Notes under the pieces: generated by a model | What the model was told of the DNA's origin: nothing | Seen by the model: the letters and a program-made list of their open reading frames with translations, nothing else | The model's database searches: none | Program-made: the position numbers and the translations under genes | Shown: in pieces, positions 1 to 40,496 of the stretch | Layout of the letters: each line of letters opens with the position of its first letter | Numbering within the stretch: the stretch's first letter is position 1 | Source of the DNA: a virus | IMG/VR virus record: IMGVR_UViG_3300037882_000161 | Span: 1-40,496 of that record | Strand: one strand, 5' to 3' | DNA length: 40,496 nucleotides

Positions 1-99
1 CACCTTACGGTATCGGCGGAAGTGCGGTTAACAAGCCAGCATCTGCTGATGCAAGCAAGTACAACTCTCTCGCTGCAAAGCCAGCAAAAGAGATGGAAG
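1..99. repeat. Terminal direct repeat, copy 1 (contig closure overlap)
   Basis: Bases 1-99 are repeated exactly at 40398-40496. A perfect match of exactly 99 bases is what an assembler with an odd k-mer of 99 leaves when it closes a circle, so the simplest reading is a circular assembly. A circular assembly can come from a circularly permuted, headful-packaged phage or from one with true terminal repeats. A protein-coding frame crosses the join without interruption, which supports real continuity. Confidence 0.9.
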
Positions 100-113
100 C
101 AGACGAGGACTAA
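1..113 (+). CDS. Small Cys-containing head-module protein, 3' part (continues from 40364)
   Basis: This is the 3' end of a gene that starts at 40364 and crosses the contig junction. Joined, it encodes 48 aa: an N-terminal MCIECGCY motif with CxxCxC spacing, then a Gly/Ala/Ser/Lys-rich tail ending EMEADED and a TAA at 111-113. The frame here starts at base 3. The N-terminal cysteines could bind metal, but the function is unknown. It lies between a Lys-rich mini-protein (40239-40364) and the 85 aa gene at 117 in a tightly packed run of small late genes downstream of the major capsid gene. Confidence 0.7.
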   Translation, partial: PYGIGGSAVNKPASADASKYNSLAAKPAKEMEADED

Positions 114-116
114 TCA

Positions 117-374
117 ATGGCAGACCCAAGACTAAAGCGAGCAGGAGTATCAGGGTTTAATAAACCAAAGCGTACGCCTAACCATCCAACAAAGTCACAT
201 GTAGTTGTGGCTAAGTCAGGTGAGCAGGTTAAAACTATTCGCTTTGGTCAACAGGGTGTTAGTGGCGATAAAAAGCCAAGCGCTCGACAAGCATCATTTA
301 AAGCACGCCATGCGAAGAACATTGCCAAAGGCAAGATGAGCGCAGCGTACTGGGCAGATAAGGTGAAGTGGTAA
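117..374 (+). CDS. Conserved basic phage protein (DUF6321-like), 85 aa
   Basis: An 85 aa basic protein of unknown biochemical function. It begins MADPRLKRAG and ends SAAYWADKVKW, with an internal SFKARHAKNIAKGKMS block. I recall very similar proteins in marine cyanophages and other aquatic phages (the DUF6321-type family), where they sit among structural genes; this is memory, not a search. It starts 3 bases after the preceding stop. Its TAA overlaps the next ATG (TAATG at 372-376), so it is translationally coupled within the late operon. The high Lys/Arg content fits nucleic-acid or capsid-interior contact, but that is a guess. Confidence 0.75.
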   Translation: MADPRLKRAGVSGFNKPKRTPNHPTKSHVVVAKSGEQVKTIRFGQQGVSGDKKPSARQASFKARHAKNIAKGKMSAAYWADKVKW

Positions 375-529
375 TGAAGAAAGCATTTTGGGATAAAAAG
401 AATCCAAACAAAAAGTCAACTCCATTGACCCCAGCACAAAAGGCTAAGGCTAAGGCTGCCGCAAAGAAGGCAGGCAGACCATATCCCAACCTTGTGGATA
501 ACGCAGCAGCACGGAGAAAGGCTAAGTAA
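374..529 (+). CDS. Small Lys/Ala-rich basic protein, 51 aa
   Basis: An unrecognised 51 aa protein starting MKKAFWDKKN, with a central lysine/alanine-rich stretch (AQKAKAKAAAKKAG) and ending AARRKAK. It overlaps both neighbours by TAATG (374 and 529), so it is clearly part of the coupled late transcript. Several tiny, strongly basic proteins occur in this module (also 27924-28085 and 40239-40364). They may neutralise packaged DNA or be minor capsid components. There is no catalytic motif. Confidence 0.65.
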   Translation: MKKAFWDKKNPNKKSTPLTPAQKAKAKAAAKKAGRPYPNLVDNAAARRKAK

Positions 530-795
530 TGGCAACAGGAGCAGCAGGAAGCACGCTAGTCGGTGAACTCAACCGTCTGGCTGGAGTCACAGACAAGGCA
601 GCCTTTAAGGGGCTTCTGGGGGCTGCTAACGCCTATGCACAGACTACTGGCAAAGGACTGCTAGGAGCCTTGAACTACAAGGCAAGTAGCACTCGTACCC
701 CAAATGACTTCAAGGGTTTGACCGCAGTATGTAATGAACTGGCTGGAACCACAGGCAAATCTGCCGTGGATGCCCTAAGGAGTATTGACCTATGA
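529..795 (+). CDS. Hypothetical late protein, 88 aa
   Basis: An unrecognised 88 aa protein, mostly helical by composition, with Gly/Ala/Leu-rich segments such as FKGLLGAANAYAQTTGKGLLGALN. It is coupled upstream by TAATG and overlaps the next gene by ATGA (792-795). Its position directly before the adaptor-like gene suggests a small head or connector protein. No domain could be assigned. Confidence 0.6.
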   Translation: MATGAAGSTLVGELNRLAGVTDKAAFKGLLGAANAYAQTTGKGLLGALNYKASSTRTPNDFKGLTAVCNELAGTTGKSAVDALRSIDL

Positions 796-1697
796 GTACA
801 TTTAATGAATTGGCTGAGCGTGTAGACACGCTTCTCCACGGATACTCCATTGCTACTGAGGCAACCACTTGGCTTACTACCTCTGCTACTAGCACCTCAA
901 CCACTCTTACTCTCCACGATGTGGGAGTCCTTGGGCGTGGATTCATACAGATTGACGATGAGATTCTTTATGTTCACTCCGTTGACCCAGCCAATAGTCA
1001 AGTAACTATATCCCCTTGGGGTAGAGGACAGCGTGGCACTACTAAGGTAGAACATGCTGTTAATGCAAAAGTAACCGTTGCCCCTCTATTTCCACGCAAT
1101 GAAATTAAGCGTGCTATCAATGACACAATCAATGCTATGTATCCAAATGTATTTGGCGTAGGGCAGACAGAGTTTACTTATGTCGCTAACCGCACAACAT
1201 ACGATTTACCAGATGCAGCAGAGCAGATTCTAAATATCACACATGAGTTGATAGGTCCATCTAAAGAGTGGCTACCAGTTCGTTCATATAACTTTGACCG
1301 TATGGCTAACCCAACAGCCTTCGGTACGGCAGGAGCATTGGGTAAGAGCGTAAGCGTTCTTAGCCCAATCATGCCAGGGCGTAAGGTCAATGTGGCTTTC
1401 GGCAAGCGCCCAACAGTATTCACTGATGGTGACCAAGAGTTCTCAACTTGGACAGGGTTGCCTAACTATGCAGAAGATGTGGTTATCTACGGGGCAGCGT
1501 TTCGTATGATTTCCTTTATTGACCCATCACGCCTAGCACCGCAGTCAGCATCAGCCGATGCTCTTGATATGCAGCAAGGCGCTCGCACAGGTGAATCAAC
1601 TTCACGCTTCTTGTTTAATGTTTATCAGCAGCGTTTAAATGAAGTTGCTGAGAATCAACGCCGTCAATATCCAACTCGTTCCCACTATCAAAGATAG
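792..1697 (+). CDS. Head-tail adaptor/connector-like structural protein, 301 aa
   Basis: A 301 aa structural protein placed between the small head genes and the tail fibres, where podovirus-like phages encode the adaptor or tail tubular A protein. Residues about 30-100 form a beta-rich module (TLTLHDVG, FIQIDDEILYV, GRGQRGT). A similar pattern recurs at residues 30-105 of the following fibre protein. The remainder is mixed alpha/beta with an Arg/Gln-rich C-terminus (ENQRRQYPTRSHYQR). It starts at an ATG overlapping the previous TGA. The assignment rests mainly on gene order; a generic virion protein is the alternative. Confidence 0.5.
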   Translation: MSTFNELAERVDTLLHGYSIATEATTWLTTSATSTSTTLTLHDVGVLGRGFIQIDDEILYVHSVDPANSQVTISPWGRGQRGTTKVEHAVNAKVTVAPLFPRNEIKRAINDTINAMYPNVFGVGQTEFTYVANRTTYDLPDAAEQILNITHELIGPSKEWLPVRSYNFDRMANPTAFGTAGALGKSVSVLSPIMPGRKVNVAFGKRPTVFTDGDQEFSTWTGLPNYAEDVVIYGAAFRMISFIDPSRLAPQSASADALDMQQGARTGESTSRFLFNVYQQRLNEVAENQRRQYPTRSHYQR

Positions 1698-1705
1698 GTA
1701 AATAA

Positions 1706-3202
1706 ATGGCAGCAGGCGACCCAGGTACATTAAAGAGGAATTATTCAGCCATTGCAGTAGAGACTACTCTCAGCGCTGCTCTTGCCTCTCAAGCACAAGG
1801 TGATGCAAATACATCGTTTGTAATAGCATCCGTATCAGGATTTCCTGGTACCTTCCCTTACACACTTCTTGTAGACCCTGATACAAACAAAGAAGAAGTT
1901 GTCACCGTCTATGATGGAACAGGTACAACACTCAAGGTCTATCGTGGGCAAGACAATACACAGGCTGTAGCGCACTCAGCGGGTGCAACTATCCGCCACG
2001 GTATCTCAGCCCGTGAGTTCAAGGAACTGCAGACACACATTGCAGCACGCGGTTTTGCATCTGACTCAGGCATCCTTAACAATGTTGACACACATGTTCA
2101 TGGTATTGCTACTGGCGAAGGTGATGTAGTAGGTACACTAAAGACACAGACACTTACCAACAAGACACTTACTTCCCCAGCGGTATCAGGTTTAACCCTT
2201 ACCGATGCAAGCATTGTTTTTGAAGGAGCCACTGCCGATGCTTTTGAAACAACGCTTACAGTTGCTGACCCGACTGTTGACCGCACTATTACGCTTCCAA
2301 ATGTCACAGGAACTGTGGCAATTCTTGATGCAGCACAAACACTTTCTAATAAAACTCTTACTAGCGATACTCTGGGTAGCGACCTTGCTGCTGGTGGATA
2401 CAAAGTAACAGGACTTGGCGCACCATCGTCTAACGCAGATGCAGCAACTAAGTTATATGTAGATACACAGGTTGCAAGCCTTGTTGACTCAGCACCTGGC
2501 ACGCTAGATACTCTTAACGAGTTGGCTGCTGCTCTTGGTGATGACCCTAACTATGCAACAACAATGACCAATGCTTTAGCAGCCAAGTTGTCACTATCAG
2601 GTGGCACAATGACTGGTGCTATTGCAATGGGTGCAAATAAAATTACTGGTCTTGCTGACCCAACTTCATCCACTGATGCAGCCAATAAAAACTATATTGA
2701 CACAATGGCAACCAGCGCAGGCGCATCTGCTACTGCAGCAGCAGCATCGGCTGCAGCAGCAGCAACATCTGCTACTTCGGCAGCAAGTTCTGCAACAGCA
2801 GCAAACAGTTCTTTTGTAGCAGTTACTGGTCTTACAGGTTCTGGTCTTGTCCGTGACATGGGTGAAATTACATCAACTGATACAACAACTACTACCTATA
2901 TTAATATTGCAACTGTTGCTGCTGCTGCTGACTTGTCAGCATCTGCTGCTGCAAGCAGCGCAAGTGCTGCTGCAACAAGTGCTACAAGTGCTGCTGCTAG
3001 TGCTACCGCTGCAGCAACATCTGCAACATCCGCTGCTGCATCAGCAACCGCTGCTGCTACCAGCGCTGCTTCTGCTGCTGCTTCGGCAACAACTGCTGCA
3101 GGTTACATACCAGCCATTAGCGCAGGAACTAATGGCTACTTCTTAACAAACAATGGAACATCCGCTTCATGGGCTAATCTATCCGATTGGGGAACAATCT
3201 AA
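1706..3202 (+). CDS. Tail fibre protein with Ala/Ser/Thr-rich repeat stalk, 498 aa
   Basis: Probable receptor-binding tail fibre or fibre stalk. Residues about 30-105 hold the beta module shared with the upstream adaptor-like protein (DPDTNKEEVVTVY, YRGQDNTQAVAHSAGA). The middle has fibre repeats of the TLTNKTLTSP and LSNKTLTSD type, followed by LGAPSSNADAATKLYVD and ITGLADPTSSTDAANKNYID, phrases typical of phage fibres. Residues about 335-470 are a low-complexity Ala/Ser/Thr segment encoded by GCW/WCT-rich repeats (bases 2720-3106), probably a trimeric coiled stalk. It starts at the ATG after ATAGGTAAATAA. The repeat DNA could expand or contract by recombination. Confidence 0.8.
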   Translation: MAAGDPGTLKRNYSAIAVETTLSAALASQAQGDANTSFVIASVSGFPGTFPYTLLVDPDTNKEEVVTVYDGTGTTLKVYRGQDNTQAVAHSAGATIRHGISAREFKELQTHIAARGFASDSGILNNVDTHVHGIATGEGDVVGTLKTQTLTNKTLTSPAVSGLTLTDASIVFEGATADAFETTLTVADPTVDRTITLPNVTGTVAILDAAQTLSNKTLTSDTLGSDLAAGGYKVTGLGAPSSNADAATKLYVDTQVASLVDSAPGTLDTLNELAAALGDDPNYATTMTNALAAKLSLSGGTMTGAIAMGANKITGLADPTSSTDAANKNYIDTMATSAGASATAAAASAAAAATSATSAASSATAANSSFVAVTGLTGSGLVRDMGEITSTDTTTTTYINIATVAAAADLSASAAASSASAAATSATSAAASATAAATSATSAAASATAAATSAASAAASATTAAGYIPAISAGTNGYFLTNNGTSASWANLSDWGTI

Positions 3203-3762
3203 TGCCATTTGCATTTCAACGCCGTAGAGGTACAACTGCTCAGCATGCATCCTTCACTGGTCTAAATGCTGAACTGACAGTAGATACCGATAAGAAAACT
3301 GTAGTAGTCCACGATGGCTCAACAGCGGGTGGATTTCCACTTGCTCGCGCAGCGGGTGGAACTCTTGCTGATTCAGTAATCAGAGGATTAGAGGAAGATG
3401 TAAATGTTGTGGCTTCGGCTGCAACAGGAACAATCAACTTAAATGTTGAAACTGCTTCTATCTGGTATTACACATCTAACGCAACAGCCAACCATACCCT
3501 TAATATCAGATACAGCAGCACAGTATCTCTTAATACTGCCTTAGCAGTTGGCGATGCTATAACTGTAGTCTGGCTTAATACCAATGGAACTACTGCCTAC
3601 TATCCAAACACAATTCAGATTGATGGAACTACTGTAACTCCAAAAGTTCCAGCAGCGATTAGTGCTGGTAATGCATCTGCTATTGATGCATACTCATTTA
3701 CAATTATTAAGACAGCATCTGCTACATACACAGTTCTTGAAACACAAACCAAGTTTGCCTAA
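3202..3762 (+). CDS. Tail fibre protein with Mtd-N-like N-terminus, 186 aa
   Basis: Probable fibre or tip protein. The first 50 residues (MPFAFQRRRGTTAQHASF, then TVDTDKKTVVVHDGSTAGGFPLA) match the pattern of the major-tropism-determinant N-terminal domain common at the start of phage fibre proteins: RRGT, then a VDTDK..VVHDG.t.GG..L block. The rest is beta-rich, with Thr/Ala/Asn-rich strands. The ATG at 3202 overlaps the preceding TAA, so it is coupled to the upstream fibre gene. In-frame codons before 3202 are less likely to be used. Confidence 0.75.
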   Translation: MPFAFQRRRGTTAQHASFTGLNAELTVDTDKKTVVVHDGSTAGGFPLARAAGGTLADSVIRGLEEDVNVVASAATGTINLNVETASIWYYTSNATANHTLNIRYSSTVSLNTALAVGDAITVVWLNTNGTTAYYPNTIQIDGTTVTPKVPAAISAGNASAIDAYSFTIIKTASATYTVLETQTKFA

Positions 3763-3777
3763 TAAGGAGATTTAACA

Positions 3778-4755
3778 ATGCCACTTATTTGTACATTTGC
3801 GGGAGGCTCGGCTAGAGGCTTGGGCGGTTTAAGAACCTTTGCACCTGTTCTAGTTGCACCAACATCAGTCGAATACTTAGTTGTTGCTGGCGGTGCTTCT
3901 GGCGGTGGAGGAAGCGTTGGCGGTGGCGGTGGCGGTGCAGGTGCCTATCGAACATCAACTGGTTTCTCTATAAGTTCTGGAACTTCTTACACTCTAACTG
4001 TTGGTGCTGGTGGTGCTGGAGTTAACACTAGTATTACACAAGGAAATAATGGTGCTGACTCTGTATTTTCTAGTATTACTTCTACAGGTGGAGGCGGTGG
4101 CGGTGGTGGACACACAGCAGAACCACCAAATGCAACACTTATGGTTGGTAAAAATGGCGGTTCTGGTGGTGGCGGCGGTGCTGTCTACAAACTTTCTGGT
4201 GGTTCTTCTGGCATAACTGCTGCTGGTACTGGTACTACTGGTGGTAACAATGGTGGTGAAGGCAAAACTTATTTCTACAGTTTTAATGCCTATGGTGCTG
4301 GCGGTGGTGGCGGTGCAGGTGCTGTTGGTTATGCTGCTTACAATGCAAACTCTTCACTTCGTTCTAATGGTGGTGATGGTTCAGCATCATCAATAACTGG
4401 AACATCTACTTATTACGCTGGCGGTGGTGGTGGTGTTATTAACGCTGGTTCAGTAATACGAGCCAATGGAGGACAAGGCGGAGGTGGTACTGCTGGTAAT
4501 GATGTTACCGCTCCAACAAGCGGAACTGCTAATACTGGAGGCGGTGGCGGTGGAGCAAATACACAAACTGGATATGTTTCTACTAGCGGTAACGGCGGTT
4601 CTGGCGTAGTTATTATTGCTTACGAAGATACAAAATCAAACTTAACTTCTATCACAGGAACATTGACACCTTCATCTTTGACTCCTGATACAACATCTAG
4701 ACCAGGATATAAGGTCTATAGATTTACTGGCGGAACAGGAACGGTGACTTGGTAA
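3778..4755 (+). CDS. Glycine-rich tail adhesin-like protein, 325 aa
   Basis: Probable distal adhesin or receptor-binding protein. After a short N-terminus it has a YLVVAGG element and many polyglycine clusters (GGGGSVGGGGGGAGAY, TGGGGGGGGH, GAGGGGGAGAV, YAGGGGG) separated by beta or loop segments. The last GSGVVIIAYED is typical of Gly-rich repeat proteins of phage tails. Polyglycine segments of this kind can pack as polyglycine-II helices, as in the T-even gp38 adhesin; the analogy is structural only. The SD is AAGGAG, 8 bases before ATG 3778. The following AYED...VYRFTGGTGTVTW tail looks like a small beta domain. Confidence 0.7.
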   Translation: MPLICTFAGGSARGLGGLRTFAPVLVAPTSVEYLVVAGGASGGGGSVGGGGGGAGAYRTSTGFSISSGTSYTLTVGAGGAGVNTSITQGNNGADSVFSSITSTGGGGGGGGHTAEPPNATLMVGKNGGSGGGGGAVYKLSGGSSGITAAGTGTTGGNNGGEGKTYFYSFNAYGAGGGGGAGAVGYAAYNANSSLRSNGGDGSASSITGTSTYYAGGGGGVINAGSVIRANGGQGGGGTAGNDVTAPTSGTANTGGGGGGANTQTGYVSTSGNGGSGVVIIAYEDTKSNLTSITGTLTPSSLTPDTTSRPGYKVYRFTGGTGTVTW

Positions 4756-5129
4756 TGGCACATTTTGCAGAACTAGATGAAAACAATTTGGTAATCAATG
4801 TCGTACCTGCGGGTGATGAGTTTGAGTTAAACGGCGAAGAATTAAACCAGCAGGTTACTGGAAATGTTTGGAAGCGTACTTCCTACAACACGGTAAATGG
4901 AAGTCATCTTCTTGGTGGTACTCCATTTAGAGGAAACTATGCTGCCATTGGATATAAGTATGATGAAGAACTAGATGCTTTTATTCCACCTAAACTTTTT
5001 AATTCTTGGGTTTTAGATGAATCTGTATTTAATTGGGTCCCCCCTATTCCTAGACCAGACGCATCTATTGCATGGCAATGGGATGAGGAAAATCAATTAT
5101 GGACAGAACCACCAGTATTGCAAGAATAA
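4755..5129 (+). CDS. Conserved aquatic-phage tail-region protein, 124 aa
   Basis: A 124 aa protein starting MAHFAELDENNLVINVV. It has the block GGTPFRGNYAAIGYKYDEELDAFIPPK and several Trp-containing repeats (SWVLDES.FNWVPPIPRP, AWQWDEENQLW). I recall close relatives in cyanophages and pelagiphages, where they lie in the tail-fibre region and are annotated as structural or unknown. ATG 4755 overlaps the previous TAA. Its 3' end overlaps the start of the sulphotransferase gene by 31 bases. A fibre-associated or fibre-assembly role is inferred from position. Confidence 0.65.
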   Translation: MAHFAELDENNLVINVVPAGDEFELNGEELNQQVTGNVWKRTSYNTVNGSHLLGGTPFRGNYAAIGYKYDEELDAFIPPKLFNSWVLDESVFNWVPPIPRPDASIAWQWDEENQLWTEPPVLQE

Positions 5130-5584
5130 TAACTGCTGGATTCCCCAGGTCTGGCAACTCATTTCTTGGGCAATTATTAAAACAATCATTTCCAAATGCT
5201 GATGTTCCAGTATTTTCACATAATGTAAATACATTAAACATTGTTGATTGTATTGTACCAATACGAAACCCATATCAATCAGTACCAAGTTGGTCTGCTT
5301 TTTCTGGAGAACGAGACTTAGAAGCAACTGCTCGTTGGTATATGCGTTTTAACAGCAAGGTATTAGATAATATAAATAATCTAATTGTAATAGATTTTGT
5401 TGAACTTTCAACCAATCCCTTATCTATTGTTGACAAAGTATCTAATCATTTAGATTTGATTCCAAAAGAAATTGATACATCTGTCTTAAATAAAAACTCT
5501 AAGTTTAGAGAATATAAAGAATACAATAGCCCTTTAATGGAAGATTGTTTTAATCTATACACAAAGATTGTGGGACAATTATGA
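5099..5584 (+). CDS. Sulphotransferase-like protein, 161 aa
   Basis: Predicted PAPS-dependent sulphotransferase, which would move a sulphuryl group from PAPS to an acceptor. Residues 12-23 (TAGFPRSGNSFL) match the 5'-phosphosulphate loop (xxPRSGTTxL) of the family. Residues 54-64 (PIRNPYQSVPS) match the 3'-phosphate element (RNPxxxxxS). At 161 aa it is short for a family usually above 200 aa, so it is a compact or trimmed version; H41 is a possible catalytic base. The SD before ATG 5099 is weak, and it overlaps the preceding gene in another frame. The gene is visibly AT-richer than its neighbours, suggesting recent acquisition. Its stop overlaps the APS kinase start (ATGA), so the two are coupled. 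The acceptor is unknown. Confidence 0.7.
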   Translation: MDRTTSIARIITAGFPRSGNSFLGQLLKQSFPNADVPVFSHNVNTLNIVDCIVPIRNPYQSVPSWSAFSGERDLEATARWYMRFNSKVLDNINNLIVIDFVELSTNPLSIVDKVSNHLDLIPKEIDTSVLNKNSKFREYKEYNSPLMEDCFNLYTKIVGQL

Positions 5585-6327
5585 TTATCCAAATTATCGG
5601 ATTACCAGGTTCGGGCAAGACTACATTGGCTACAGCACTGGCTGATAGAATCAATGCGGTTCACTTAAATGCTGATTATGTAAGAGCAACCATTAACTCA
5701 GATTTGGGCTTTGCCCCTGAGGATAGGGTTGAACACGCAAGGCGTATGGGTGAAATGGCTCGGATGCTTTCTGGTCAAGGGTTAATAGTTGTAATTGATT
5801 TCATTTGTCCTACTACTGATACTCGAACAGCCTTTGGTAAACCAGACATACTTGTATGGATGGACACAATTACCGAAGGTCGCTTTGAAGATACTAATAA
5901 ACTGTGGGAAGTACCTACTGAGTTTGATTATCATTTTGTGTCTTACGACAGCAAAGGTCAAACAGATTTAATCATTGGTCAGTCTAGTCTGCACGATTGG
6001 AAAGCACCTACCACTTTACTGCTTGGTCGTTATCAACCCTGGCATGAAGGACACAATGCACTATTGGAGAAAGCACATGAGCGTACAGAACAAGTCCTTA
6101 TTGCGGTCAGAGATACGCAAGGAACGAGTGAGAAAGACCCGCTCTCGTATCAGCAAGTTGCTGGACATATTGTTTCATCCGTACCCAGAGCATTTGTCGT
6201 AAAAGTTCCTAACATTACTAACATTGTTTATGGTCGTGATGTTGGATATAAGATTGAACAGGTTGATTTAGGTGCAGATATACATGCTATCTCTGCAACA
6301 CAAAAGCGTAAAGAGATGGGTCTATGA
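5581..6327 (+). CDS. APS kinase fused to HxGH nucleotidyltransferase, 248 aa
   Basis: Residues 1-120 resemble adenylylsulphate kinase (CysC): P-loop GLPGSGKTT at 7-15, LNADYVR at 29-35, and DLGFAPEDRVEHARR at 41-55, followed by the conserved GLIVVIDFICPTTDTR stretch. This domain would phosphorylate APS to PAPS. Residues 145-248 are a separate nucleotidyltransferase: GRYQPWHEGH with HEGH at 155-158, YGRD at 217-220, and ISATQKR at 237-243. That is the HxGH/ISxTxxR layout of the cytidylyltransferase, NMNAT and ATP-sulphurylase superfamily. It could make APS, but NMNAT-like or other adenylyl transfer is equally possible. The gene is coupled to the upstream sulphotransferase by ATGA and overlaps the DUF2061-like gene downstream. 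Confidence 0.8.
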   Translation: MIIQIIGLPGSGKTTLATALADRINAVHLNADYVRATINSDLGFAPEDRVEHARRMGEMARMLSGQGLIVVIDFICPTTDTRTAFGKPDILVWMDTITEGRFEDTNKLWEVPTEFDYHFVSYDSKGQTDLIIGQSSLHDWKAPTTLLLGRYQPWHEGHNALLEKAHERTEQVLIAVRDTQGTSEKDPLSYQQVAGHIVSSVPRAFVVKVPNITNIVYGRDVGYKIEQVDLGADIHAISATQKRKEMGL

Positions 6328-6527
6328 AAGTAACTAAGGCTAGGTCATTTACCAAGTCTCTTAGTTATAGAATCTTTGGAACCCTTAGTTCTTTCCTTGT
6401 TGCCTATGCTATTACTGGCAAGGGAAGCCTATCGGCTTTAATTGCTTTATGGGAAACGGTTGTCAAAGTAGGAATCTACTACTGGCACGAAAGAATATGG
6501 AACAAGATTTCTTGGGGTAGAAAATAA
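6324..6527 (+). CDS. DUF2061-like small membrane protein, 67 aa
   Basis: A 67 aa membrane protein: basic N-terminus (MKVTKARSFTKSLSYR), a first membrane segment (IFGTLSSFLVAYAITG), a second (LSALIALWETVVKVGIYYW) and a cytoplasmic-type end HERIWNKISWG. This is the layout and end motif I associate with DUF2061. That family often sits beside sulphate-activation genes in bacteria (from memory). It overlaps the APS-kinase gene by ATGA and the next mini-gene by TAATG, so it is co-translated with the sulphation cassette. A role in sulphate or substrate handling is inference. Confidence 0.7.
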   Translation: MKVTKARSFTKSLSYRIFGTLSSFLVAYAITGKGSLSALIALWETVVKVGIYYWHERIWNKISWGRK

Positions 6528-6613
6528 TGCCTTTCCAAGAAGGAACATGCATATCAGAACCAACTCGTACTATTGACGATGCAATAGACGATGCAGAACT
6601 TTTACTATACTAA
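6527..6613 (+). CDS. Putative mini-protein, 28 aa
   Basis: A 28-codon frame (MPFQEGTCISEP, then an acidic end TIDDAIDDAELLLY) that begins at TAATG overlapping the DUF2061-like stop and ends 9 bases before the next gene. It is too short to assign. The tight coupling and the absence of any other gene in this gap make it plausible. Confidence 0.4.
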   Translation: MPFQEGTCISEPTRTIDDAIDDAELLLY

Positions 6614-6622
6614 GGAGCAGTA

Positions 6623-8593
6623 GTGGCAATTACGAGTCGTGCGCCCCACATTACCGAACGCCCAGTCATTGACCTATCTGGTTCCGTATCTCAATACTAC
6701 GAAATCACAAGCAATGCATTTGACATCGCTATCGCGGGCTTACCATTTATCTTTGCCATTACTGACTCTACCCCTTACCGCCGACAGACTGCCGAGTTTC
6801 GTACTCAGCGTTTTGACAACGGGCGTGACCCAGGTGAGCAGTCGCTCTCTGGCTCAGGCTACTGGATTCGCTCTCAGTCATCCTTCCATCTAGGGCAAGG
6901 CATTAACTATGCTGAGCCACTGGAAGGCGACACTGAGCAGATAAAGTTTCGTTACAAATCATCTACTGGCATTGACCCATGGACTGCTGGCGAACTTAAG
7001 TTACTTAAGAAGGCTACTCTCCAAGAAGGTTCAGCATCAAGAGCAGGTGTGTTTTCAACCACCATCAATGGTGCAGACTTTCTTATCAAGGTAACTGGTG
7101 CATCTACTGAGACTATTCGTGTGCTTAAGATTGCAACCGATGGCACAGAAACTACTGTCTTAAACAATACTGATATTACTGAAAACATCCTTTATGCTGC
7201 CATGGGTGGCAACGACTTGTTTATTGTCACACCTACTAAGGTATGGCGCTACTCTTTTGATGCAGCATCTCCTGCTTTGCACCAAGACTATGCAATTAAC
7301 ACAGCCAACGCAGCAACTGCGCACATTGGTTATGTCAAGCAACGCTTTATGCTTGGCTATACAGATGTCAATAAGAATACTTTTGTATATGAACTAGCCC
7401 GCAACACTGGCTCATCCATCAACCTCAGCACACTTACTGCAGTCAACGGCTCAACCACACTACCTATCGGCTTTCGATTCATGGCTGTTACTGAGTCAAG
7501 CAACGCTATCTATGTTGGTGGGTTTTCAGGAGACGAAGGCTTCCTCTTTAAAATTACTGTTGATGGTACTGGTGCGCTTAGCACCATGGTGCGTACAGTC
7601 ATCTTACCTAAAAGCGAAATCCTTACGGCAGCATACGGCTACCTTGGTGCCTATGTAATGATTGGAACTAACCGAGGTGTACGCGTAGGTGTTGTAGATA
7701 CAGAAGGCAACATTACATACGGTCCACTTGTCTTTGAAGCAACGGGTGATGTGTATTCTTTTGCTGCTGCTAACAACTATGTATGGGCTGGCGTTAATGC
7801 TGGCGTAGGTGGGCAGTCTGGCTTAGTACGCATTAACCTTGGTGCGCCACTTACTAACGGTGGCTATGCCTACGCTACAGATTTAGCAGCCCCTGGCGTG
7901 ACTGGTGCTGTATGGGCTGTAGCAATCTTTGATAATGGGCGCAAGGCTTTTACTGTAGAAAACTCTGGCTTATGGTTAGAGCATGCAACAGATTTAGTTG
8001 ACTCAGGAACTATTGAGACTGGTCTTATCCGCTTCGATACCCTTGAGAACAAAGCATGGAAGCGCATGCGTATCCGTCACCCAGAAACATTGCAAGGAGA
8101 TATTCAAATTGCCCGTGTTAAAGAGACAGTTTCAGATGCACTCACTACTATTGCGCAAGGTAACATTGAGCAATACGACTACGACCTTGCTCTGGTATTT
8201 GCGGATGTATCACCTGATGCTGCGTTCCGCTTCAACCTCTACCGTAACACAACGACTGCTACGACTGGCGCTGTTATGTATGGTTATTCCGCTAAGGCTT
8301 TGCCTACTCCTACACGCGCTCGCGTTATCCAAATTCCAATCCTTATTTTCGACAAAGAAACAGACAAACTAGGAAACATAGTTGGCTTCGATGGCTACGC
8401 AAGACAGCGTTTAAATGCACTAGAAACAGTAGAAGGCGCTGGAGAAACCGTTATCATCCAGGACTTTACTGCAGGTGGCGAACCTATCGAAGCAATCATT
8501 GAACAGGTTACCTTTACTAGAACTACCCCACCTAAGAGTGGTTTCACTGGATACGGTGGAGTTGCCCAAGTCATTGCTAGAACGGTGGTGTAA
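6623..8593 (+). CDS. Large tail protein, beta-propeller-like (nozzle/tubular candidate), 656 aa
   Basis: A virion tail protein of 656 aa. It starts at GTG 6623 after a clear AAGGAG. Residues about 1-110 contain FIFAITDSTPYRRQTAEFRTQRFD and WIRSQSSFHLGQGINYAEP. The middle has repeated beta-blade-like units ending in Trp/Phe pairs (GNDLFIVTPTKVWRYSF, NAIYVGGFSGDEGFLFKI, NNYVWAGVNAG, GAVWAVAIFDNGRKAFTVENSGLWLEH). The last 200 residues are a beta-rich domain. Size, position after the fibres and propeller character fit a podovirus tail nozzle (T7 gp12 type), but a siphovirus-type minor tail protein cannot be excluded. Confidence 0.55.
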   Translation: MAITSRAPHITERPVIDLSGSVSQYYEITSNAFDIAIAGLPFIFAITDSTPYRRQTAEFRTQRFDNGRDPGEQSLSGSGYWIRSQSSFHLGQGINYAEPLEGDTEQIKFRYKSSTGIDPWTAGELKLLKKATLQEGSASRAGVFSTTINGADFLIKVTGASTETIRVLKIATDGTETTVLNNTDITENILYAAMGGNDLFIVTPTKVWRYSFDAASPALHQDYAINTANAATAHIGYVKQRFMLGYTDVNKNTFVYELARNTGSSINLSTLTAVNGSTTLPIGFRFMAVTESSNAIYVGGFSGDEGFLFKITVDGTGALSTMVRTVILPKSEILTAAYGYLGAYVMIGTNRGVRVGVVDTEGNITYGPLVFEATGDVYSFAAANNYVWAGVNAGVGGQSGLVRINLGAPLTNGGYAYATDLAAPGVTGAVWAVAIFDNGRKAFTVENSGLWLEHATDLVDSGTIETGLIRFDTLENKAWKRMRIRHPETLQGDIQIARVKETVSDALTTIAQGNIEQYDYDLALVFADVSPDAAFRFNLYRNTTTATTGAVMYGYSAKALPTPTRARVIQIPILIFDKETDKLGNIVGFDGYARQRLNALETVEGAGETVIIQDFTAGGEPIEAIIEQVTFTRTTPPKSGFTGYGGVAQVIARTVV

Positions 8594-8595
8594 CG

Positions 8596-8796
8596 GTGAC
8601 ACCTACAGATTGGGCTGCCCTCGCAGTCTCCATTGCTACCATTGTTGGTGCTTTTACAGCAGCAGTACGATGGTTAGTCAAACATTATCTTTCTGAATTA
8701 AGACCCAACTCTGGGTCAAGCCTCCGCGATTCCGTTGACAGACTAGAGGAACGCGTTGACCGCATCTACGAAATCTTATGTGAACGCAAAAACTAA
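8596..8796 (+). CDS. Small membrane protein, holin-like or coiled-coil anchor, 66 aa
   Basis: A 66 aa protein with one N-terminal membrane segment (WAALAVSIATIVGAFTAAVRWLV) followed by a charged coiled-coil-like helix (LRDSVDRLEERVDRIYEILCERKN). It starts at GTG 8596, two bases after the preceding TAA. Similar short N-terminal-TM plus coiled-coil proteins are common in actinophage lysis regions. A holin or holin-accessory role is inferred from position before the secreted and endolysin genes. Confidence 0.55.
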   Translation: MTPTDWAALAVSIATIVGAFTAAVRWLVKHYLSELRPNSGSSLRDSVDRLEERVDRIYEILCERKN

Positions 8797-8809
8797 TTGA
8801 AAGGTACAA

Positions 8810-10219
8810 GTGAAACTTCCCCGTTTACTTGCAGTTTGTTTTATCATATTCGGTACTTCTTTTTTCTTTCCATCAGCACAAGCAGCACAAGCAAACGCAA
8901 CTATTATCTGTAGTAAGACAGATGGAACTCAGCAATCATTTCAAGTTGGGTGGGATAATAGCCAGCAGTTCTTTGCCGATAAGGGATACATCCCTCGTCT
9001 ATTCTGTGAAGGTGGTTATGCACAAGGCTTCACTACTTATGTTAGTGATGACCTTAGCGATTCTACTTTGGGTTACTATAATGGCGTACCAGTAGGACCA
9101 GGGCAAGACCCAACACCAACCCCTGAACCAACTCCAACACCTACTGCAAGTCCCAGTCCAGAGCCTTCTGCTGAACCATCGCCTTCGACCTCTCCAAGTC
9201 CAGAGCCATCTCTAACTCCGACTGTCGAAGCATCGCCTTCTCCAGCGCCGAGTGAGCCTGCGCCAACTGAGTCTCCTTCTCCACAACCAAGTCAGAGTGA
9301 TGGTTCAACTGCAACATCCACTCCCGTACCTGAGACTCCCACTGCTCCAACCGAGACTTCGACTGTGACAAATAGCGATACTGCGACAGCGACCAGCCCG
9401 CAAGAAACAACAACAGCGCCTGTAGAACCTGTCCCATCGGCTCCTACTCCTTCTCCTGAACCAGTGCCAAGCGTGCCTTCCACGCCGCCTGCGGTAGAGC
9501 CTGAACCATCTCCTGCACCTCAGCCTCAACCTGAACCATCTCCTCAACCAGCGCCCGAACCTCAGCCTCAGCCAGTGCAACCCGCACCTGAGCCTGCACC
9601 CGTTCCAGTGCCAGAGCCAGTTCCCCCTGCGCCTGAGCCAGAGCCAGTTCCAGAGGAGACTGCTCCACCTGTAGAAGAACCTGCTCCTCCCGTGGAGGAA
9701 GCCCCTCCTGTCGAGGAACCATCAGTAGAACCTATCCCAGAGCCAGTACCAGAGGCGGAGGTACCACCTGCCGAGCCTGACTCTGAGGTTGTGCCTCCAA
9801 ATCTTGAACCTGAACCAGTGCCAGTAGAGGAACCTGCTCTTGAGCCTGCTGATGATGTCGTTGAAGAATCTAGTCATACGCCAGAGTCTACACCAGAAGT
9901 AGTCATCTTGACAGAGGACACAAACTTAGAAGAACTTGCGCCTGATACCCCAGTGGAGTTAGCCAACGGAGTAATCCTTACAGCACAAGTTGTTATTGCT
10001 CTTGAGTTACTAGAGAACCCAGCCGAATTGTTGGCTGAACTATTTACTGACCCAGGTGCAGTGATGACTGCATTATCAAACATCGGTGCCGATATGTCCC
10101 CTGAGGAACGAGAAGAATCAGAGAAGGTCATTGTCGCTGCCATCATTGTAGGTCAGATAGCAACCCAATCTGCCGTATCTGCAGCAGCAGGTGCAGCAGC
10201 GATTAGAAGGAAGATATAA
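8810..10219 (+). CDS. Secreted Pro/Glu-rich surface protein with C-terminal hydrophobic tail, 469 aa
   Basis: A secreted protein of unknown function. GTG 8810 follows GAAAGG. Residues 1-26 form a signal peptide (KLPRLL, hydrophobic core, then FPSAQA-AQA). Residues 27-100 are a small domain with two cysteines. Residues about 100-345 are a long low-complexity stalk of Pro/Glu/Ser/Thr/Val (PTPEPTPTP, PSPEPS, PQPEPSPQPAPEPQPQP, PPVEEPAPPVEE), typical of cell-wall-spanning segments. The C-terminus has a hydrophobic helix (VIVAAIIVGQIATQSAVSAA) ending IRRKI, consistent with a membrane anchor. It sits between small membrane genes and the endolysin, so it may act in lysis through the cell wall or modify the infected-cell surface. 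Confidence 0.65.
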   Translation: MKLPRLLAVCFIIFGTSFFFPSAQAAQANATIICSKTDGTQQSFQVGWDNSQQFFADKGYIPRLFCEGGYAQGFTTYVSDDLSDSTLGYYNGVPVGPGQDPTPTPEPTPTPTASPSPEPSAEPSPSTSPSPEPSLTPTVEASPSPAPSEPAPTESPSPQPSQSDGSTATSTPVPETPTAPTETSTVTNSDTATATSPQETTTAPVEPVPSAPTPSPEPVPSVPSTPPAVEPEPSPAPQPQPEPSPQPAPEPQPQPVQPAPEPAPVPVPEPVPPAPEPEPVPEETAPPVEEPAPPVEEAPPVEEPSVEPIPEPVPEAEVPPAEPDSEVVPPNLEPEPVPVEEPALEPADDVVEESSHTPESTPEVVILTEDTNLEELAPDTPVELANGVILTAQVVIALELLENPAELLAELFTDPGAVMTALSNIGADMSPEEREESEKVIVAAIIVGQIATQSAVSAAAGAAAIRRKI

Positions 10220-10393
10220 ATGAAGGCTTGGTTTTCCGACATAGTAAATCAACTATGGACCCTCTTGGGTATGTTCATTGCATGGGTTGTCCTTGATGGC
10301 TCGGCAAAGACAGTGGTTGGGTATGCAATCCTAATCTCCACCGTTGTATGGGCTGTCACATTTAAACTAAGAAACCTAAAGGATGATGAATAA
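10220..10393 (+). CDS. Small membrane protein, holin candidate, 57 aa
   Basis: A 57 aa protein with two hydrophobic segments (LWTLLGMFIAWVVLDG and TVVGYAILISTVVWAVTF) and a charged C-terminus KLRNLKDDE. The ATG directly follows the TAA of the secreted-protein gene, and its own TAA overlaps the next ATG (TAATG at 10391-10395). The two-helix hairpin plus charged tail in a lysis cassette is the usual holin layout; this is inference. Confidence 0.6.
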   Translation: MKAWFSDIVNQLWTLLGMFIAWVVLDGSAKTVVGYAILISTVVWAVTFKLRNLKDDE

Positions 10394-10635
10394 TGGATAC
10401 ATTTAAAAATGTAATGATGAGAATCTTTGCTGTTATCGCAGCAGAATCTCTCGGAGTTATCGGTGCTGGCTCACTGGTAGGTATTGAAGTATGGCAAGCA
10501 GCAACACTTGCTGGCGCACTAGGTGCAGCCCGCGTGCTTGAAGCATTAGCCCGCTTCTATCTAGCAGATGGCAGCCTAACATCAGAAGAAATCAACGCAG
10601 CCTTTGCTAAGGTTGACAAGAAAGCGAGTGAATAA
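10393..10635 (+). CDS. Small membrane protein, holin-like, 80 aa
   Basis: An 80 aa protein with an amphipathic N-terminus (MDTFKNVMMRIF), a long hydrophobic stretch (AVIAAESLGVIGAGSLVGIEVWQAATLAGALGA) and a polar C-terminal domain (LADGSLTSEEINAAFAKVDKKASE). It is coupled to both neighbours by TAATG and lies immediately before the endolysin. It is probably a holin or membrane partner of the endolysin. Confidence 0.6.
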   Translation: MDTFKNVMMRIFAVIAAESLGVIGAGSLVGIEVWQAATLAGALGAARVLEALARFYLADGSLTSEEINAAFAKVDKKASE

Positions 10636-11147
10636 TGGGACAAAGAGCAGACTTCATTGCAGTAGCAAAGACTGAAATCGGAGTTATTGAAGGTCCAAAG
10701 GACAACGAAACTAAGTACGGTGCTTTCACTAAGGCAAACTTCTTGCCATGGTGTGGGTCATTTGTTAACTGGTGTGCTAACGAAGTAGGACTCAAGATTC
10801 CTAACTGCGTATCTACAGTTGCAGGTGCTAAGGCATTTGAAAAGAAAGGTCAGTGGGAGTTGGCAAGCGACACCGCTACACCGCTACCAGGAGACATCGT
10901 GTTCTTTGACTTCCCTAACGATGGAGTAGACCGCATCTCCCATGTTGGCATTGTTGTTAAAGACAATGGCGATGGCACAGTCACATGTATTGAAGGCAAC
11001 ACGGCACCAGATAAGAAGGGCAACCAGCGTAACGGTGGTCAAGTCTGTCTTAAGGTACGAGCCTTCAAGAAGAAGAACGGTTCCAAACTACGCAAGTCAC
11101 AGGCAGTAACAGTAGTCGGTTTCGGCAAGCCAGTATTTAAGTCTTAA
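10635..11147 (+). CDS. CHAP-domain endolysin, 170 aa
   Basis: A peptidoglycan amidase or endopeptidase of the CHAP (NlpC/P60-like) family, probably the endolysin. The catalytic Cys is C40 in LPWCGSFVNWCANEVG. The His is H103 in ISHVGIVV. The third polar residue is in CIEGN (E120/N122). PLPGDIVFFDF before the His is also family-typical. The C-terminal 45 residues are basic and may bind the wall. No signal peptide is visible, so export should depend on a holin. It begins at TAATG after the holin-like gene. Confidence 0.85.
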   Translation: MGQRADFIAVAKTEIGVIEGPKDNETKYGAFTKANFLPWCGSFVNWCANEVGLKIPNCVSTVAGAKAFEKKGQWELASDTATPLPGDIVFFDFPNDGVDRISHVGIVVKDNGDGTVTCIEGNTAPDKKGNQRNGGQVCLKVRAFKKKNGSKLRKSQAVTVVGFGKPVFKS

Positions 11148-11175
11148 GTAAAGGCTAAGAAACCTTAAGTAAAGG
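11143..11175 (+). repeat. Two 12-bp direct repeats CTTAAGTAAAGG
   Basis: CTTAAGTAAAGG occurs at 11143-11154, overlapping the endolysin stop, and again at 11164-11175, where its AAAGG is part of the SD of the next gene (start 11183). The two copies start 21 bases apart, about two helical turns. This may be a local duplication of a ribosome-binding region or a paired protein site. Confidence 0.6.
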
Positions 11176-11182
11176 AGAAACA

Positions 11183-11371
11183 ATGGACATCAAAACCCTT
11201 AAGCAAGTTGCTCTCACCTATGCTCGCGCAGCAGGTGCAGCAGTAGTAGCGTTGTACATGGCAGGAGAGCATGACCCAAAGGTGTTGGCTTATGCCTTCA
11301 TCGCTGGATTCGTAGGACCTGCAGCCAAGTATCTTGACAAGTCAGCGAAAGAGTTTGGCTTAAAGAAGTAA
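11183..11371 (+). CDS. Small membrane-associated protein at end of lysis region, 62 aa
   Basis: A 62 aa protein with a central hydrophobic portion (YARAAGAAVVALYMAGEH, VLAYAFIAGFVGPAAKYL) and a Lys-rich C-terminus. It has a strong SD (AAAGGAG, 7 bases before ATG). It is the last gene before a strong terminator, so it ends the late operon. Small two-helix proteins next to endolysins in actinophages are often called holins. With at least three other candidates nearby, which one is the true holin is undetermined. Confidence 0.6.
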   Translation: MDIKTLKQVALTYARAAGAAVVALYMAGEHDPKVLAYAFIAGFVGPAAKYLDKSAKEFGLKK

Positions 11372-11374
11372 GTC

Positions 11375-11382
11375 TTAAGACA
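11375..11382 (+). repeat. Palindromic GTCTTAAGAC copy of the TTAAGACA motif
   Basis: GTCTTAAGAC at 11372-11381 is a perfect 10-base palindrome that includes one copy of the TTAAGACA octamer so frequent at 18.5-24.0 kb. It lies just before the late terminator. It may be incidental. Confidence 0.35.
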
Positions 11383-11389
11383 CAAAGAG

Positions 11390-11431
11390 AAAGACCCGCC
11401 CTGGATTTTATTCCGAGGCGGGTCTTTTTTT
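11390..11431 (+). terminator. Rho-independent terminator of the late operon
   Basis: A perfect 11-bp stem, AAAGACCCGCC (11390-11400) with GGCGGGTCTTT (11417-11427), has a 16-base loop and is followed by a T-rich run (TTTTTTTTGTTTT overlapping the arm). It ends the rightward late transcript and separates it from the convergent leftward genes at 11477. The arm AAAGA on the other side gives only a weak U-tract leftward. Confidence 0.92.
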
Positions 11432-11476
11432 GTTTTATATCCCGAAGCAACCTTCCCCTAATTGCAACGGAATTCT

Positions 11477-11653
11477 TTATCCCCCAGTTTTATAGAAGCC
11501 TGGACCTTTGAACTGAATCGCAGGCGGTGTATACACACGCTTCATATCTGCCCCGCACAATGTACACGGTGGAACTGTATCACTTTCTGTGATAGCAAGT
11601 AGCAACTCTTGCACAATGTTGCAAGCGTTGCATTGAAAATCATATTTGGGCAT
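11477..11653 (-). CDS. FmdB-family zinc ribbon protein, 58 aa
   Basis: A small zinc ribbon of the FmdB type: MPKYDFQCNACNIVQE with CxxC, then VPPCTLCGADMKRVYTPPAIQFKGPGFYKTGG with the second CxxC and the characteristic end motif. FmdB proteins are putative regulators; the molecular role is not established. The ATG at 11653 is preferred because GAGG lies 5 bases upstream and the family begins MP.Y.F.C; an in-frame ATG at 11662 would add three residues. It overlaps the end of the upstream leftward gene by 14 bases. A zinc-mediated nucleic-acid role is inferred. Confidence 0.8.
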   Translation of the reverse strand: MPKYDFQCNACNIVQELLLAITESDTVPPCTLCGADMKRVYTPPAIQFKGPGFYKTGG

Positions 11654-11879
11654 AATCCTCATCCGCTGGGCAGGGTACTGTTACAAGCGCCCCGCATAGG
11701 GCGCACTGTGCATCTGTAAACCAAAGCGAGATGTCGTTATCCTCAAACATACACTTAACCGAGAACAACAAACTCCCACAAAGACACGCATGCGTTGGTG
11801 TGCCACGCAGGTCTAACGACCTGCTAGGCTCTGGCTTCCATCGCTTGCGTAGTCGGTAGAGTATTCCCTTGTTCTGCAC
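11640..11879 (-). CDS. Cys-rich conserved actinophage-type protein, 79 aa
   Basis: A 79 aa protein with two Cys pairs (ACLCGS and AQCALCGAL), a central SVKCMFEDNDISLWFTDA block and C-terminal PCPADEDYAQI: a zinc-ribbon-like layout. I recall similar proteins in many actinophages without known function. It is the first gene of a two-gene leftward unit with FmdB, probably transcribed from a promoter at 11930-11959. Confidence 0.7.
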   Translation of the reverse strand: MQNKGILYRLRKRWKPEPSRSLDLRGTPTHACLCGSLLFSVKCMFEDNDISLWFTDAQCALCGALVTVPCPADEDYAQI

Positions 11880-11929
11880 GAACAGAGTGTAACCAGTATT
11901 TTGTTTAAAAATCTTGCGACACGCCGTGG

Positions 11930-11959
11930 TTTATATCCTGCATAGAGGAGACTTTGCAA
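11930..11959 (-). promoter_or_regulatory. Candidate leftward promoter for the zinc-ribbon pair
   Basis: On the minus strand TTGCAA (11959-11954), an 18-base spacer and TATAAA (11935-11930) form a sigma-70-like promoter 51 bases upstream of the start at 11879. The 18-base spacer matches the candidate promoters of the large leftward array. It overlaps the inverted repeat in front of the rightward nuclease gene. Confidence 0.4.
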
Positions 11960-11972
11960 GTACACTCCTCTA
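11943..11972. promoter_or_regulatory. 8-bp inverted repeat in leader of the replication operon
   Basis: TAGAGGAG (11943-11950) and CTCCTCTA (11965-11972) form a perfect stem with a 14-base loop just before the SD GAAAGGGA (11975-11982) of the Cas4-like gene. The left arm contains an SD-like GAGGAG that would be sequestered in RNA. It could be an operator between divergent promoters or an mRNA hairpin. Confidence 0.5.
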
Positions 11973-11986
11973 TTGAAAGGGAGTAT

Positions 11987-12844
11987 ATGACTACATTAGA
12001 AAACCTAACGGGCAGAAACTATGTTTCTCACAGCGCCATGACAACATGGCTCAACTGTGGTTGGAACTTTTATCTAAGCCGTGTACAAGGCGTGAAAGAG
12101 AATCCATCCTACTGGTTAGTAGGTGGCAAGGCTCTCCATGTTGGCACAGAAGTCTATGACCTAGCATCTCCTGAGGCACAAGCATCTTTTGATTCTACTT
12201 TAGTATTTAATACAGAGTGGAAGAAAGAGTTTGATGTTGCCCTTGAGAGTGGTAAAGAGTTCCGTGCAGGTGGTCGTGCTACTAAGGCATATCCGAACAA
12301 GGAAGATGCTCGATGGTGGTTGGATAACGGACCAAAGATGCTTGACTTCTGGGTACAATTCCGTCAGGACAGTGGATTCCAACTGTACCTATTACCAGAT
12401 GGCAAGCCAGCAGTTGAAACAGAACTGCTCCAAACAGTCAACGGCGTGAACATGCGTGGGTTCTTAGACCGACTCATGGTTACACCTGACGGTGAACTTG
12501 TTGTCGTTGACATCAAGACAAGCGCCAAGGAACCAGCATCGCATACGCAGTTGGGTACTTACGCAACGCTAGTAGAGAAAACATTTGGTATTCGCCCAAG
12601 CAAGGGTGCGTACTGGATGGCAAGAACAGGAGAACTATCCGACCTCTTTGACTTGTCTCACTACACCGAACAACGCCTCGGCGTGCAAGTAGCAGGGTTT
12701 AAAGTGGCTGTAGAGAACAACATCTTCATCCCAAACCCAGGCTTCATGTGTGGTACTTGCTCAGTAAATGCAGCGTGCTATGCAGTGAACGGCAAGGACT
12801 CACACAAATATCCCGAACTAACAGGAAGCGAAGAAAATGAATAG
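11987..12844 (+). CDS. Cas4-like PD-(D/E)XK exonuclease with Fe-S cysteines, 285 aa
   Basis: A RecB/Cas4-type nuclease, expected to resect or process DNA in replication and recombination. The N-terminus has SHSAMTTWLNCGWNFYL with C24. GGKALHVGTEVY gives the motif-I His (H51). Nuclease residues are D161 (RGFLDRL) and D175-I-K177 (VVVDIKTS), followed by HTQLGTYA. The C-terminus has C255, C258 and C264 (CGTCSVNAAC), which with C24 is the one-plus-three cysteine pattern of Cas4/AddB iron-sulphur nucleases. ATG 11987 is chosen for its SD GAAAGGGA; an upstream TTG lacks one. It opens the rightward replication operon. No Cas1/Cas2 or repeats are near. Confidence 0.85.
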   Translation: MTTLENLTGRNYVSHSAMTTWLNCGWNFYLSRVQGVKENPSYWLVGGKALHVGTEVYDLASPEAQASFDSTLVFNTEWKKEFDVALESGKEFRAGGRATKAYPNKEDARWWLDNGPKMLDFWVQFRQDSGFQLYLLPDGKPAVETELLQTVNGVNMRGFLDRLMVTPDGELVVVDIKTSAKEPASHTQLGTYATLVEKTFGIRPSKGAYWMARTGELSDLFDLSHYTEQRLGVQVAGFKVAVENNIFIPNPGFMCGTCSVNAACYAVNGKDSHKYPELTGSEENE

Positions 12845-13256
12845 CAACGAAGCACCATTTCAGATTAACCTCAAGACCCCTGGCGGTACCCTTCTAAACC
12901 TCCGTGCTTGGACAGAGCAGGAACTGGACATCTACATAGATGCATTGCAGTTGCGCATCCCAGATATTCAGGCACTTGAGCAGGTAGTAAATGCAGGCGG
13001 TGCAGCCAACGCTGCAGTTGCCAACCTGCAAGCAGCAGGTCTTAATCCACAACCAGTAGCAGCACCTGCTGCACCAGCACATAACTATGCACCAACACCA
13101 CCTGCTCCAGCACCTGCTGCTGGTGCATCACCTAACTGTGACCACGGCATGCCAATGCGCTTCGTGCCTGCGGGAATCAGTAAGGCTGGAAAGCCATACA
13201 AGTCCTTCTATGCATGCGCTCAGCCAAGAGAGTCTGCATGCAACGCTAAGGCTTAG
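12837..13256 (+). CDS. Protein with C-terminal zinc ribbon, 139 aa
   Basis: An unassigned replication-operon protein. Residues 1-60 are alpha/beta (FQINLKTPGGTLLNLRAWTEQELDIYIDAL). Residues 60-95 are an Ala/Pro/Gln-rich linker. The C-terminus NCDHGMPMRFVP, KPYKSFYACAQPRESACNA is a compact zinc-ribbon or GRF-like module (C, H, C, C). This architecture fits a nucleic-acid-binding accessory to the adjacent nuclease and ATPase. It overlaps the nuclease gene by 8 bases (ATGAATAG). Confidence 0.65.
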   Translation: MNSNEAPFQINLKTPGGTLLNLRAWTEQELDIYIDALQLRIPDIQALEQVVNAGGAANAAVANLQAAGLNPQPVAAPAAPAHNYAPTPPAPAPAAGASPNCDHGMPMRFVPAGISKAGKPYKSFYACAQPRESACNAKA

Positions 13257-13258
13257 TA

Positions 13259-14038
13259 GTGCGCCTGCTTTCACGCGCTATTAAGACTGCTTCGCAAGGG
13301 GGTGCCACAGTTCCTATTGTGTGGCGCTCTCTTGCAGAGCAGCAAGCCATGTTTAGACATGGTGAAGTGTCAATGATTGCTGGTCCTCCAGGGGCTGGTA
13401 AATCTACATTTGCATTGTCTCTTGCAGTACATGCCAAGGTTCCTACCTTGTACATTTCAGCAGATACTCACTCACATACTATGAGTTTGCGTTTGCTTGC
13501 GATGCTAACAGGTAAGGCGCAACAAGATGTTGAACCTTTGATGGAGATGGATAGAGACTGGGCAGCACAGATGTTAAAGCCTGCCGACCACATTATGTGG
13601 GAGTTTGATTCTGCACCAACGCTTAAGGATATTGAAGATGCAATCCTTGCATCAAGAGAACGCTTAGGTGAGGATGTCAAGATGATTGTCTTGGACAACG
13701 CGGTTGATGTAACCATGGATGGACAAGATGAGTGGGGTGGATTGCGTACCCTTATGCGTGAACTTAAATGGTGGGCGCGTGAGACAGGGGCAGCAGTAAT
13801 TGTTTGTCACCACACAAGTGAAGGTGCTGCTGGTAACCCATGCCCGCCACGCTCTGCGTTGCATGGCAAGGTAGCCCAGACTCCTTCGTTAATCCTTACT
13901 ATCCACGGGCAGTTAGCATCCATGGGTGTAGCAGTAGTAAAGAATAGATACGGACCAGCAGATTCAATGGGTTCATCACCTGTTTGGCTGTCGTATAACC
14001 CAGCGAGTATGTCTATCTTAGACATGCCCCAAGCATAG
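13259..14038 (+). CDS. RecA/DnaB-fold ATPase (helicase-like), 259 aa
   Basis: A P-loop ATPase of the DnaB/RepA-like RecA fold. Walker A GPPGAGKST is at residues 42-50, VPTLYISADT at 61-70, and Walker B MIVLDN at 142-147, with AAVIVCHHTSEG as the sensor-like strand and a C-terminal LILTIHG and KNRYGP. With no other helicase in the genome, this is the likely replicative helicase or loader, though it lacks the DnaB N-terminal domain and is short. It starts at GTG 13259, three bases after the previous stop. A recombinase-type role is an alternative. Confidence 0.75.
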   Translation: MRLLSRAIKTASQGGATVPIVWRSLAEQQAMFRHGEVSMIAGPPGAGKSTFALSLAVHAKVPTLYISADTHSHTMSLRLLAMLTGKAQQDVEPLMEMDRDWAAQMLKPADHIMWEFDSAPTLKDIEDAILASRERLGEDVKMIVLDNAVDVTMDGQDEWGGLRTLMRELKWWARETGAAVIVCHHTSEGAAGNPCPPRSALHGKVAQTPSLILTIHGQLASMGVAVVKNRYGPADSMGSSPVWLSYNPASMSILDMPQA

Positions 14039-14046
14039 GAGAAGCA

Positions 14047-14373
14047 ATGAGTAACCAAGATTGGGAACTAAAGGTAGTAGAAAACGCTGGCGAGATTCCA
14101 GCAGAAGATTATCCAGAAGGTATTACTGTCCCCGTGAAGCCTTTACTTTTAGATATTAAGACACAACTGATGTTTGAACCAAAAAGATATGTATACACAG
14201 TGGGATGGAGAGCGTATGTTTGGCAGAAAAAAGAAGGCGGAATCTTCAAAGACCTCAACGCAAGCGAGTACAACGAACTCATTAAGCGAGGCACTGTGTC
14301 TTACACCAGAGAAACTGATGGAGATTCTGGAAGCAGCGCCCCTGTCACCAGCGGTGAAGCAAGCACTTCTTAA
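14047..14373 (+). CDS. Hypothetical replication-operon protein, 108 aa
   Basis: A 108 aa protein with no recognised domain. It begins MSNQDWELKVVENAGEIPAEDY and has a beta-like centre (KRYVYTVGWRAYVWQKKEGG) and a Ser/Gly/Thr-rich end. The SD AGGAGAAG lies 4 bases before ATG 14047. Its 3' third overlaps the next gene in another frame (from 14216), so about 158 bases may encode two proteins. Confidence 0.6.
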   Translation: MSNQDWELKVVENAGEIPAEDYPEGITVPVKPLLLDIKTQLMFEPKRYVYTVGWRAYVWQKKEGGIFKDLNASEYNELIKRGTVSYTRETDGDSGSSAPVTSGEASTS

Positions 14374-14641
14374 CGAACTGCCTGACTTTATAGAAACAGT
14401 AGATGAAAATGCTCGGCAGATATTTGACCCGAATCAGATTTGGTTGGAGTCACTGCAGTTTGCTGACTATGTAGGACAACTCGGTGAGCATCTCCTTGAG
14501 AACCACGGCGATGAGTGCAGGGAAGATATAGCCAATCAACTAAATGCTATGTCAATGGCATGGAAGTTAATGGCAGAGAACGCAATGACTGTACTTGACC
14601 AATCAGAAGGAACATTGGAGTTTAAAAATGCACAGCAGTAA
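14216..14641 (+). CDS. Hypothetical mostly helical protein, 141 aa
   Basis: An acidic helical protein (LTPEKLMEILEAAPLSPAVKQALLNELPDFIETVDENARQIFDP, GEHLLENHGDECREDIANQLNAMSMAWKLMAENAM) of unknown role. The start is uncertain. ATG 14216 has GGAGAG 3-8 bases upstream and gives MFGRKKKAESS; ATG 14318 would trim to MEILEAAPLS and shorten the overlap with the upstream gene to 56 bases. The 3' end overlaps the glycosyltransferase-like gene by 14 bases. Confidence 0.55.
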   Translation: MFGRKKKAESSKTSTQASTTNSLSEALCLTPEKLMEILEAAPLSPAVKQALLNELPDFIETVDENARQIFDPNQIWLESLQFADYVGQLGEHLLENHGDECREDIANQLNAMSMAWKLMAENAMTVLDQSEGTLEFKNAQQ

Positions 14642-15362
14642 AGAGACACTGACTGTAGCGTGGTGCGATAACGGCATGGTTGACGGCAAGTTTGCCGAAG
14701 GCTTGGTCTATACCATCGTCACTGCCTACTCTAAGAACATATTGTTTAACAACGCTATGCGTGTGCAGGGTAACCAGATTGCACGCCAACGCCAAGCGTT
14801 GATTGACAAGTGGTATGACGAGGTTAAGACAGACTGGATTCTATGGGTTGACTCTGACATCGTGCTTACCCTTGATGTGATGAAGTTGATTTGGGATACA
14901 GCAGAGAAACACAGCAAGCCTATTGTTTCTGGCGTTTACTTTATCTCCAAGCAGAACGAAGGCTCACTCATGCAACCTATGCCCGTACTCTTTAATGAGA
15001 CTGGCGACAAGCACATGATGACCTACATCCACCCATTGCCACAGAACCAAGTCATCAAGATTGACAACGCTGGCATGGGATTGGTGTTGATGCATCGCTC
15101 CGTTGTTACACAACTGCGCGAGAAGTTTGGTGCTGATTGCTTCCTCTTTGCAGAGGGTGAAGATGCAGGTGAGAAGTTTATTGGTGAGGATGTGTCCTTC
15201 TTCCGCAAGGTTAAAGAGGTAGGCATCCCTGTCTATGCGCACACAGGTGCAACAGTCAAACACATGAAACGATTTTCGTTTGATTCCAACTACTACAACT
15301 TGTACTGGGCAGCAGTCCAGCACGCGGAGAAACAAAATGGCGACACAACAGCAAGCGAATAA
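14628..15362 (+). CDS. GT-A glycosyltransferase-like protein, 244 aa
   Basis: A glycosyltransferase family 2-like fold. The early beta-alpha region ends in ILWVDSDIV (residues 71-79), where D75-S-D77 is the DxD metal/nucleotide-sugar motif. SGVYFISK and a DNAGMGLVLMHRSVV block follow, with a late GEDVSFFRKVKEVGIPVYAHTGA. This ED..FF..... IP.Y....... H pattern is usual for phage GT-A proteins. It could glycosylate DNA bases, virion proteins or host wall; placement in the replication operon favours a DNA-linked target only weakly. ATG 14628 has GGAG 8 bases upstream. Confidence 0.7.
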   Translation: MHSSKETLTVAWCDNGMVDGKFAEGLVYTIVTAYSKNILFNNAMRVQGNQIARQRQALIDKWYDEVKTDWILWVDSDIVLTLDVMKLIWDTAEKHSKPIVSGVYFISKQNEGSLMQPMPVLFNETGDKHMMTYIHPLPQNQVIKIDNAGMGLVLMHRSVVTQLREKFGADCFLFAEGEDAGEKFIGEDVSFFRKVKEVGIPVYAHTGATVKHMKRFSFDSNYYNLYWAAVQHAEKQNGDTTASE

Positions 15363-15702
15363 GCGTAGAGGTGCAGCGTGGGAGATTGACTTAGCCGATG
15401 AGTTAGTCAATGAGGGCTACGAAGCACAACGATTGCCACGGGCAGGGCGCAATGACATAGGTGATGTCTTTCTTAAGACAGTAAATGATACCTATGTGAT
15501 TGAGGCTAAGGCACCACGGCGTGATGGTCGCATTGACCTGAGCGGGTGGTTGCGTGAGGCTGATGTAGAGGCAGAGAACTATCGCATCTCTAAGAACCTA
15601 GCCCTTGCACCTACCCCATTGGTAATCATTAAGGCATCGAACAAGGGAGTGATGGAGTCTTATGTAGTGCAAAGGCTTAGTGATGCTCTCGCCAAACTCT
15701 AA
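15337..15702 (+). CDS. Hjc-like Holliday junction resolvase / PD-(D/E)XK nuclease, 121 aa
   Basis: Resembles archaeal-type Hjc resolvases. KRRGAAWEIDLADELVNEGYEAQRLPRAGRNDIGDVFL is followed by YVIEAKAPRRDG, so the active-site set is E in WEIDLADEL, D in IGDV and E-x-K in VIEAKA. It would cleave four-way junctions or concatemeric branches before packaging. ATG 15337 is supported by GGAGAAAC and overlaps the previous gene by 26 bases. Confidence 0.75.
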   Translation: MATQQQANKRRGAAWEIDLADELVNEGYEAQRLPRAGRNDIGDVFLKTVNDTYVIEAKAPRRDGRIDLSGWLREADVEAENYRISKNLALAPTPLVIIKASNKGVMESYVVQRLSDALAKL

Positions 15703-16060
15703 ACATGACATCGGTAAAGTGCTAGAACATTACGGGTTTGAGATACCCCATGGCAGAAGGGGCTGGGTCACTGTGCGCTGTGCGTTTCACGGTGATAGAG
15801 TTAAGTCTGCGCGTTTGAACTTAGACAACGGGGGCTTTCGTTGCTTCGGTTGTGACATGGCGGGAGATGTTTACTCCCTTATTATGAAGAAAGAAGGCGT
15901 TGGTTATGGCGAGGCTAAGCAAATCGCAGAGAGAATTACTGGAGAGAGCAACGGAGAACTACGAGCAAAGCCTAAGCGAAATCCTGCCGTATCTGGAGAG
16001 TCGCGGTATAACCGAGGAGACAGCGCGTATGTTCCGCCTCGGCTTCGTGGCGAATCCTGA
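15683..16060 (+). CDS. Primase, CHC2-type zinc-binding part, 125 aa
   Basis: The N-terminal half of a bacterial-type primase. VRCAFHGD...FRCFGCDMAGDVYSLIMKKEG contains the CxxH...CxxC zinc finger of the CHC2 family, followed by GYGEAKQIAERITGES, the usual helix after the finger. After that the frame becomes arginine/proline-rich and ends at 16060. The catalytic Toprim half is in the next gene, +1 frame, overlapping by 155 bases. The start at ATG 15683 (or GTG 15680) overlaps the resolvase gene by 20 bases. The two products presumably work as a complex. Confidence 0.8.
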   Translation: MLSPNSKHDIGKVLEHYGFEIPHGRRGWVTVRCAFHGDRVKSARLNLDNGGFRCFGCDMAGDVYSLIMKKEGVGYGEAKQIAERITGESNGELRAKPKRNPAVSGESRYNRGDSAYVPPRLRGES

Positions 16061-16526
16061 GCCTGGACATGAACCTTATGTCGGGCGACTTGCAATCCCA
16101 TACCTCACACCAACAGGACCCGTTGACCTACGCTTTCGTAGTATCAACCAAGACGGTGCGCCTAAGTATATGTCAAGACCAGGTGCATCCACACACATCT
16201 ACAATGTCAACGCACTCTCATCGGATGGTGATGTACTCGCTATCTGTGAAGGTGAGATTGACACAATCATCGCTACGCAAGCAGGCTTTGTAGCCGTTGG
16301 TTTGCCTGGCGCTAACAACTGGAAACCTTTTTACTCTCGCGTGCTTGCTGATTGGGAGAAGGTAATGTTGTTTTGTGATGGTGATAATGCTGGGCGAGAG
16401 ATGGCTAAGCAAATTACAAGAGAACTAGAAAATGTATTCCCTATTTTTATGCCTGATAACTGTGATGTAAATGATGTGTATCTATCCGAAGGAGCCGATG
16501 GGCTTCATAAAAGAGCGGGCGTTTAA
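15906..16526 (+). CDS. Primase, Toprim catalytic part, 206 aa
   Basis: The Toprim half of the primase. The N-terminus SEILPYLESRGITEETARMFRLGFV is the normal pre-Toprim segment, followed by YLTPTGPVDLRFRSI. The Toprim motifs are LAICEGEIDTIIATQAG (Glu) and VMLFCDGDNAGREMA (DxD). It has its own SD, AAGAAGG 8 bases before ATG 15906, so independent initiation is likely. A +1 frameshift fusion from the zinc-finger gene remains possible because the domains are collinear and the overlap is long. Confidence 0.8.
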   Translation: MARLSKSQRELLERATENYEQSLSEILPYLESRGITEETARMFRLGFVANPEPGHEPYVGRLAIPYLTPTGPVDLRFRSINQDGAPKYMSRPGASTHIYNVNALSSDGDVLAICEGEIDTIIATQAGFVAVGLPGANNWKPFYSRVLADWEKVMLFCDGDNAGREMAKQITRELENVFPIFMPDNCDVNDVYLSEGADGLHKRAGV

Positions 16527-16529
16527 CAA

Positions 16530-16916
16530 GTGGTAAAGAACTCAAGTTTCGATTTAGACTTTGGGTACGGCAGAAAGGGTGAGAAGTTAGTAGAAGAACT
16601 CCTTACCGAAGGCAAGACAATAGAAGTAAAGAGAGATAGAAAATGGTGGGTTACTAACAACCTATACATTGAAGTTGAGTGCTGGTTTATGAAGTCCAAA
16701 TCATGGGAGAAGTCTGGCATCATGGTTACAGAGGCAGCATACTGGGCGTTTGTGTTAGAGAAGGGCGTACTCATGGTGCCTACGAGCCATGTGTTGTATG
16801 CAATCAAAGAGTTTGGTCGTGAGATTACTTGCGAGATTCCTCCCAATAAAAGCAAAGGTTATCTGATTACAGTTGATGACCTACTAATGGCAATGAGGAA
16901 ATTAAAAAATGAGTGA
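16530..16916 (+). CDS. Nuclease-like protein (PD-(D/E)XK pattern), 128 aa
   Basis: A 128 aa protein starting at GTG 16530. GRKGEKLVEELL, then GKTIEVKRDRKWWVTNNLYIEVECW gives an E-x-K followed by an E-x-E strand, resembling the core of small PD-(D/E)XK endonucleases; AAYWAFVLEKGVLMVPTSHV follows. A resolvase-like or VRR-type nuclease is suggested but not secure. It overlaps the sigma-factor start by 8 bases (ATGAGTGA), so the two genes are coupled. Confidence 0.55.
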   Translation: MVKNSSFDLDFGYGRKGEKLVEELLTEGKTIEVKRDRKWWVTNNLYIEVECWFMKSKSWEKSGIMVTEAAYWAFVLEKGVLMVPTSHVLYAIKEFGREITCEIPPNKSKGYLITVDDLLMAMRKLKNE

Positions 16917-17583
16917 CAAGCAAGACATAGTTTGGGAACAGATATACAAGATAGCCCGTATGTCTGCGACACGCAGTAGTCGCATGCATCGTGGTCTTGT
17001 AAGCGTTGATGACATCTATCAACACCTATCGCTATGGGCTTTGGAACACTGGCACAAGATAGAGGAGTGGAACACTGATGACTCCATGCCATATAAGTTA
17101 CGCAAGACTTTCAACAACGAGGCACAGAAGTTAGTTGCCAAGGAGAGAGCAATCAAGTCGCGCTCGCCTATGAGTGATAGTTTCTATTACACGCCAGAGG
17201 TATTGCACGAACTGTTGCGTGATGTGTGGACACATGAGGGCTGGGACTCTGCCTCGGATATGGCATCGGAGTTTGTGTCTAAAAGCAGTAAGCCCGCCGA
17301 AGGTAACAATCGGTTGGCTTTGCTATCGGATGTTAAGCAAGGACTTTCTGCCTTAAGTGATGCAGACAGAGAGTTGTTACGCAATCGTTACCATGATGGT
17401 GGCATGGAGTTTGAGGATTTATCTGTCTTATACGAGGCAAGCGAAGAAGCAATCCGCAAGCGTGTCAAGCGTGCCATCATTAAGTTGCAAGATAGATTGG
17501 GTGGCGAGCCACCTGTATGGCGTGCTGGTAGAAGGCGCAAGAGTAATGCACAAGCACAGGCTGAACTAAAGGAGAACGAATAA
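16909..17583 (+). CDS. RNA polymerase sigma factor (sigma-70/ECF-like), 224 aa
   Basis: Predicted to redirect host RNA polymerase. Residues about 25-75 (VSVDDIYQHLSLWALEHW, LRKTFNNEAQKLVAKERA) resemble region 2. Residues about 145-200 (LSALSDADRELLRNRYHDGGMEFEDLSVLYEASEEAIRKRVKRAIIKLQDRLG) are a clear region 4 helix-turn-helix. The C-terminus is basic. It is the only sigma-like gene in the genome, so it is the natural candidate for switching to late transcription, perhaps from the TATAGT-containing region upstream of the terminase. Confidence 0.75.
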   Translation: MSDKQDIVWEQIYKIARMSATRSSRMHRGLVSVDDIYQHLSLWALEHWHKIEEWNTDDSMPYKLRKTFNNEAQKLVAKERAIKSRSPMSDSFYYTPEVLHELLRDVWTHEGWDSASDMASEFVSKSSKPAEGNNRLALLSDVKQGLSALSDADRELLRNRYHDGGMEFEDLSVLYEASEEAIRKRVKRAIIKLQDRLGGEPPVWRAGRRRKSNAQAQAELKENE

Positions 17584-17714
17584 TGGAAAAGAAAATTGGC
17601 AAGAAGGTTTGGTTTGCTTATGGTCGCAAGAGTGGGTTCGGTATTGGCTTTGATATTAGCCGTTGGTACACCACCATTGACCTTGGTTTCTGGTACATCG
17701 GAGTTGAATACTAA
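17583..17714 (+). CDS. Small conserved phage protein, 43 aa
   Basis: A 43 aa protein (MEKKIGKKVWFAYGRKSG, then FDISRWYTTIDLGFWYIGVEY) coupled by TAATG on both sides. The aromatic IDLGFWYIGVEY ending recalls tiny proteins I have seen in actinophage and other phage replication operons; function unknown. It is likely a single small beta-sheet. Confidence 0.65.
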   Translation: MEKKIGKKVWFAYGRKSGFGIGFDISRWYTTIDLGFWYIGVEY

Positions 17715-18253
17715 TGATTATCGGGTTGAGTGGATACGCACAATCAGGTAAGGACAGCACGGCAGAATTGTTGTGTCTTAATTACGGATACACACGCCTT
17801 GCTTTCGCTGACCCTATGCGCCAAGCGCTAATGATTATCAACCCTAAGTTGGATAGCATCACGCGTGTCTCTGACTTGGTAGAGGACTATGGCTGGGATG
17901 TAGCCAAGAAGAATCCAGAAGTTCGCCGTCTATTACAAGTGCTAGGCACTGACTTTGGGCGCAAGATGTTAGGCGATGATGTGTGGATTAACATTGCATT
18001 ATCAGGTATTAAGTCAGAAGATAAGATTGTTATCTCTGATGTGCGCTACCCCAATGAGGCACAGGCAATCAAGAATCTTGGCGGTACTGTATGGCGTATA
18101 AACCGACACAACCACAGCGCTGTCAATGGTCACACATCAGAGCATGCGATGGATAACTACATGTTTAATCATGTTATCTATAACGATGGAACTCTTGATG
18201 ACTTAAGTGATGAAGTGTTCATGCTTGCTAAGGAATTAAATCTTAGTTCTTAA
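17714..18253 (+). CDS. Deoxynucleoside monophosphate kinase-like, 179 aa
   Basis: A P-loop kinase of the phage dNMP kinase type (T4 gp1-like). GLSGYAQSGKDSTAELL is the Walker A. LAFADPMRQAL is the substrate-side segment, RRLLQVLGTDFGRKMLGDDVWINIAL the family hallmark and IVISDVRYPNEAQAIKNLGG the Walker-B-like strand. It would phosphorylate dNMPs from host DNA breakdown to feed synthesis. It is the last gene of the rightward replication operon, ending just before a bidirectional terminator. Confidence 0.85.
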   Translation: MIIGLSGYAQSGKDSTAELLCLNYGYTRLAFADPMRQALMIINPKLDSITRVSDLVEDYGWDVAKKNPEVRRLLQVLGTDFGRKMLGDDVWINIALSGIKSEDKIVISDVRYPNEAQAIKNLGGTVWRINRHNHSAVNGHTSEHAMDNYMFNHVIYNDGTLDDLSDEVFMLAKELNLSS

Positions 18254-18256
18254 TAC

Positions 18257-18307
18257 ATAAGAAAGCCCGCCAGAGACAGGAGAGAATCTAGCGGGCTTCG
18301 TTCTTAT
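18257..18307. terminator. Bidirectional terminator between convergent operons
   Basis: ATAAGAA-AGCCCGC and GCGGGCT-tcg-TTCTTAT form a long imperfect stem (arms 18257-18270 and 18291-18307) with a 20-base loop. It is flanked by short A/T tracts on both sides and lies between the dNMP kinase stop (18253) and the WhiB stop (18312). Confidence 0.8.
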
Positions 18308-18311
18308 CGTA

Positions 18312-18665
18312 TCATGGATTGTGTTGCGGGTCTGCAATCGCCAATCCTAAAGTGTTACGCATCTTGTGTCGCATAGGTGGAGTGGTGCCACCCCATACTC
18401 CGTATCTTTCGTGGGCTAAGCCCCACTCCAAGCAAGCCTGCATTACTGGACAGTCGGCACACATGCGCTTGAACATGCGCTCCTCGTCACGACTAAAGAG
18501 TTCTTGCGGTGGATAAAAGACATCGGTATCTATGCCTCGACAGATAGCACCTTCCCATAGTTTTGCATTGTATCTTAAGACATAAGTAAGTAATCCCTTA
18601 CCATATCTATTCGTGCTTCCCTTTACTGCGATAACCCTGTGGTGCAGAGGCTTGAACAAACTCAC
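18312..18665 (-). CDS. WhiB-family iron-sulphur transcription regulator, 117 aa
   Basis: An actinobacterial WhiB-like protein. The cluster-binding set is C42 (GAICRGID), C69, C72 and C78 (MCADCPVMQACLEWGLAHE), followed by the G[VI]WGG turn (GVWGGTT, 89-93) and a basic C-terminal part (PPMRHKMR). WhiB proteins bind a 4Fe-4S cluster and contact the principal sigma factor; phage copies can down-regulate host whiB genes. It starts at GTG 18665, overlapping the upstream TGA. It is the last gene of a leftward unit. The N-terminal 35 residues are an extra basic extension. Its presence is the best host marker here. Confidence 0.9.
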   Translation of the reverse strand: MSLFKPLHHRVIAVKGSTNRYGKGLLTYVLRYNAKLWEGAICRGIDTDVFYPPQELFSRDEERMFKRMCADCPVMQACLEWGLAHERYGVWGGTTPPMRHKMRNTLGLAIADPQHNP

Positions 18666-18874
18666 ATTAACTCCTTCTCAATAGCCTGAATAGTAGGGCA
18701 AGGGTATGACATCATCCCATCTCCAAACCAACACGCACCACATAGATGTTCGTTTCCTTCTATGGGCTTATGCAATTCCACTACCGCAAGTAGTGCTGCG
18801 TAAGGAGTATCAAGGGTTCTACTTTTCCTGTAGTGATTGCTCTTTATGTTAGATAACAATTCGTTATAGTTCAT
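18662..18874 (-). CDS. Small Cys-containing conserved protein, 70 aa
   Basis: A 70 aa protein (MNYNELLSNIK, PYAALLAVVELHKP, then HLCGACWFGDGMMSYPCPTIQAIEKELM) with CxxC and a YPCPTIQAI end, a layout I recall from many actinophage hypothetical proteins that lie near whiB genes. It probably binds zinc. It starts in a TAA-GAC-ATG junction containing the TTAAGACA motif and overlaps the WhiB start by ATGTGAG. Confidence 0.7.
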   Translation of the reverse strand: MNYNELLSNIKSNHYRKSRTLDTPYAALLAVVELHKPIEGNEHLCGACWFGDGMMSYPCPTIQAIEKELM

Positions 18875-18877
18875 GTC

Positions 18878-19321
18878 TTAATACCAACCCTTGGCTAAGT
18901 GGTGGGCGTATGCCTTGCATACACCATTGCTTCCATACCTGTGCTTGATATAGCGCAAGCCCGCATCAACCTGCTTCATGCCGTCACGCGTGGGCTTCAC
19001 CTTGATATTCTTCCATGTGCTGTTAAGTAACTGCGGGATACCCATCGCACTAGACTTCTTGTTCTTTGCTTCTGGTCGCCAGTTTGACTCGCGCATCCAC
19101 AATTCATAGAGACATGGGTACTGCTCAAGCATGTTCGCTTCTGTTAATTTCTCTATGGCATAGCGTTGGTAATCGTTCTGATAGTAGGCAATCACCTTGC
19201 CATGTGGTGGCTTCACAATAAAGGTGGCTGGTTCCTTAAAGATAAAGAGCAAACCAAGTACAAGGGCTGTGACAATCCACAGTCGGGCATGCGGGTGTAT
19301 CTGTCTTAAGTCATTAAACAT
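18878..19321 (-). CDS. Membrane-anchored lytic transglycosylase-like protein, 147 aa
   Basis: An SLT-type muramidase fold. LYELWMRESNWRPEAKNKKSSAMGIPQLLNSTW holds the catalytic Glu (E78 in RESNW) and the GIPQLL motif, followed by GLRYIKHRYGSNGVCKAYAHH. Residues 13-28 (LWIVTALVLGLLFIF) form an N-terminal signal-anchor, so the enzyme should face the cell wall. Start ATG 19321 overlaps the upstream stop by 8 bases and has GAGAGAAAG upstream; an earlier ATG at 19351 lacks an SD. It lies in the leftward array, far from the endolysin, so it may act at another stage. Confidence 0.75.
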   Translation of the reverse strand: MFNDLRQIHPHARLWIVTALVLGLLFIFKEPATFIVKPPHGKVIAYYQNDYQRYAIEKLTEANMLEQYPCLYELWMRESNWRPEAKNKKSSAMGIPQLLNSTWKNIKVKPTRDGMKQVDAGLRYIKHRYGSNGVCKAYAHHLAKGWY

Positions 19322-19490
19322 TACTGTCCAACTTTCTCTCGGCTTCTGCATGTAGGAAAGTATCTATCGCCTTTTCTTCTATGTCCTTCTGCTTCTCGGT
19401 GCAAGGGTTGCACTTCTCGTACATGTAGTTCATAGTTCTAGGGTTCTCTACTGTGATACCGCAACCCAAGCACTCCATTAGTACGGTCAT
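19314..19490 (-). CDS. Small zinc-ribbon protein, 58 aa
   Basis: A 58 aa protein with MECLGCGITVE and YMYEKCNPCTEKQ (two CxxC pairs), followed by an acidic helix. It is probably a zinc ribbon of unknown target. Its ATG overlaps the upstream TGA (ATGA), and its TAA overlaps the transglycosylase start. Confidence 0.65.
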   Translation of the reverse strand: MTVLMECLGCGITVENPRTMNYMYEKCNPCTEKQKDIEEKAIDTFLHAEAERKLDSNV

Positions 19491-19750
19491 GGTGTCTCCT
19501 TCTTTGAGTGTTCTGTTAGTGAGTCAAGGAAATAACCTATACTCATGTCACCTGCTTCGTCAATAGCATCCGCCCATGCTGGTGCCTGAATCCATCTACC
19601 TTCTAGGTCAAGCCACTGAATATCAAAGCCATCGTGGTAATCCCAGTGCAAGATAACTCGTACCTCCTGCCCATCGCATGTGATGTTCATGTCCTTGTCG
19701 TATGCTGTTTCTGTCTTAAGTAATGCACCAACTTCTAGTTGCTTAGTCAT
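19487..19750 (-). CDS. Hypothetical protein, 87 aa
   Basis: An unrecognised 87 aa protein starting MTKQLEVGALLKTETAYDKD, beta-rich in the middle (ITCDGQEVRVILHWDYHDGFDIQWLDLEGRWIQAP) and ending LTEHSKKETP. ATG 19750 is chosen because it overlaps the upstream stop (ATGACTAA) and follows GGAG. A longer in-frame start is not supported. The LLKTE codons carry one TTAAGACA copy. Confidence 0.6.
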   Translation of the reverse strand: MTKQLEVGALLKTETAYDKDMNITCDGQEVRVILHWDYHDGFDIQWLDLEGRWIQAPAWADAIDEAGDMSIGYFLDSLTEHSKKETP

Positions 19751-19856
19751 CTCCGTACATCTCCTCAAGTGTGTCGTATGGTGAGTCTGGTTCCGTATCT
19801 TCCTCGTCAAGACCAAGGGCTATGTCGTCACCCTCTAGGTAGCGTGGCTCGCTCAT
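19743..19856 (-). CDS. Acidic mini-protein, 37 aa
   Basis: A strongly acidic 37 aa protein (MSEPRYLEGDDIALGLDEEDTEPDSPYDTLEEMYGDD). It has a good SD (AGGAGAAAAC) directly after a TTAAGACA copy, and overlaps both neighbours in ATGA/ATGACTAA style. The acidic, DNA-mimic-like composition is noted, but no function can be given. Confidence 0.6.
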   Translation of the reverse strand: MSEPRYLEGDDIALGLDEEDTEPDSPYDTLEEMYGDD

Positions 19857-20002
19857 TTGTTTTCTCCTGTCTTAAGTAACAATAAGTAATGTTCATAGAC
19901 TCCGTGCCAATAGTCGAAGTCCTCGTTGTTTTTAGTAGCGTTGCGTTGCTCACGCGCTCGCTTGATAAGTGACTGCACCTGCTTGCGTTCGGTATCGGTC
20001 AT
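19853..20002 (-). CDS. Hypothetical mini-protein, 49 aa
   Basis: A 49 aa, mainly helical protein (MTDTERKQVQSLIKRAREQR, FDYWHGVYEHYLLLLKTGENK). It begins at the TAA-GAC-ATG junction with a TTAAGACA copy and ends over a second copy (LLKTG), which also supplies the SD of the following gene. Confidence 0.6.
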   Translation of the reverse strand: MTDTERKQVQSLIKRAREQRNATKNNEDFDYWHGVYEHYLLLLKTGENK

Positions 20003-20005
20003 GTC

Positions 20006-20179
20006 TTAAGCCACATCTTTCTTATCGGCAACTGACTTCTGACATAGCACCACATGGCTGTGTTTGCATGTGCATTGGGGCGCACGATTCTTGGTTCGTC
20101 TTGTGACTATCTCGATAGAGGCATCGCATGAGGTGCATACATACCAGTAACTGACCCACTCTTTTGTCAATGTAGCCAT
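20006..20179 (-). CDS. Small zinc-ribbon protein, 57 aa
   Basis: A 57 aa protein: YWYVCTSCDASIEIVTRR then APQCTCKHSHVVLCQKS. The CxxC and CxC pairs suggest a zinc ribbon. ATG 20179 overlaps the upstream TAA (TAATG), and the stop lies in the TTAAGACATG junction. A competing 88-codon frame over the same bases is discarded because it lacks a start signal and Cys pairing. Confidence 0.65.
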   Translation of the reverse strand: MATLTKEWVSYWYVCTSCDASIEIVTRRTKNRAPQCTCKHSHVVLCQKSVADKKDVA

Positions 20180-20520
20180 TAGCCATACACCACCTCTCCA
20201 AGTACAGCCACCTGCAAGACTGCATCACCGCAGATAGCATCGTAATCATCGAAGTCGAACAAGTCCATAGACACCTGCTTGTTGGCAATAGGCAAGGCTT
20301 TTGCTAACTCCTCAATGCCGACAATCTTTTCTGTCTTAAGTAATGACACCTCATCTATAGCAACCAGTCTGACCTGACCGATGACATCCCATGATGTATC
20401 GCCAAGGTATTCAACCTCATGCCAGTGAGTTCCGAAAGACTCAAAGGCTGACCCGAATACTGAATCCCATAGTTCCTGCTTGTTAATCTCTACTGCGATT
20501 GTGATTGTTTCTTCTGACAT
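20179..20520 (-). CDS. Hypothetical protein, first gene of leftward unit A, 113 aa
   Basis: A 113 aa acidic protein (ITIAVEINKQELWDSVFGSAFESFGTHWHEVEYLG, then VRLVAIDE) with no domain I can name; similar short proteins occur in actinophage early regions (recollection). It has a strong SD AGGAGAAAG before ATG 20520. It is the first gene after CRP-like box A and its promoter, and heads the run down to WhiB. A TTAAGACA copy encodes LLKTEK. Confidence 0.65.
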   Translation of the reverse strand: MSEETITIAVEINKQELWDSVFGSAFESFGTHWHEVEYLGDTSWDVIGQVRLVAIDEVSLLKTEKIVGIEELAKALPIANKQVSMDLFDFDDYDAICGDAVLQVAVLGEVVYG

Positions 20521-20550
20521 TTCTTTCTCCTGTCTGTTGTTGGTGGTTGT

Positions 20551-20606
20551 ATTTAACTCTCGTCACCTATGCGGTGTCAAGGATTTGTCATGTGATGTTG
20601 GTCACA
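20551..20606 (-). promoter_or_regulatory. CRP-like box A plus promoter for the 20520-18312 unit
   Basis: Box TGTGATGTTGGTCACA (20591-20606) fits TGTGA-N6-TCACA. Reading leftward, after a 10-base gap come TTGACA (20580-20575), an 18-base spacer and TTAAAT (20556-20551), about 30 bases before ATG 20520. The box is centred near -54 of the predicted start, suitable for activation by a CRP-family protein. One TTAAGACA copy lies 3 bases further upstream (20610-20617). Confidence 0.65.
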
Positions 20607-20613
20607 CTCTGTC

Positions 20614-20775
20614 TTAATACCGAGGGTATCCATCTGGACAACCAACTTGGTCAACCAAACATGATTCGGGTATCTCCCAAACTCCCATCGCATTTGTGAT
20701 TACAATGAGGGCGGTAAGTATTAAGACATAAATAACTACGGCTCGCACTCGCTTGCCTCGTCTGTTTAGTTTCAT
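20614..20775 (-). CDS. Small single-TM protein, 53 aa
   Basis: A 53 aa protein (MKLNRRGKRVR, then VVIYVLILTALIVITNAM, then WEIPESCLVDQVGCPDGYPRY). The N-terminus is basic, with one membrane span and two Cys outside, so it is probably an exported or anchored peptide with a disulphide. ATG 20775 has AGGAGTACAAGAG upstream and overlaps the preceding mini-gene by ATGA. The stop TAA lies inside a TTAAGACA copy. Confidence 0.6.
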   Translation of the reverse strand: MKLNRRGKRVRAVVIYVLILTALIVITNAMGVWEIPESCLVDQVGCPDGYPRY

Positions 20776-20846
20776 CTCTTGTACTCCTTGGCATGTTGGC
20801 ATGTGGATAGGGGGATGAGGCAGTCTCCGCAAATTGTCTCGGTCAC
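20772..20846 (-). CDS. Putative Cys-rich mini-protein, 24 aa
   Basis: A 24-codon frame (MTETICGDCLIPLSTCQHAKEYKR, GTG start) overlapping the upstream stop by GTGA and the downstream start by ATGA. The Cys/Cys/Cys/His order could make a minimal zinc knuckle. The double-overlap geometry is the main support; it is very short and may be only a ribosome re-initiation relay. Confidence 0.4.
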   Translation of the reverse strand: MTETICGDCLIPLSTCQHAKEYKR

Positions 20847-21400
20847 GATGCCACCGCCATGACCGCTGGCATGCTTGCCTTGAGTGCCTTGGTTATCTTC
20901 TGCATCTCCTCAATACTGAACCCACCGAGGCGGTCATAAGATGAGCAGTGACTGTTGGTAATCTGACTTAATACAGAATAGAATTCTGCTCTGATTGGTG
21001 CCTCGTTTGATTCCTGATTGCGCTTGGCGATACGGCGTAGGCGTTCTGCTCTGATGTCCTTGGTTGGCTCCGCCTTGCGTGCCTCATGCATGCGCTTTAT
21101 TACTGACCAGTATTCATCGCGTATGTCCATGAGTCGGAAGTCTGTGCGGTAGCAGTTGAGTCTGCCGTCTTTGCCATGTGTTGGGCAGTCGAATCCGTAT
21201 GTCTTGCAGTTGGTCATGTAAACCACGCTTGCGCTTCGGTATCCTGTGGCTGGCTGTCCGTTTGCATCAAAGATTACATAGAAACGATTGCGACTGTGTT
21301 GGCTATGTGTCTTAAACAATGACTTTTGGTATGTCTGCATGCCGTTGTTCTGAGAGGTTGCATAGTAAGCAACTCCCGCCTTGAGTTCTGCTTTCTTCAT
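20843..21400 (-). CDS. Hypothetical protein, 185 aa
   Basis: A 185 aa protein with no assigned domain. MKKAELKAGVAYYATSQNN begins a beta-rich N-terminus (FYVIFDANGQPATGYRSASVVYMTNC), with Cys/His in FDCPTHGKDGRLNC and a basic helical C-terminal half (ERLRRIAKRNQESNEAPIRAEFY). The N-terminal part resembles the small site-specific-binding or WYL-like folds only superficially, so it is left unassigned. SD AGGAGAAAAAG precedes ATG 21400. It is the first gene after CRP-like box B. Confidence 0.6.
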   Translation of the reverse strand: MKKAELKAGVAYYATSQNNGMQTYQKSLFKTHSQHSRNRFYVIFDANGQPATGYRSASVVYMTNCKTYGFDCPTHGKDGRLNCYRTDFRLMDIRDEYWSVIKRMHEARKAEPTKDIRAERLRRIAKRNQESNEAPIRAEFYSVLSQITNSHCSSYDRLGGFSIEEMQKITKALKASMPAVMAVAS

Positions 21401-21450
21401 CTGCTTTTTCTCCTGTGCTTGTAGGTAACGGGATTGTTACCAGTGCCTCA

Positions 21451-21506
21451 ATGGTGGCATGACCACCGCGGTTTCTTCAACATTTGAGGCTGTGATTTTC
21501 ATCACA
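21451..21506 (-). promoter_or_regulatory. CRP-like box B plus promoter for the 21400-20614 unit
   Basis: The perfect palindrome TGTGATTTTCATCACA is at 21491-21506. After a 10-base gap come TTGAAG (21480-21475), an 18-base spacer and CACCAT (21456-21451). It aligns base for base in layout with promoter C, including the shared GCCTCAAA directly after the box and ATTGAGGCAC at the -10. GCCTCAA and TTGAGGC can also pair as a long hairpin around GGTGGTCATGCCACC. Confidence 0.6.
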
Positions 21507-21520
21507 TGTATCTCTCTGTC

Positions 21521-21700
21521 TTAATAAAGAATCTCCTGAATCTTTTTCTCATGTTGTTCTTGGATTGCGTTAGGTACTTTTTCTGTCTTAATAAATAACT
21601 CACCCTTGAACCAGTCAATGTGTGTCCCGTACTCCCCAAAGAAAGTTCGGGCTGTGTATTTTCCATAAACAAAATCTTGTTTTGTCTCTGTGATTTCCAT
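21521..21700 (-). CDS. Hypothetical mini-protein, 59 aa
   Basis: A 59 aa protein (MEITETKQDFVYGKYTARTFFGEYGTHIDWFKGELFIKTEK, then QEQHEKKIQEILY), probably a small beta fold plus helix; unrecognised. It starts at a TAA-GAC-ATG junction (21700), has a second TTAAGACA copy in FIKTEK, and ends on a third (TAT TAA GACAGA). This makes it the most motif-dense gene. Confidence 0.6.
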   Translation of the reverse strand: MEITETKQDFVYGKYTARTFFGEYGTHIDWFKGELFIKTEKVPNAIQEQHEKKIQEILY

Positions 21701-21703
21701 GTC

Positions 21704-21883
21704 TTAAGCCACAACCTTTCCACTTGCAATCTTTGCCTCTGCCTTGTTGCGCCACCCAAGGGCGATTCGATAAGCATCGGTTGAATCTTTGCAGTTGTTT
21801 AGTTCTGCTTCAAACTCTGTAACTTCCATACCTGCTCGGCTGAGTGCTGAATAAGCATCTGCCATCATGTATCGTGCATCCAT
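21704..21883 (-). CDS. Hypothetical mini-protein, 59 aa
   Basis: A 59 aa helical protein (MDARYMMADAYSALSRAGMEVTEFEAELNNCKDSTDAYRIALGWRNKAEAKIASGKVVA). It has an excellent SD (ACAGGAGAACGAAG before ATG 21883) directly following a TTAAGACA copy, and its stop lies in GGCTTAAGACATG. It is the first gene downstream of promoter C. Confidence 0.65.
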   Translation of the reverse strand: MDARYMMADAYSALSRAGMEVTEFEAELNNCKDSTDAYRIALGWRNKAEAKIASGKVVA

Positions 21884-21940
21884 CTTCGTTCTCCTGTCTT
21901 AATAAACAAGCCGAGTATTTCCCGCCTTGCTTGTGCCTCA

Positions 21941-21997
21941 ATCATGTCGTGAGCATGCGCCATCTGTCAATGGTTTGAGGCTGTGATGTTAGTCACA
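21941..21997 (-). promoter_or_regulatory. CRP-like box C plus promoter for the 21883-21521 unit
   Basis: Box TGTGATGTTAGTCACA (21982-21997) overlaps the stop of the upstream zinc-ribbon gene. After an 11-base gap come TTGACA (21970-21965), an 18-base spacer and CATGAT (21946-21941), leaving a leader of about 50 bases before ATG 21883. Promoters B and C share GCCTCAAA and ATTGAGGCAC, so they are probably duplicates. Confidence 0.65.
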
Positions 21998-22169
21998 TTT
22001 TTAGTTGTGTCTTAAGTTCCAACTTAATCCTTTCAATGTCGGCATCATCTAAGTTTGTGTCGTAAGACACACCACATTTAGGGCATGCAATCTCTGCCAT
22101 GAAACGCATGCCATAAGGGGCGAGTGTGATTCGTGTCACGCTGTTGCAATCTTCACATGTTGAGTTCAT
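21993..22169 (-). CDS. Small zinc-ribbon protein, 58 aa
   Basis: A 58 aa protein: MNSTCEDCNSVTRITLAPYGMRFMAEIACPKCGVSYDTNL and an amphipathic C-terminal helix ELKTQLKM. The two CxxC pairs about 27 residues apart make a classic zinc ribbon. It starts in GGCTTAAGACATG and carries another copy in ELKTQ. It is the last gene of unit D. Confidence 0.7.
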   Translation of the reverse strand: MNSTCEDCNSVTRITLAPYGMRFMAEIACPKCGVSYDTNLDDADIERIKLELKTQLKM

Positions 22170-22172
22170 GTC

Positions 22173-22328
22173 TTAAGCCACAACCTCTCCGATGGTGCGT
22201 AGTTCTTCGATGTATCCGCGATGGTATGAGAGCCACCTTTCTAGTTGTTCGGCGCTCTCAAAATCCACCACGCCCTTGTATCCGTCACCTTCGCGCTCGT
22301 CACGCTTGACCACATAGAATTTAAGCAT
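22173..22328 (-). CDS. Hypothetical mini-protein, 51 aa
   Basis: A 51 aa protein (MLKFYVVKRDEREGDGYKGVVDFESAEQLERWLSYHRGYIEELRTIGEVVA), alpha/beta and unrecognised. Its ATG overlaps the upstream TAA (TAATG) and its stop is in the TAA-GAC-ATG junction. The ending GEVVA resembles GKVVA of the gene at 21704; the repeated GTTGTGGCTTAAGACATG suggests the 3' ends share a duplicated segment. Confidence 0.6.
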   Translation of the reverse strand: MLKFYVVKRDEREGDGYKGVVDFESAEQLERWLSYHRGYIEELRTIGEVVA

Positions 22329-22696
22329 TACGCCACCTCGCTTTCTGTCTTAATACCTGACCAGTTGCCACCCTGTGAGTAAAGCCATCCTGTGCCTTCG
22401 GTGTATAGATAGAAATACTCCTCGCCCGCGTTGAAGTTCTCGAACCAATCGCCTTCGCCTGTAAATGTGCGGGCGCTGTCTGATTCGGTGCCGTAGACTC
22501 CCGCCTTGGTTTCTTCTAGTGTCTCCATAAGTGCAGAGAATCCGCCAAGGGCGATGAGTTGTTCTGCCTGCTCTTTGCTGTTGTAGTAGGTAACCAAGCC
22601 AGCGCCTACGCCTGCGGGGTATCCATCCCAATGGCAGTAAATCGCTTTGATTGTGCCGTCTGATGTCTTAAGTCCGATTGTGCTTCTTGTTGCCAT
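22328..22696 (-). CDS. Conserved phage protein of MATRS/IYCHWDGYP type, 122 aa
   Basis: A 122 aa protein beginning MATRSTIGLKTSDGTIKAIYCHWDGYPAGVGAGLVTYYN, with DWFENFNAGEEYFYLYTEGTGWLYSQ. This N-terminal pattern is widespread in phages and some bacteria as an uncharacterised family (recollection). ATG 22696 has AGGAGACAG upstream; longer in-frame starts are not supported. It contains two TTAAGACA copies (GLKTS near the start, GIKTE near the end). It heads unit D. Confidence 0.75.
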   Translation of the reverse strand: MATRSTIGLKTSDGTIKAIYCHWDGYPAGVGAGLVTYYNSKEQAEQLIALGGFSALMETLEETKAGVYGTESDSARTFTGEGDWFENFNAGEEYFYLYTEGTGWLYSQGGNWSGIKTESEVA

Positions 22697-22758
22697 CTGT
22701 TCTGTCTCCTGTCTTAATACACAACCTGCGCGGTGCCTGTTGTGGTCTTGCTTGGTGC

Positions 22759-22814
22759 AATCTTCCCACCGTTTCCGATAGGAACCTAGCATTTCCGATG
22801 TGATGTTCATCACA
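22759..22814 (-). promoter_or_regulatory. CRP-like box D upstream of the 22696-21993 unit
   Basis: The perfect palindrome TGTGATGTTCATCACA is at 22799-22814, 103 bases before ATG 22696. At the spacing used by A-C the hexamers are poor (TAGGTT at 22788-22783, AAGATT at 22764-22759), so the promoter may be activator-dependent or lie elsewhere. TTTCCGAT is repeated at 22772 and 22792, exactly 20 bases apart. Confidence 0.5.
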
Positions 22815-22821
22815 CCTCACC

Positions 22822-22838
22822 CTCAACTTTAGGTTGAG
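22822..22838. promoter_or_regulatory. Short hairpin next to box D
   Basis: CTCAAC-tttag-GTTGAG is a 6-bp inverted repeat immediately beside CRP-like box D, between it and the SprT-gene terminator. It could be part of the terminator or an extra protein site. Confidence 0.4.
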
Positions 22839-22845
22839 AGTTAGC

Positions 22846-22892
22846 GCCCCCGCTAGGTCTTGAATCTGCGCCGACTTAATCGGTGCGGGGGC
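22846..22892 (-). terminator. Hairpin downstream of the SprT-like gene
   Basis: GCCCCCGC (22846-22853) pairs with GCGGGGGC (22885-22892). Inside the loop is CCGACTTAATCGG (22871-22883), a second small stem. It follows the SprT-like stop (22906) in the leftward direction. There is no strong U-tract, so it may be a weak terminator or an RNA-processing hairpin. Confidence 0.55.
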
Positions 22893-22905
22893 TTTCTGTC
22901 TTAAG

Positions 22906-23547
22906 TCATGCCTCCTTGTAGATTTCTTCGCATTGGTTGCATGTCACGCCGATTTCTAAGACGGTGCGAGATAGGCGGATGGTGTTCTCACAATCGCATT
23001 GTGCCTTAATCAAGTTGGTGTTTCTGCCTTTCTTCTTGGCAGATTCGCCACCAAGTGCCACCAAATCAAATGCGCCCGCAAGAATCTTGAGCGCCTTGCT
23101 CCATCGCTTGGCACCAAATTCTGTAAGTTCTGTTGAGGCGTGTCCCTTGCCCTTGATTTCTAGTGTCTTAAGACCGAGCGCCTCGGCTTGAGTCTTGAAA
23201 TGCTTGTTGTGATACTGGTTGCTTGAGCAATCTTCCACGCCGTTTTGGTGGTTGATTGAGTGCGCCACCTCATGCAAGAGGGTTGAAAGTAATTCCTCGG
23301 GGGTTGTGAAATGCTCAAGGTTGAAAGCAATCTCCGAGAAAGATTCCTCGCCATTTTGCCAAGGTGTGAAAGGTGTGAAATGTCCCTTGCGACCCTTGAG
23401 GTCGCGGGTCACCAAGAGAGTTGCGCGAGGTGCGCCTGTTTCTGCCTTGATGAGTTCATGAGCAGATTCAAGCGCCTTGGTGATTGTTGAAAGCGCCTCC
23501 GCCTTGGTTGATGCCTTGCCTGCCTTGGTTGCGGTTGCTTGTGTCAT
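22906..23547 (-). CDS. SprT-like zinc metalloprotein, 213 aa
   Basis: A SprT/Spartan-type predicted metallopeptidase. LLSTLLHEVAHSINHQNG holds HEVAH (residues 92-96). A third ligand is likely H116 in NKHFKTQAEALGL. The C-terminus is a zinc ribbon (C184-x-C186, C203-xx-C206). It may cleave DNA-bound proteins or host regulators; this is inference. SD AGGAGAAAC precedes ATG 23547. It is the first and only gene of the leftmost-starting unit, under CRP-like box E. One TTAAGACA copy encodes LKTLE, another follows the stop. Confidence 0.8.
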   Translation of the reverse strand: MTQATATKAGKASTKAEALSTITKALESAHELIKAETGAPRATLLVTRDLKGRKGHFTPFTPWQNGEESFSEIAFNLEHFTTPEELLSTLLHEVAHSINHQNGVEDCSSNQYHNKHFKTQAEALGLKTLEIKGKGHASTELTEFGAKRWSKALKILAGAFDLVALGGESAKKKGRNTNLIKAQCDCENTIRLSRTVLEIGVTCNQCEEIYKEA

Positions 23548-23585
23548 GTTCTGTTTCTCCTGTTCTGTTGTAAGTCCGATTGACT

Positions 23586-23604
23586 CACTAGGAGATTTCT
23601 AGTG
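23586..23604. promoter_or_regulatory. Operator-like inverted repeat over the SprT promoter -10
   Basis: CACTAG-gagattt-CTAGTG is a perfect 6-bp inverted repeat with a 7-base centre. It covers the predicted -10 (TAGAAA, 23601-23596) of the leftward SprT promoter and is therefore well placed for a repressor. Confidence 0.45.
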
Positions 23605-23671
23605 CCTCGGGTTAGGCGCGGTCAAATCTTGGTGAGCGTGTGTCGAAAAAAACTTTGTGAGATGCATCACA
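23596..23671 (-). promoter_or_regulatory. CRP-like box E plus promoter for the SprT-like gene
   Basis: Box TGTGAGATGCATCACA is at 23656-23671. TTGACC (23625-23620), an 18-base spacer and TAGAAA (23601-23596) follow, about 50 bases before ATG 23547. The box-to-(-35) gap is 30 bases, about two helical turns longer than the 10-11 bases at A-C, so the box keeps roughly the same face of the DNA. Confidence 0.55.
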
Positions 23672-24011
23672 TCCCGCGTGTGAGCGTGTGTCTCAAATAG
23701 TGAGACGGCAAGTGAGCGCCCCCGCATGCATGCCCCCCCGCCCCCCCGCGCTCCTTGTAGGGGCAAGAGTTAAACGCCTTTCAAGTGATAGCCCGCTCAC
23801 ATCGCTAGCCCTGCCCTCTTTCTTGTGTCGGGCTTGTGCTTTCTTGTAAGTAGATGAGTGATTGCAGGGTCATGTGTGACCCCAGGGTTGTTAAATGCGG
23901 TGTATATGTGTATATGTGTATGTACCCACATAACTTTGATAGTCCTCGTTATGGGGCGCTGACCAGCACTTATGTCTTAAGATAAAAGATTTTAAAAATA
24001 CTTGCCAAAAA

Positions 24012-24050
24012 AGTGTCCAATAAAGTGTCTCTGGACACCTATAGTATAGT
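24012..24050 (+). promoter_or_regulatory. Candidate late promoter/operator region upstream of terL
   Basis: AGTGTC occurs at 24012 and 24024 (12 bases apart) and its complement GGACAC at 24033, giving AAGTGTCC and GGACACCT as inverted arms. Directly downstream is TATAGTATAGT (24040-24050), a -10-like repeat. No good sigma-70 -35 sits at the right distance, so use of the phage sigma factor or an activator is possible. Confidence 0.45.
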
Positions 24051-24088
24051 GAGGGGCGTAAATAATGTAGCCCCTCTGCTTACTAGCA

Positions 24089-24204
24089 ACCAGCCCTAAG
24101 GCTGGTACCCTAATAAACGCCCTAACCTACGGCTTCCGCCTTAGGGCTACAGCCTACGGTTAGGAAAGAGAGTTTGGCGAAACGCTCCTAAAAGGTCGCG
24201 TTTC
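24089..24204 (+). promoter_or_regulatory. Structured 5' leader of the terminase operon
   Basis: Three stems are visible. H1: ACCAGCC-CTAA-GGCTGGT (24089-24106). H2: CCTAACC-tac-GGCT...AGCC-tac-GGTTAGG (24121-24164), 11 pairs around a 3x3 internal loop. H3: GAAACGC-12-GCGTTTC (24179-24204), with the only SD-like AAAGG in its loop. AGCCCTAAGGC (24092-24102) is also fully complementary to GCCTTAGGGCT (24138-24148), which would break H1 and H2. The leader may switch between two forms. Confidence 0.6.
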
Positions 24205-24210
24205 TGCTAC

Positions 24211-26085
24211 ATGCCTATGGAAAGAAAAAGAACGACTGCCGCATCCCATAAGTCGGATGCCATCAAAAAGCAAGTTATAGATTTTCTTATGCAGGGGTAC
24301 TCTGTTCAAAAAGCGATGGATGCCGTGGGTCGAAGTGTAAAGACCTACGAGTATTACCGTAAGACAGACCCCTCCTTTGCACTAGGAGTTGACAAGGTAC
24401 GGTCCATGACCGCCCGTGGGGACATCAATAGCCCCCGTGAGGAAGTGCCTCCTTTTGCGGAGTTTTCTAGCAAGTATCTAGGCACCGATGTCTATCCACA
24501 TCAACGACATTGGATTGACTTATTGGAATCCCGACCTCCCGTTGATGTGCATCCTTCCATCATCTTTGAGCCTGGGGACCCAGACCTACTGATTGTTAAT
24601 ACACCACCAGAGCATGCCAAGTCTACGACCATCACGGTCAACTATGCACTCTACGAGATTTGCCGTAACCCAAACATAAGAATCATCATCGTGTCTAAGA
24701 CACAGGCTATGGCGCAAAAGTTCCTGCTTTCCATCAAGAACCGTTTAACTCATCCTAAGTACCAAGACCTCCACCTGGCATTTGGTCCACCTGGGGGCTT
24801 TGAAAAGAATTCGGATTCGTGGAAGCAGGACTTAATTTACTTGTCCTCCGAGGCAAGAGACTCAGGCGAAAAGGACCCAACAGTTCAGGCTATTGGTGTT
24901 CGTGGTCATATCTACGGTGCGCGTGCTGACTTAATCATCATGGATGACTGTGTTGACCATACCAACGCCCATGAGTACGAAAAGCAGATTGACTGGATTC
25001 AGTCAGAAGTTATGTCCCGTATTGACCAAGACGGCGGTAAGTTGTTGGTCGTAGGCACTCGCCTTCGCCCTAAGGACTTGTACTCTGAATTACGCGACCC
25101 TATGCGTTACCCAGATGAAACTTCCCCCTGGACATACTTTGCACAACCTGCAGTATTAGAATTTGACGAGGACCCAACGAAATGGGTAACTCTCTGGGCT
25201 AAGACCAATATGCCACCTGTCAGTGGTAAAGGTATCCCAGATGAAAATGGTTTGTACGATAAATGGAGTGGACCTGCTCTTGCTAAGAAGCGTGGTCGTA
25301 TGTCGCCCAATCTATGGGCAATGGTTTATCAGCAGCAGCAAGTCCATGAGGACTCTGCCTTCCCTGGCGCTGCAGTAAAGGGTGTCATCAATGGCGCTCG
25401 CAACATCGGCATTATCCCCAAGGGTAAGGCTGGTAACAGAACTAACGGTATGGATGGCTTGATTGTTATGGCTGGTCTTGACCCCGCAGGTTCTGGGTTT
25501 ACTGCAGCAGTATGTATCGGCTTAGACATCTCAACTCAAAAGCGCTACATCTTGGATGTGTCCAACCAGCAAGGCATGAAGCCTGATGGTATTCGTTCCT
25601 TGATTAAGGACTGGACAGACAAGTACCGAGTTTCTGAGTGGCGAGTTGAAAAAAATGCTTTTCAAACCATGTTGACTCAGGACCGAGAGGTTCGGGAATA
25701 CCTCACAAGTAAGGGTGCAACACTTAAAGAACATCATACGGGAAACAACAAATGGGATGCAGACTTTGGTGTTGCATCACTTACTACCCTGTTTCACGAT
25801 TATGAAAATGGCAACGCCTTAGTTGAGTTTCCATCAACACATCAATCCGAAGGCTTAAAGGCTTTGATTGAGCAGTTGATTACCTGGTACCCAGATGCGC
25901 CTAAGTCTCAAAAGACTGACTGCGTAATGGCGTTCTGGTTCGTTGAACTGGCATGCCGAGACAGAATTACATCAACACAGTCGTACTCACGAAGGCACGG
26001 CAACTACAGCATATTTCAAACGAAGTATGACCGTCAACAACAGACTTACATAAATCTGGATGAACTAGAGGATATGTACGCATAG
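24211..26085 (+). CDS. terL: Terminase large subunit, 624 aa
   Basis: The packaging ATPase-nuclease. Walker A TPPEHAKSTT is at residues 131-140, Walker B LIIMDD at 241-246 and RGHIYGARAD at 231-240. The nuclease domain starts at MAGLDPAGSG (D424), with WRVEKNAFQ and a late DCVMAFWF. Residues 15-70 (DAIKKQVIDFLMQGYSVQKAMDAVGRSVKTYEYYRKTDPSF) form an extra helix-turn-helix region before the ATPase. No separate small terminase was found. There is no SD directly before ATG 24211; the nearest AAAGG is in the H3 loop of the leader. A second ATG (24217) is possible. Confidence 0.9.
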   Translation: MPMERKRTTAASHKSDAIKKQVIDFLMQGYSVQKAMDAVGRSVKTYEYYRKTDPSFALGVDKVRSMTARGDINSPREEVPPFAEFSSKYLGTDVYPHQRHWIDLLESRPPVDVHPSIIFEPGDPDLLIVNTPPEHAKSTTITVNYALYEICRNPNIRIIIVSKTQAMAQKFLLSIKNRLTHPKYQDLHLAFGPPGGFEKNSDSWKQDLIYLSSEARDSGEKDPTVQAIGVRGHIYGARADLIIMDDCVDHTNAHEYEKQIDWIQSEVMSRIDQDGGKLLVVGTRLRPKDLYSELRDPMRYPDETSPWTYFAQPAVLEFDEDPTKWVTLWAKTNMPPVSGKGIPDENGLYDKWSGPALAKKRGRMSPNLWAMVYQQQQVHEDSAFPGAAVKGVINGARNIGIIPKGKAGNRTNGMDGLIVMAGLDPAGSGFTAAVCIGLDISTQKRYILDVSNQQGMKPDGIRSLIKDWTDKYRVSEWRVEKNAFQTMLTQDREVREYLTSKGATLKEHHTGNNKWDADFGVASLTTLFHDYENGNALVEFPSTHQSEGLKALIEQLITWYPDAPKSQKTDCVMAFWFVELACRDRITSTQSYSRRHGNYSIFQTKYDRQQQTYINLDELEDMYA

Positions 26086-26099
26086 AAAAGGAGGTGGAT

Positions 26100-27908
26100 G
26101 TGGCTTACTCTATCGAAAATATTAAAGAGAACTATGACCGCTACCGCCGTATTTACGCCGAGCGCGATGCTCGCATGCAGAAGGTCCTACTTGTTCGCAA
26201 GGGTTTAATGCGTGATGTCTACCCAGACTTGTTCCCAGACGGTCCTTTCTCAGACCCAATCGTGGCAAACATGGTGGATATTGCAGCCCGTGATACCTCC
26301 GAAGTAATCGCTCCACTTCCAGCATTTAACTGCAACTCACCATCTATGGTGTCAGAGACTGCCCGTAAGAAGGCAGACAAGCGTGAAGAAATTGTTAACG
26401 CCATTGTTGACTTCTCAGACTTGCAGACTCAGATGTTTACCGCTGCTGACCGTTATGTAACTTATGGTTTTGTTCCAGCGCAGATTGAAATTGATTACGA
26501 TGTCAAGATGCCTCGCATCAACTTCTTTGATTCAACAGGTTGCTACCCAGTAATGGACCGCTTTGGTCGCGTGCTTATGTTCTTCCAGCGCATGCAGAAG
26601 CCAACAGCAGAGTTAATGGCTGAGTATCCTGAGATGGCTCACTTGATTTATGACAAAGACAATCCTTCAACGATGTCTGAGATTGTTCGTTACCACGATA
26701 AAGACCAGGATGTTTTATTCCTACCTAACCGCCATGATTTAATCCTTGCTCGTAGCAAGAATCCAATCGGCAAAGTTCTTATTCGTGTTGTAGAACGCCC
26801 ATCACTTGATGGCGAAAGCCGTGGGCAGTTTGATGATGTGCTTGCAATTCAAGTTGCAAAGGCACGCTATGCGCTTCTTTCACTTGAAGCAGCAACCAAA
26901 TCTGTACAAGCCCCAATAGCAATGGGCAGAAATGACCAGGAGTTAGCCCTTGGACCAGATGCAATTATTCGTTCTGAACGCCCTTCCGAAATTCGCCGAA
27001 TCCCGTTGGAAATACCTCAGGGTGCTTTCGCGCAACAGCAAGTGCTTGAAGGAGAACTGCGCTTAGGCAGCCGTTATCCTGAGTCACGAACAGGTAACAT
27101 TGATGCTTCAATCGTTACAGGTCGTGGTGTGCAGGCTCTTATGGGTGGATTTGATACCCAGGTTAAGACAGCACACGCAATGTTTGCCCGCGTATTTGTT
27201 GACTTAATGGGATTAGCCCTAGAAGTTGACGAAAAAGTATTTGGCACAGAAACAAAAGACATCAAGGGTAACCGTAATGGCGTACCTTATGCAATTAAGT
27301 ACAACCCAGCCAAGGATATTAACGGTGATTACACCGTAGATGTTCAATATGGTTTGATGGCAGGACTTGACCCTAACCGCGCACTGGTCTTTGGACTACA
27401 GGCACGCGGTGATAAGTTGATTTCACGCGACTTCCTACGCCGTCAAATGCCATTTTCTTTCAATGCTTCACAAGAAGAAGAAAAGGTTGACACTGAGGAA
27501 CTGCGCGATGCTATGAAGCAAGCGATTGCATCATACGCACAGGCAATTCCTGCACTTGCATCCCAAGGTCAAGACCCTTCTGACATTTTGTACAAACTTT
27601 CATCCGTTATTAACGCACGCCAAAAAGGAACTTCAATCGAAGTTGCAGTTTCAGAGGCGTTTGCTCCAGTTGAGCAACCAGCACCAGCAATGCCTGAGCA
27701 GATGGGTCCAGAAATGGGTATGCCAGGGCAGCCAGGTGCGGGTGGTGGATTACCAGAAGGCTTAAGTGCTACTGGTCGTATGGTTGGTGTGGCACCAGGA
27801 CAGATTGCCCCAGGTGGTAGACCAGATGTTCAATCATTACTCGCAGGATTAACACAAAGAGGTGAGCCTAATTTACAGGCTTCACTAATCCGCCGTACAC
27901 CAGCCTAA
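26100..27908 (+). CDS. Portal protein, 602 aa
   Basis: The dodecameric portal through which DNA is packaged. This is inferred from position directly after terL, from length, and from portal-like features: YRRIYAERDARMQKVLLVRKG, DPIVANMVDIAARDTSEVIAPLPAFNC, and a long helical stem (VLAIQVAKARYALLSLEAATKSVQAPIAMG). The C-terminal 90 residues are Pro/Gly/Met-rich. An ideal SD AGGAGG (26089-26094) places the start at GTG 26100; GTG 26094 is in frame but overlaps the SD. Confidence 0.8.
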   Translation: MAYSIENIKENYDRYRRIYAERDARMQKVLLVRKGLMRDVYPDLFPDGPFSDPIVANMVDIAARDTSEVIAPLPAFNCNSPSMVSETARKKADKREEIVNAIVDFSDLQTQMFTAADRYVTYGFVPAQIEIDYDVKMPRINFFDSTGCYPVMDRFGRVLMFFQRMQKPTAELMAEYPEMAHLIYDKDNPSTMSEIVRYHDKDQDVLFLPNRHDLILARSKNPIGKVLIRVVERPSLDGESRGQFDDVLAIQVAKARYALLSLEAATKSVQAPIAMGRNDQELALGPDAIIRSERPSEIRRIPLEIPQGAFAQQQVLEGELRLGSRYPESRTGNIDASIVTGRGVQALMGGFDTQVKTAHAMFARVFVDLMGLALEVDEKVFGTETKDIKGNRNGVPYAIKYNPAKDINGDYTVDVQYGLMAGLDPNRALVFGLQARGDKLISRDFLRRQMPFSFNASQEEEKVDTEELRDAMKQAIASYAQAIPALASQGQDPSDILYKLSSVINARQKGTSIEVAVSEAFAPVEQPAPAMPEQMGPEMGMPGQPGAGGGLPEGLSATGRMVGVAPGQIAPGGRPDVQSLLAGLTQRGEPNLQASLIRRTPA

Positions 27909-27923
27909 GGAGGTGAAAGAAAT

Positions 27924-28085
27924 ATGAAGATGATGAAAAAGAAAGTCGCTAATCAAGGTACAGCAGGCAAGGCGTACCAGCAACCAGCCCGTAAGGATGG
28001 TGTGCCACGCGCAGCATCACCAGCGAAGGGTTCAACAGCGTTTGCTAAGCAACCTGGAGGAACTAAGGGTTCAAAGAACAAGTAA
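27924..28085 (+). CDS. Small basic protein, 53 aa
   Basis: A 53 aa Lys/Gly/Ala-rich protein (MKMMKKKVANQGTAGKAYQQPARKDGVPRAASPAKGSTAFAKQPGGTKGSKNK), probably disordered. The SD AAGGAGGTGAAAG before ATG 27924 is among the strongest in the genome, implying high expression. It may be a packaged basic peptide; no domain. Confidence 0.65.
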   Translation: MKMMKKKVANQGTAGKAYQQPARKDGVPRAASPAKGSTAFAKQPGGTKGSKNK

Positions 28086-28159
28086 TTCATAAACCTGAGT
28101 AAGTTTACAAACTGCTCACCAAATTTTAAATAGTCGCTCTTAAAGCGAAGGAGATAGAA

Positions 28160-28600
28160 ATGGCAGAACCAGCAGCAACAAACTTCGGAGTATCCGCAAC
28201 AGGTGGTGCAGGTAGCGCAGGACAACCAGCGCAGTACGCCGCAGGTATGGATAATGGTGGCGATTTCTACGAACTTCAAACAGCGGCAAAGATGAATAAG
28301 TCAGGTGTTAATCTCAAGGCAGCAAGTTCTAGCATGCGTAGTGCTGCTGATTCAGACATTGTTCCGATTGATGCGCCCACTGCCTACCCAGAAGAAGGTG
28401 TAGATACTGGTGCTGCCATGGGACCAAGCGCTGGAGAAGAAGTAATGGCTGCACCTTCAATGCTTAGAGCGCAGAACGATGAGGATATTGCTAAGTTAAC
28501 TGCATATCTTCCTGTATATGCCCGCATTGCAGAGTCACCAAATGCCACAAATGCTACTCGTAACTTTTACCGCTACATGCGAAGCAGAGTGCAGGGCTGA
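28160..28600 (+). CDS. Hypothetical virion-module protein, 146 aa
   Basis: A 146 aa protein. The N-terminus is Ala/Gly/Pro-rich and low complexity (MAEPAATNFGVSATGGAGSAGQPAQYAAG), followed by an acidic middle and a helical end (EDIAKLTAYLPVYARIAESPNATNATRNFYRYMRSRVQ). SD AAGGAG lies upstream. Its stop overlaps the ATG of the giant gene, so it is probably a partner virion protein. Confidence 0.6.
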   Translation: MAEPAATNFGVSATGGAGSAGQPAQYAAGMDNGGDFYELQTAAKMNKSGVNLKAASSSMRSAADSDIVPIDAPTAYPEEGVDTGAAMGPSAGEEVMAAPSMLRAQNDEDIAKLTAYLPVYARIAESPNATNATRNFYRYMRSRVQG

Positions 28601-31600
28601 TGGCTTGGTATGATTCAGTAGGAAAGATGGCGAAGTCGGTAGTTGACTTCTCTGGAATTCCTGGCTTAATACATGATATTTCAACTGCTGGTTCAAATGA
28701 TGACCCGTGGTATGTAGATGGTATCAACCTTGTTAAGAATACAGTTAAGGTTGGAACAACTCCAGTTCGTGGAGCCGTTAAAGGTCTACTTGAATTAGGC
28801 GAAGCATCCTATGAATTGGGTGGCAAGGTACGCCGTGAGGGTGTAGATGTACTTCTAAGCAACCCTTTTATGTACAACAAGTACAAGACAGAGGGCGAAT
28901 CTTTCTCAGAGTATACAGCCCGCGTAGATAAAGAGAAAGAAAACATTTCTTTAGGTCAAGCAACACTTGGCGCTATCTCTCCAGGTAAGAACGCAGGAGA
29001 TAACAGCGGATGGTTTGCTGACTGGACTGACAATAACTTTAGATTCCTATCATCTGGCTTTGATTTGTTTGATGCCAAAGATAGAGAAGTTGCTTTTAAT
29101 GACCAGTACACAGGTAAGTTCATCTCTGGTATCCAGGATGTTGTTGCCTCTACTATCATTGACCCACTGACATTTACAGGTTTCTTGGGCAAAGGCGCAG
29201 TAATTGCAGCCAAAGCACCAATGCTTGAGAACATCAATGGTCGTACAGCCCGTGCAGTTTTTGGTAAATTCGCTATGACCAATGACCGTTTGGATGGATT
29301 GCTTACTAAAGCCCTCGATGGTCAGGGTGATGCAGTAGCAGATATTAAGTTTCTTGCAGAAAGTGATGCTAAGACACAGTACACTTACTGGAAAAAGAAG
29401 AAGGTAACTAACCCAGATGCCATGGCATACATCTTCGGGCGTGCTAATACAGACGAAGAAGTAGTTGATACCTTCCGTGCAGTTATGCTTAAGGACACAT
29501 CAGCCCTTGCTAAGCGTGCTGAGGCTGACCCAGATGTAGCACTTGGTCTTGATGCAATGCAGGATATTCCACATCCACATCGCCAAGCCCTTGAAGGTAA
29601 GTTAGATGGCGACATACTCGTATCTGAACCTTACAACAGCGCATTAGGCAGACATGTTAAGTCACTTGCAGAAGAAGATTTCCGTTATCGTGCTGCCCTT
29701 GAGACTGTCTCAACTGGTGGACAACTTAAGTATGGATTTAGTCGTGGACCGTGGGAAGGCAAGTTGGCTGCAAAGTCATCTAGGCAAGCGCGTGAAACAT
29801 TTGCAGAAGCAGACTCTGCTGTGTTTCAAGCATCTTCACTACACCCGATTGTCAAGGTTGTTAACTATCTTACAAAGGAACTCCCAAGCGGTGTATTCAA
29901 TGTAAACGATGGCGACTCCTATGTAGAGTTTAATGCTTTCTTGCGTGAGGCTAACCTTCTTTCAAAGGGTAACTTCGGTGCCAAGGGTGCAGCCTATGCA
30001 GATGAATATCTTTCAAGTGCTACACCTGGCGAGCGCTTAAATGTTATTAAGCGTGCAGAGCGTGATGCAATGGAAACACTCTTTCCTAATTACGACCAGC
30101 AGCAACTAGATAAAATCTATGCAGTCTTTGATGCTCGCCGTGCAACCGCAATTAAGAAACACAATGACCAAGGCTTTGTTTCCTACATGGAAAACGGTCA
30201 AGTAGTTGTTGCTCAGGCTCCAGTGCTACAGCGTGAATCAGCCAACATCGTAGTTATAGCAGACTTGCGCAAACTTAAGTACGGTATTGATGCACATGAA
30301 ATGACACTGCCTGGGCTTCTTGATGGAGTTCAAGTTGAAGAAATTGCAATGCGCACAGAGCGTGGCTTGGCAGTTCTTAATACTATTAACGACATCTTCA
30401 AGACATCGGTATTGATGCGCCTTGGTTATACTGTTCGTAACCTTACGGAAGCGCAACTATCTATGCTTGCAAAGGGCTTTGCTCTACCAGCAATGGTTGC
30501 AGCGGGTGGCAAGGATGGCGTTGCACGCTTCTTTAATAACCGCAAGGTTGGATTCAACCGCCTTATTGACCAAGTAAATGTTATGTCTGGCAAGGTTGAT
30601 GACATTAAGACTTTGCAATATGAATTTGCTACAGGCATTGACCAACTCCGTGCAGTAGATATGAGCCGTCAGCAACTTGCTAAGGCTATATCAGTTCGCA
30701 TTGGTGAGATTGAGCGCGATAGATTTAAGTTGCGCCTCACTGGAGATACTGGTCCATTAACTGTAGAAGATGAACTACGCACACTTCGTGGCGCACTTGA
30801 GGATTTAGAGTCAGTGACTCTCTACCACGGTAGCCCAGATGATGTATTTAATCTTGACAAGACTCGCTCTCTTGCCCTATCTGCTTCGCCTACGATTGCT
30901 AATCGTTACGCATCAGGTGGCATTATCAAGTCAGTCGAACAATACATCCCAACCCCAACAGGTAGGGCTGGTCGCTTAGGTCAAAAGCCAACACCAGAGG
31001 GTGGCACTATCCCTTCTGAGAAGCGCCAAGATGTACTCAACGAAGCAATGATTCGCCTTCAATCAGACATGATTGATGCAGTCAATAGTGGCGCTATTGT
31101 TGAAATTAAAAGTGGTGCTTCATGGCGCAGAGTTAAGTCTATTGATTACGACACACTTGTACTGGCTACAGAGTCAGACGATTTAGAAACTGTCCTATTT
31201 AAGAACTGGTCATACCGCCCTGTCTTTAGGGTTAATGCAGTTAAGGGTTCTGTAACCCCAGTGCGTGCCTACGGCAAGCCACTGTACATGACTCAATGGA
31301 GTGACATCCCTGTAGAGATTAAAGATGCTGCTTTCGGTGGCAAGCAAAAGGCTTACCGTGCCTGGATTACTGGCAAGGGTTGGAAAGATGCAGGCGACCC
31401 AGCAACTAAGGTTATGCAAGATAACGGCTATGGTCGTTTGATTGTTGCAGATGATAAGCGTGCAGGTGGCGTAAGCCACATCGTGCTTCCTGGCTCTGTT
31501 GGTAAAGAGGGTCGAGAGAACAGCGTTAAGTCTTACCTTGCTAAACTTGATGAAGAAAAGTTGGCAGAAGTTGTTGACGACTTACCAGCAATGGAACAGA

Positions 31601-34278
31601 AGTTTGCAACTCCTAAAGAACGCCGCATGGCTCGTCACCAGACAGTTAAGCGCCAGCGTATGCAGCGTAGAGACAATGCAGTAAATCCTTATTACACTGC
31701 TGAAAATGCAAACGCTATGATTAACAATGGCGTTGAAGATGCTGCTGAGAATCTATCGCGCATCTATGCAATGCAGCATGCGCATCTTGATGATATGGCA
31801 GACCGCATTGGCGCTCGTATTACTGCAGCCGAAAGTAATGCAATCAAGTCACGACTTGGTTACGGCACAATGAGTGTTGATGCTAATGGTCATGGCTATG
31901 ATTTGCCTAACGCTTTCGAGGGTGCATCATGGTTCCTTGGTCGTACATCTGCTGAGCAGACATGGAACGCAATGGTATCTGCACAGGAGATGGCGTTCAC
32001 AACTGGTATCGGTTCACGCACAGTAAGTGCAGTTAAGCCTAATGACCCACGCTATTTTGAGGCTTGGTCAAACATACTTAACATGCACTTCCGTGACCCA
32101 GAATCAGGAATCATGGACCCATTAGTTCGTCAGATTCTTGACGGTGCCACTGATACAGATTTGCTTAAGTGGTTCAAGACATTTGATGGCAGCAAGTATG
32201 CCAATGATACTTACACCCGCGTTGGTGAAGGCATTGGATTTACTAAACTGCGCGGTGGAGAACTTGACGAACACCTTGTTGAGAAGATTGCAACTACACG
32301 CAATGCGGTTAAGTTGTATATCCCAGATGAGGAAACAGCGCTATTCCTTTCAGCGGCTAAGCCTGATGGCAAGGTTATGACAGGTGGCGAAGTTCAAGAT
32401 TATCTAATGAATCGCTTTGGTAAGAACCCAGAGAACTTGCCTGAAATCAATGGATTACTTGTGACAACATCCAAGGAATACACAGACCAAGAGCGCTTGA
32501 TTGATACCTTTAATCGCCGTGTAATGCGCTTCCTTGGCTCACTGCCAGAAGATGTATTCGCTCGTCACCCATTGACACAGCGTGTATATGAGCGCCGTTT
32601 GCGTTTGAACATTGACCAGATGGCTACAGCCAAGGGTGGAGACAGACTAACGGCAGAAGAACTTAGCCGTGCAGTACGCGGTGCAAGAGAAGAAGCACGC
32701 CAAGAAGTAGAGCGCACACTCTTTACGATTGTTCGCCGTACTGGTGCATCATCTAGCACAGTAATGTCGCTTATGTTCCCGTTCTACAAGGCTTATGAAA
32801 ATACCATTAAGCGTTGGGGCGGTATCGTTGCCGAGAACCCTTCTGTCTTAACCAACATCTCACGCACCATTGCTCAGGTGGTTAATGGGCAGTTGGTAGT
32901 AGACCAAGATGGTAACCGCATCACAGATGCTGGTGAGATTGGCGTAGGCGGAAACCTAGTTGTTCAAGTTCCACAAGGATTCATTGACTCGTTGCCATCA
33001 TCATGGAAGCCTGTTGTTGAAAACGCATTTAAAAACATTAACATCCCGCTGCAAAGCCTTGATGTTATTACACAGGGTCAACCTGGTAACCCAGGTGCGG
33101 GTCCTTTTATTGTTGCTCCAGCCTATCTAATCGTTAGAGGGCGACCAGAACTAGAAGATGCATTTGCTCCTTTGTTCCCAGTAGGTCAGCCACAAAAGGT
33201 GACAGATTTATTTACTCCTGCTGTAGTACGCCGTTTAACAACGCTGTGGACACAGGATGAACTTTATGTCCGTACATTTAATCAGATGCTTCGTTATGAA
33301 ACATACAACTACAATGCAGGTAAGCGTGATGAGCCTACATTGCAGGAGATTACAGATAAGACAAACAAGTTCTTTATGCTCCGCGCTTTGACTTCAATCT
33401 CTGCACCATTTGCTATTGCACCTGAGATGGACTTCTACCAGCGTGCGTTCCGTCAGTTCCAGGAACAATACGGACCAGGCGAAGCAGAGGCTAAGTTCCT
33501 TGAGATGTATCCAGATTACTTCGAGGCTACTGTAAGTCTTTCTAAGAGTCCAGGCGGGCTTGAAGCAAATGTACAGACAGTGCGAAACCTTAAGAAATAT
33601 CGCAACCTTATGGCTGAGGCAGAAGCATCTGATAACCCAGAGTTGATTGGCTTCCTTGCCAATGACTTTGATGGTCAGTACACCTTTAGCCAAGCAGCAT
33701 ACCAATGGCAGTACCGTTCAGGTGCATACCCTGGCTCAAAGAATACTTACCGTCAGAATCGTAACCCTGCTGAACTCGTACGCGATGCCAACATTAAGCG
33801 TGGCTGGACTGAGTTCGGAAGAATTATGGATGGCATTGATGCCTTCAAGATTCAAAACGGTATCTCATCTGACCGCGACCCTAAACTTGCTAACCACTTG
33901 GAAGCAAAGCGACTATGGGTTCAGGCTACTGCAGAAGTTAACTTCGACTGGTACTCAGAATACATCTCACCAGATAGAGGCAAGTACGAGCGCCGTGCAA
34001 GAGTTCTTGAAACAGCGCTACAAGATAAGGCTTGGATGTCTGCCAATGGTGAACGCCCAGTAGTTAAGTCACTTGCTATCTACCTAGATATTCGCAAGAA
34101 GATTGCTGCAATCCTTGACCAGCGTGACCGCTTAGGTGGCTCTGGCTCACTAGAAGCAAAAAGCAATGCAGATATTGCAGATGTATTTGGCGCAATCAAG
34201 ACACAGTTAGTTGCCGAAAGTCCAGAGTTCGGTGAATTCTTTAATCGTTACTTTCTAAATGATTCGGTGGTGGTGTAA
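28600..34278 (+). CDS. Giant internal virion protein with ADP-ribosyltransferase-like insert, 1892 aa
   Basis: The largest gene, in the position of podovirus internal core or ejection proteins. The N-terminal 200 residues hold YDSVGKMAKSVVDFSGIPGLIHDI and VASTIIDPLTFTGFLGKG. Residues about 600-640 (NTINDIFKTSVLMRLGYTVRNLTEAQLSML) and 1385-1425 (GASSSTVMSLMFPFYKAYENTIKRWGG) resemble segments of large phage core proteins. Residues about 740-965 look like an ADP-ribosyltransferase fold: LYHGSPDDVFNLD at 741-753, SASPTIANRYASGG, then NGYGRLIVADDKRAGGVSHIVLPGS. The usual Glu before the last strand appears replaced (VSHIV). Later parts are helical. It would be ejected with the DNA. Confidence 0.65.
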   Translation: MAWYDSVGKMAKSVVDFSGIPGLIHDISTAGSNDDPWYVDGINLVKNTVKVGTTPVRGAVKGLLELGEASYELGGKVRREGVDVLLSNPFMYNKYKTEGESFSEYTARVDKEKENISLGQATLGAISPGKNAGDNSGWFADWTDNNFRFLSSGFDLFDAKDREVAFNDQYTGKFISGIQDVVASTIIDPLTFTGFLGKGAVIAAKAPMLENINGRTARAVFGKFAMTNDRLDGLLTKALDGQGDAVADIKFLAESDAKTQYTYWKKKKVTNPDAMAYIFGRANTDEEVVDTFRAVMLKDTSALAKRAEADPDVALGLDAMQDIPHPHRQALEGKLDGDILVSEPYNSALGRHVKSLAEEDFRYRAALETVSTGGQLKYGFSRGPWEGKLAAKSSRQARETFAEADSAVFQASSLHPIVKVVNYLTKELPSGVFNVNDGDSYVEFNAFLREANLLSKGNFGAKGAAYADEYLSSATPGERLNVIKRAERDAMETLFPNYDQQQLDKIYAVFDARRATAIKKHNDQGFVSYMENGQVVVAQAPVLQRESANIVVIADLRKLKYGIDAHEMTLPGLLDGVQVEEIAMRTERGLAVLNTINDIFKTSVLMRLGYTVRNLTEAQLSMLAKGFALPAMVAAGGKDGVARFFNNRKVGFNRLIDQVNVMSGKVDDIKTLQYEFATGIDQLRAVDMSRQQLAKAISVRIGEIERDRFKLRLTGDTGPLTVEDELRTLRGALEDLESVTLYHGSPDDVFNLDKTRSLALSASPTIANRYASGGIIKSVEQYIPTPTGRAGRLGQKPTPEGGTIPSEKRQDVLNEAMIRLQSDMIDAVNSGAIVEIKSGASWRRVKSIDYDTLVLATESDDLETVLFKNWSYRPVFRVNAVKGSVTPVRAYGKPLYMTQWSDIPVEIKDAAFGGKQKAYRAWITGKGWKDAGDPATKVMQDNGYGRLIVADDKRAGGVSHIVLPGSVGKEGRENSVKSYLAKLDEEKLAEVVDDLPAMEQKFATPKERRMARHQTVKRQRMQRRDNAVNPYYTAENANAMINNGVEDAAENLSRIYAMQHAHLDDMADRIGARITAAESNAIKSRLGYGTMSVDANGHGYDLPNAFEGASWFLGRTSAEQTWNAMVSAQEMAFTTGIGSRTVSAVKPNDPRYFEAWSNILNMHFRDPESGIMDPLVRQILDGATDTDLLKWFKTFDGSKYANDTYTRVGEGIGFTKLRGGELDEHLVEKIATTRNAVKLYIPDEETALFLSAAKPDGKVMTGGEVQDYLMNRFGKNPENLPEINGLLVTTSKEYTDQERLIDTFNRRVMRFLGSLPEDVFARHPLTQRVYERRLRLNIDQMATAKGGDRLTAEELSRAVRGAREEARQEVERTLFTIVRRTGASSSTVMSLMFPFYKAYENTIKRWGGIVAENPSVLTNISRTIAQVVNGQLVVDQDGNRITDAGEIGVGGNLVVQVPQGFIDSLPSSWKPVVENAFKNINIPLQSLDVITQGQPGNPGAGPFIVAPAYLIVRGRPELEDAFAPLFPVGQPQKVTDLFTPAVVRRLTTLWTQDELYVRTFNQMLRYETYNYNAGKRDEPTLQEITDKTNKFFMLRALTSISAPFAIAPEMDFYQRAFRQFQEQYGPGEAEAKFLEMYPDYFEATVSLSKSPGGLEANVQTVRNLKKYRNLMAEAEASDNPELIGFLANDFDGQYTFSQAAYQWQYRSGAYPGSKNTYRQNRNPAELVRDANIKRGWTEFGRIMDGIDAFKIQNGISSDRDPKLANHLEAKRLWVQATAEVNFDWYSEYISPDRGKYERRARVLETALQDKAWMSANGERPVVKSLAIYLDIRKKIAAILDQRDRLGGSGSLEAKSNADIADVFGAIKTQLVAESPEFGEFFNRYFLNDSVVV

Positions 34279-34670
34279 TGGCAGACGAAAAAGACAAGCC
34301 AAAGACAAACTCTGGCAACGCTGCTGGTACTGGCGCACCTAAGTCAGCAAACTTTGATGCAATCCTTGCGGGGCTTGCTGCAAGCGGTGGCGCTGCAACC
34401 AGCAAAGGACCTGTCTTTACCGAACAAGAAGCATCAGCCTATGTTCAGGCTGTCTATCAACAGTTACTAGGTCGCAATGCCGTAGGCGTTGAGTACCGCA
34501 AAGGTGTTAATGCTTTCTTAAGTCAGAGCCAAGATACAAGTGTTACTGGTCGCCAACAGGCTATCGAAGAAATGGTGCAGTCAAGCCCTGAGTTTGTTAA
34601 GCGTACAGAAAACACATACCTAGATGCTATCTACAACGAGGTTGCTGCTGATGTTAGGAGAACACGCTAA
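34278..34670 (+). CDS. Virion-associated hypothetical protein, 130 aa
   Basis: A 130 aa protein. The N-terminus is disordered and Lys/Gly/Ala-rich; then comes a helical domain (EQEASAYVQAVYQQLLGRNAVGVEYRKGVNAFLSQSQDTSVTGRQQAIEEMVQSSPEF). TAATG coupling to both neighbours puts it in the internal-protein cluster. The helical part resembles a segment expected in the two large proteins downstream, so it may be an assembly partner. Confidence 0.6.
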   Translation: MADEKDKPKTNSGNAAGTGAPKSANFDAILAGLAASGGAATSKGPVFTEQEASAYVQAVYQQLLGRNAVGVEYRKGVNAFLSQSQDTSVTGRQQAIEEMVQSSPEFVKRTENTYLDAIYNEVAADVRRTR

Positions 34671-36157
34671 TGGCTGCATCAGAAAAAACTAAAGCCTTAG
34701 AAGTTGCTCACAAAAAAGCACTTGAAAATTATTTAGAAATAAAAAACAGTAGACCAAAGCCAACATGGTCTATGAACACAAATGATAATACTTCCGAAGA
34801 AGCAATCAATAGACTCATTAGACAGGCTCCAGCAGGTAGCGCACAGCGCCAGCAACTAATGGCTGATAAGGCTGCTTACAAAGTAAAACTTGATGCTTGG
34901 AAAACCAAGTTTGACGAAGCAACAAAAGTTGAGCGGGCAGCAATTTCTGCATATCAAGCATCTGCTAAGTTAGACCCACTTCTTAAGAAGCAGCAAGATA
35001 ATAGAGATACTGGCGTAGTAGATACAAAAACAGATACTCAAATAGATGCCCTTAAGGTAAAGGTTGATGCCGCTCCAGCAGGAGCGGGGGGCATCACTCC
35101 ACCGCCTGCACCTGGCGCTGGGCTAAAAGATTCTGATAAAGATGGCATCCCAGATAGTATTGATGCTGACCCAAACACTCCTTTAAAGCCTACTCCTAAG
35201 CCAAAGCCTAAGCCTGGTGACCAAGGAACTCCTCCTCCGCCTCCAGCCGATGGCTTAGATACTAAAACACTTTGGGTGTCATACCTACGCAGTACATTTG
35301 CATCCCTTGAGGACAAGACTCAGAAGGCTCAGATTGATAAACTTCTTGACGATGCTAAGAAATTTAAGTATGACGAAAAAACTTTCATGGAAATACTTAA
35401 GGGAACAATTTGGTGGCAGACAACCTTGCCATCAATGCGCTCCTTCTTCTTAGAAACTAGCGACCCACGCAATGCATCCACCTTCACCGAGAAGGTCCAG
35501 AACAAGATGTCAACCATTGCTGCTAAGTTGGATACCCTTGGTATCTCAGCAATGTCAACTGACCCAGCCACTGGCAAGTTAATTGACAACTCAGAGTTCA
35601 TTAAAGGTCTTGCTATGCAGACCATCCAGAACAACTGGGATGATTCACAACTAGAAGATTTTATTGCAACTAAGTCAAATGTTATGTTTACAGGTGGCGG
35701 AACCCTTGGTTCCACACTTGAGAAGGTTAAGAACCAGGCATACATGTATGGCATCAAGATTGATTCTGCTCTTGAGAAGGAAATTAACTTTTCGCTTCTT
35801 GACCCTAACGATGGTAGAGATGCTAACTATTGGCTCTACTCTGTTAAGCAGCAGGCAATGGATAGCCCAACATACAAGCCGTTCGCCGAGTCTTTAAAGG
35901 CTGGGCGTAGCCTATATGAAGTAACTAATAACTACCGCCAACAGATGGCTAACTTGCTTGAGGTTGACTCAACAGCAATCACATGGGATGACCTCATGGG
36001 TAAAGTTGTTGACAATAATACTGGCAATGCCCGTACTTTTGCTGACTTCACTAAGCAAGTTAAGCAAGACAAACTCTGGCAGTATACAAAAAATGCAAAG
36101 GAAACATATAGCAATATGGCTCTTGACCTTGCACGAACATTTGGGTTCAGCGGATAA
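34670..36157 (+). CDS. Internal virion-type protein with TSP3-like calcium motif, 495 aa
   Basis: A 495 aa protein with three parts: a charged N-terminal coiled-coil region (residues 1-145), a Pro-rich hinge (about 145-200), and a helical C-terminal domain (SYLRSTFASLEDKTQKAQ, WWQTTLPSMRSFFLETSDPRN, ARTFADFTKQVKQDKLWQY). In the hinge, DSDKDGIPDSIDADPNTP (about 155-172) is a calcium-binding motif of the thrombospondin type-3 kind, followed by KPTPKPKPKPGDQGTPPPPP. It is probably a core, ejection or tail-associated structural protein. It is coupled by TAATG on both sides. Confidence 0.6.
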   Translation: MAASEKTKALEVAHKKALENYLEIKNSRPKPTWSMNTNDNTSEEAINRLIRQAPAGSAQRQQLMADKAAYKVKLDAWKTKFDEATKVERAAISAYQASAKLDPLLKKQQDNRDTGVVDTKTDTQIDALKVKVDAAPAGAGGITPPPAPGAGLKDSDKDGIPDSIDADPNTPLKPTPKPKPKPGDQGTPPPPPADGLDTKTLWVSYLRSTFASLEDKTQKAQIDKLLDDAKKFKYDEKTFMEILKGTIWWQTTLPSMRSFFLETSDPRNASTFTEKVQNKMSTIAAKLDTLGISAMSTDPATGKLIDNSEFIKGLAMQTIQNNWDDSQLEDFIATKSNVMFTGGGTLGSTLEKVKNQAYMYGIKIDSALEKEINFSLLDPNDGRDANYWLYSVKQQAMDSPTYKPFAESLKAGRSLYEVTNNYRQQMANLLEVDSTAITWDDLMGKVVDNNTGNARTFADFTKQVKQDKLWQYTKNAKETYSNMALDLARTFGFSG

Positions 36158-37617
36158 TGGCGGATTCAAGAGAAGCATTAAGAAAACTTCAAAGCGGTCA
36201 AACGCTTAGCGCAGCCGAACGCAAGTTACTTGGCATGGCTCCTGTTGTAGCACCTACACCTACACCTACAGGTACAGTCGTTCCTAATTTTACTCCTACC
36301 ATTACAATGGGCGCTAACACTAGCGGCATGTTTGTTGGTCCTATTCCGACTGGAACCACTAGAACCGCTACAGGTTATGTAACTCCAGAACCTGCACCTG
36401 CATTTCCAGCAGCAGGAACTTTCGTTGGTTGGGACTATCAAAACAATACCCAGACAACAGGAACACTAAGGCGCAAGATTGTTGCCGATGGCAAGGGTGG
36501 AACTAAGATTGACTTTGGTTCATCTGAAAAGAATCCTGACTATGTTCCAGGTAGCCGTGGAGGAGGCGGTACGGGCGGCACGGGTGGTACTGGTGGAAAC
36601 ACTGGCAGTGGTAACCAAACCTTTACATGGACCGACCCAGACACTGGGCAGATAAGAACATTTGCATCTGCAGCAGAACTAAATGCATTTGTTACAACTT
36701 GGTCTACCAAAAAGTCATCTGATTCAGCAACAGCCGCAGCAGCAGCCGCTGCTAAGGCTAAGGCTGATATAGAAGCACAGGCAAAAAGAACTGCGCAACA
36801 GGACTTTAAAGCAGCACTTTCAGAAATGGGTCTTGCTGATTTAGCAGATACTGTTGACGAGATGATTCGCCAGGACTTTACCGCATCACAAATTAAACTT
36901 GAACTACCTAAGCAGGCATCTTACAAGTTGCGTTTCCCAGGCATGCAGGCTTTGCGAGATGCGGGTCAGGCTATTAACGAGGCTACATACATCTCAATGG
37001 AAAGAGGCTACCTTCAAACTTTAGGAGCCTTTGGTTTAGATGCTGGAGTATTTGGTACTCGCTCTGAACTAGGTAAGTACATTGCCAACATGGTTTCACC
37101 ACGCGAATTTGAGGAGCGAGTAAATATCGCTAAGACTCGCGTTGCAGATAACACAGATGTAGTTAAGCAACTCAAGGGTTACTACCCAGAGATTGATGAC
37201 TCAGCCGTTGTTTCATATTTGCTCAACCCTACAAAGGGTATGGACATCATCAAGAAGCAGGTTCGCGCTGCTGAGATTGGTGCCGCTGCTACCTACGCTG
37301 GGTTCTCTGACCTCGGTGGTAAAGGTGCAATGGGTATGGGTTATGCCGAGTCACTTATCGGAGCCACTGGTACCGCAGATTTGGCAGCCCTTAAGAAAGA
37401 CTTTGGGCAGGCTAAGACACTTGCTCGTACACAGTCACGCCTTGCAGGTATTGAAAGCCAGGCTTACAACGAAACAGAAGCAGTCAACGCAGCGATTGCT
37501 CAAGAACAATCTTCAATCCTTGCTTCACAACGCAGAGCCGAAAGAGAAACAAAGTTCCGTTTCGGTGGCTCAAGCGGCGTAGGTGCTACTTCACTAAGAA
37601 GTACCACTAACCAATAA
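36157..37617 (+). CDS. Internal virion-type protein, 486 aa
   Basis: A 486 aa protein. The N-terminal 150 residues are Thr/Pro/Gly-rich and low complexity (VVAPTPTPTGTVV, GGGGTGGTGGTGGNTGSG). The rest is helical (AKRTAQQDFKAALSEMGLADLADTVDEMIRQDF, VSPREFEERVNIAKTRVADNTDVVKQLKGYYPEI, LNPTKGMDIIKKQVRAAEIGAAATYAGF). The same plan as the upstream 495 aa protein, a flexible Pro/Gly N-terminus and helical C-terminus, suggests related roles in the ejectosome or inner core. It is the last gene before a 120-base gap. Confidence 0.6.
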   Translation: MADSREALRKLQSGQTLSAAERKLLGMAPVVAPTPTPTGTVVPNFTPTITMGANTSGMFVGPIPTGTTRTATGYVTPEPAPAFPAAGTFVGWDYQNNTQTTGTLRRKIVADGKGGTKIDFGSSEKNPDYVPGSRGGGGTGGTGGTGGNTGSGNQTFTWTDPDTGQIRTFASAAELNAFVTTWSTKKSSDSATAAAAAAAKAKADIEAQAKRTAQQDFKAALSEMGLADLADTVDEMIRQDFTASQIKLELPKQASYKLRFPGMQALRDAGQAINEATYISMERGYLQTLGAFGLDAGVFGTRSELGKYIANMVSPREFEERVNIAKTRVADNTDVVKQLKGYYPEIDDSAVVSYLLNPTKGMDIIKKQVRAAEIGAAATYAGFSDLGGKGAMGMGYAESLIGATGTADLAALKKDFGQAKTLARTQSRLAGIESQAYNETEAVNAAIAQEQSSILASQRRAERETKFRFGGSSGVGATSLRSTTNQ

Positions 37618-37737
37618 ATAGAATCCTGAACGGACCCACCAGCCCCGTCAGCGTAACAGTCTGGTAGCAATAGCCGACATGGTTTCCCCGAACCGCGTTT
37701 GTGGATTGCGAATACAACTAACAAGGGAGATAGGTAG
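37618..37737 (+). other. 120-base gap before the scaffold gene
   Basis: No gene. It contains the small inverted repeat GGTT-tccccg-AACC (37681-37694) and CCACCAG/CTGGTAG arms further left, and ends with the scaffold SD (AAGGGAGATAGGTAG). It may hold a promoter or processing site that raises scaffold and capsid expression, but no convincing -35/-10 pair is visible. Confidence 0.35.
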
Positions 37738-38187
37738 ATGGCTACCAATTACGAATACGATGACGAAGATGACTTCACCGAAGAAGGTGGAGATGTCGTT
37801 AAGCAACTACGGAAAGTAAACCGTACGCTCGAAAAGCGTTTAAAGGAACTTGAGGCAGAGGCTAACGGTCTGAAAATTCAGACTCGTCAGCGTACAGTCA
37901 AGGATGTACTAACAGCAAAGGGTATCAACCCAAAAATCGCAGCATTTATCCCACAAGATATTGAGGGAGAAGAAGCAATCTCAGGATGGCTTAATGAATA
38001 CGGCGATGTCTTTGGAGTTACCCCGCCAGAAGAAGCAAAACAAGACAGCGTAGATGTATCTGCTGCAAAACGAATCGCCAACACAGTCAACAGCGCAGCA
38101 GCGCCAACGATTGATGAAGATGCATTAGCAAAGATTCTATCCGCAGAAGGTCCCGCTGCATTGAACGCCATCCTTGGCATCAATTAA
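37738..38187 (+). CDS. Scaffolding protein, 149 aa
   Basis: A probable capsid scaffold, from position just before the capsid gene and composition. It has an acidic N-terminus (YEYDDEDDFTEEGGD), a central coiled coil (VVKQLRKVNRTLEKRLKELEAEANGLK) and a C-terminal region (DEDALAKILSAEGPAALNAILGIN) suited to capsid binding. No protease domain or separate prohead protease is present, so the scaffold may exit intact, as in T7/P22-type assembly. Confidence 0.75.
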   Translation: MATNYEYDDEDDFTEEGGDVVKQLRKVNRTLEKRLKELEAEANGLKIQTRQRTVKDVLTAKGINPKIAAFIPQDIEGEEAISGWLNEYGDVFGVTPPEEAKQDSVDVSAAKRIANTVNSAAAPTIDEDALAKILSAEGPAALNAILGIN

Positions 38188-38223
38188 CTTACAAACTACC
38201 AATCACCTTAGGAGGTGAACTAA

Positions 38224-39399
38224 ATGGCATATACAGACACAACAGCAATCGCTGGTCTTATCAAGACAGCGTATGACCGCTATGTTGAGTTCGCTCTGCG
38301 CAGCCAGCCAATGATTCGTTCAGTGGCAGACAAGCGCCCAGCACAGCAAGCCATGCCAGGTTCAACCGTTGTATTCTCACTTTACAACGACTTGGCGGCT
38401 GCTACTTCAACACTCGGAGAAACAACAGATGTCACAGCAGTGGCACTACCAGATGTATCAACCGTTTCTGTCACACTAGAAGAAAAGGGTAACGGCGCAC
38501 TTGTTACACGCAAGTTGCAGTTGTTCTCACTTTCAGATGTTGACCCAGCAGTTGCAGACATCATTGCCTATAACATGGCAGACTCCATTGACCAAATTGC
38601 AATGTCAGCACTTAACGGCGGAACTTATGTTCAGTACGCAGGTGCAACAGCAACATCAACAGCAACTGTCACAGCGGCAGCAGCAGTTGATTCAGCAGAC
38701 ATCCGCAAGATTGTCGCAAAGTTGCGTTCACGCAAGGCTGTTCCACGCGAGGGTAACCTCTACTGGACAGGCATCCACCCAGAAGTTTCACACGACCTTC
38801 GTGCTGAGACTGGCAATGTTGGATGGCGCGATGTTCACTCACTCACAGATTCAGGTCAGGGCAACCTCTGGGCTGGAACTATCGGAACATACGAAGGTGC
38901 TTTCTTTGTTGAAACCAACCGCATGTTCTCTGCTAAGTCAGGTGCAGACCAGACAGCACTCGCAACAACAGCAGCAACAGTAGCAGGAGCATCTGCAGCG
39001 TTTACGCTCGGTGTTGCTTCAACTTCTGTTATTGCAGCACGCGCTGAAGTTGGCGATAAGATTTCAGGAACAGGCATCGCTTCTGGTGCAAAGATTTCTG
39101 CTATCGCAACATCAGGTTCTACAACAACAATCACTGTTAACACAGCACACTCTGCTCCAGTTACAGCATCAACTGTTGTCACAGTAACTCCAGTAACCCG
39201 CGTATTCAGCACAATCGTTGCTGGAAAGCAGGCACTTGCAGAGGCTGTAGCAGTTGAGCCAAATGTTGTTATCGGACCAGTCACAGATTCACTCATGCGT
39301 TTCCGACCAATCGGTTGGTACGGCGTACTTGGATTCTCTCGCTACCGCGAAGAATCTCTATACCGCATTGAATCAGGTTCTTCAATCGCAGCATTGTAG
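38224..39399 (+). CDS. Major capsid protein, 391 aa
   Basis: The major capsid protein, predicted HK97 fold. The N-terminal helix AYDRYVEFALRSQPMIRSVADKR, GSTVVFSLYNDLAAATSTLGETTDV (E-loop-like) and VSVTLEEKGNGALVTRKLQLFS lead to VADIIAYNMADSIDQIAMSALNGG and RKIVAKLRSRKAVP (spine/A-domain). Residues about 240-325 are a Ser/Thr/Ala-rich beta insertion (GDKISGTGIASGAKISAIATSGSTTTITV), a module likely exposed on the shell. The end is SRYREESLYRIESGSSI. The strong SD AGGAGG and directly adjacent scaffold fit high expression. I place it near the N4-gp56/T7-like group only tentatively. Confidence 0.85.
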   Translation: MAYTDTTAIAGLIKTAYDRYVEFALRSQPMIRSVADKRPAQQAMPGSTVVFSLYNDLAAATSTLGETTDVTAVALPDVSTVSVTLEEKGNGALVTRKLQLFSLSDVDPAVADIIAYNMADSIDQIAMSALNGGTYVQYAGATATSTATVTAAAAVDSADIRKIVAKLRSRKAVPREGNLYWTGIHPEVSHDLRAETGNVGWRDVHSLTDSGQGNLWAGTIGTYEGAFFVETNRMFSAKSGADQTALATTAATVAGASAAFTLGVASTSVIAARAEVGDKISGTGIASGAKISAIATSGSTTTITVNTAHSAPVTASTVVTVTPVTRVFSTIVAGKQALAEAVAVEPNVVIGPVTDSLMRFRPIGWYGVLGFSRYREESLYRIESGSSIAAL

Positions 39400-39406
39400 T
39401 TGCAAC

Positions 39407-39435
39407 GGGGGGCAGGGCTTCGGCTCTGCTCCCCT
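39407..39435 (+). terminator. Stable UUCG hairpin after the capsid gene
   Basis: GGGG-GGCAGGGC-TTCG-GCTCTGCTCCCC forms a long G/C stem closed by a TTCG tetraloop, with one G-U pair. No U-tract follows, and genes continue in the same direction. It is more likely a partial terminator or 3'-end stabiliser for abundant capsid mRNA than a full stop. Confidence 0.65.
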
Positions 39436-39452
39436 CTAACTAAGGACATAAC

Positions 39453-39707
39453 ATGTATAGATTTACAACACCAACAGTTGAAGAAACCCCAGCAGGTGGC
39501 GGTCCTTTGTTTTCTCGTATGACTTTACATCAGGGTATTTCAGTTCTCCGTACGCAGGGTGTGTATTCCTCCTACAGATACCCATCGCTTACGGAAGTAT
39601 TAGCAGCAGAAGAAGTTTATTTAGGCGGGCATATCTACGAAGTAGATGACACAGCCGCAGTCCGTTTAACCGCAGCAGGTTACGGAGAGTTCCTGGAGGA
39701 AATTTAA
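39453..39707 (+). CDS. Hypothetical head-module protein, 84 aa
   Basis: An 84 aa protein (MYRFTTPTVEETPAGGGPLFSRMTLHQGISVLRTQG, SYRYPSLTEVLAAEEVYLGGHIYEVDDTAAVRLTAAGYGEFLEEI). Similar short proteins after capsid genes in actinophages are known to me only as hypothetical. It may be a minor capsid or decoration protein. Its TAA overlaps the next ATG. Confidence 0.65.
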   Translation: MYRFTTPTVEETPAGGGPLFSRMTLHQGISVLRTQGVYSSYRYPSLTEVLAAEEVYLGGHIYEVDDTAAVRLTAAGYGEFLEEI

Positions 39708-39979
39708 TGGCATGTAGAACAGGCTGTCCAACGCAAGACCACGCTAATTGGGGCGAGTGTCTGCGAGCATCGAACCTAGAGTTCGGGACAGGCGATGCAA
39801 ACTCATCGGCGAGTATGCCTAAGAAAAAATTTGAAGCAGAGTTGCAAGCGTATAGAGATGCTAGAAAGCAAGGCATCCAGCCAACTGGTACATCCATGGC
39901 AAAGATACAGGCAGCAGTAGACATTTCCAATAAGGTTGGCAAAGCCTTTAATGGAGACACAAACTCATTTAAAAACTAA
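39707..39979 (+). CDS. Conserved actinophage-type protein, 90 aa
   Basis: A 90 aa protein beginning MACRTGCPTQDHANWGECLRASNLEFG (three Cys and one His, possibly zinc-binding), followed by a helical FEAELQAYRDARKQGIQPTGTSMAKIQAAVDISNKVGKAF. The second half (Y..AR.QGIQP.GT......A...S...G.AF) is a pattern I recall from many actinophage small proteins near capsid genes. Role unknown. Confidence 0.7.
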   Translation: MACRTGCPTQDHANWGECLRASNLEFGTGDANSSASMPKKKFEAELQAYRDARKQGIQPTGTSMAKIQAAVDISNKVGKAFNGDTNSFKN

Positions 39980-39990
39980 GGGAGGAAACC

Positions 39991-40239
39991 ATGGCAGCAA
40001 AGAAGAAACCTGTCGTAAGACAGAAAAAAGTTATAGACCTAGATACTTATTCTGCTCTTGATGCCTACGCGATTTCCCTCAACGAGTATTACAAGTCATT
40101 ACGCCGTGCTGGATTCACAGCAGATATGGCTTTCTGGCTGATACTAGATAAAGATTCTTATCCTGATTGGATTCTTCCAATCAAACCGTTAGAAAAAATA
40201 TCAGGCAACGACTACGAAGAAGATGAGGATGACGACTAA
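39991..40239 (+). CDS. Hypothetical protein, 82 aa
   Basis: An 82 aa protein: Lys-rich N-terminus (MAAKKKPVVRQKKV), a helical middle (TYSALDAYAISLNEYYKSLRRAGFTADMAFWLILD) and a strongly acidic end (NDYEEDEDDD). SD GGGAGG lies upstream. It overlaps the next gene by TAATG. It is likely a small helical head protein. Confidence 0.65.
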   Translation: MAAKKKPVVRQKKVIDLDTYSALDAYAISLNEYYKSLRRAGFTADMAFWLILDKDSYPDWILPIKPLEKISGNDYEEDEDDD

Positions 40240-40364
40240 TGAACTACGCAATGAAAGAATCTGCAGGAGCAAGCATGGGCATGGCAAAGATGGCAAAGAA
40301 AGCGCCAGCAAAGAAGAAGGCTGCTAAGAAGGCTGCCGTAAAGAAGATGGGCAAGAAGAAGTAA
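40239..40364 (+). CDS. Lys-rich histone-like mini-protein, 41 aa
   Basis: A 41 aa protein whose second half is almost all Lys/Ala (KKAPAKKKAAKKAAVKKMGKKK), reminiscent of histone-H1-type tails. It is coupled by TAATG on both sides. It could bind DNA in the capsid or be a host-directed peptide. The DNA repeats of AAGAAG make indels likely. Confidence 0.6.
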   Translation: MNYAMKESAGASMGMAKMAKKAPAKKKAAKKAAVKKMGKKK

Positions 40365-40496
40365 TGTGCATCGAGTGCGGATGTTACTCAACTAAGTCAC
40401 CTTACGGTATCGGCGGAAGTGCGGTTAACAAGCCAGCATCTGCTGATGCAAGCAAGTACAACTCTCTCGCTGCAAAGCCAGCAAAAGAGATGGAAG
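40364..40496 (+). CDS. Small Cys-containing protein, 5' part (continues at 1-113)
   Basis: The first 44 codons of a 48 aa protein beginning MCIECGCYSTKSPYGIGG. The ATG overlaps the preceding TAA. Translation continues across the contig end into bases 100-113, ending EADED. See the 3' part at 1-113. Confidence 0.7.
   Translation, partial: MCIECGCYSTKSPYGIGGSAVNKPASADASKYNSLAAKPAKEME
40398..40496. repeat. Terminal direct repeat, copy 2
   Basis: Identical to bases 1-99 over 99 bases, so the contig closes on itself. It lies inside a coding frame, which argues against cohesive-end or non-coding terminal repeats at this point. Confidence 0.9.

Follow-up and report, generated by a model that had tools for sequence, protein, structure and literature searches.

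The early array of the window and its repeated word

The window (the whole stretch of 40,496 bases that was analysed) comes from a freshwater actinobacterial virus and carries genes for a terminase, a portal, an exonuclease, a DnaB-like helicase, a primase, a sigma-like protein, a dNMP kinase and a WhiB protein. Its leftward array begins with sprA and ends with the WhiB-like gene, and the 8-mer TTAAGACA is repeated throughout. The genes and the copies of TTAAGACA referred to below are as follows.

Genes
22906..23547, minus: sprA, first gene of the leftward array, SprT-like, candidate site binder
18878..19321, minus: transglycosylase-like gene, conserved in all classes
18312..18665, minus: WhiB-like gene, last of the array, rival candidate binder (Pfam Whib, E=1.6e-16)

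Copies of TTAAGACA
23973..23980, minus: leader upstream of the first array gene, closest copy to the terminase side, adjoining an AT-rich promoter-like stretch
23164..23171, minus: within sprA (GLKT)
22897..22904, minus: directly past the sprA stop codon
22710..22717, minus: leader, directly before the Shine-Dalgarno sequence (SD) of gene 22328-22696
22664..22671, minus: intragenic (GLKT)
22346..22353, minus: close to a gene 3' end (GIKT)
22169..22176, minus: stop-start junction (TAA GAC ATG)
22008..22015, minus: close to the 3' end of gene 21993-22169, upstream of a CRP-like site
21895..21902, minus: leader, before an SD
21700..21707, minus: stop-start junction
21584..21591, minus: within gene 21521-21700 (FIKT)
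21517..21524, minus: at a stop codon, upstream of a CRP-like site
21308..21315, minus: within gene 20843-21400 (FKT)
20721..20728, plus: opposite-strand copy in the array
20610..20617, minus: at a stop codon, adjoining a CRP-like site
20332..20339, minus: within gene 20179-20520 (LKT)
20002..20009, minus: stop-start junction
19868..19875, minus: close to the end of gene 19853-20002, directly before the next gene's SD
19712..19719, minus: intragenic (LKT)
19302..19309, minus: transglycosylase gene start (LRQ); class B GTTTAAAC and class C GTTTAGAC occur at the same position
18874..18881, minus: stop-start junction
18575..18582, plus: opposite-strand copy within whiB (YVLRY); class B GTTTAAAC at the same position (FKLRW)
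17774..17781, minus: dNMP kinase gene (LCLN = TGT-CTT-AAT)
15473..15480, plus: RusA-like gene, rightward region
14824..14831, plus: glycosyltransferase gene, rightward region
14156..14163, plus: rightward replication region, same direction as its transcription

The window contains 33 exact copies of TTAAGACA, the expectation being 1.76 in dinucleotide shuffles (maximum 6 in 100); 22 are located in the leftward array between 18575 and 23980 and 11 outside it. A preliminary description had reported about 20 minus-strand copies in this interval, and exactly 20 were found. It had also described a single orientation: the bias is strong (20:2) and can be explained by coding constraint, the plus copies at 18575-18582 and 20721-20728 having been overlooked. 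The three contexts it had distinguished were all identified: in-frame (L/I/F)KT codons, stop or stop-start junctions and leaders before an SD. The repeat also survived the codon-preserving control that it had called for. In 5000 shuffles of the array, synonymous codons were exchanged inside each gene and bases inside each intergenic gap, so that amino acids and codon counts stayed the same; the means were 1.55 co-oriented and 0.03 opposed copies (maxima 7 and 2), compared with 20 and 2 in the real sequence. Five CRP-like sites were also identified in the window, and host regulators therefore probably act in it.

Symmetry and orientation of the site

The full motif is the imperfect palindrome TGWCTTAAGACA, of about 18 bp with its flanks, TTAAGACA being the better-conserved part. 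The information in the flanks is two-fold symmetric out to 18 bp (TYnTGWC-TTAA-GACAnRA), and TTAAGTCA is enriched about 19-fold. TTAAGACA remained intact in 63% of the homologous comparisons with the window (control 8-mers, 22%), and in almost all relatives that a search with the first-gene protein recovered it ranks top or near the top among 8-mers. A promoter element was rejected, the flank profile having no -10-like partner downstream. Helical phasing of the sites was tested and none was detected.

The window and its relatives provide 44 arrays with 614 co-oriented and 131 opposed copies of TTAAGACA, 5.9 being expected of each. From the codon usage of genomes in which TTAAGACA is not the word, a 4.7:1 excess on the coding strand over its complement is predicted, mostly from Leu-Lys-Thr, and the intragenic copies were distributed 96:22 (4.4:1). 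The remaining bias is accounted for by TAA stops and by overlap with the GACAGGAG SD context. In rightward regions the bias again tracks transcription (41:18 and 22:5), as coding constraint would also produce. Given this coding compatibility, an inherent direction of the motif is not required; the example shows that coding compatibility can be enough to produce an apparently strand-specific signal. The repeat had been introduced as a DNA or RNA signal. The signal stands, and the evidence favours a double-stranded DNA site, because the motif is palindromic, the GTTTAAAC word of sister lineages is a perfect palindrome and the orientation follows codon compatibility.

Classes of word and the first gene of the array

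Three classes of word were defined: class A (TTAAGACA), class B (GTTTAAAC) and class C (GTTTAGAC, a sample of three related contigs). The contigs compared are of common descent, many are fragments and their gene calls are mechanical. The presence of the motif in related phages, which had been proposed as a check, was confirmed for TTAAGACA in many arrays and failed in some close relatives (terminase 82-84%), which contain instead GTTTAAAC, at about 30-57 sites per 40 kb, or GTTTAGAC. The flanked forms are YGTTTAAACR in class B and YGTTTAGACR in class C, and a GTYT half-site appears to be common to the three words, its two copies separated by 2 bp in class A and directly adjoining in B and C. 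In every class the sites are concentrated in the early array and sparse in virion genes. About half of the co-oriented class A sites (96 of 187) fall within predicted genes, and those of classes B and C are not linked to starts.

A second clade, with terminases about 45% identical to that of the window, contains class A members. Its other lineages present several palindromes of 14-19 bp per array at similar array positions: TGTATTAA-W-TTAATACA, TGTATGAA-W-TTCATACA, TTCGGYTARCCGAA, CGTCATAT-W-ATATGACG, TGTCATAT-W-ATATGACA, TGCCGTAT-W-ATACGGCA and TGCTGTAT-W-ATACAGCA. One phage family comprises at least nine distinct words. The Streptomyces relatives HaugeAnator and Stella were discarded as carriers of an array motif, their top repeats being mostly terminal repeats and not array sites.

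Positions are shared across classes in 6 of 53 clusters (1.87 at random, p = 0.01) and in 4 of 27 recurrent clusters (0.89, p = 0.0096). Three positions are common to classes: the dNMP kinase gene, the transglycosylase start and whiB. In the kinase the peptide LCLN is encoded as TGT-CTT-AAT in 9 of 9 class A members, as TGT-TTA-AAC in four of class B and as TGT-CTA-AAC in class C; the transglycosylase start and the whiB position present the same switch of class with changed amino acids. A change of specificity was accompanied by rewriting of some sites in place.

The first gene, sprA, matches the Pfam SprT-like family (PF10263, 27.6 bits, cut-off 25.6) and phrog_6361, and its product contains HEVAH and C-terminal cysteines (a zinc ribbon). 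An active SprT-like first gene is accompanied by TTAAGACA in 23 of 23 deduplicated arrays, and a degenerate one by GTTTARAC in 26 of 26 (GTTTAAAC in 23 and GTTTAGAC in 3). When the first gene encodes P202, a new family of about 200 amino acids, long palindromes are found (10 of 10 arrays). Of the 25 arrays where none of the three first genes was detected, 21 lack any motif, and three others contain GTTTAAAC together with a protein of about 50 amino acids that is a zinc ribbon alone. An exception to this rule is L372, a weak set with five copies of TTAAGACA where sprA was not detected. These three GTTTAAAC arrays, together with contig G026, whose protein has little beyond the ribbon, keep little or nothing else of the protein, which points to the zinc ribbon as the part that matters. 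The ribbons of classes B and C differ in one ligand-like residue (D/L/T versus C). The absence of a recognisable repressor gene, noted in the preliminary description, was a fair reading of the annotation; the comparison of relatives points to 22906-23547.

Contigs found by a search with the class B protein alone contain GTTTAAAC in 17 of 17 cases, some of them already in the sample. Relatives of P202, a family short of conserved stretches, were sought by single-protein scans, and the contigs found contain palindromes wherever the sequence is sufficient, L424 and L426 ending too close downstream of the gene. In the P202 phages the palindromes are located between promoter-like elements and gene starts. 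In most contigs of the TGTATTAA group the first one precedes the P202 start by 31-39 bp (74 in one), and in some other contigs by about 115-120 bp; within this family operator similarity declines with protein similarity. Sites of classes B and C are often within 120 bp of the first-gene start and several overlap promoter-like elements; in class A leaders a site near the first gene is not always present.

Pfam and PHROG matches were sought for the P202 family and none was found, and a structure search with its model gave no confident match. The AlphaFold model of the SprT-like protein gave a weak zincin match only, with no confident match in the structure search. Phages with distant SprT homologues (35-40%) do not contain such a motif. 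SprT-like proteins are not known to act as sequence-specific repressors, which counts against the first-gene product as the binder. The array may be transferred together with its first gene as a unit, and their linkage is therefore no proof of recognition.

A proposed regulator, its alternatives and known systems

We consider it somewhat probable (roughly 0.58) that TTAAGACA is a dispersed operator and that the first-gene product is a dimeric regulator of the early region, lowering early transcription in the manner of stoperators. The sites, their symmetry, the classes, the rewriting in place and the linkage to the first gene are read directly from sequence; site recognition, dimerisation and repression by this product are what we infer. 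The most likely binder would be the SprT-like zinc-ribbon protein of 22906-23547, as a dimer through the ribbon, and the predicted target of the protein or its ribbon is TGTCTTAAGACA DNA. It would occupy sites close to the promoter of its own gene as well as ahead of, between and within the early genes, and occlusion together with a roadblock would lower transcription of the array and of the regulator gene during the lytic cycle. In related phages GTTTAAAC or GTTTAGAC would be paired with the degenerate SprT-like protein or with the zinc ribbon alone, and the palindromes of 14-19 bp with P202. The active protease site of class A might switch the regulator; the regulator reading by itself does not account for this intact site, which counts against it.

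A broader proposal, which is tentative, is that virulent actinophages share a swappable regulator-operator system of at least nine specificities, where a zinc ribbon of about 50 amino acids (alone or on a SprT-like protein) or a protein of about 200 reads dispersed palindromes, synonymous-codon rewriting of sites follows a change of specificity and the groups may act as immunity groups against co-infecting relatives. If true, small phage proteins and dispersed operators would form a sequence-defined code in a widespread group of viruses of freshwater bacteria, a regulatory network would have been re-specified at orthologous positions and the zinc ribbon would be a minimal sequence-specific reader.

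One alternative, although unlikely, is that a protein encoded in the array, the proposed binder or a different one, uses the sites to organise, segregate, protect or recombine phage DNA and does not regulate transcription. SprT-like proteins otherwise act on DNA-protein crosslinks, and this counts in its favour, as do the many intragenic sites without helical phasing; the sites, however, track early transcription units, and both the placement of the P202-phage palindromes and the overlap of several class B and C sites with promoter-like elements of the first gene argue for regulation. It is likewise improbable that a host transcription factor binds the sites, the classes then reflecting differences in the specificity of that factor among hosts. 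Some phages do carry a large number of host-regulator sites, as with CtrA in alphaproteobacterial phages (PMC9437464), and the window has its CRP-like sites, but the motif type tracks a phage gene almost without exception and the number of words within one family is high. A terminase query for host genomes matched only one contaminant-like MAG contig.

The chances are poor for a different phage protein, WhiB-like or sigma-70-like, as the binder. Both genes are conserved in all classes and WhiB differs by class, but clade members lacking the motif have WhiB-family proteins as well; the sigma-like protein was rejected, since sigma, like DnaB and terminase, does not split by class, and the motif lacks a -10-like partner downstream. 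A signal read on the transcript (processing, mRNA stability or translation) is very improbable. Copies point the same way as local transcription in both the leftward and the rightward regions and those of class A often adjoin an SD, but the intragenic orientation equals the codon-usage prediction, opposite-strand copies are kept in whiB and dNMP kinase, and the GTTTAAAC sites are not start-associated. An RNA hairpin was rejected in particular, the left arm varying with no preference for G-U wobble and GTTTAAAC having no loop. Chance or codon bias, for which the ease of encoding forward copies as LKT speaks, is excluded for practical purposes by the shuffles, which never came near the observed count, by nucleotide-level conservation and by the class-specific synonymous codons at the sites.

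Three known systems were compared. The stoperators of Cluster A phages such as L5 are about 24 short, dispersed sites to which a phage regulator binds; they show an orientation bias with respect to transcription, and their consensus varies among relatives. That of L5 is the asymmetric 13-bp GGTGGMTGTCAAG; the sites are mostly intergenic and the phages temperate (PMC5712189). The analogy drawn in the preliminary description holds for behaviour: at least 20 dispersed sites in one genome (33 here), early region, lineage-specific consensus. Membership does not follow, the sites here being palindromic and about half intragenic, with another candidate protein and no tyrosine integrase detected. GGTGGMTGTCAAG gave a single match at 2 mismatches in the window (2.15 expected by chance), and the integrase search, which covered the tyrosine type (PF00589), and the HTH_3 search (PF01381) had no match in 26 records including the window. 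An inherent orientation would be a further feature of the L5 type; the bias here is strong but, inside genes, equal to the codon-compatibility expectation.

Start-associated sequences (SAS) of Cluster K are short one-orientation repeats before gene starts, with extended SAS (ESAS) carrying 17-bp inverted repeats; the SAS GGGATAGGAGCCC contains the SD and is tied to starts (PMC3203893). This second analogy was not borne out: no match to GGGATAGGAGCCC was found with up to 2 mismatches allowed, sites of classes B and C show no link to starts, and class A has many inside genes. CtrA sites of alphaproteobacterial phages are dense in part of the genome, independent of lysogeny, located in promoter regions and bound by a host protein (PMC9437464). 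The density in part of the genome is alike, whereas here the word tracks a phage gene and about half of the sites are intragenic.

Two lytic Planktophila phages, E7 and F5 (OX376640 and OX376641), are the cultivated relatives of the window virus and infect Ca. Nanopelagicales (PMC10202952). In these phages the motif is absent, and none of the three kinds of first gene was detected. They share with the window the WhiB and sigma genes, a terminase at 44% and a portal at 47-50%, and the hosts of the window virus are therefore probably Ca. Nanopelagicales.

Palindromes in the arrays

The window contains five CRP-like palindromes, TGTGAN6TCACA, against 0.09 expected:
20591-20606
21491-21506
21982-21997
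22799-22814
23656-23671

Several of them are directly followed downstream by TTGACA-like elements. These palindromes are also present in many class A relatives, which share the site word of the window, and are nearly absent from class B. Elsewhere, one conserved palindrome is directly preceded by a tRNA-like T-arm sequence, e.g. GGTTCGATTCCTATGGTGGGCAC; ARAGORN called no tRNA at these loci of three related contigs:
L428:6370-6425
L425:6245-6300
L398, array positions 1790-1845

First genes of the arrays

Putative long palindromic operators are linked to P202, a fast-diverging family of proteins of about 200 aa, helical for the most part and with no match in Pfam or PHROG:
L373:7181-7786 (-)
L375:8700-9326 (-)
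L398:8700-9299 (-)

In class B lineages the SprT-like protein is replaced by free-standing zinc-ribbon proteins of about 50 aa, located some 700-900 bases into the array in contigs L103, L105 and L136, and identified also in G026. The array of contig L372 contains five copies of TTAAGACA and is enriched in GTCTTAAG; no sprA was detected in it, and this is possibly a decaying member or one encoded differently.

Other genes

Class B and C arrays encode two proteins that class A lacks:
G029 (a related genome):34523-36702 (-) and equivalents, amidoligase and class-II glutamine amidotransferase

A further gene adjoins the sigma-like gene of the window:
16530-16916, encoding a functionally uncharacterised protein of 128 aa (phrog_13596)

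The conservation of the latter protein between clades, at 63-67%, far exceeds that of the terminase, at 45%.

Follow-up and report, generated by a model that had tools for sequence, protein, structure and literature searches.

In this study, we found that a structured, covarying element lies between the promoter and the large terminase gene (terL) of a virus contig of 40,496 bases, which was analysed at full length and is called the window below, and that this element is conserved across the phage group of the window. About 155 nt long and referred to here as the leader, it is apparently a real control element of phage late genes that has gone undescribed, as no description of it was found in the literature searched (open papers only). 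We put at about even the chance that it acts in cis as a structured 5′ untranslated region at the head of the late transcript, which carries the packaging and virion genes.

Genome context and hairpin layout

The contig carries the same 99 bp at positions 1-99 and 40398-40496, which most likely means a closed genome opened at an arbitrary position. The proteins recognised in it were TerL, portal, major head and tail fibre. TerL matches nuclease-domain terminases (Terminase_6C); its nearest named relatives belong to Streptomyces phages of Beephvirinae (∼49% identity), and many viral contigs match it at 81-100% identity. The phage group of the window is a common freshwater one. The rightward late genes begin with terL, which follows a non-coding stretch (23548-24210) with a leftward gene set on its other side. 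In addition, the N-terminus of TerL (24217-24420) resembles a helix-turn-helix DNA-binding region and could replace a small terminase.

The original prediction described three hairpins (H1, H2, and H3) at 24089-24204, and all of them are present there, while H0 adds a fourth hairpin 5′ of this range (Table 1). The transcript predicted to start at 24051 folds as H0-H1-H2-H3 with pair probabilities of 0.93-1.0, and the predicted leader fold has no three-way junction. H2 is the most elaborate of the four: inside its outer stem CCTAACC/GGTTAGG (24121-24127/24158-24164) come a 3x3 loop UAC/UAC, an inner stem GGCU/AGCC, a second 3x3 loop UCC/UAC and the apex GCC-UUAG-GGC. The leader region was more stable than dinucleotide shuffles, with a z of -2.6 in the window and a mean z of -3.8 over 16 leaders. 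Where it was searched for (the window and 36 loci), the leader was single-copy, the convincing model matches being the leader itself and a weak antisense echo only. No Rfam match was obtained for it at gathering or lax thresholds.

Table 1. Features of the late promoter, leader and terL region of the window
Feature	Position	Strand	Basis or comment
GACCCCAGGGTTGTTAA motif	23878..23894	+	Predicts right edge of direct terminal repeat at ∼23917, outside the leader
Palindrome GTGTCC-N14-GGACAC	24013..24038		Probable operator or -35 region of late promoter; recurs in relatives by eye
-10-like element TATAGTATA	24040..24048	+	Sequence, conserved columns; putative start at ∼24051
H0, 5′-terminal hairpin GAGGGGC-12 nt-GCCCCTC	24051..24076	+	Arms 24051-24057/24070-24076, 7 bp; fold, covariation
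H1, hairpin ACCAGCC-CTAA-GGCTGGT	24089..24106	+	Arms 24089-24095/24100-24106; fold, 47 compensatory changes over 7 pairs
H2	24121..24164	+	Fold, alignment, position 5′ of terL in viral contigs
Purine-rich SD-like stretch AGGAAAGAGAG	24162..24172	+	GAAAGGA in many relatives of the lineage; putative function
H3, hairpin GAAACGC-12 nt-GCGTTTC	24179..24204	+	Arms 24179-24185/24198-24204; between SD-like stretch and start codon
terL, large terminase	24217..26085	+	Start at second ATG (MERKR...)

Conservation and covariation

A terL search yielded 72 contigs with enough upstream sequence, and the hairpin layout was recognised by eye in all of them; the terL search and the motif search combined gave 94 distinct leaders that were parsed. 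A motif search of prokaryotic genomes returned two matches, both unrelated. H0, H1, and H3 keep Watson-Crick stems throughout the 94 distinct relatives, and the 12-nt loop is retained by H0 in 87 and by H3 in 86 of them. When stem changes were counted on a TerL tree covering 90 phages, 102 double changes proved to be both independent and compensatory, as against a mean of 2.6 and a maximum of 7 in a null model that put equal numbers of changes at random on the tree branches; the stems in this count had been found by their pairing, which biases it towards pairing. RNAalifold on a plain MAFFT alignment recovered H0, H2, and H3 unaided, and the named structure gathered 226 doubly changed cells in that alignment, compared with 84 when shuffled and 15-29 when slid. 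H1 is poorly aligned by MAFFT, and its support therefore rests on the parsed set. The outer stem of H2 is invariant among relatives and the 3x3 loops are of the UNC/UNC type, while the inner stem covaries, for example by a swap between GGC/GCC and GCC/GGC (relatives L038 and L074). The covariation across relatives that the original prediction had proposed to look for is thus present, and loss of the stems among relatives did not occur.

The paired changes are of an unusual kind. Over all stems of the 90 relatives, G-U was involved in one change and A-C in two, 46 of the 102 were of transversion type, and some fell on short branches. G-U pairs are usually tolerated under selection at the RNA level, so that their near-absence, unusual for RNA-only selection, counts against a leader acting as RNA. 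Three causes could each produce the scarcity of G-U steps: short stems under strong selection, selection acting on both strands, or repair by template switching.

Late promoter

The GTGTCC-N14-GGACAC palindrome stands immediately 5′ of the -10-like element, and H0 begins directly 3′ of that element, 15-21 nt from GGACAC, in a register that is nearly constant among relatives. If transcription starts at ∼24051, the RNA would begin within H0. The palindromes at the late promoter suggest an operator. At the equivalent place in several Planktophila-type phages stands another palindrome (ACCCGTT..AACGGGT). Many relatives (for example L008, L020, L031, and L046) also carry CRP-like palindromes, such as TGTGATGTAAATCACA, slightly 5′ of the late promoter, and Immanuel3 (L082) has one reading TGTGACCTGCATCACA.

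Probable translation start of terL

The start codon of terL is probably at 24217 instead of 24211, since the second in-frame ATG and its context (TATGGAAAGA) are common to the relatives. Clear SD matches precede many window genes, and terL is without one at the usual distance. The original prediction had placed the only SD-like AAAGG in the H3 loop, and in the window it is indeed there; the same loop carries it in just two of the 94 leaders, which makes it no conserved ribosome site. The accompanying claim that no other SD precedes terL holds for the usual distance but overlooks the purine-rich SD-like stretch AGGAAAGAGAG between H2 and H3.

SD matches were scored with an anti-SD sequence that we take to be the usual actinobacterial one. 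Of 46 distinct leaders, 36 have 5 nt or more matching 5′ of H3 (mean of 11 and maximum of 19 in shuffles); with matches of 4 nt or more 3′ of H3 also accepted, the number rises to 45 (mean of 18.6 and maximum of 28 in shuffles). In some lineages, the SD-like match lies 3′ of H3 instead. The order of SD-like stretch, hairpin and start codon, by which T4 gene 25 is recognised as a split site, is found here too, with a match of only 5 nt in the window. In T4 genes 25 and 38, a hairpin between SD and start codon, conserved among close relatives, shortens the distance to 11 and 5 nt, respectively (PMC3014915). H3 shares this placement, but it belongs to a four-hairpin leader at the expected transcript 5′ end, and the SD-to-AUG spacing with H3 folded is longer, mostly 13-16 nt and 22 nt in the window (GAAAG, a weak case), which weighs against the leader reading.

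Counterparts in other phage groups

The leader has positional counterparts in two further phage groups. One, with 49 distinct leaders, is made up of phages related to the Planktophila isolates LanE43AprE7/F5 (PMC10202952). In most of these leaders, a 5′ hairpin, unrelated in sequence, begins 0-3 nt past a conserved GGTTATC..TATAT promoter-like stretch; a strict script detected it in 41 of 49, and in several of the others it seems to be present but to overlap the promoter match. A CUNCG-N3..10-CUNCG motif resembling the H2 core occurs in 31 of the 49, as against 0-1 in shuffles. In the other group, the Streptomyces phages of Beephvirinae, long hairpin-rich leaders of different sequence occupy the equivalent place. 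Neither the Planktophila nor the Streptomyces leaders were convincingly matched by model R1, so kinship with both groups rests on position, the 5′ hairpin and, for Planktophila, the CUNCG-CUNCG motif.

In Planktophila-type phages, genes for tRNA-Trp (L248, 1802-1874), tRNA-Arg (L249, 1518-1591), and tRNA-Ser (L250, 324-410) are located between leader and terL, all three on the same strand as both, and this strand is therefore probably transcribed there. Because of these insertions, leader and terL are no longer coupled in some relatives, so terL translation cannot be the whole role of the leader. Folding predictions differ between the groups: the complementary strand folds better in 47 of 47 relatives of the window, which counts against the leader reading and arises partly because UNC/UNC reads GNA/GNA on that strand, whereas the + strand folds better in 39 of 49 of the second group. 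As the two groups are biased in opposite directions, folding energies cannot decide between the strands, and what speaks for + strand RNA is the promoter register together with the tRNA genes on that strand.

Predicted genome terminus

The records of Immanuel3, FlowerPower and WRightOn (loci L082, L290, and L291), which represent three Streptomyces phage genera, contain direct terminal repeats of 275, 253, and 264 bp, respectively, each of which stops exactly 30 bp past the G of GTTGTTAA in GACCCNNGGGTTGTTAA. Allowing up to 3 substitutions, the GACCCNNGGGTTGTTAA motif was matched in 82 of 85 window relatives, 133-176 bp upstream of GGACAC, and in 8 of 1000 random stretches. It is a probable terminase cut signal, and by homology it would put the window terminus at ∼23917, outside the leader and 134 bp to its left. 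An apparent cluster of contig ends 5′ of terL was not taken as evidence for genome ends, because contigs end frequently all along the non-coding stretch.

Proposed function

For a cis-acting leader of the late transcript, the observed structure, conservation, covariation and position could be accounted for as follows. Transcription would start at ∼24051, inside H0, and H0 may then shield the RNA 5′ end from 5′-dependent decay; its place right after the -10-like element and the second-group 5′ hairpins just past their promoters both speak for this reading. Stem-loops at the 5′ end that stabilise mRNA are known (see references listed in PMC3997798). As in the ompA, papA, and aprE leaders, a stem occupies the expected first transcribed bases with its sequence free to vary, although the setting here is the late operon of actinobacterial phages and stabilisation is presumed. 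The invariant parts of H2 (CCUAACC/GGUUAGG and the UNC/UNC loops) may serve as a recognition site for a protein or RNA polymerase, and folded H3 would bring the purine-rich SD-like stretch nearer to the terL start codon, by analogy with T4 genes 25 and 38. We also consider, tentatively, that the leader represents a new phage-RNA family, common to the window group and the Planktophila phages, whose invariant H2 core and UNC/UNC loops would let it act on RNA polymerase or the packaging machinery; this is possible, though we would not expect it.

Alternative explanations

The first proposal of the original prediction was a switch or attenuator with exclusive pairing between H1 and H2. In such a switch, H1 would pair with the H2 apex and thereby expose or hide H3 or terL. 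The 11-bp complementarity is exact in the window, AGCCCTAAGGC (24092-24102) against GCCTTAGGGCT (24138-24148), each occurring once there; the complementarity is largely a consequence of the near-palindromic core GCC-NNNN-GGC that H1 and H2 share, with complementary loops. The pairing is present in only seven of the 94 leaders; mismatched H1/H2 controls taken from different phages give a similar distribution of the longest H1:H2 complementarity. Moreover, the alternative helix is paired in 76.6% of cells versus 75.3% in shuffles, giving no covariation above control, and in the window it is 6.8 kcal/mol worse, with a pair probability of 0.0001. No intrinsic terminator was found that could make the leader a terminator-type attenuator. 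An exclusive switch is contradicted as a family-wide mechanism, and we regard it as very improbable; what survives of the proposed layout is a conserved, covarying structured leader before terL, without its two states. The riboswitch/attenuator class was likewise rejected, as the two alternative pairings are not both conserved and neither a terminator nor a conserved SD-sequestering stem was found as output. The second proposal, a DNA packaging (pac) recognition structure, would agree with the adjacency to terL, with stems that are almost purely Watson-Crick (G-T and A-C being rare), as expected if both strands matter, and with the good folding of the complementary strand. Against it, the terminal repeats of the three isolated relatives end well upstream, the arms of H0, H1, and H3 change freely and so offer no fixed protein site, and H0 sits at the promoter start, as do the hairpins of unrelated sequence in the second phage group; a pac role acting at the DNA level is thus unlikely. 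Paired changes that lack G-U intermediates, are often of transversion type and sometimes fall on short branches might also arise if inverted repeats were kept mutationally, by template switching at quasi-palindromes, with little function. This we find scarcely credible, given the fixed hairpin order, the mostly fixed 12-nt loops, the invariant H2 core, and the fixed registers to promoter and start codon.

Processive antitermination is the strongest rival to the leader reading, though on the whole we think it rather unlikely. On emerging from the exit channel, the leader RNA would bind the host RNA polymerase, allowing read-through of the long late operon. HK022 put RNA acts on RNA polymerase in this manner, giving read-through. 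The put RNAs, of ∼70 nt with two stem-loops, provide a precedent, putL being located just downstream of its promoter (PMC9378689), and our element resembles them as a structured RNA with internal loops directly past a phage promoter. It stays at the promoter where tRNA genes are inserted before terL, and the parts of H2 that do not vary point to a fixed partner. On the other hand, the window leader is longer than put, belongs to a late instead of an early operon, has no known sequence relation to put, and would leave H3 and its link to the SD superfluous. A trans-acting RNA cut from the leader, for instance a packaging RNA or a decoy, also appears improbable. Compact multi-hairpin RNA beside a packaging gene would suit it, and staphylococcal phage terminase regions yield structured RNAs (cabRNA; PMC10686824), but these come from the terS/terL coding sequence and vary in sequence between phages, whereas the present leader is non-coding and covaries; moreover, no processing site was seen. 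The likeness to phi29 pRNA is that of a structured phage RNA linked to packaging, but TerL matches the nuclease-domain type and not a phi29-type ATPase. A phi29-type pRNA identity was discarded on the absence of both a three-way junction and an Rfam match.

Significance

In a common group of freshwater phages, the late operon is headed by a non-coding element that covaries very strongly and lacks an Rfam counterpart. Its stems evolve through paired changes, with hardly any G-U steps. Outside the leader, the position of the genome terminus is a precise and testable prediction. Furthermore, isolated relatives (Planktophila LanE43AprE7/F5; Streptomyces Immanuel3, WRightOn and FlowerPower) make the function of the leader directly testable in the wider group.
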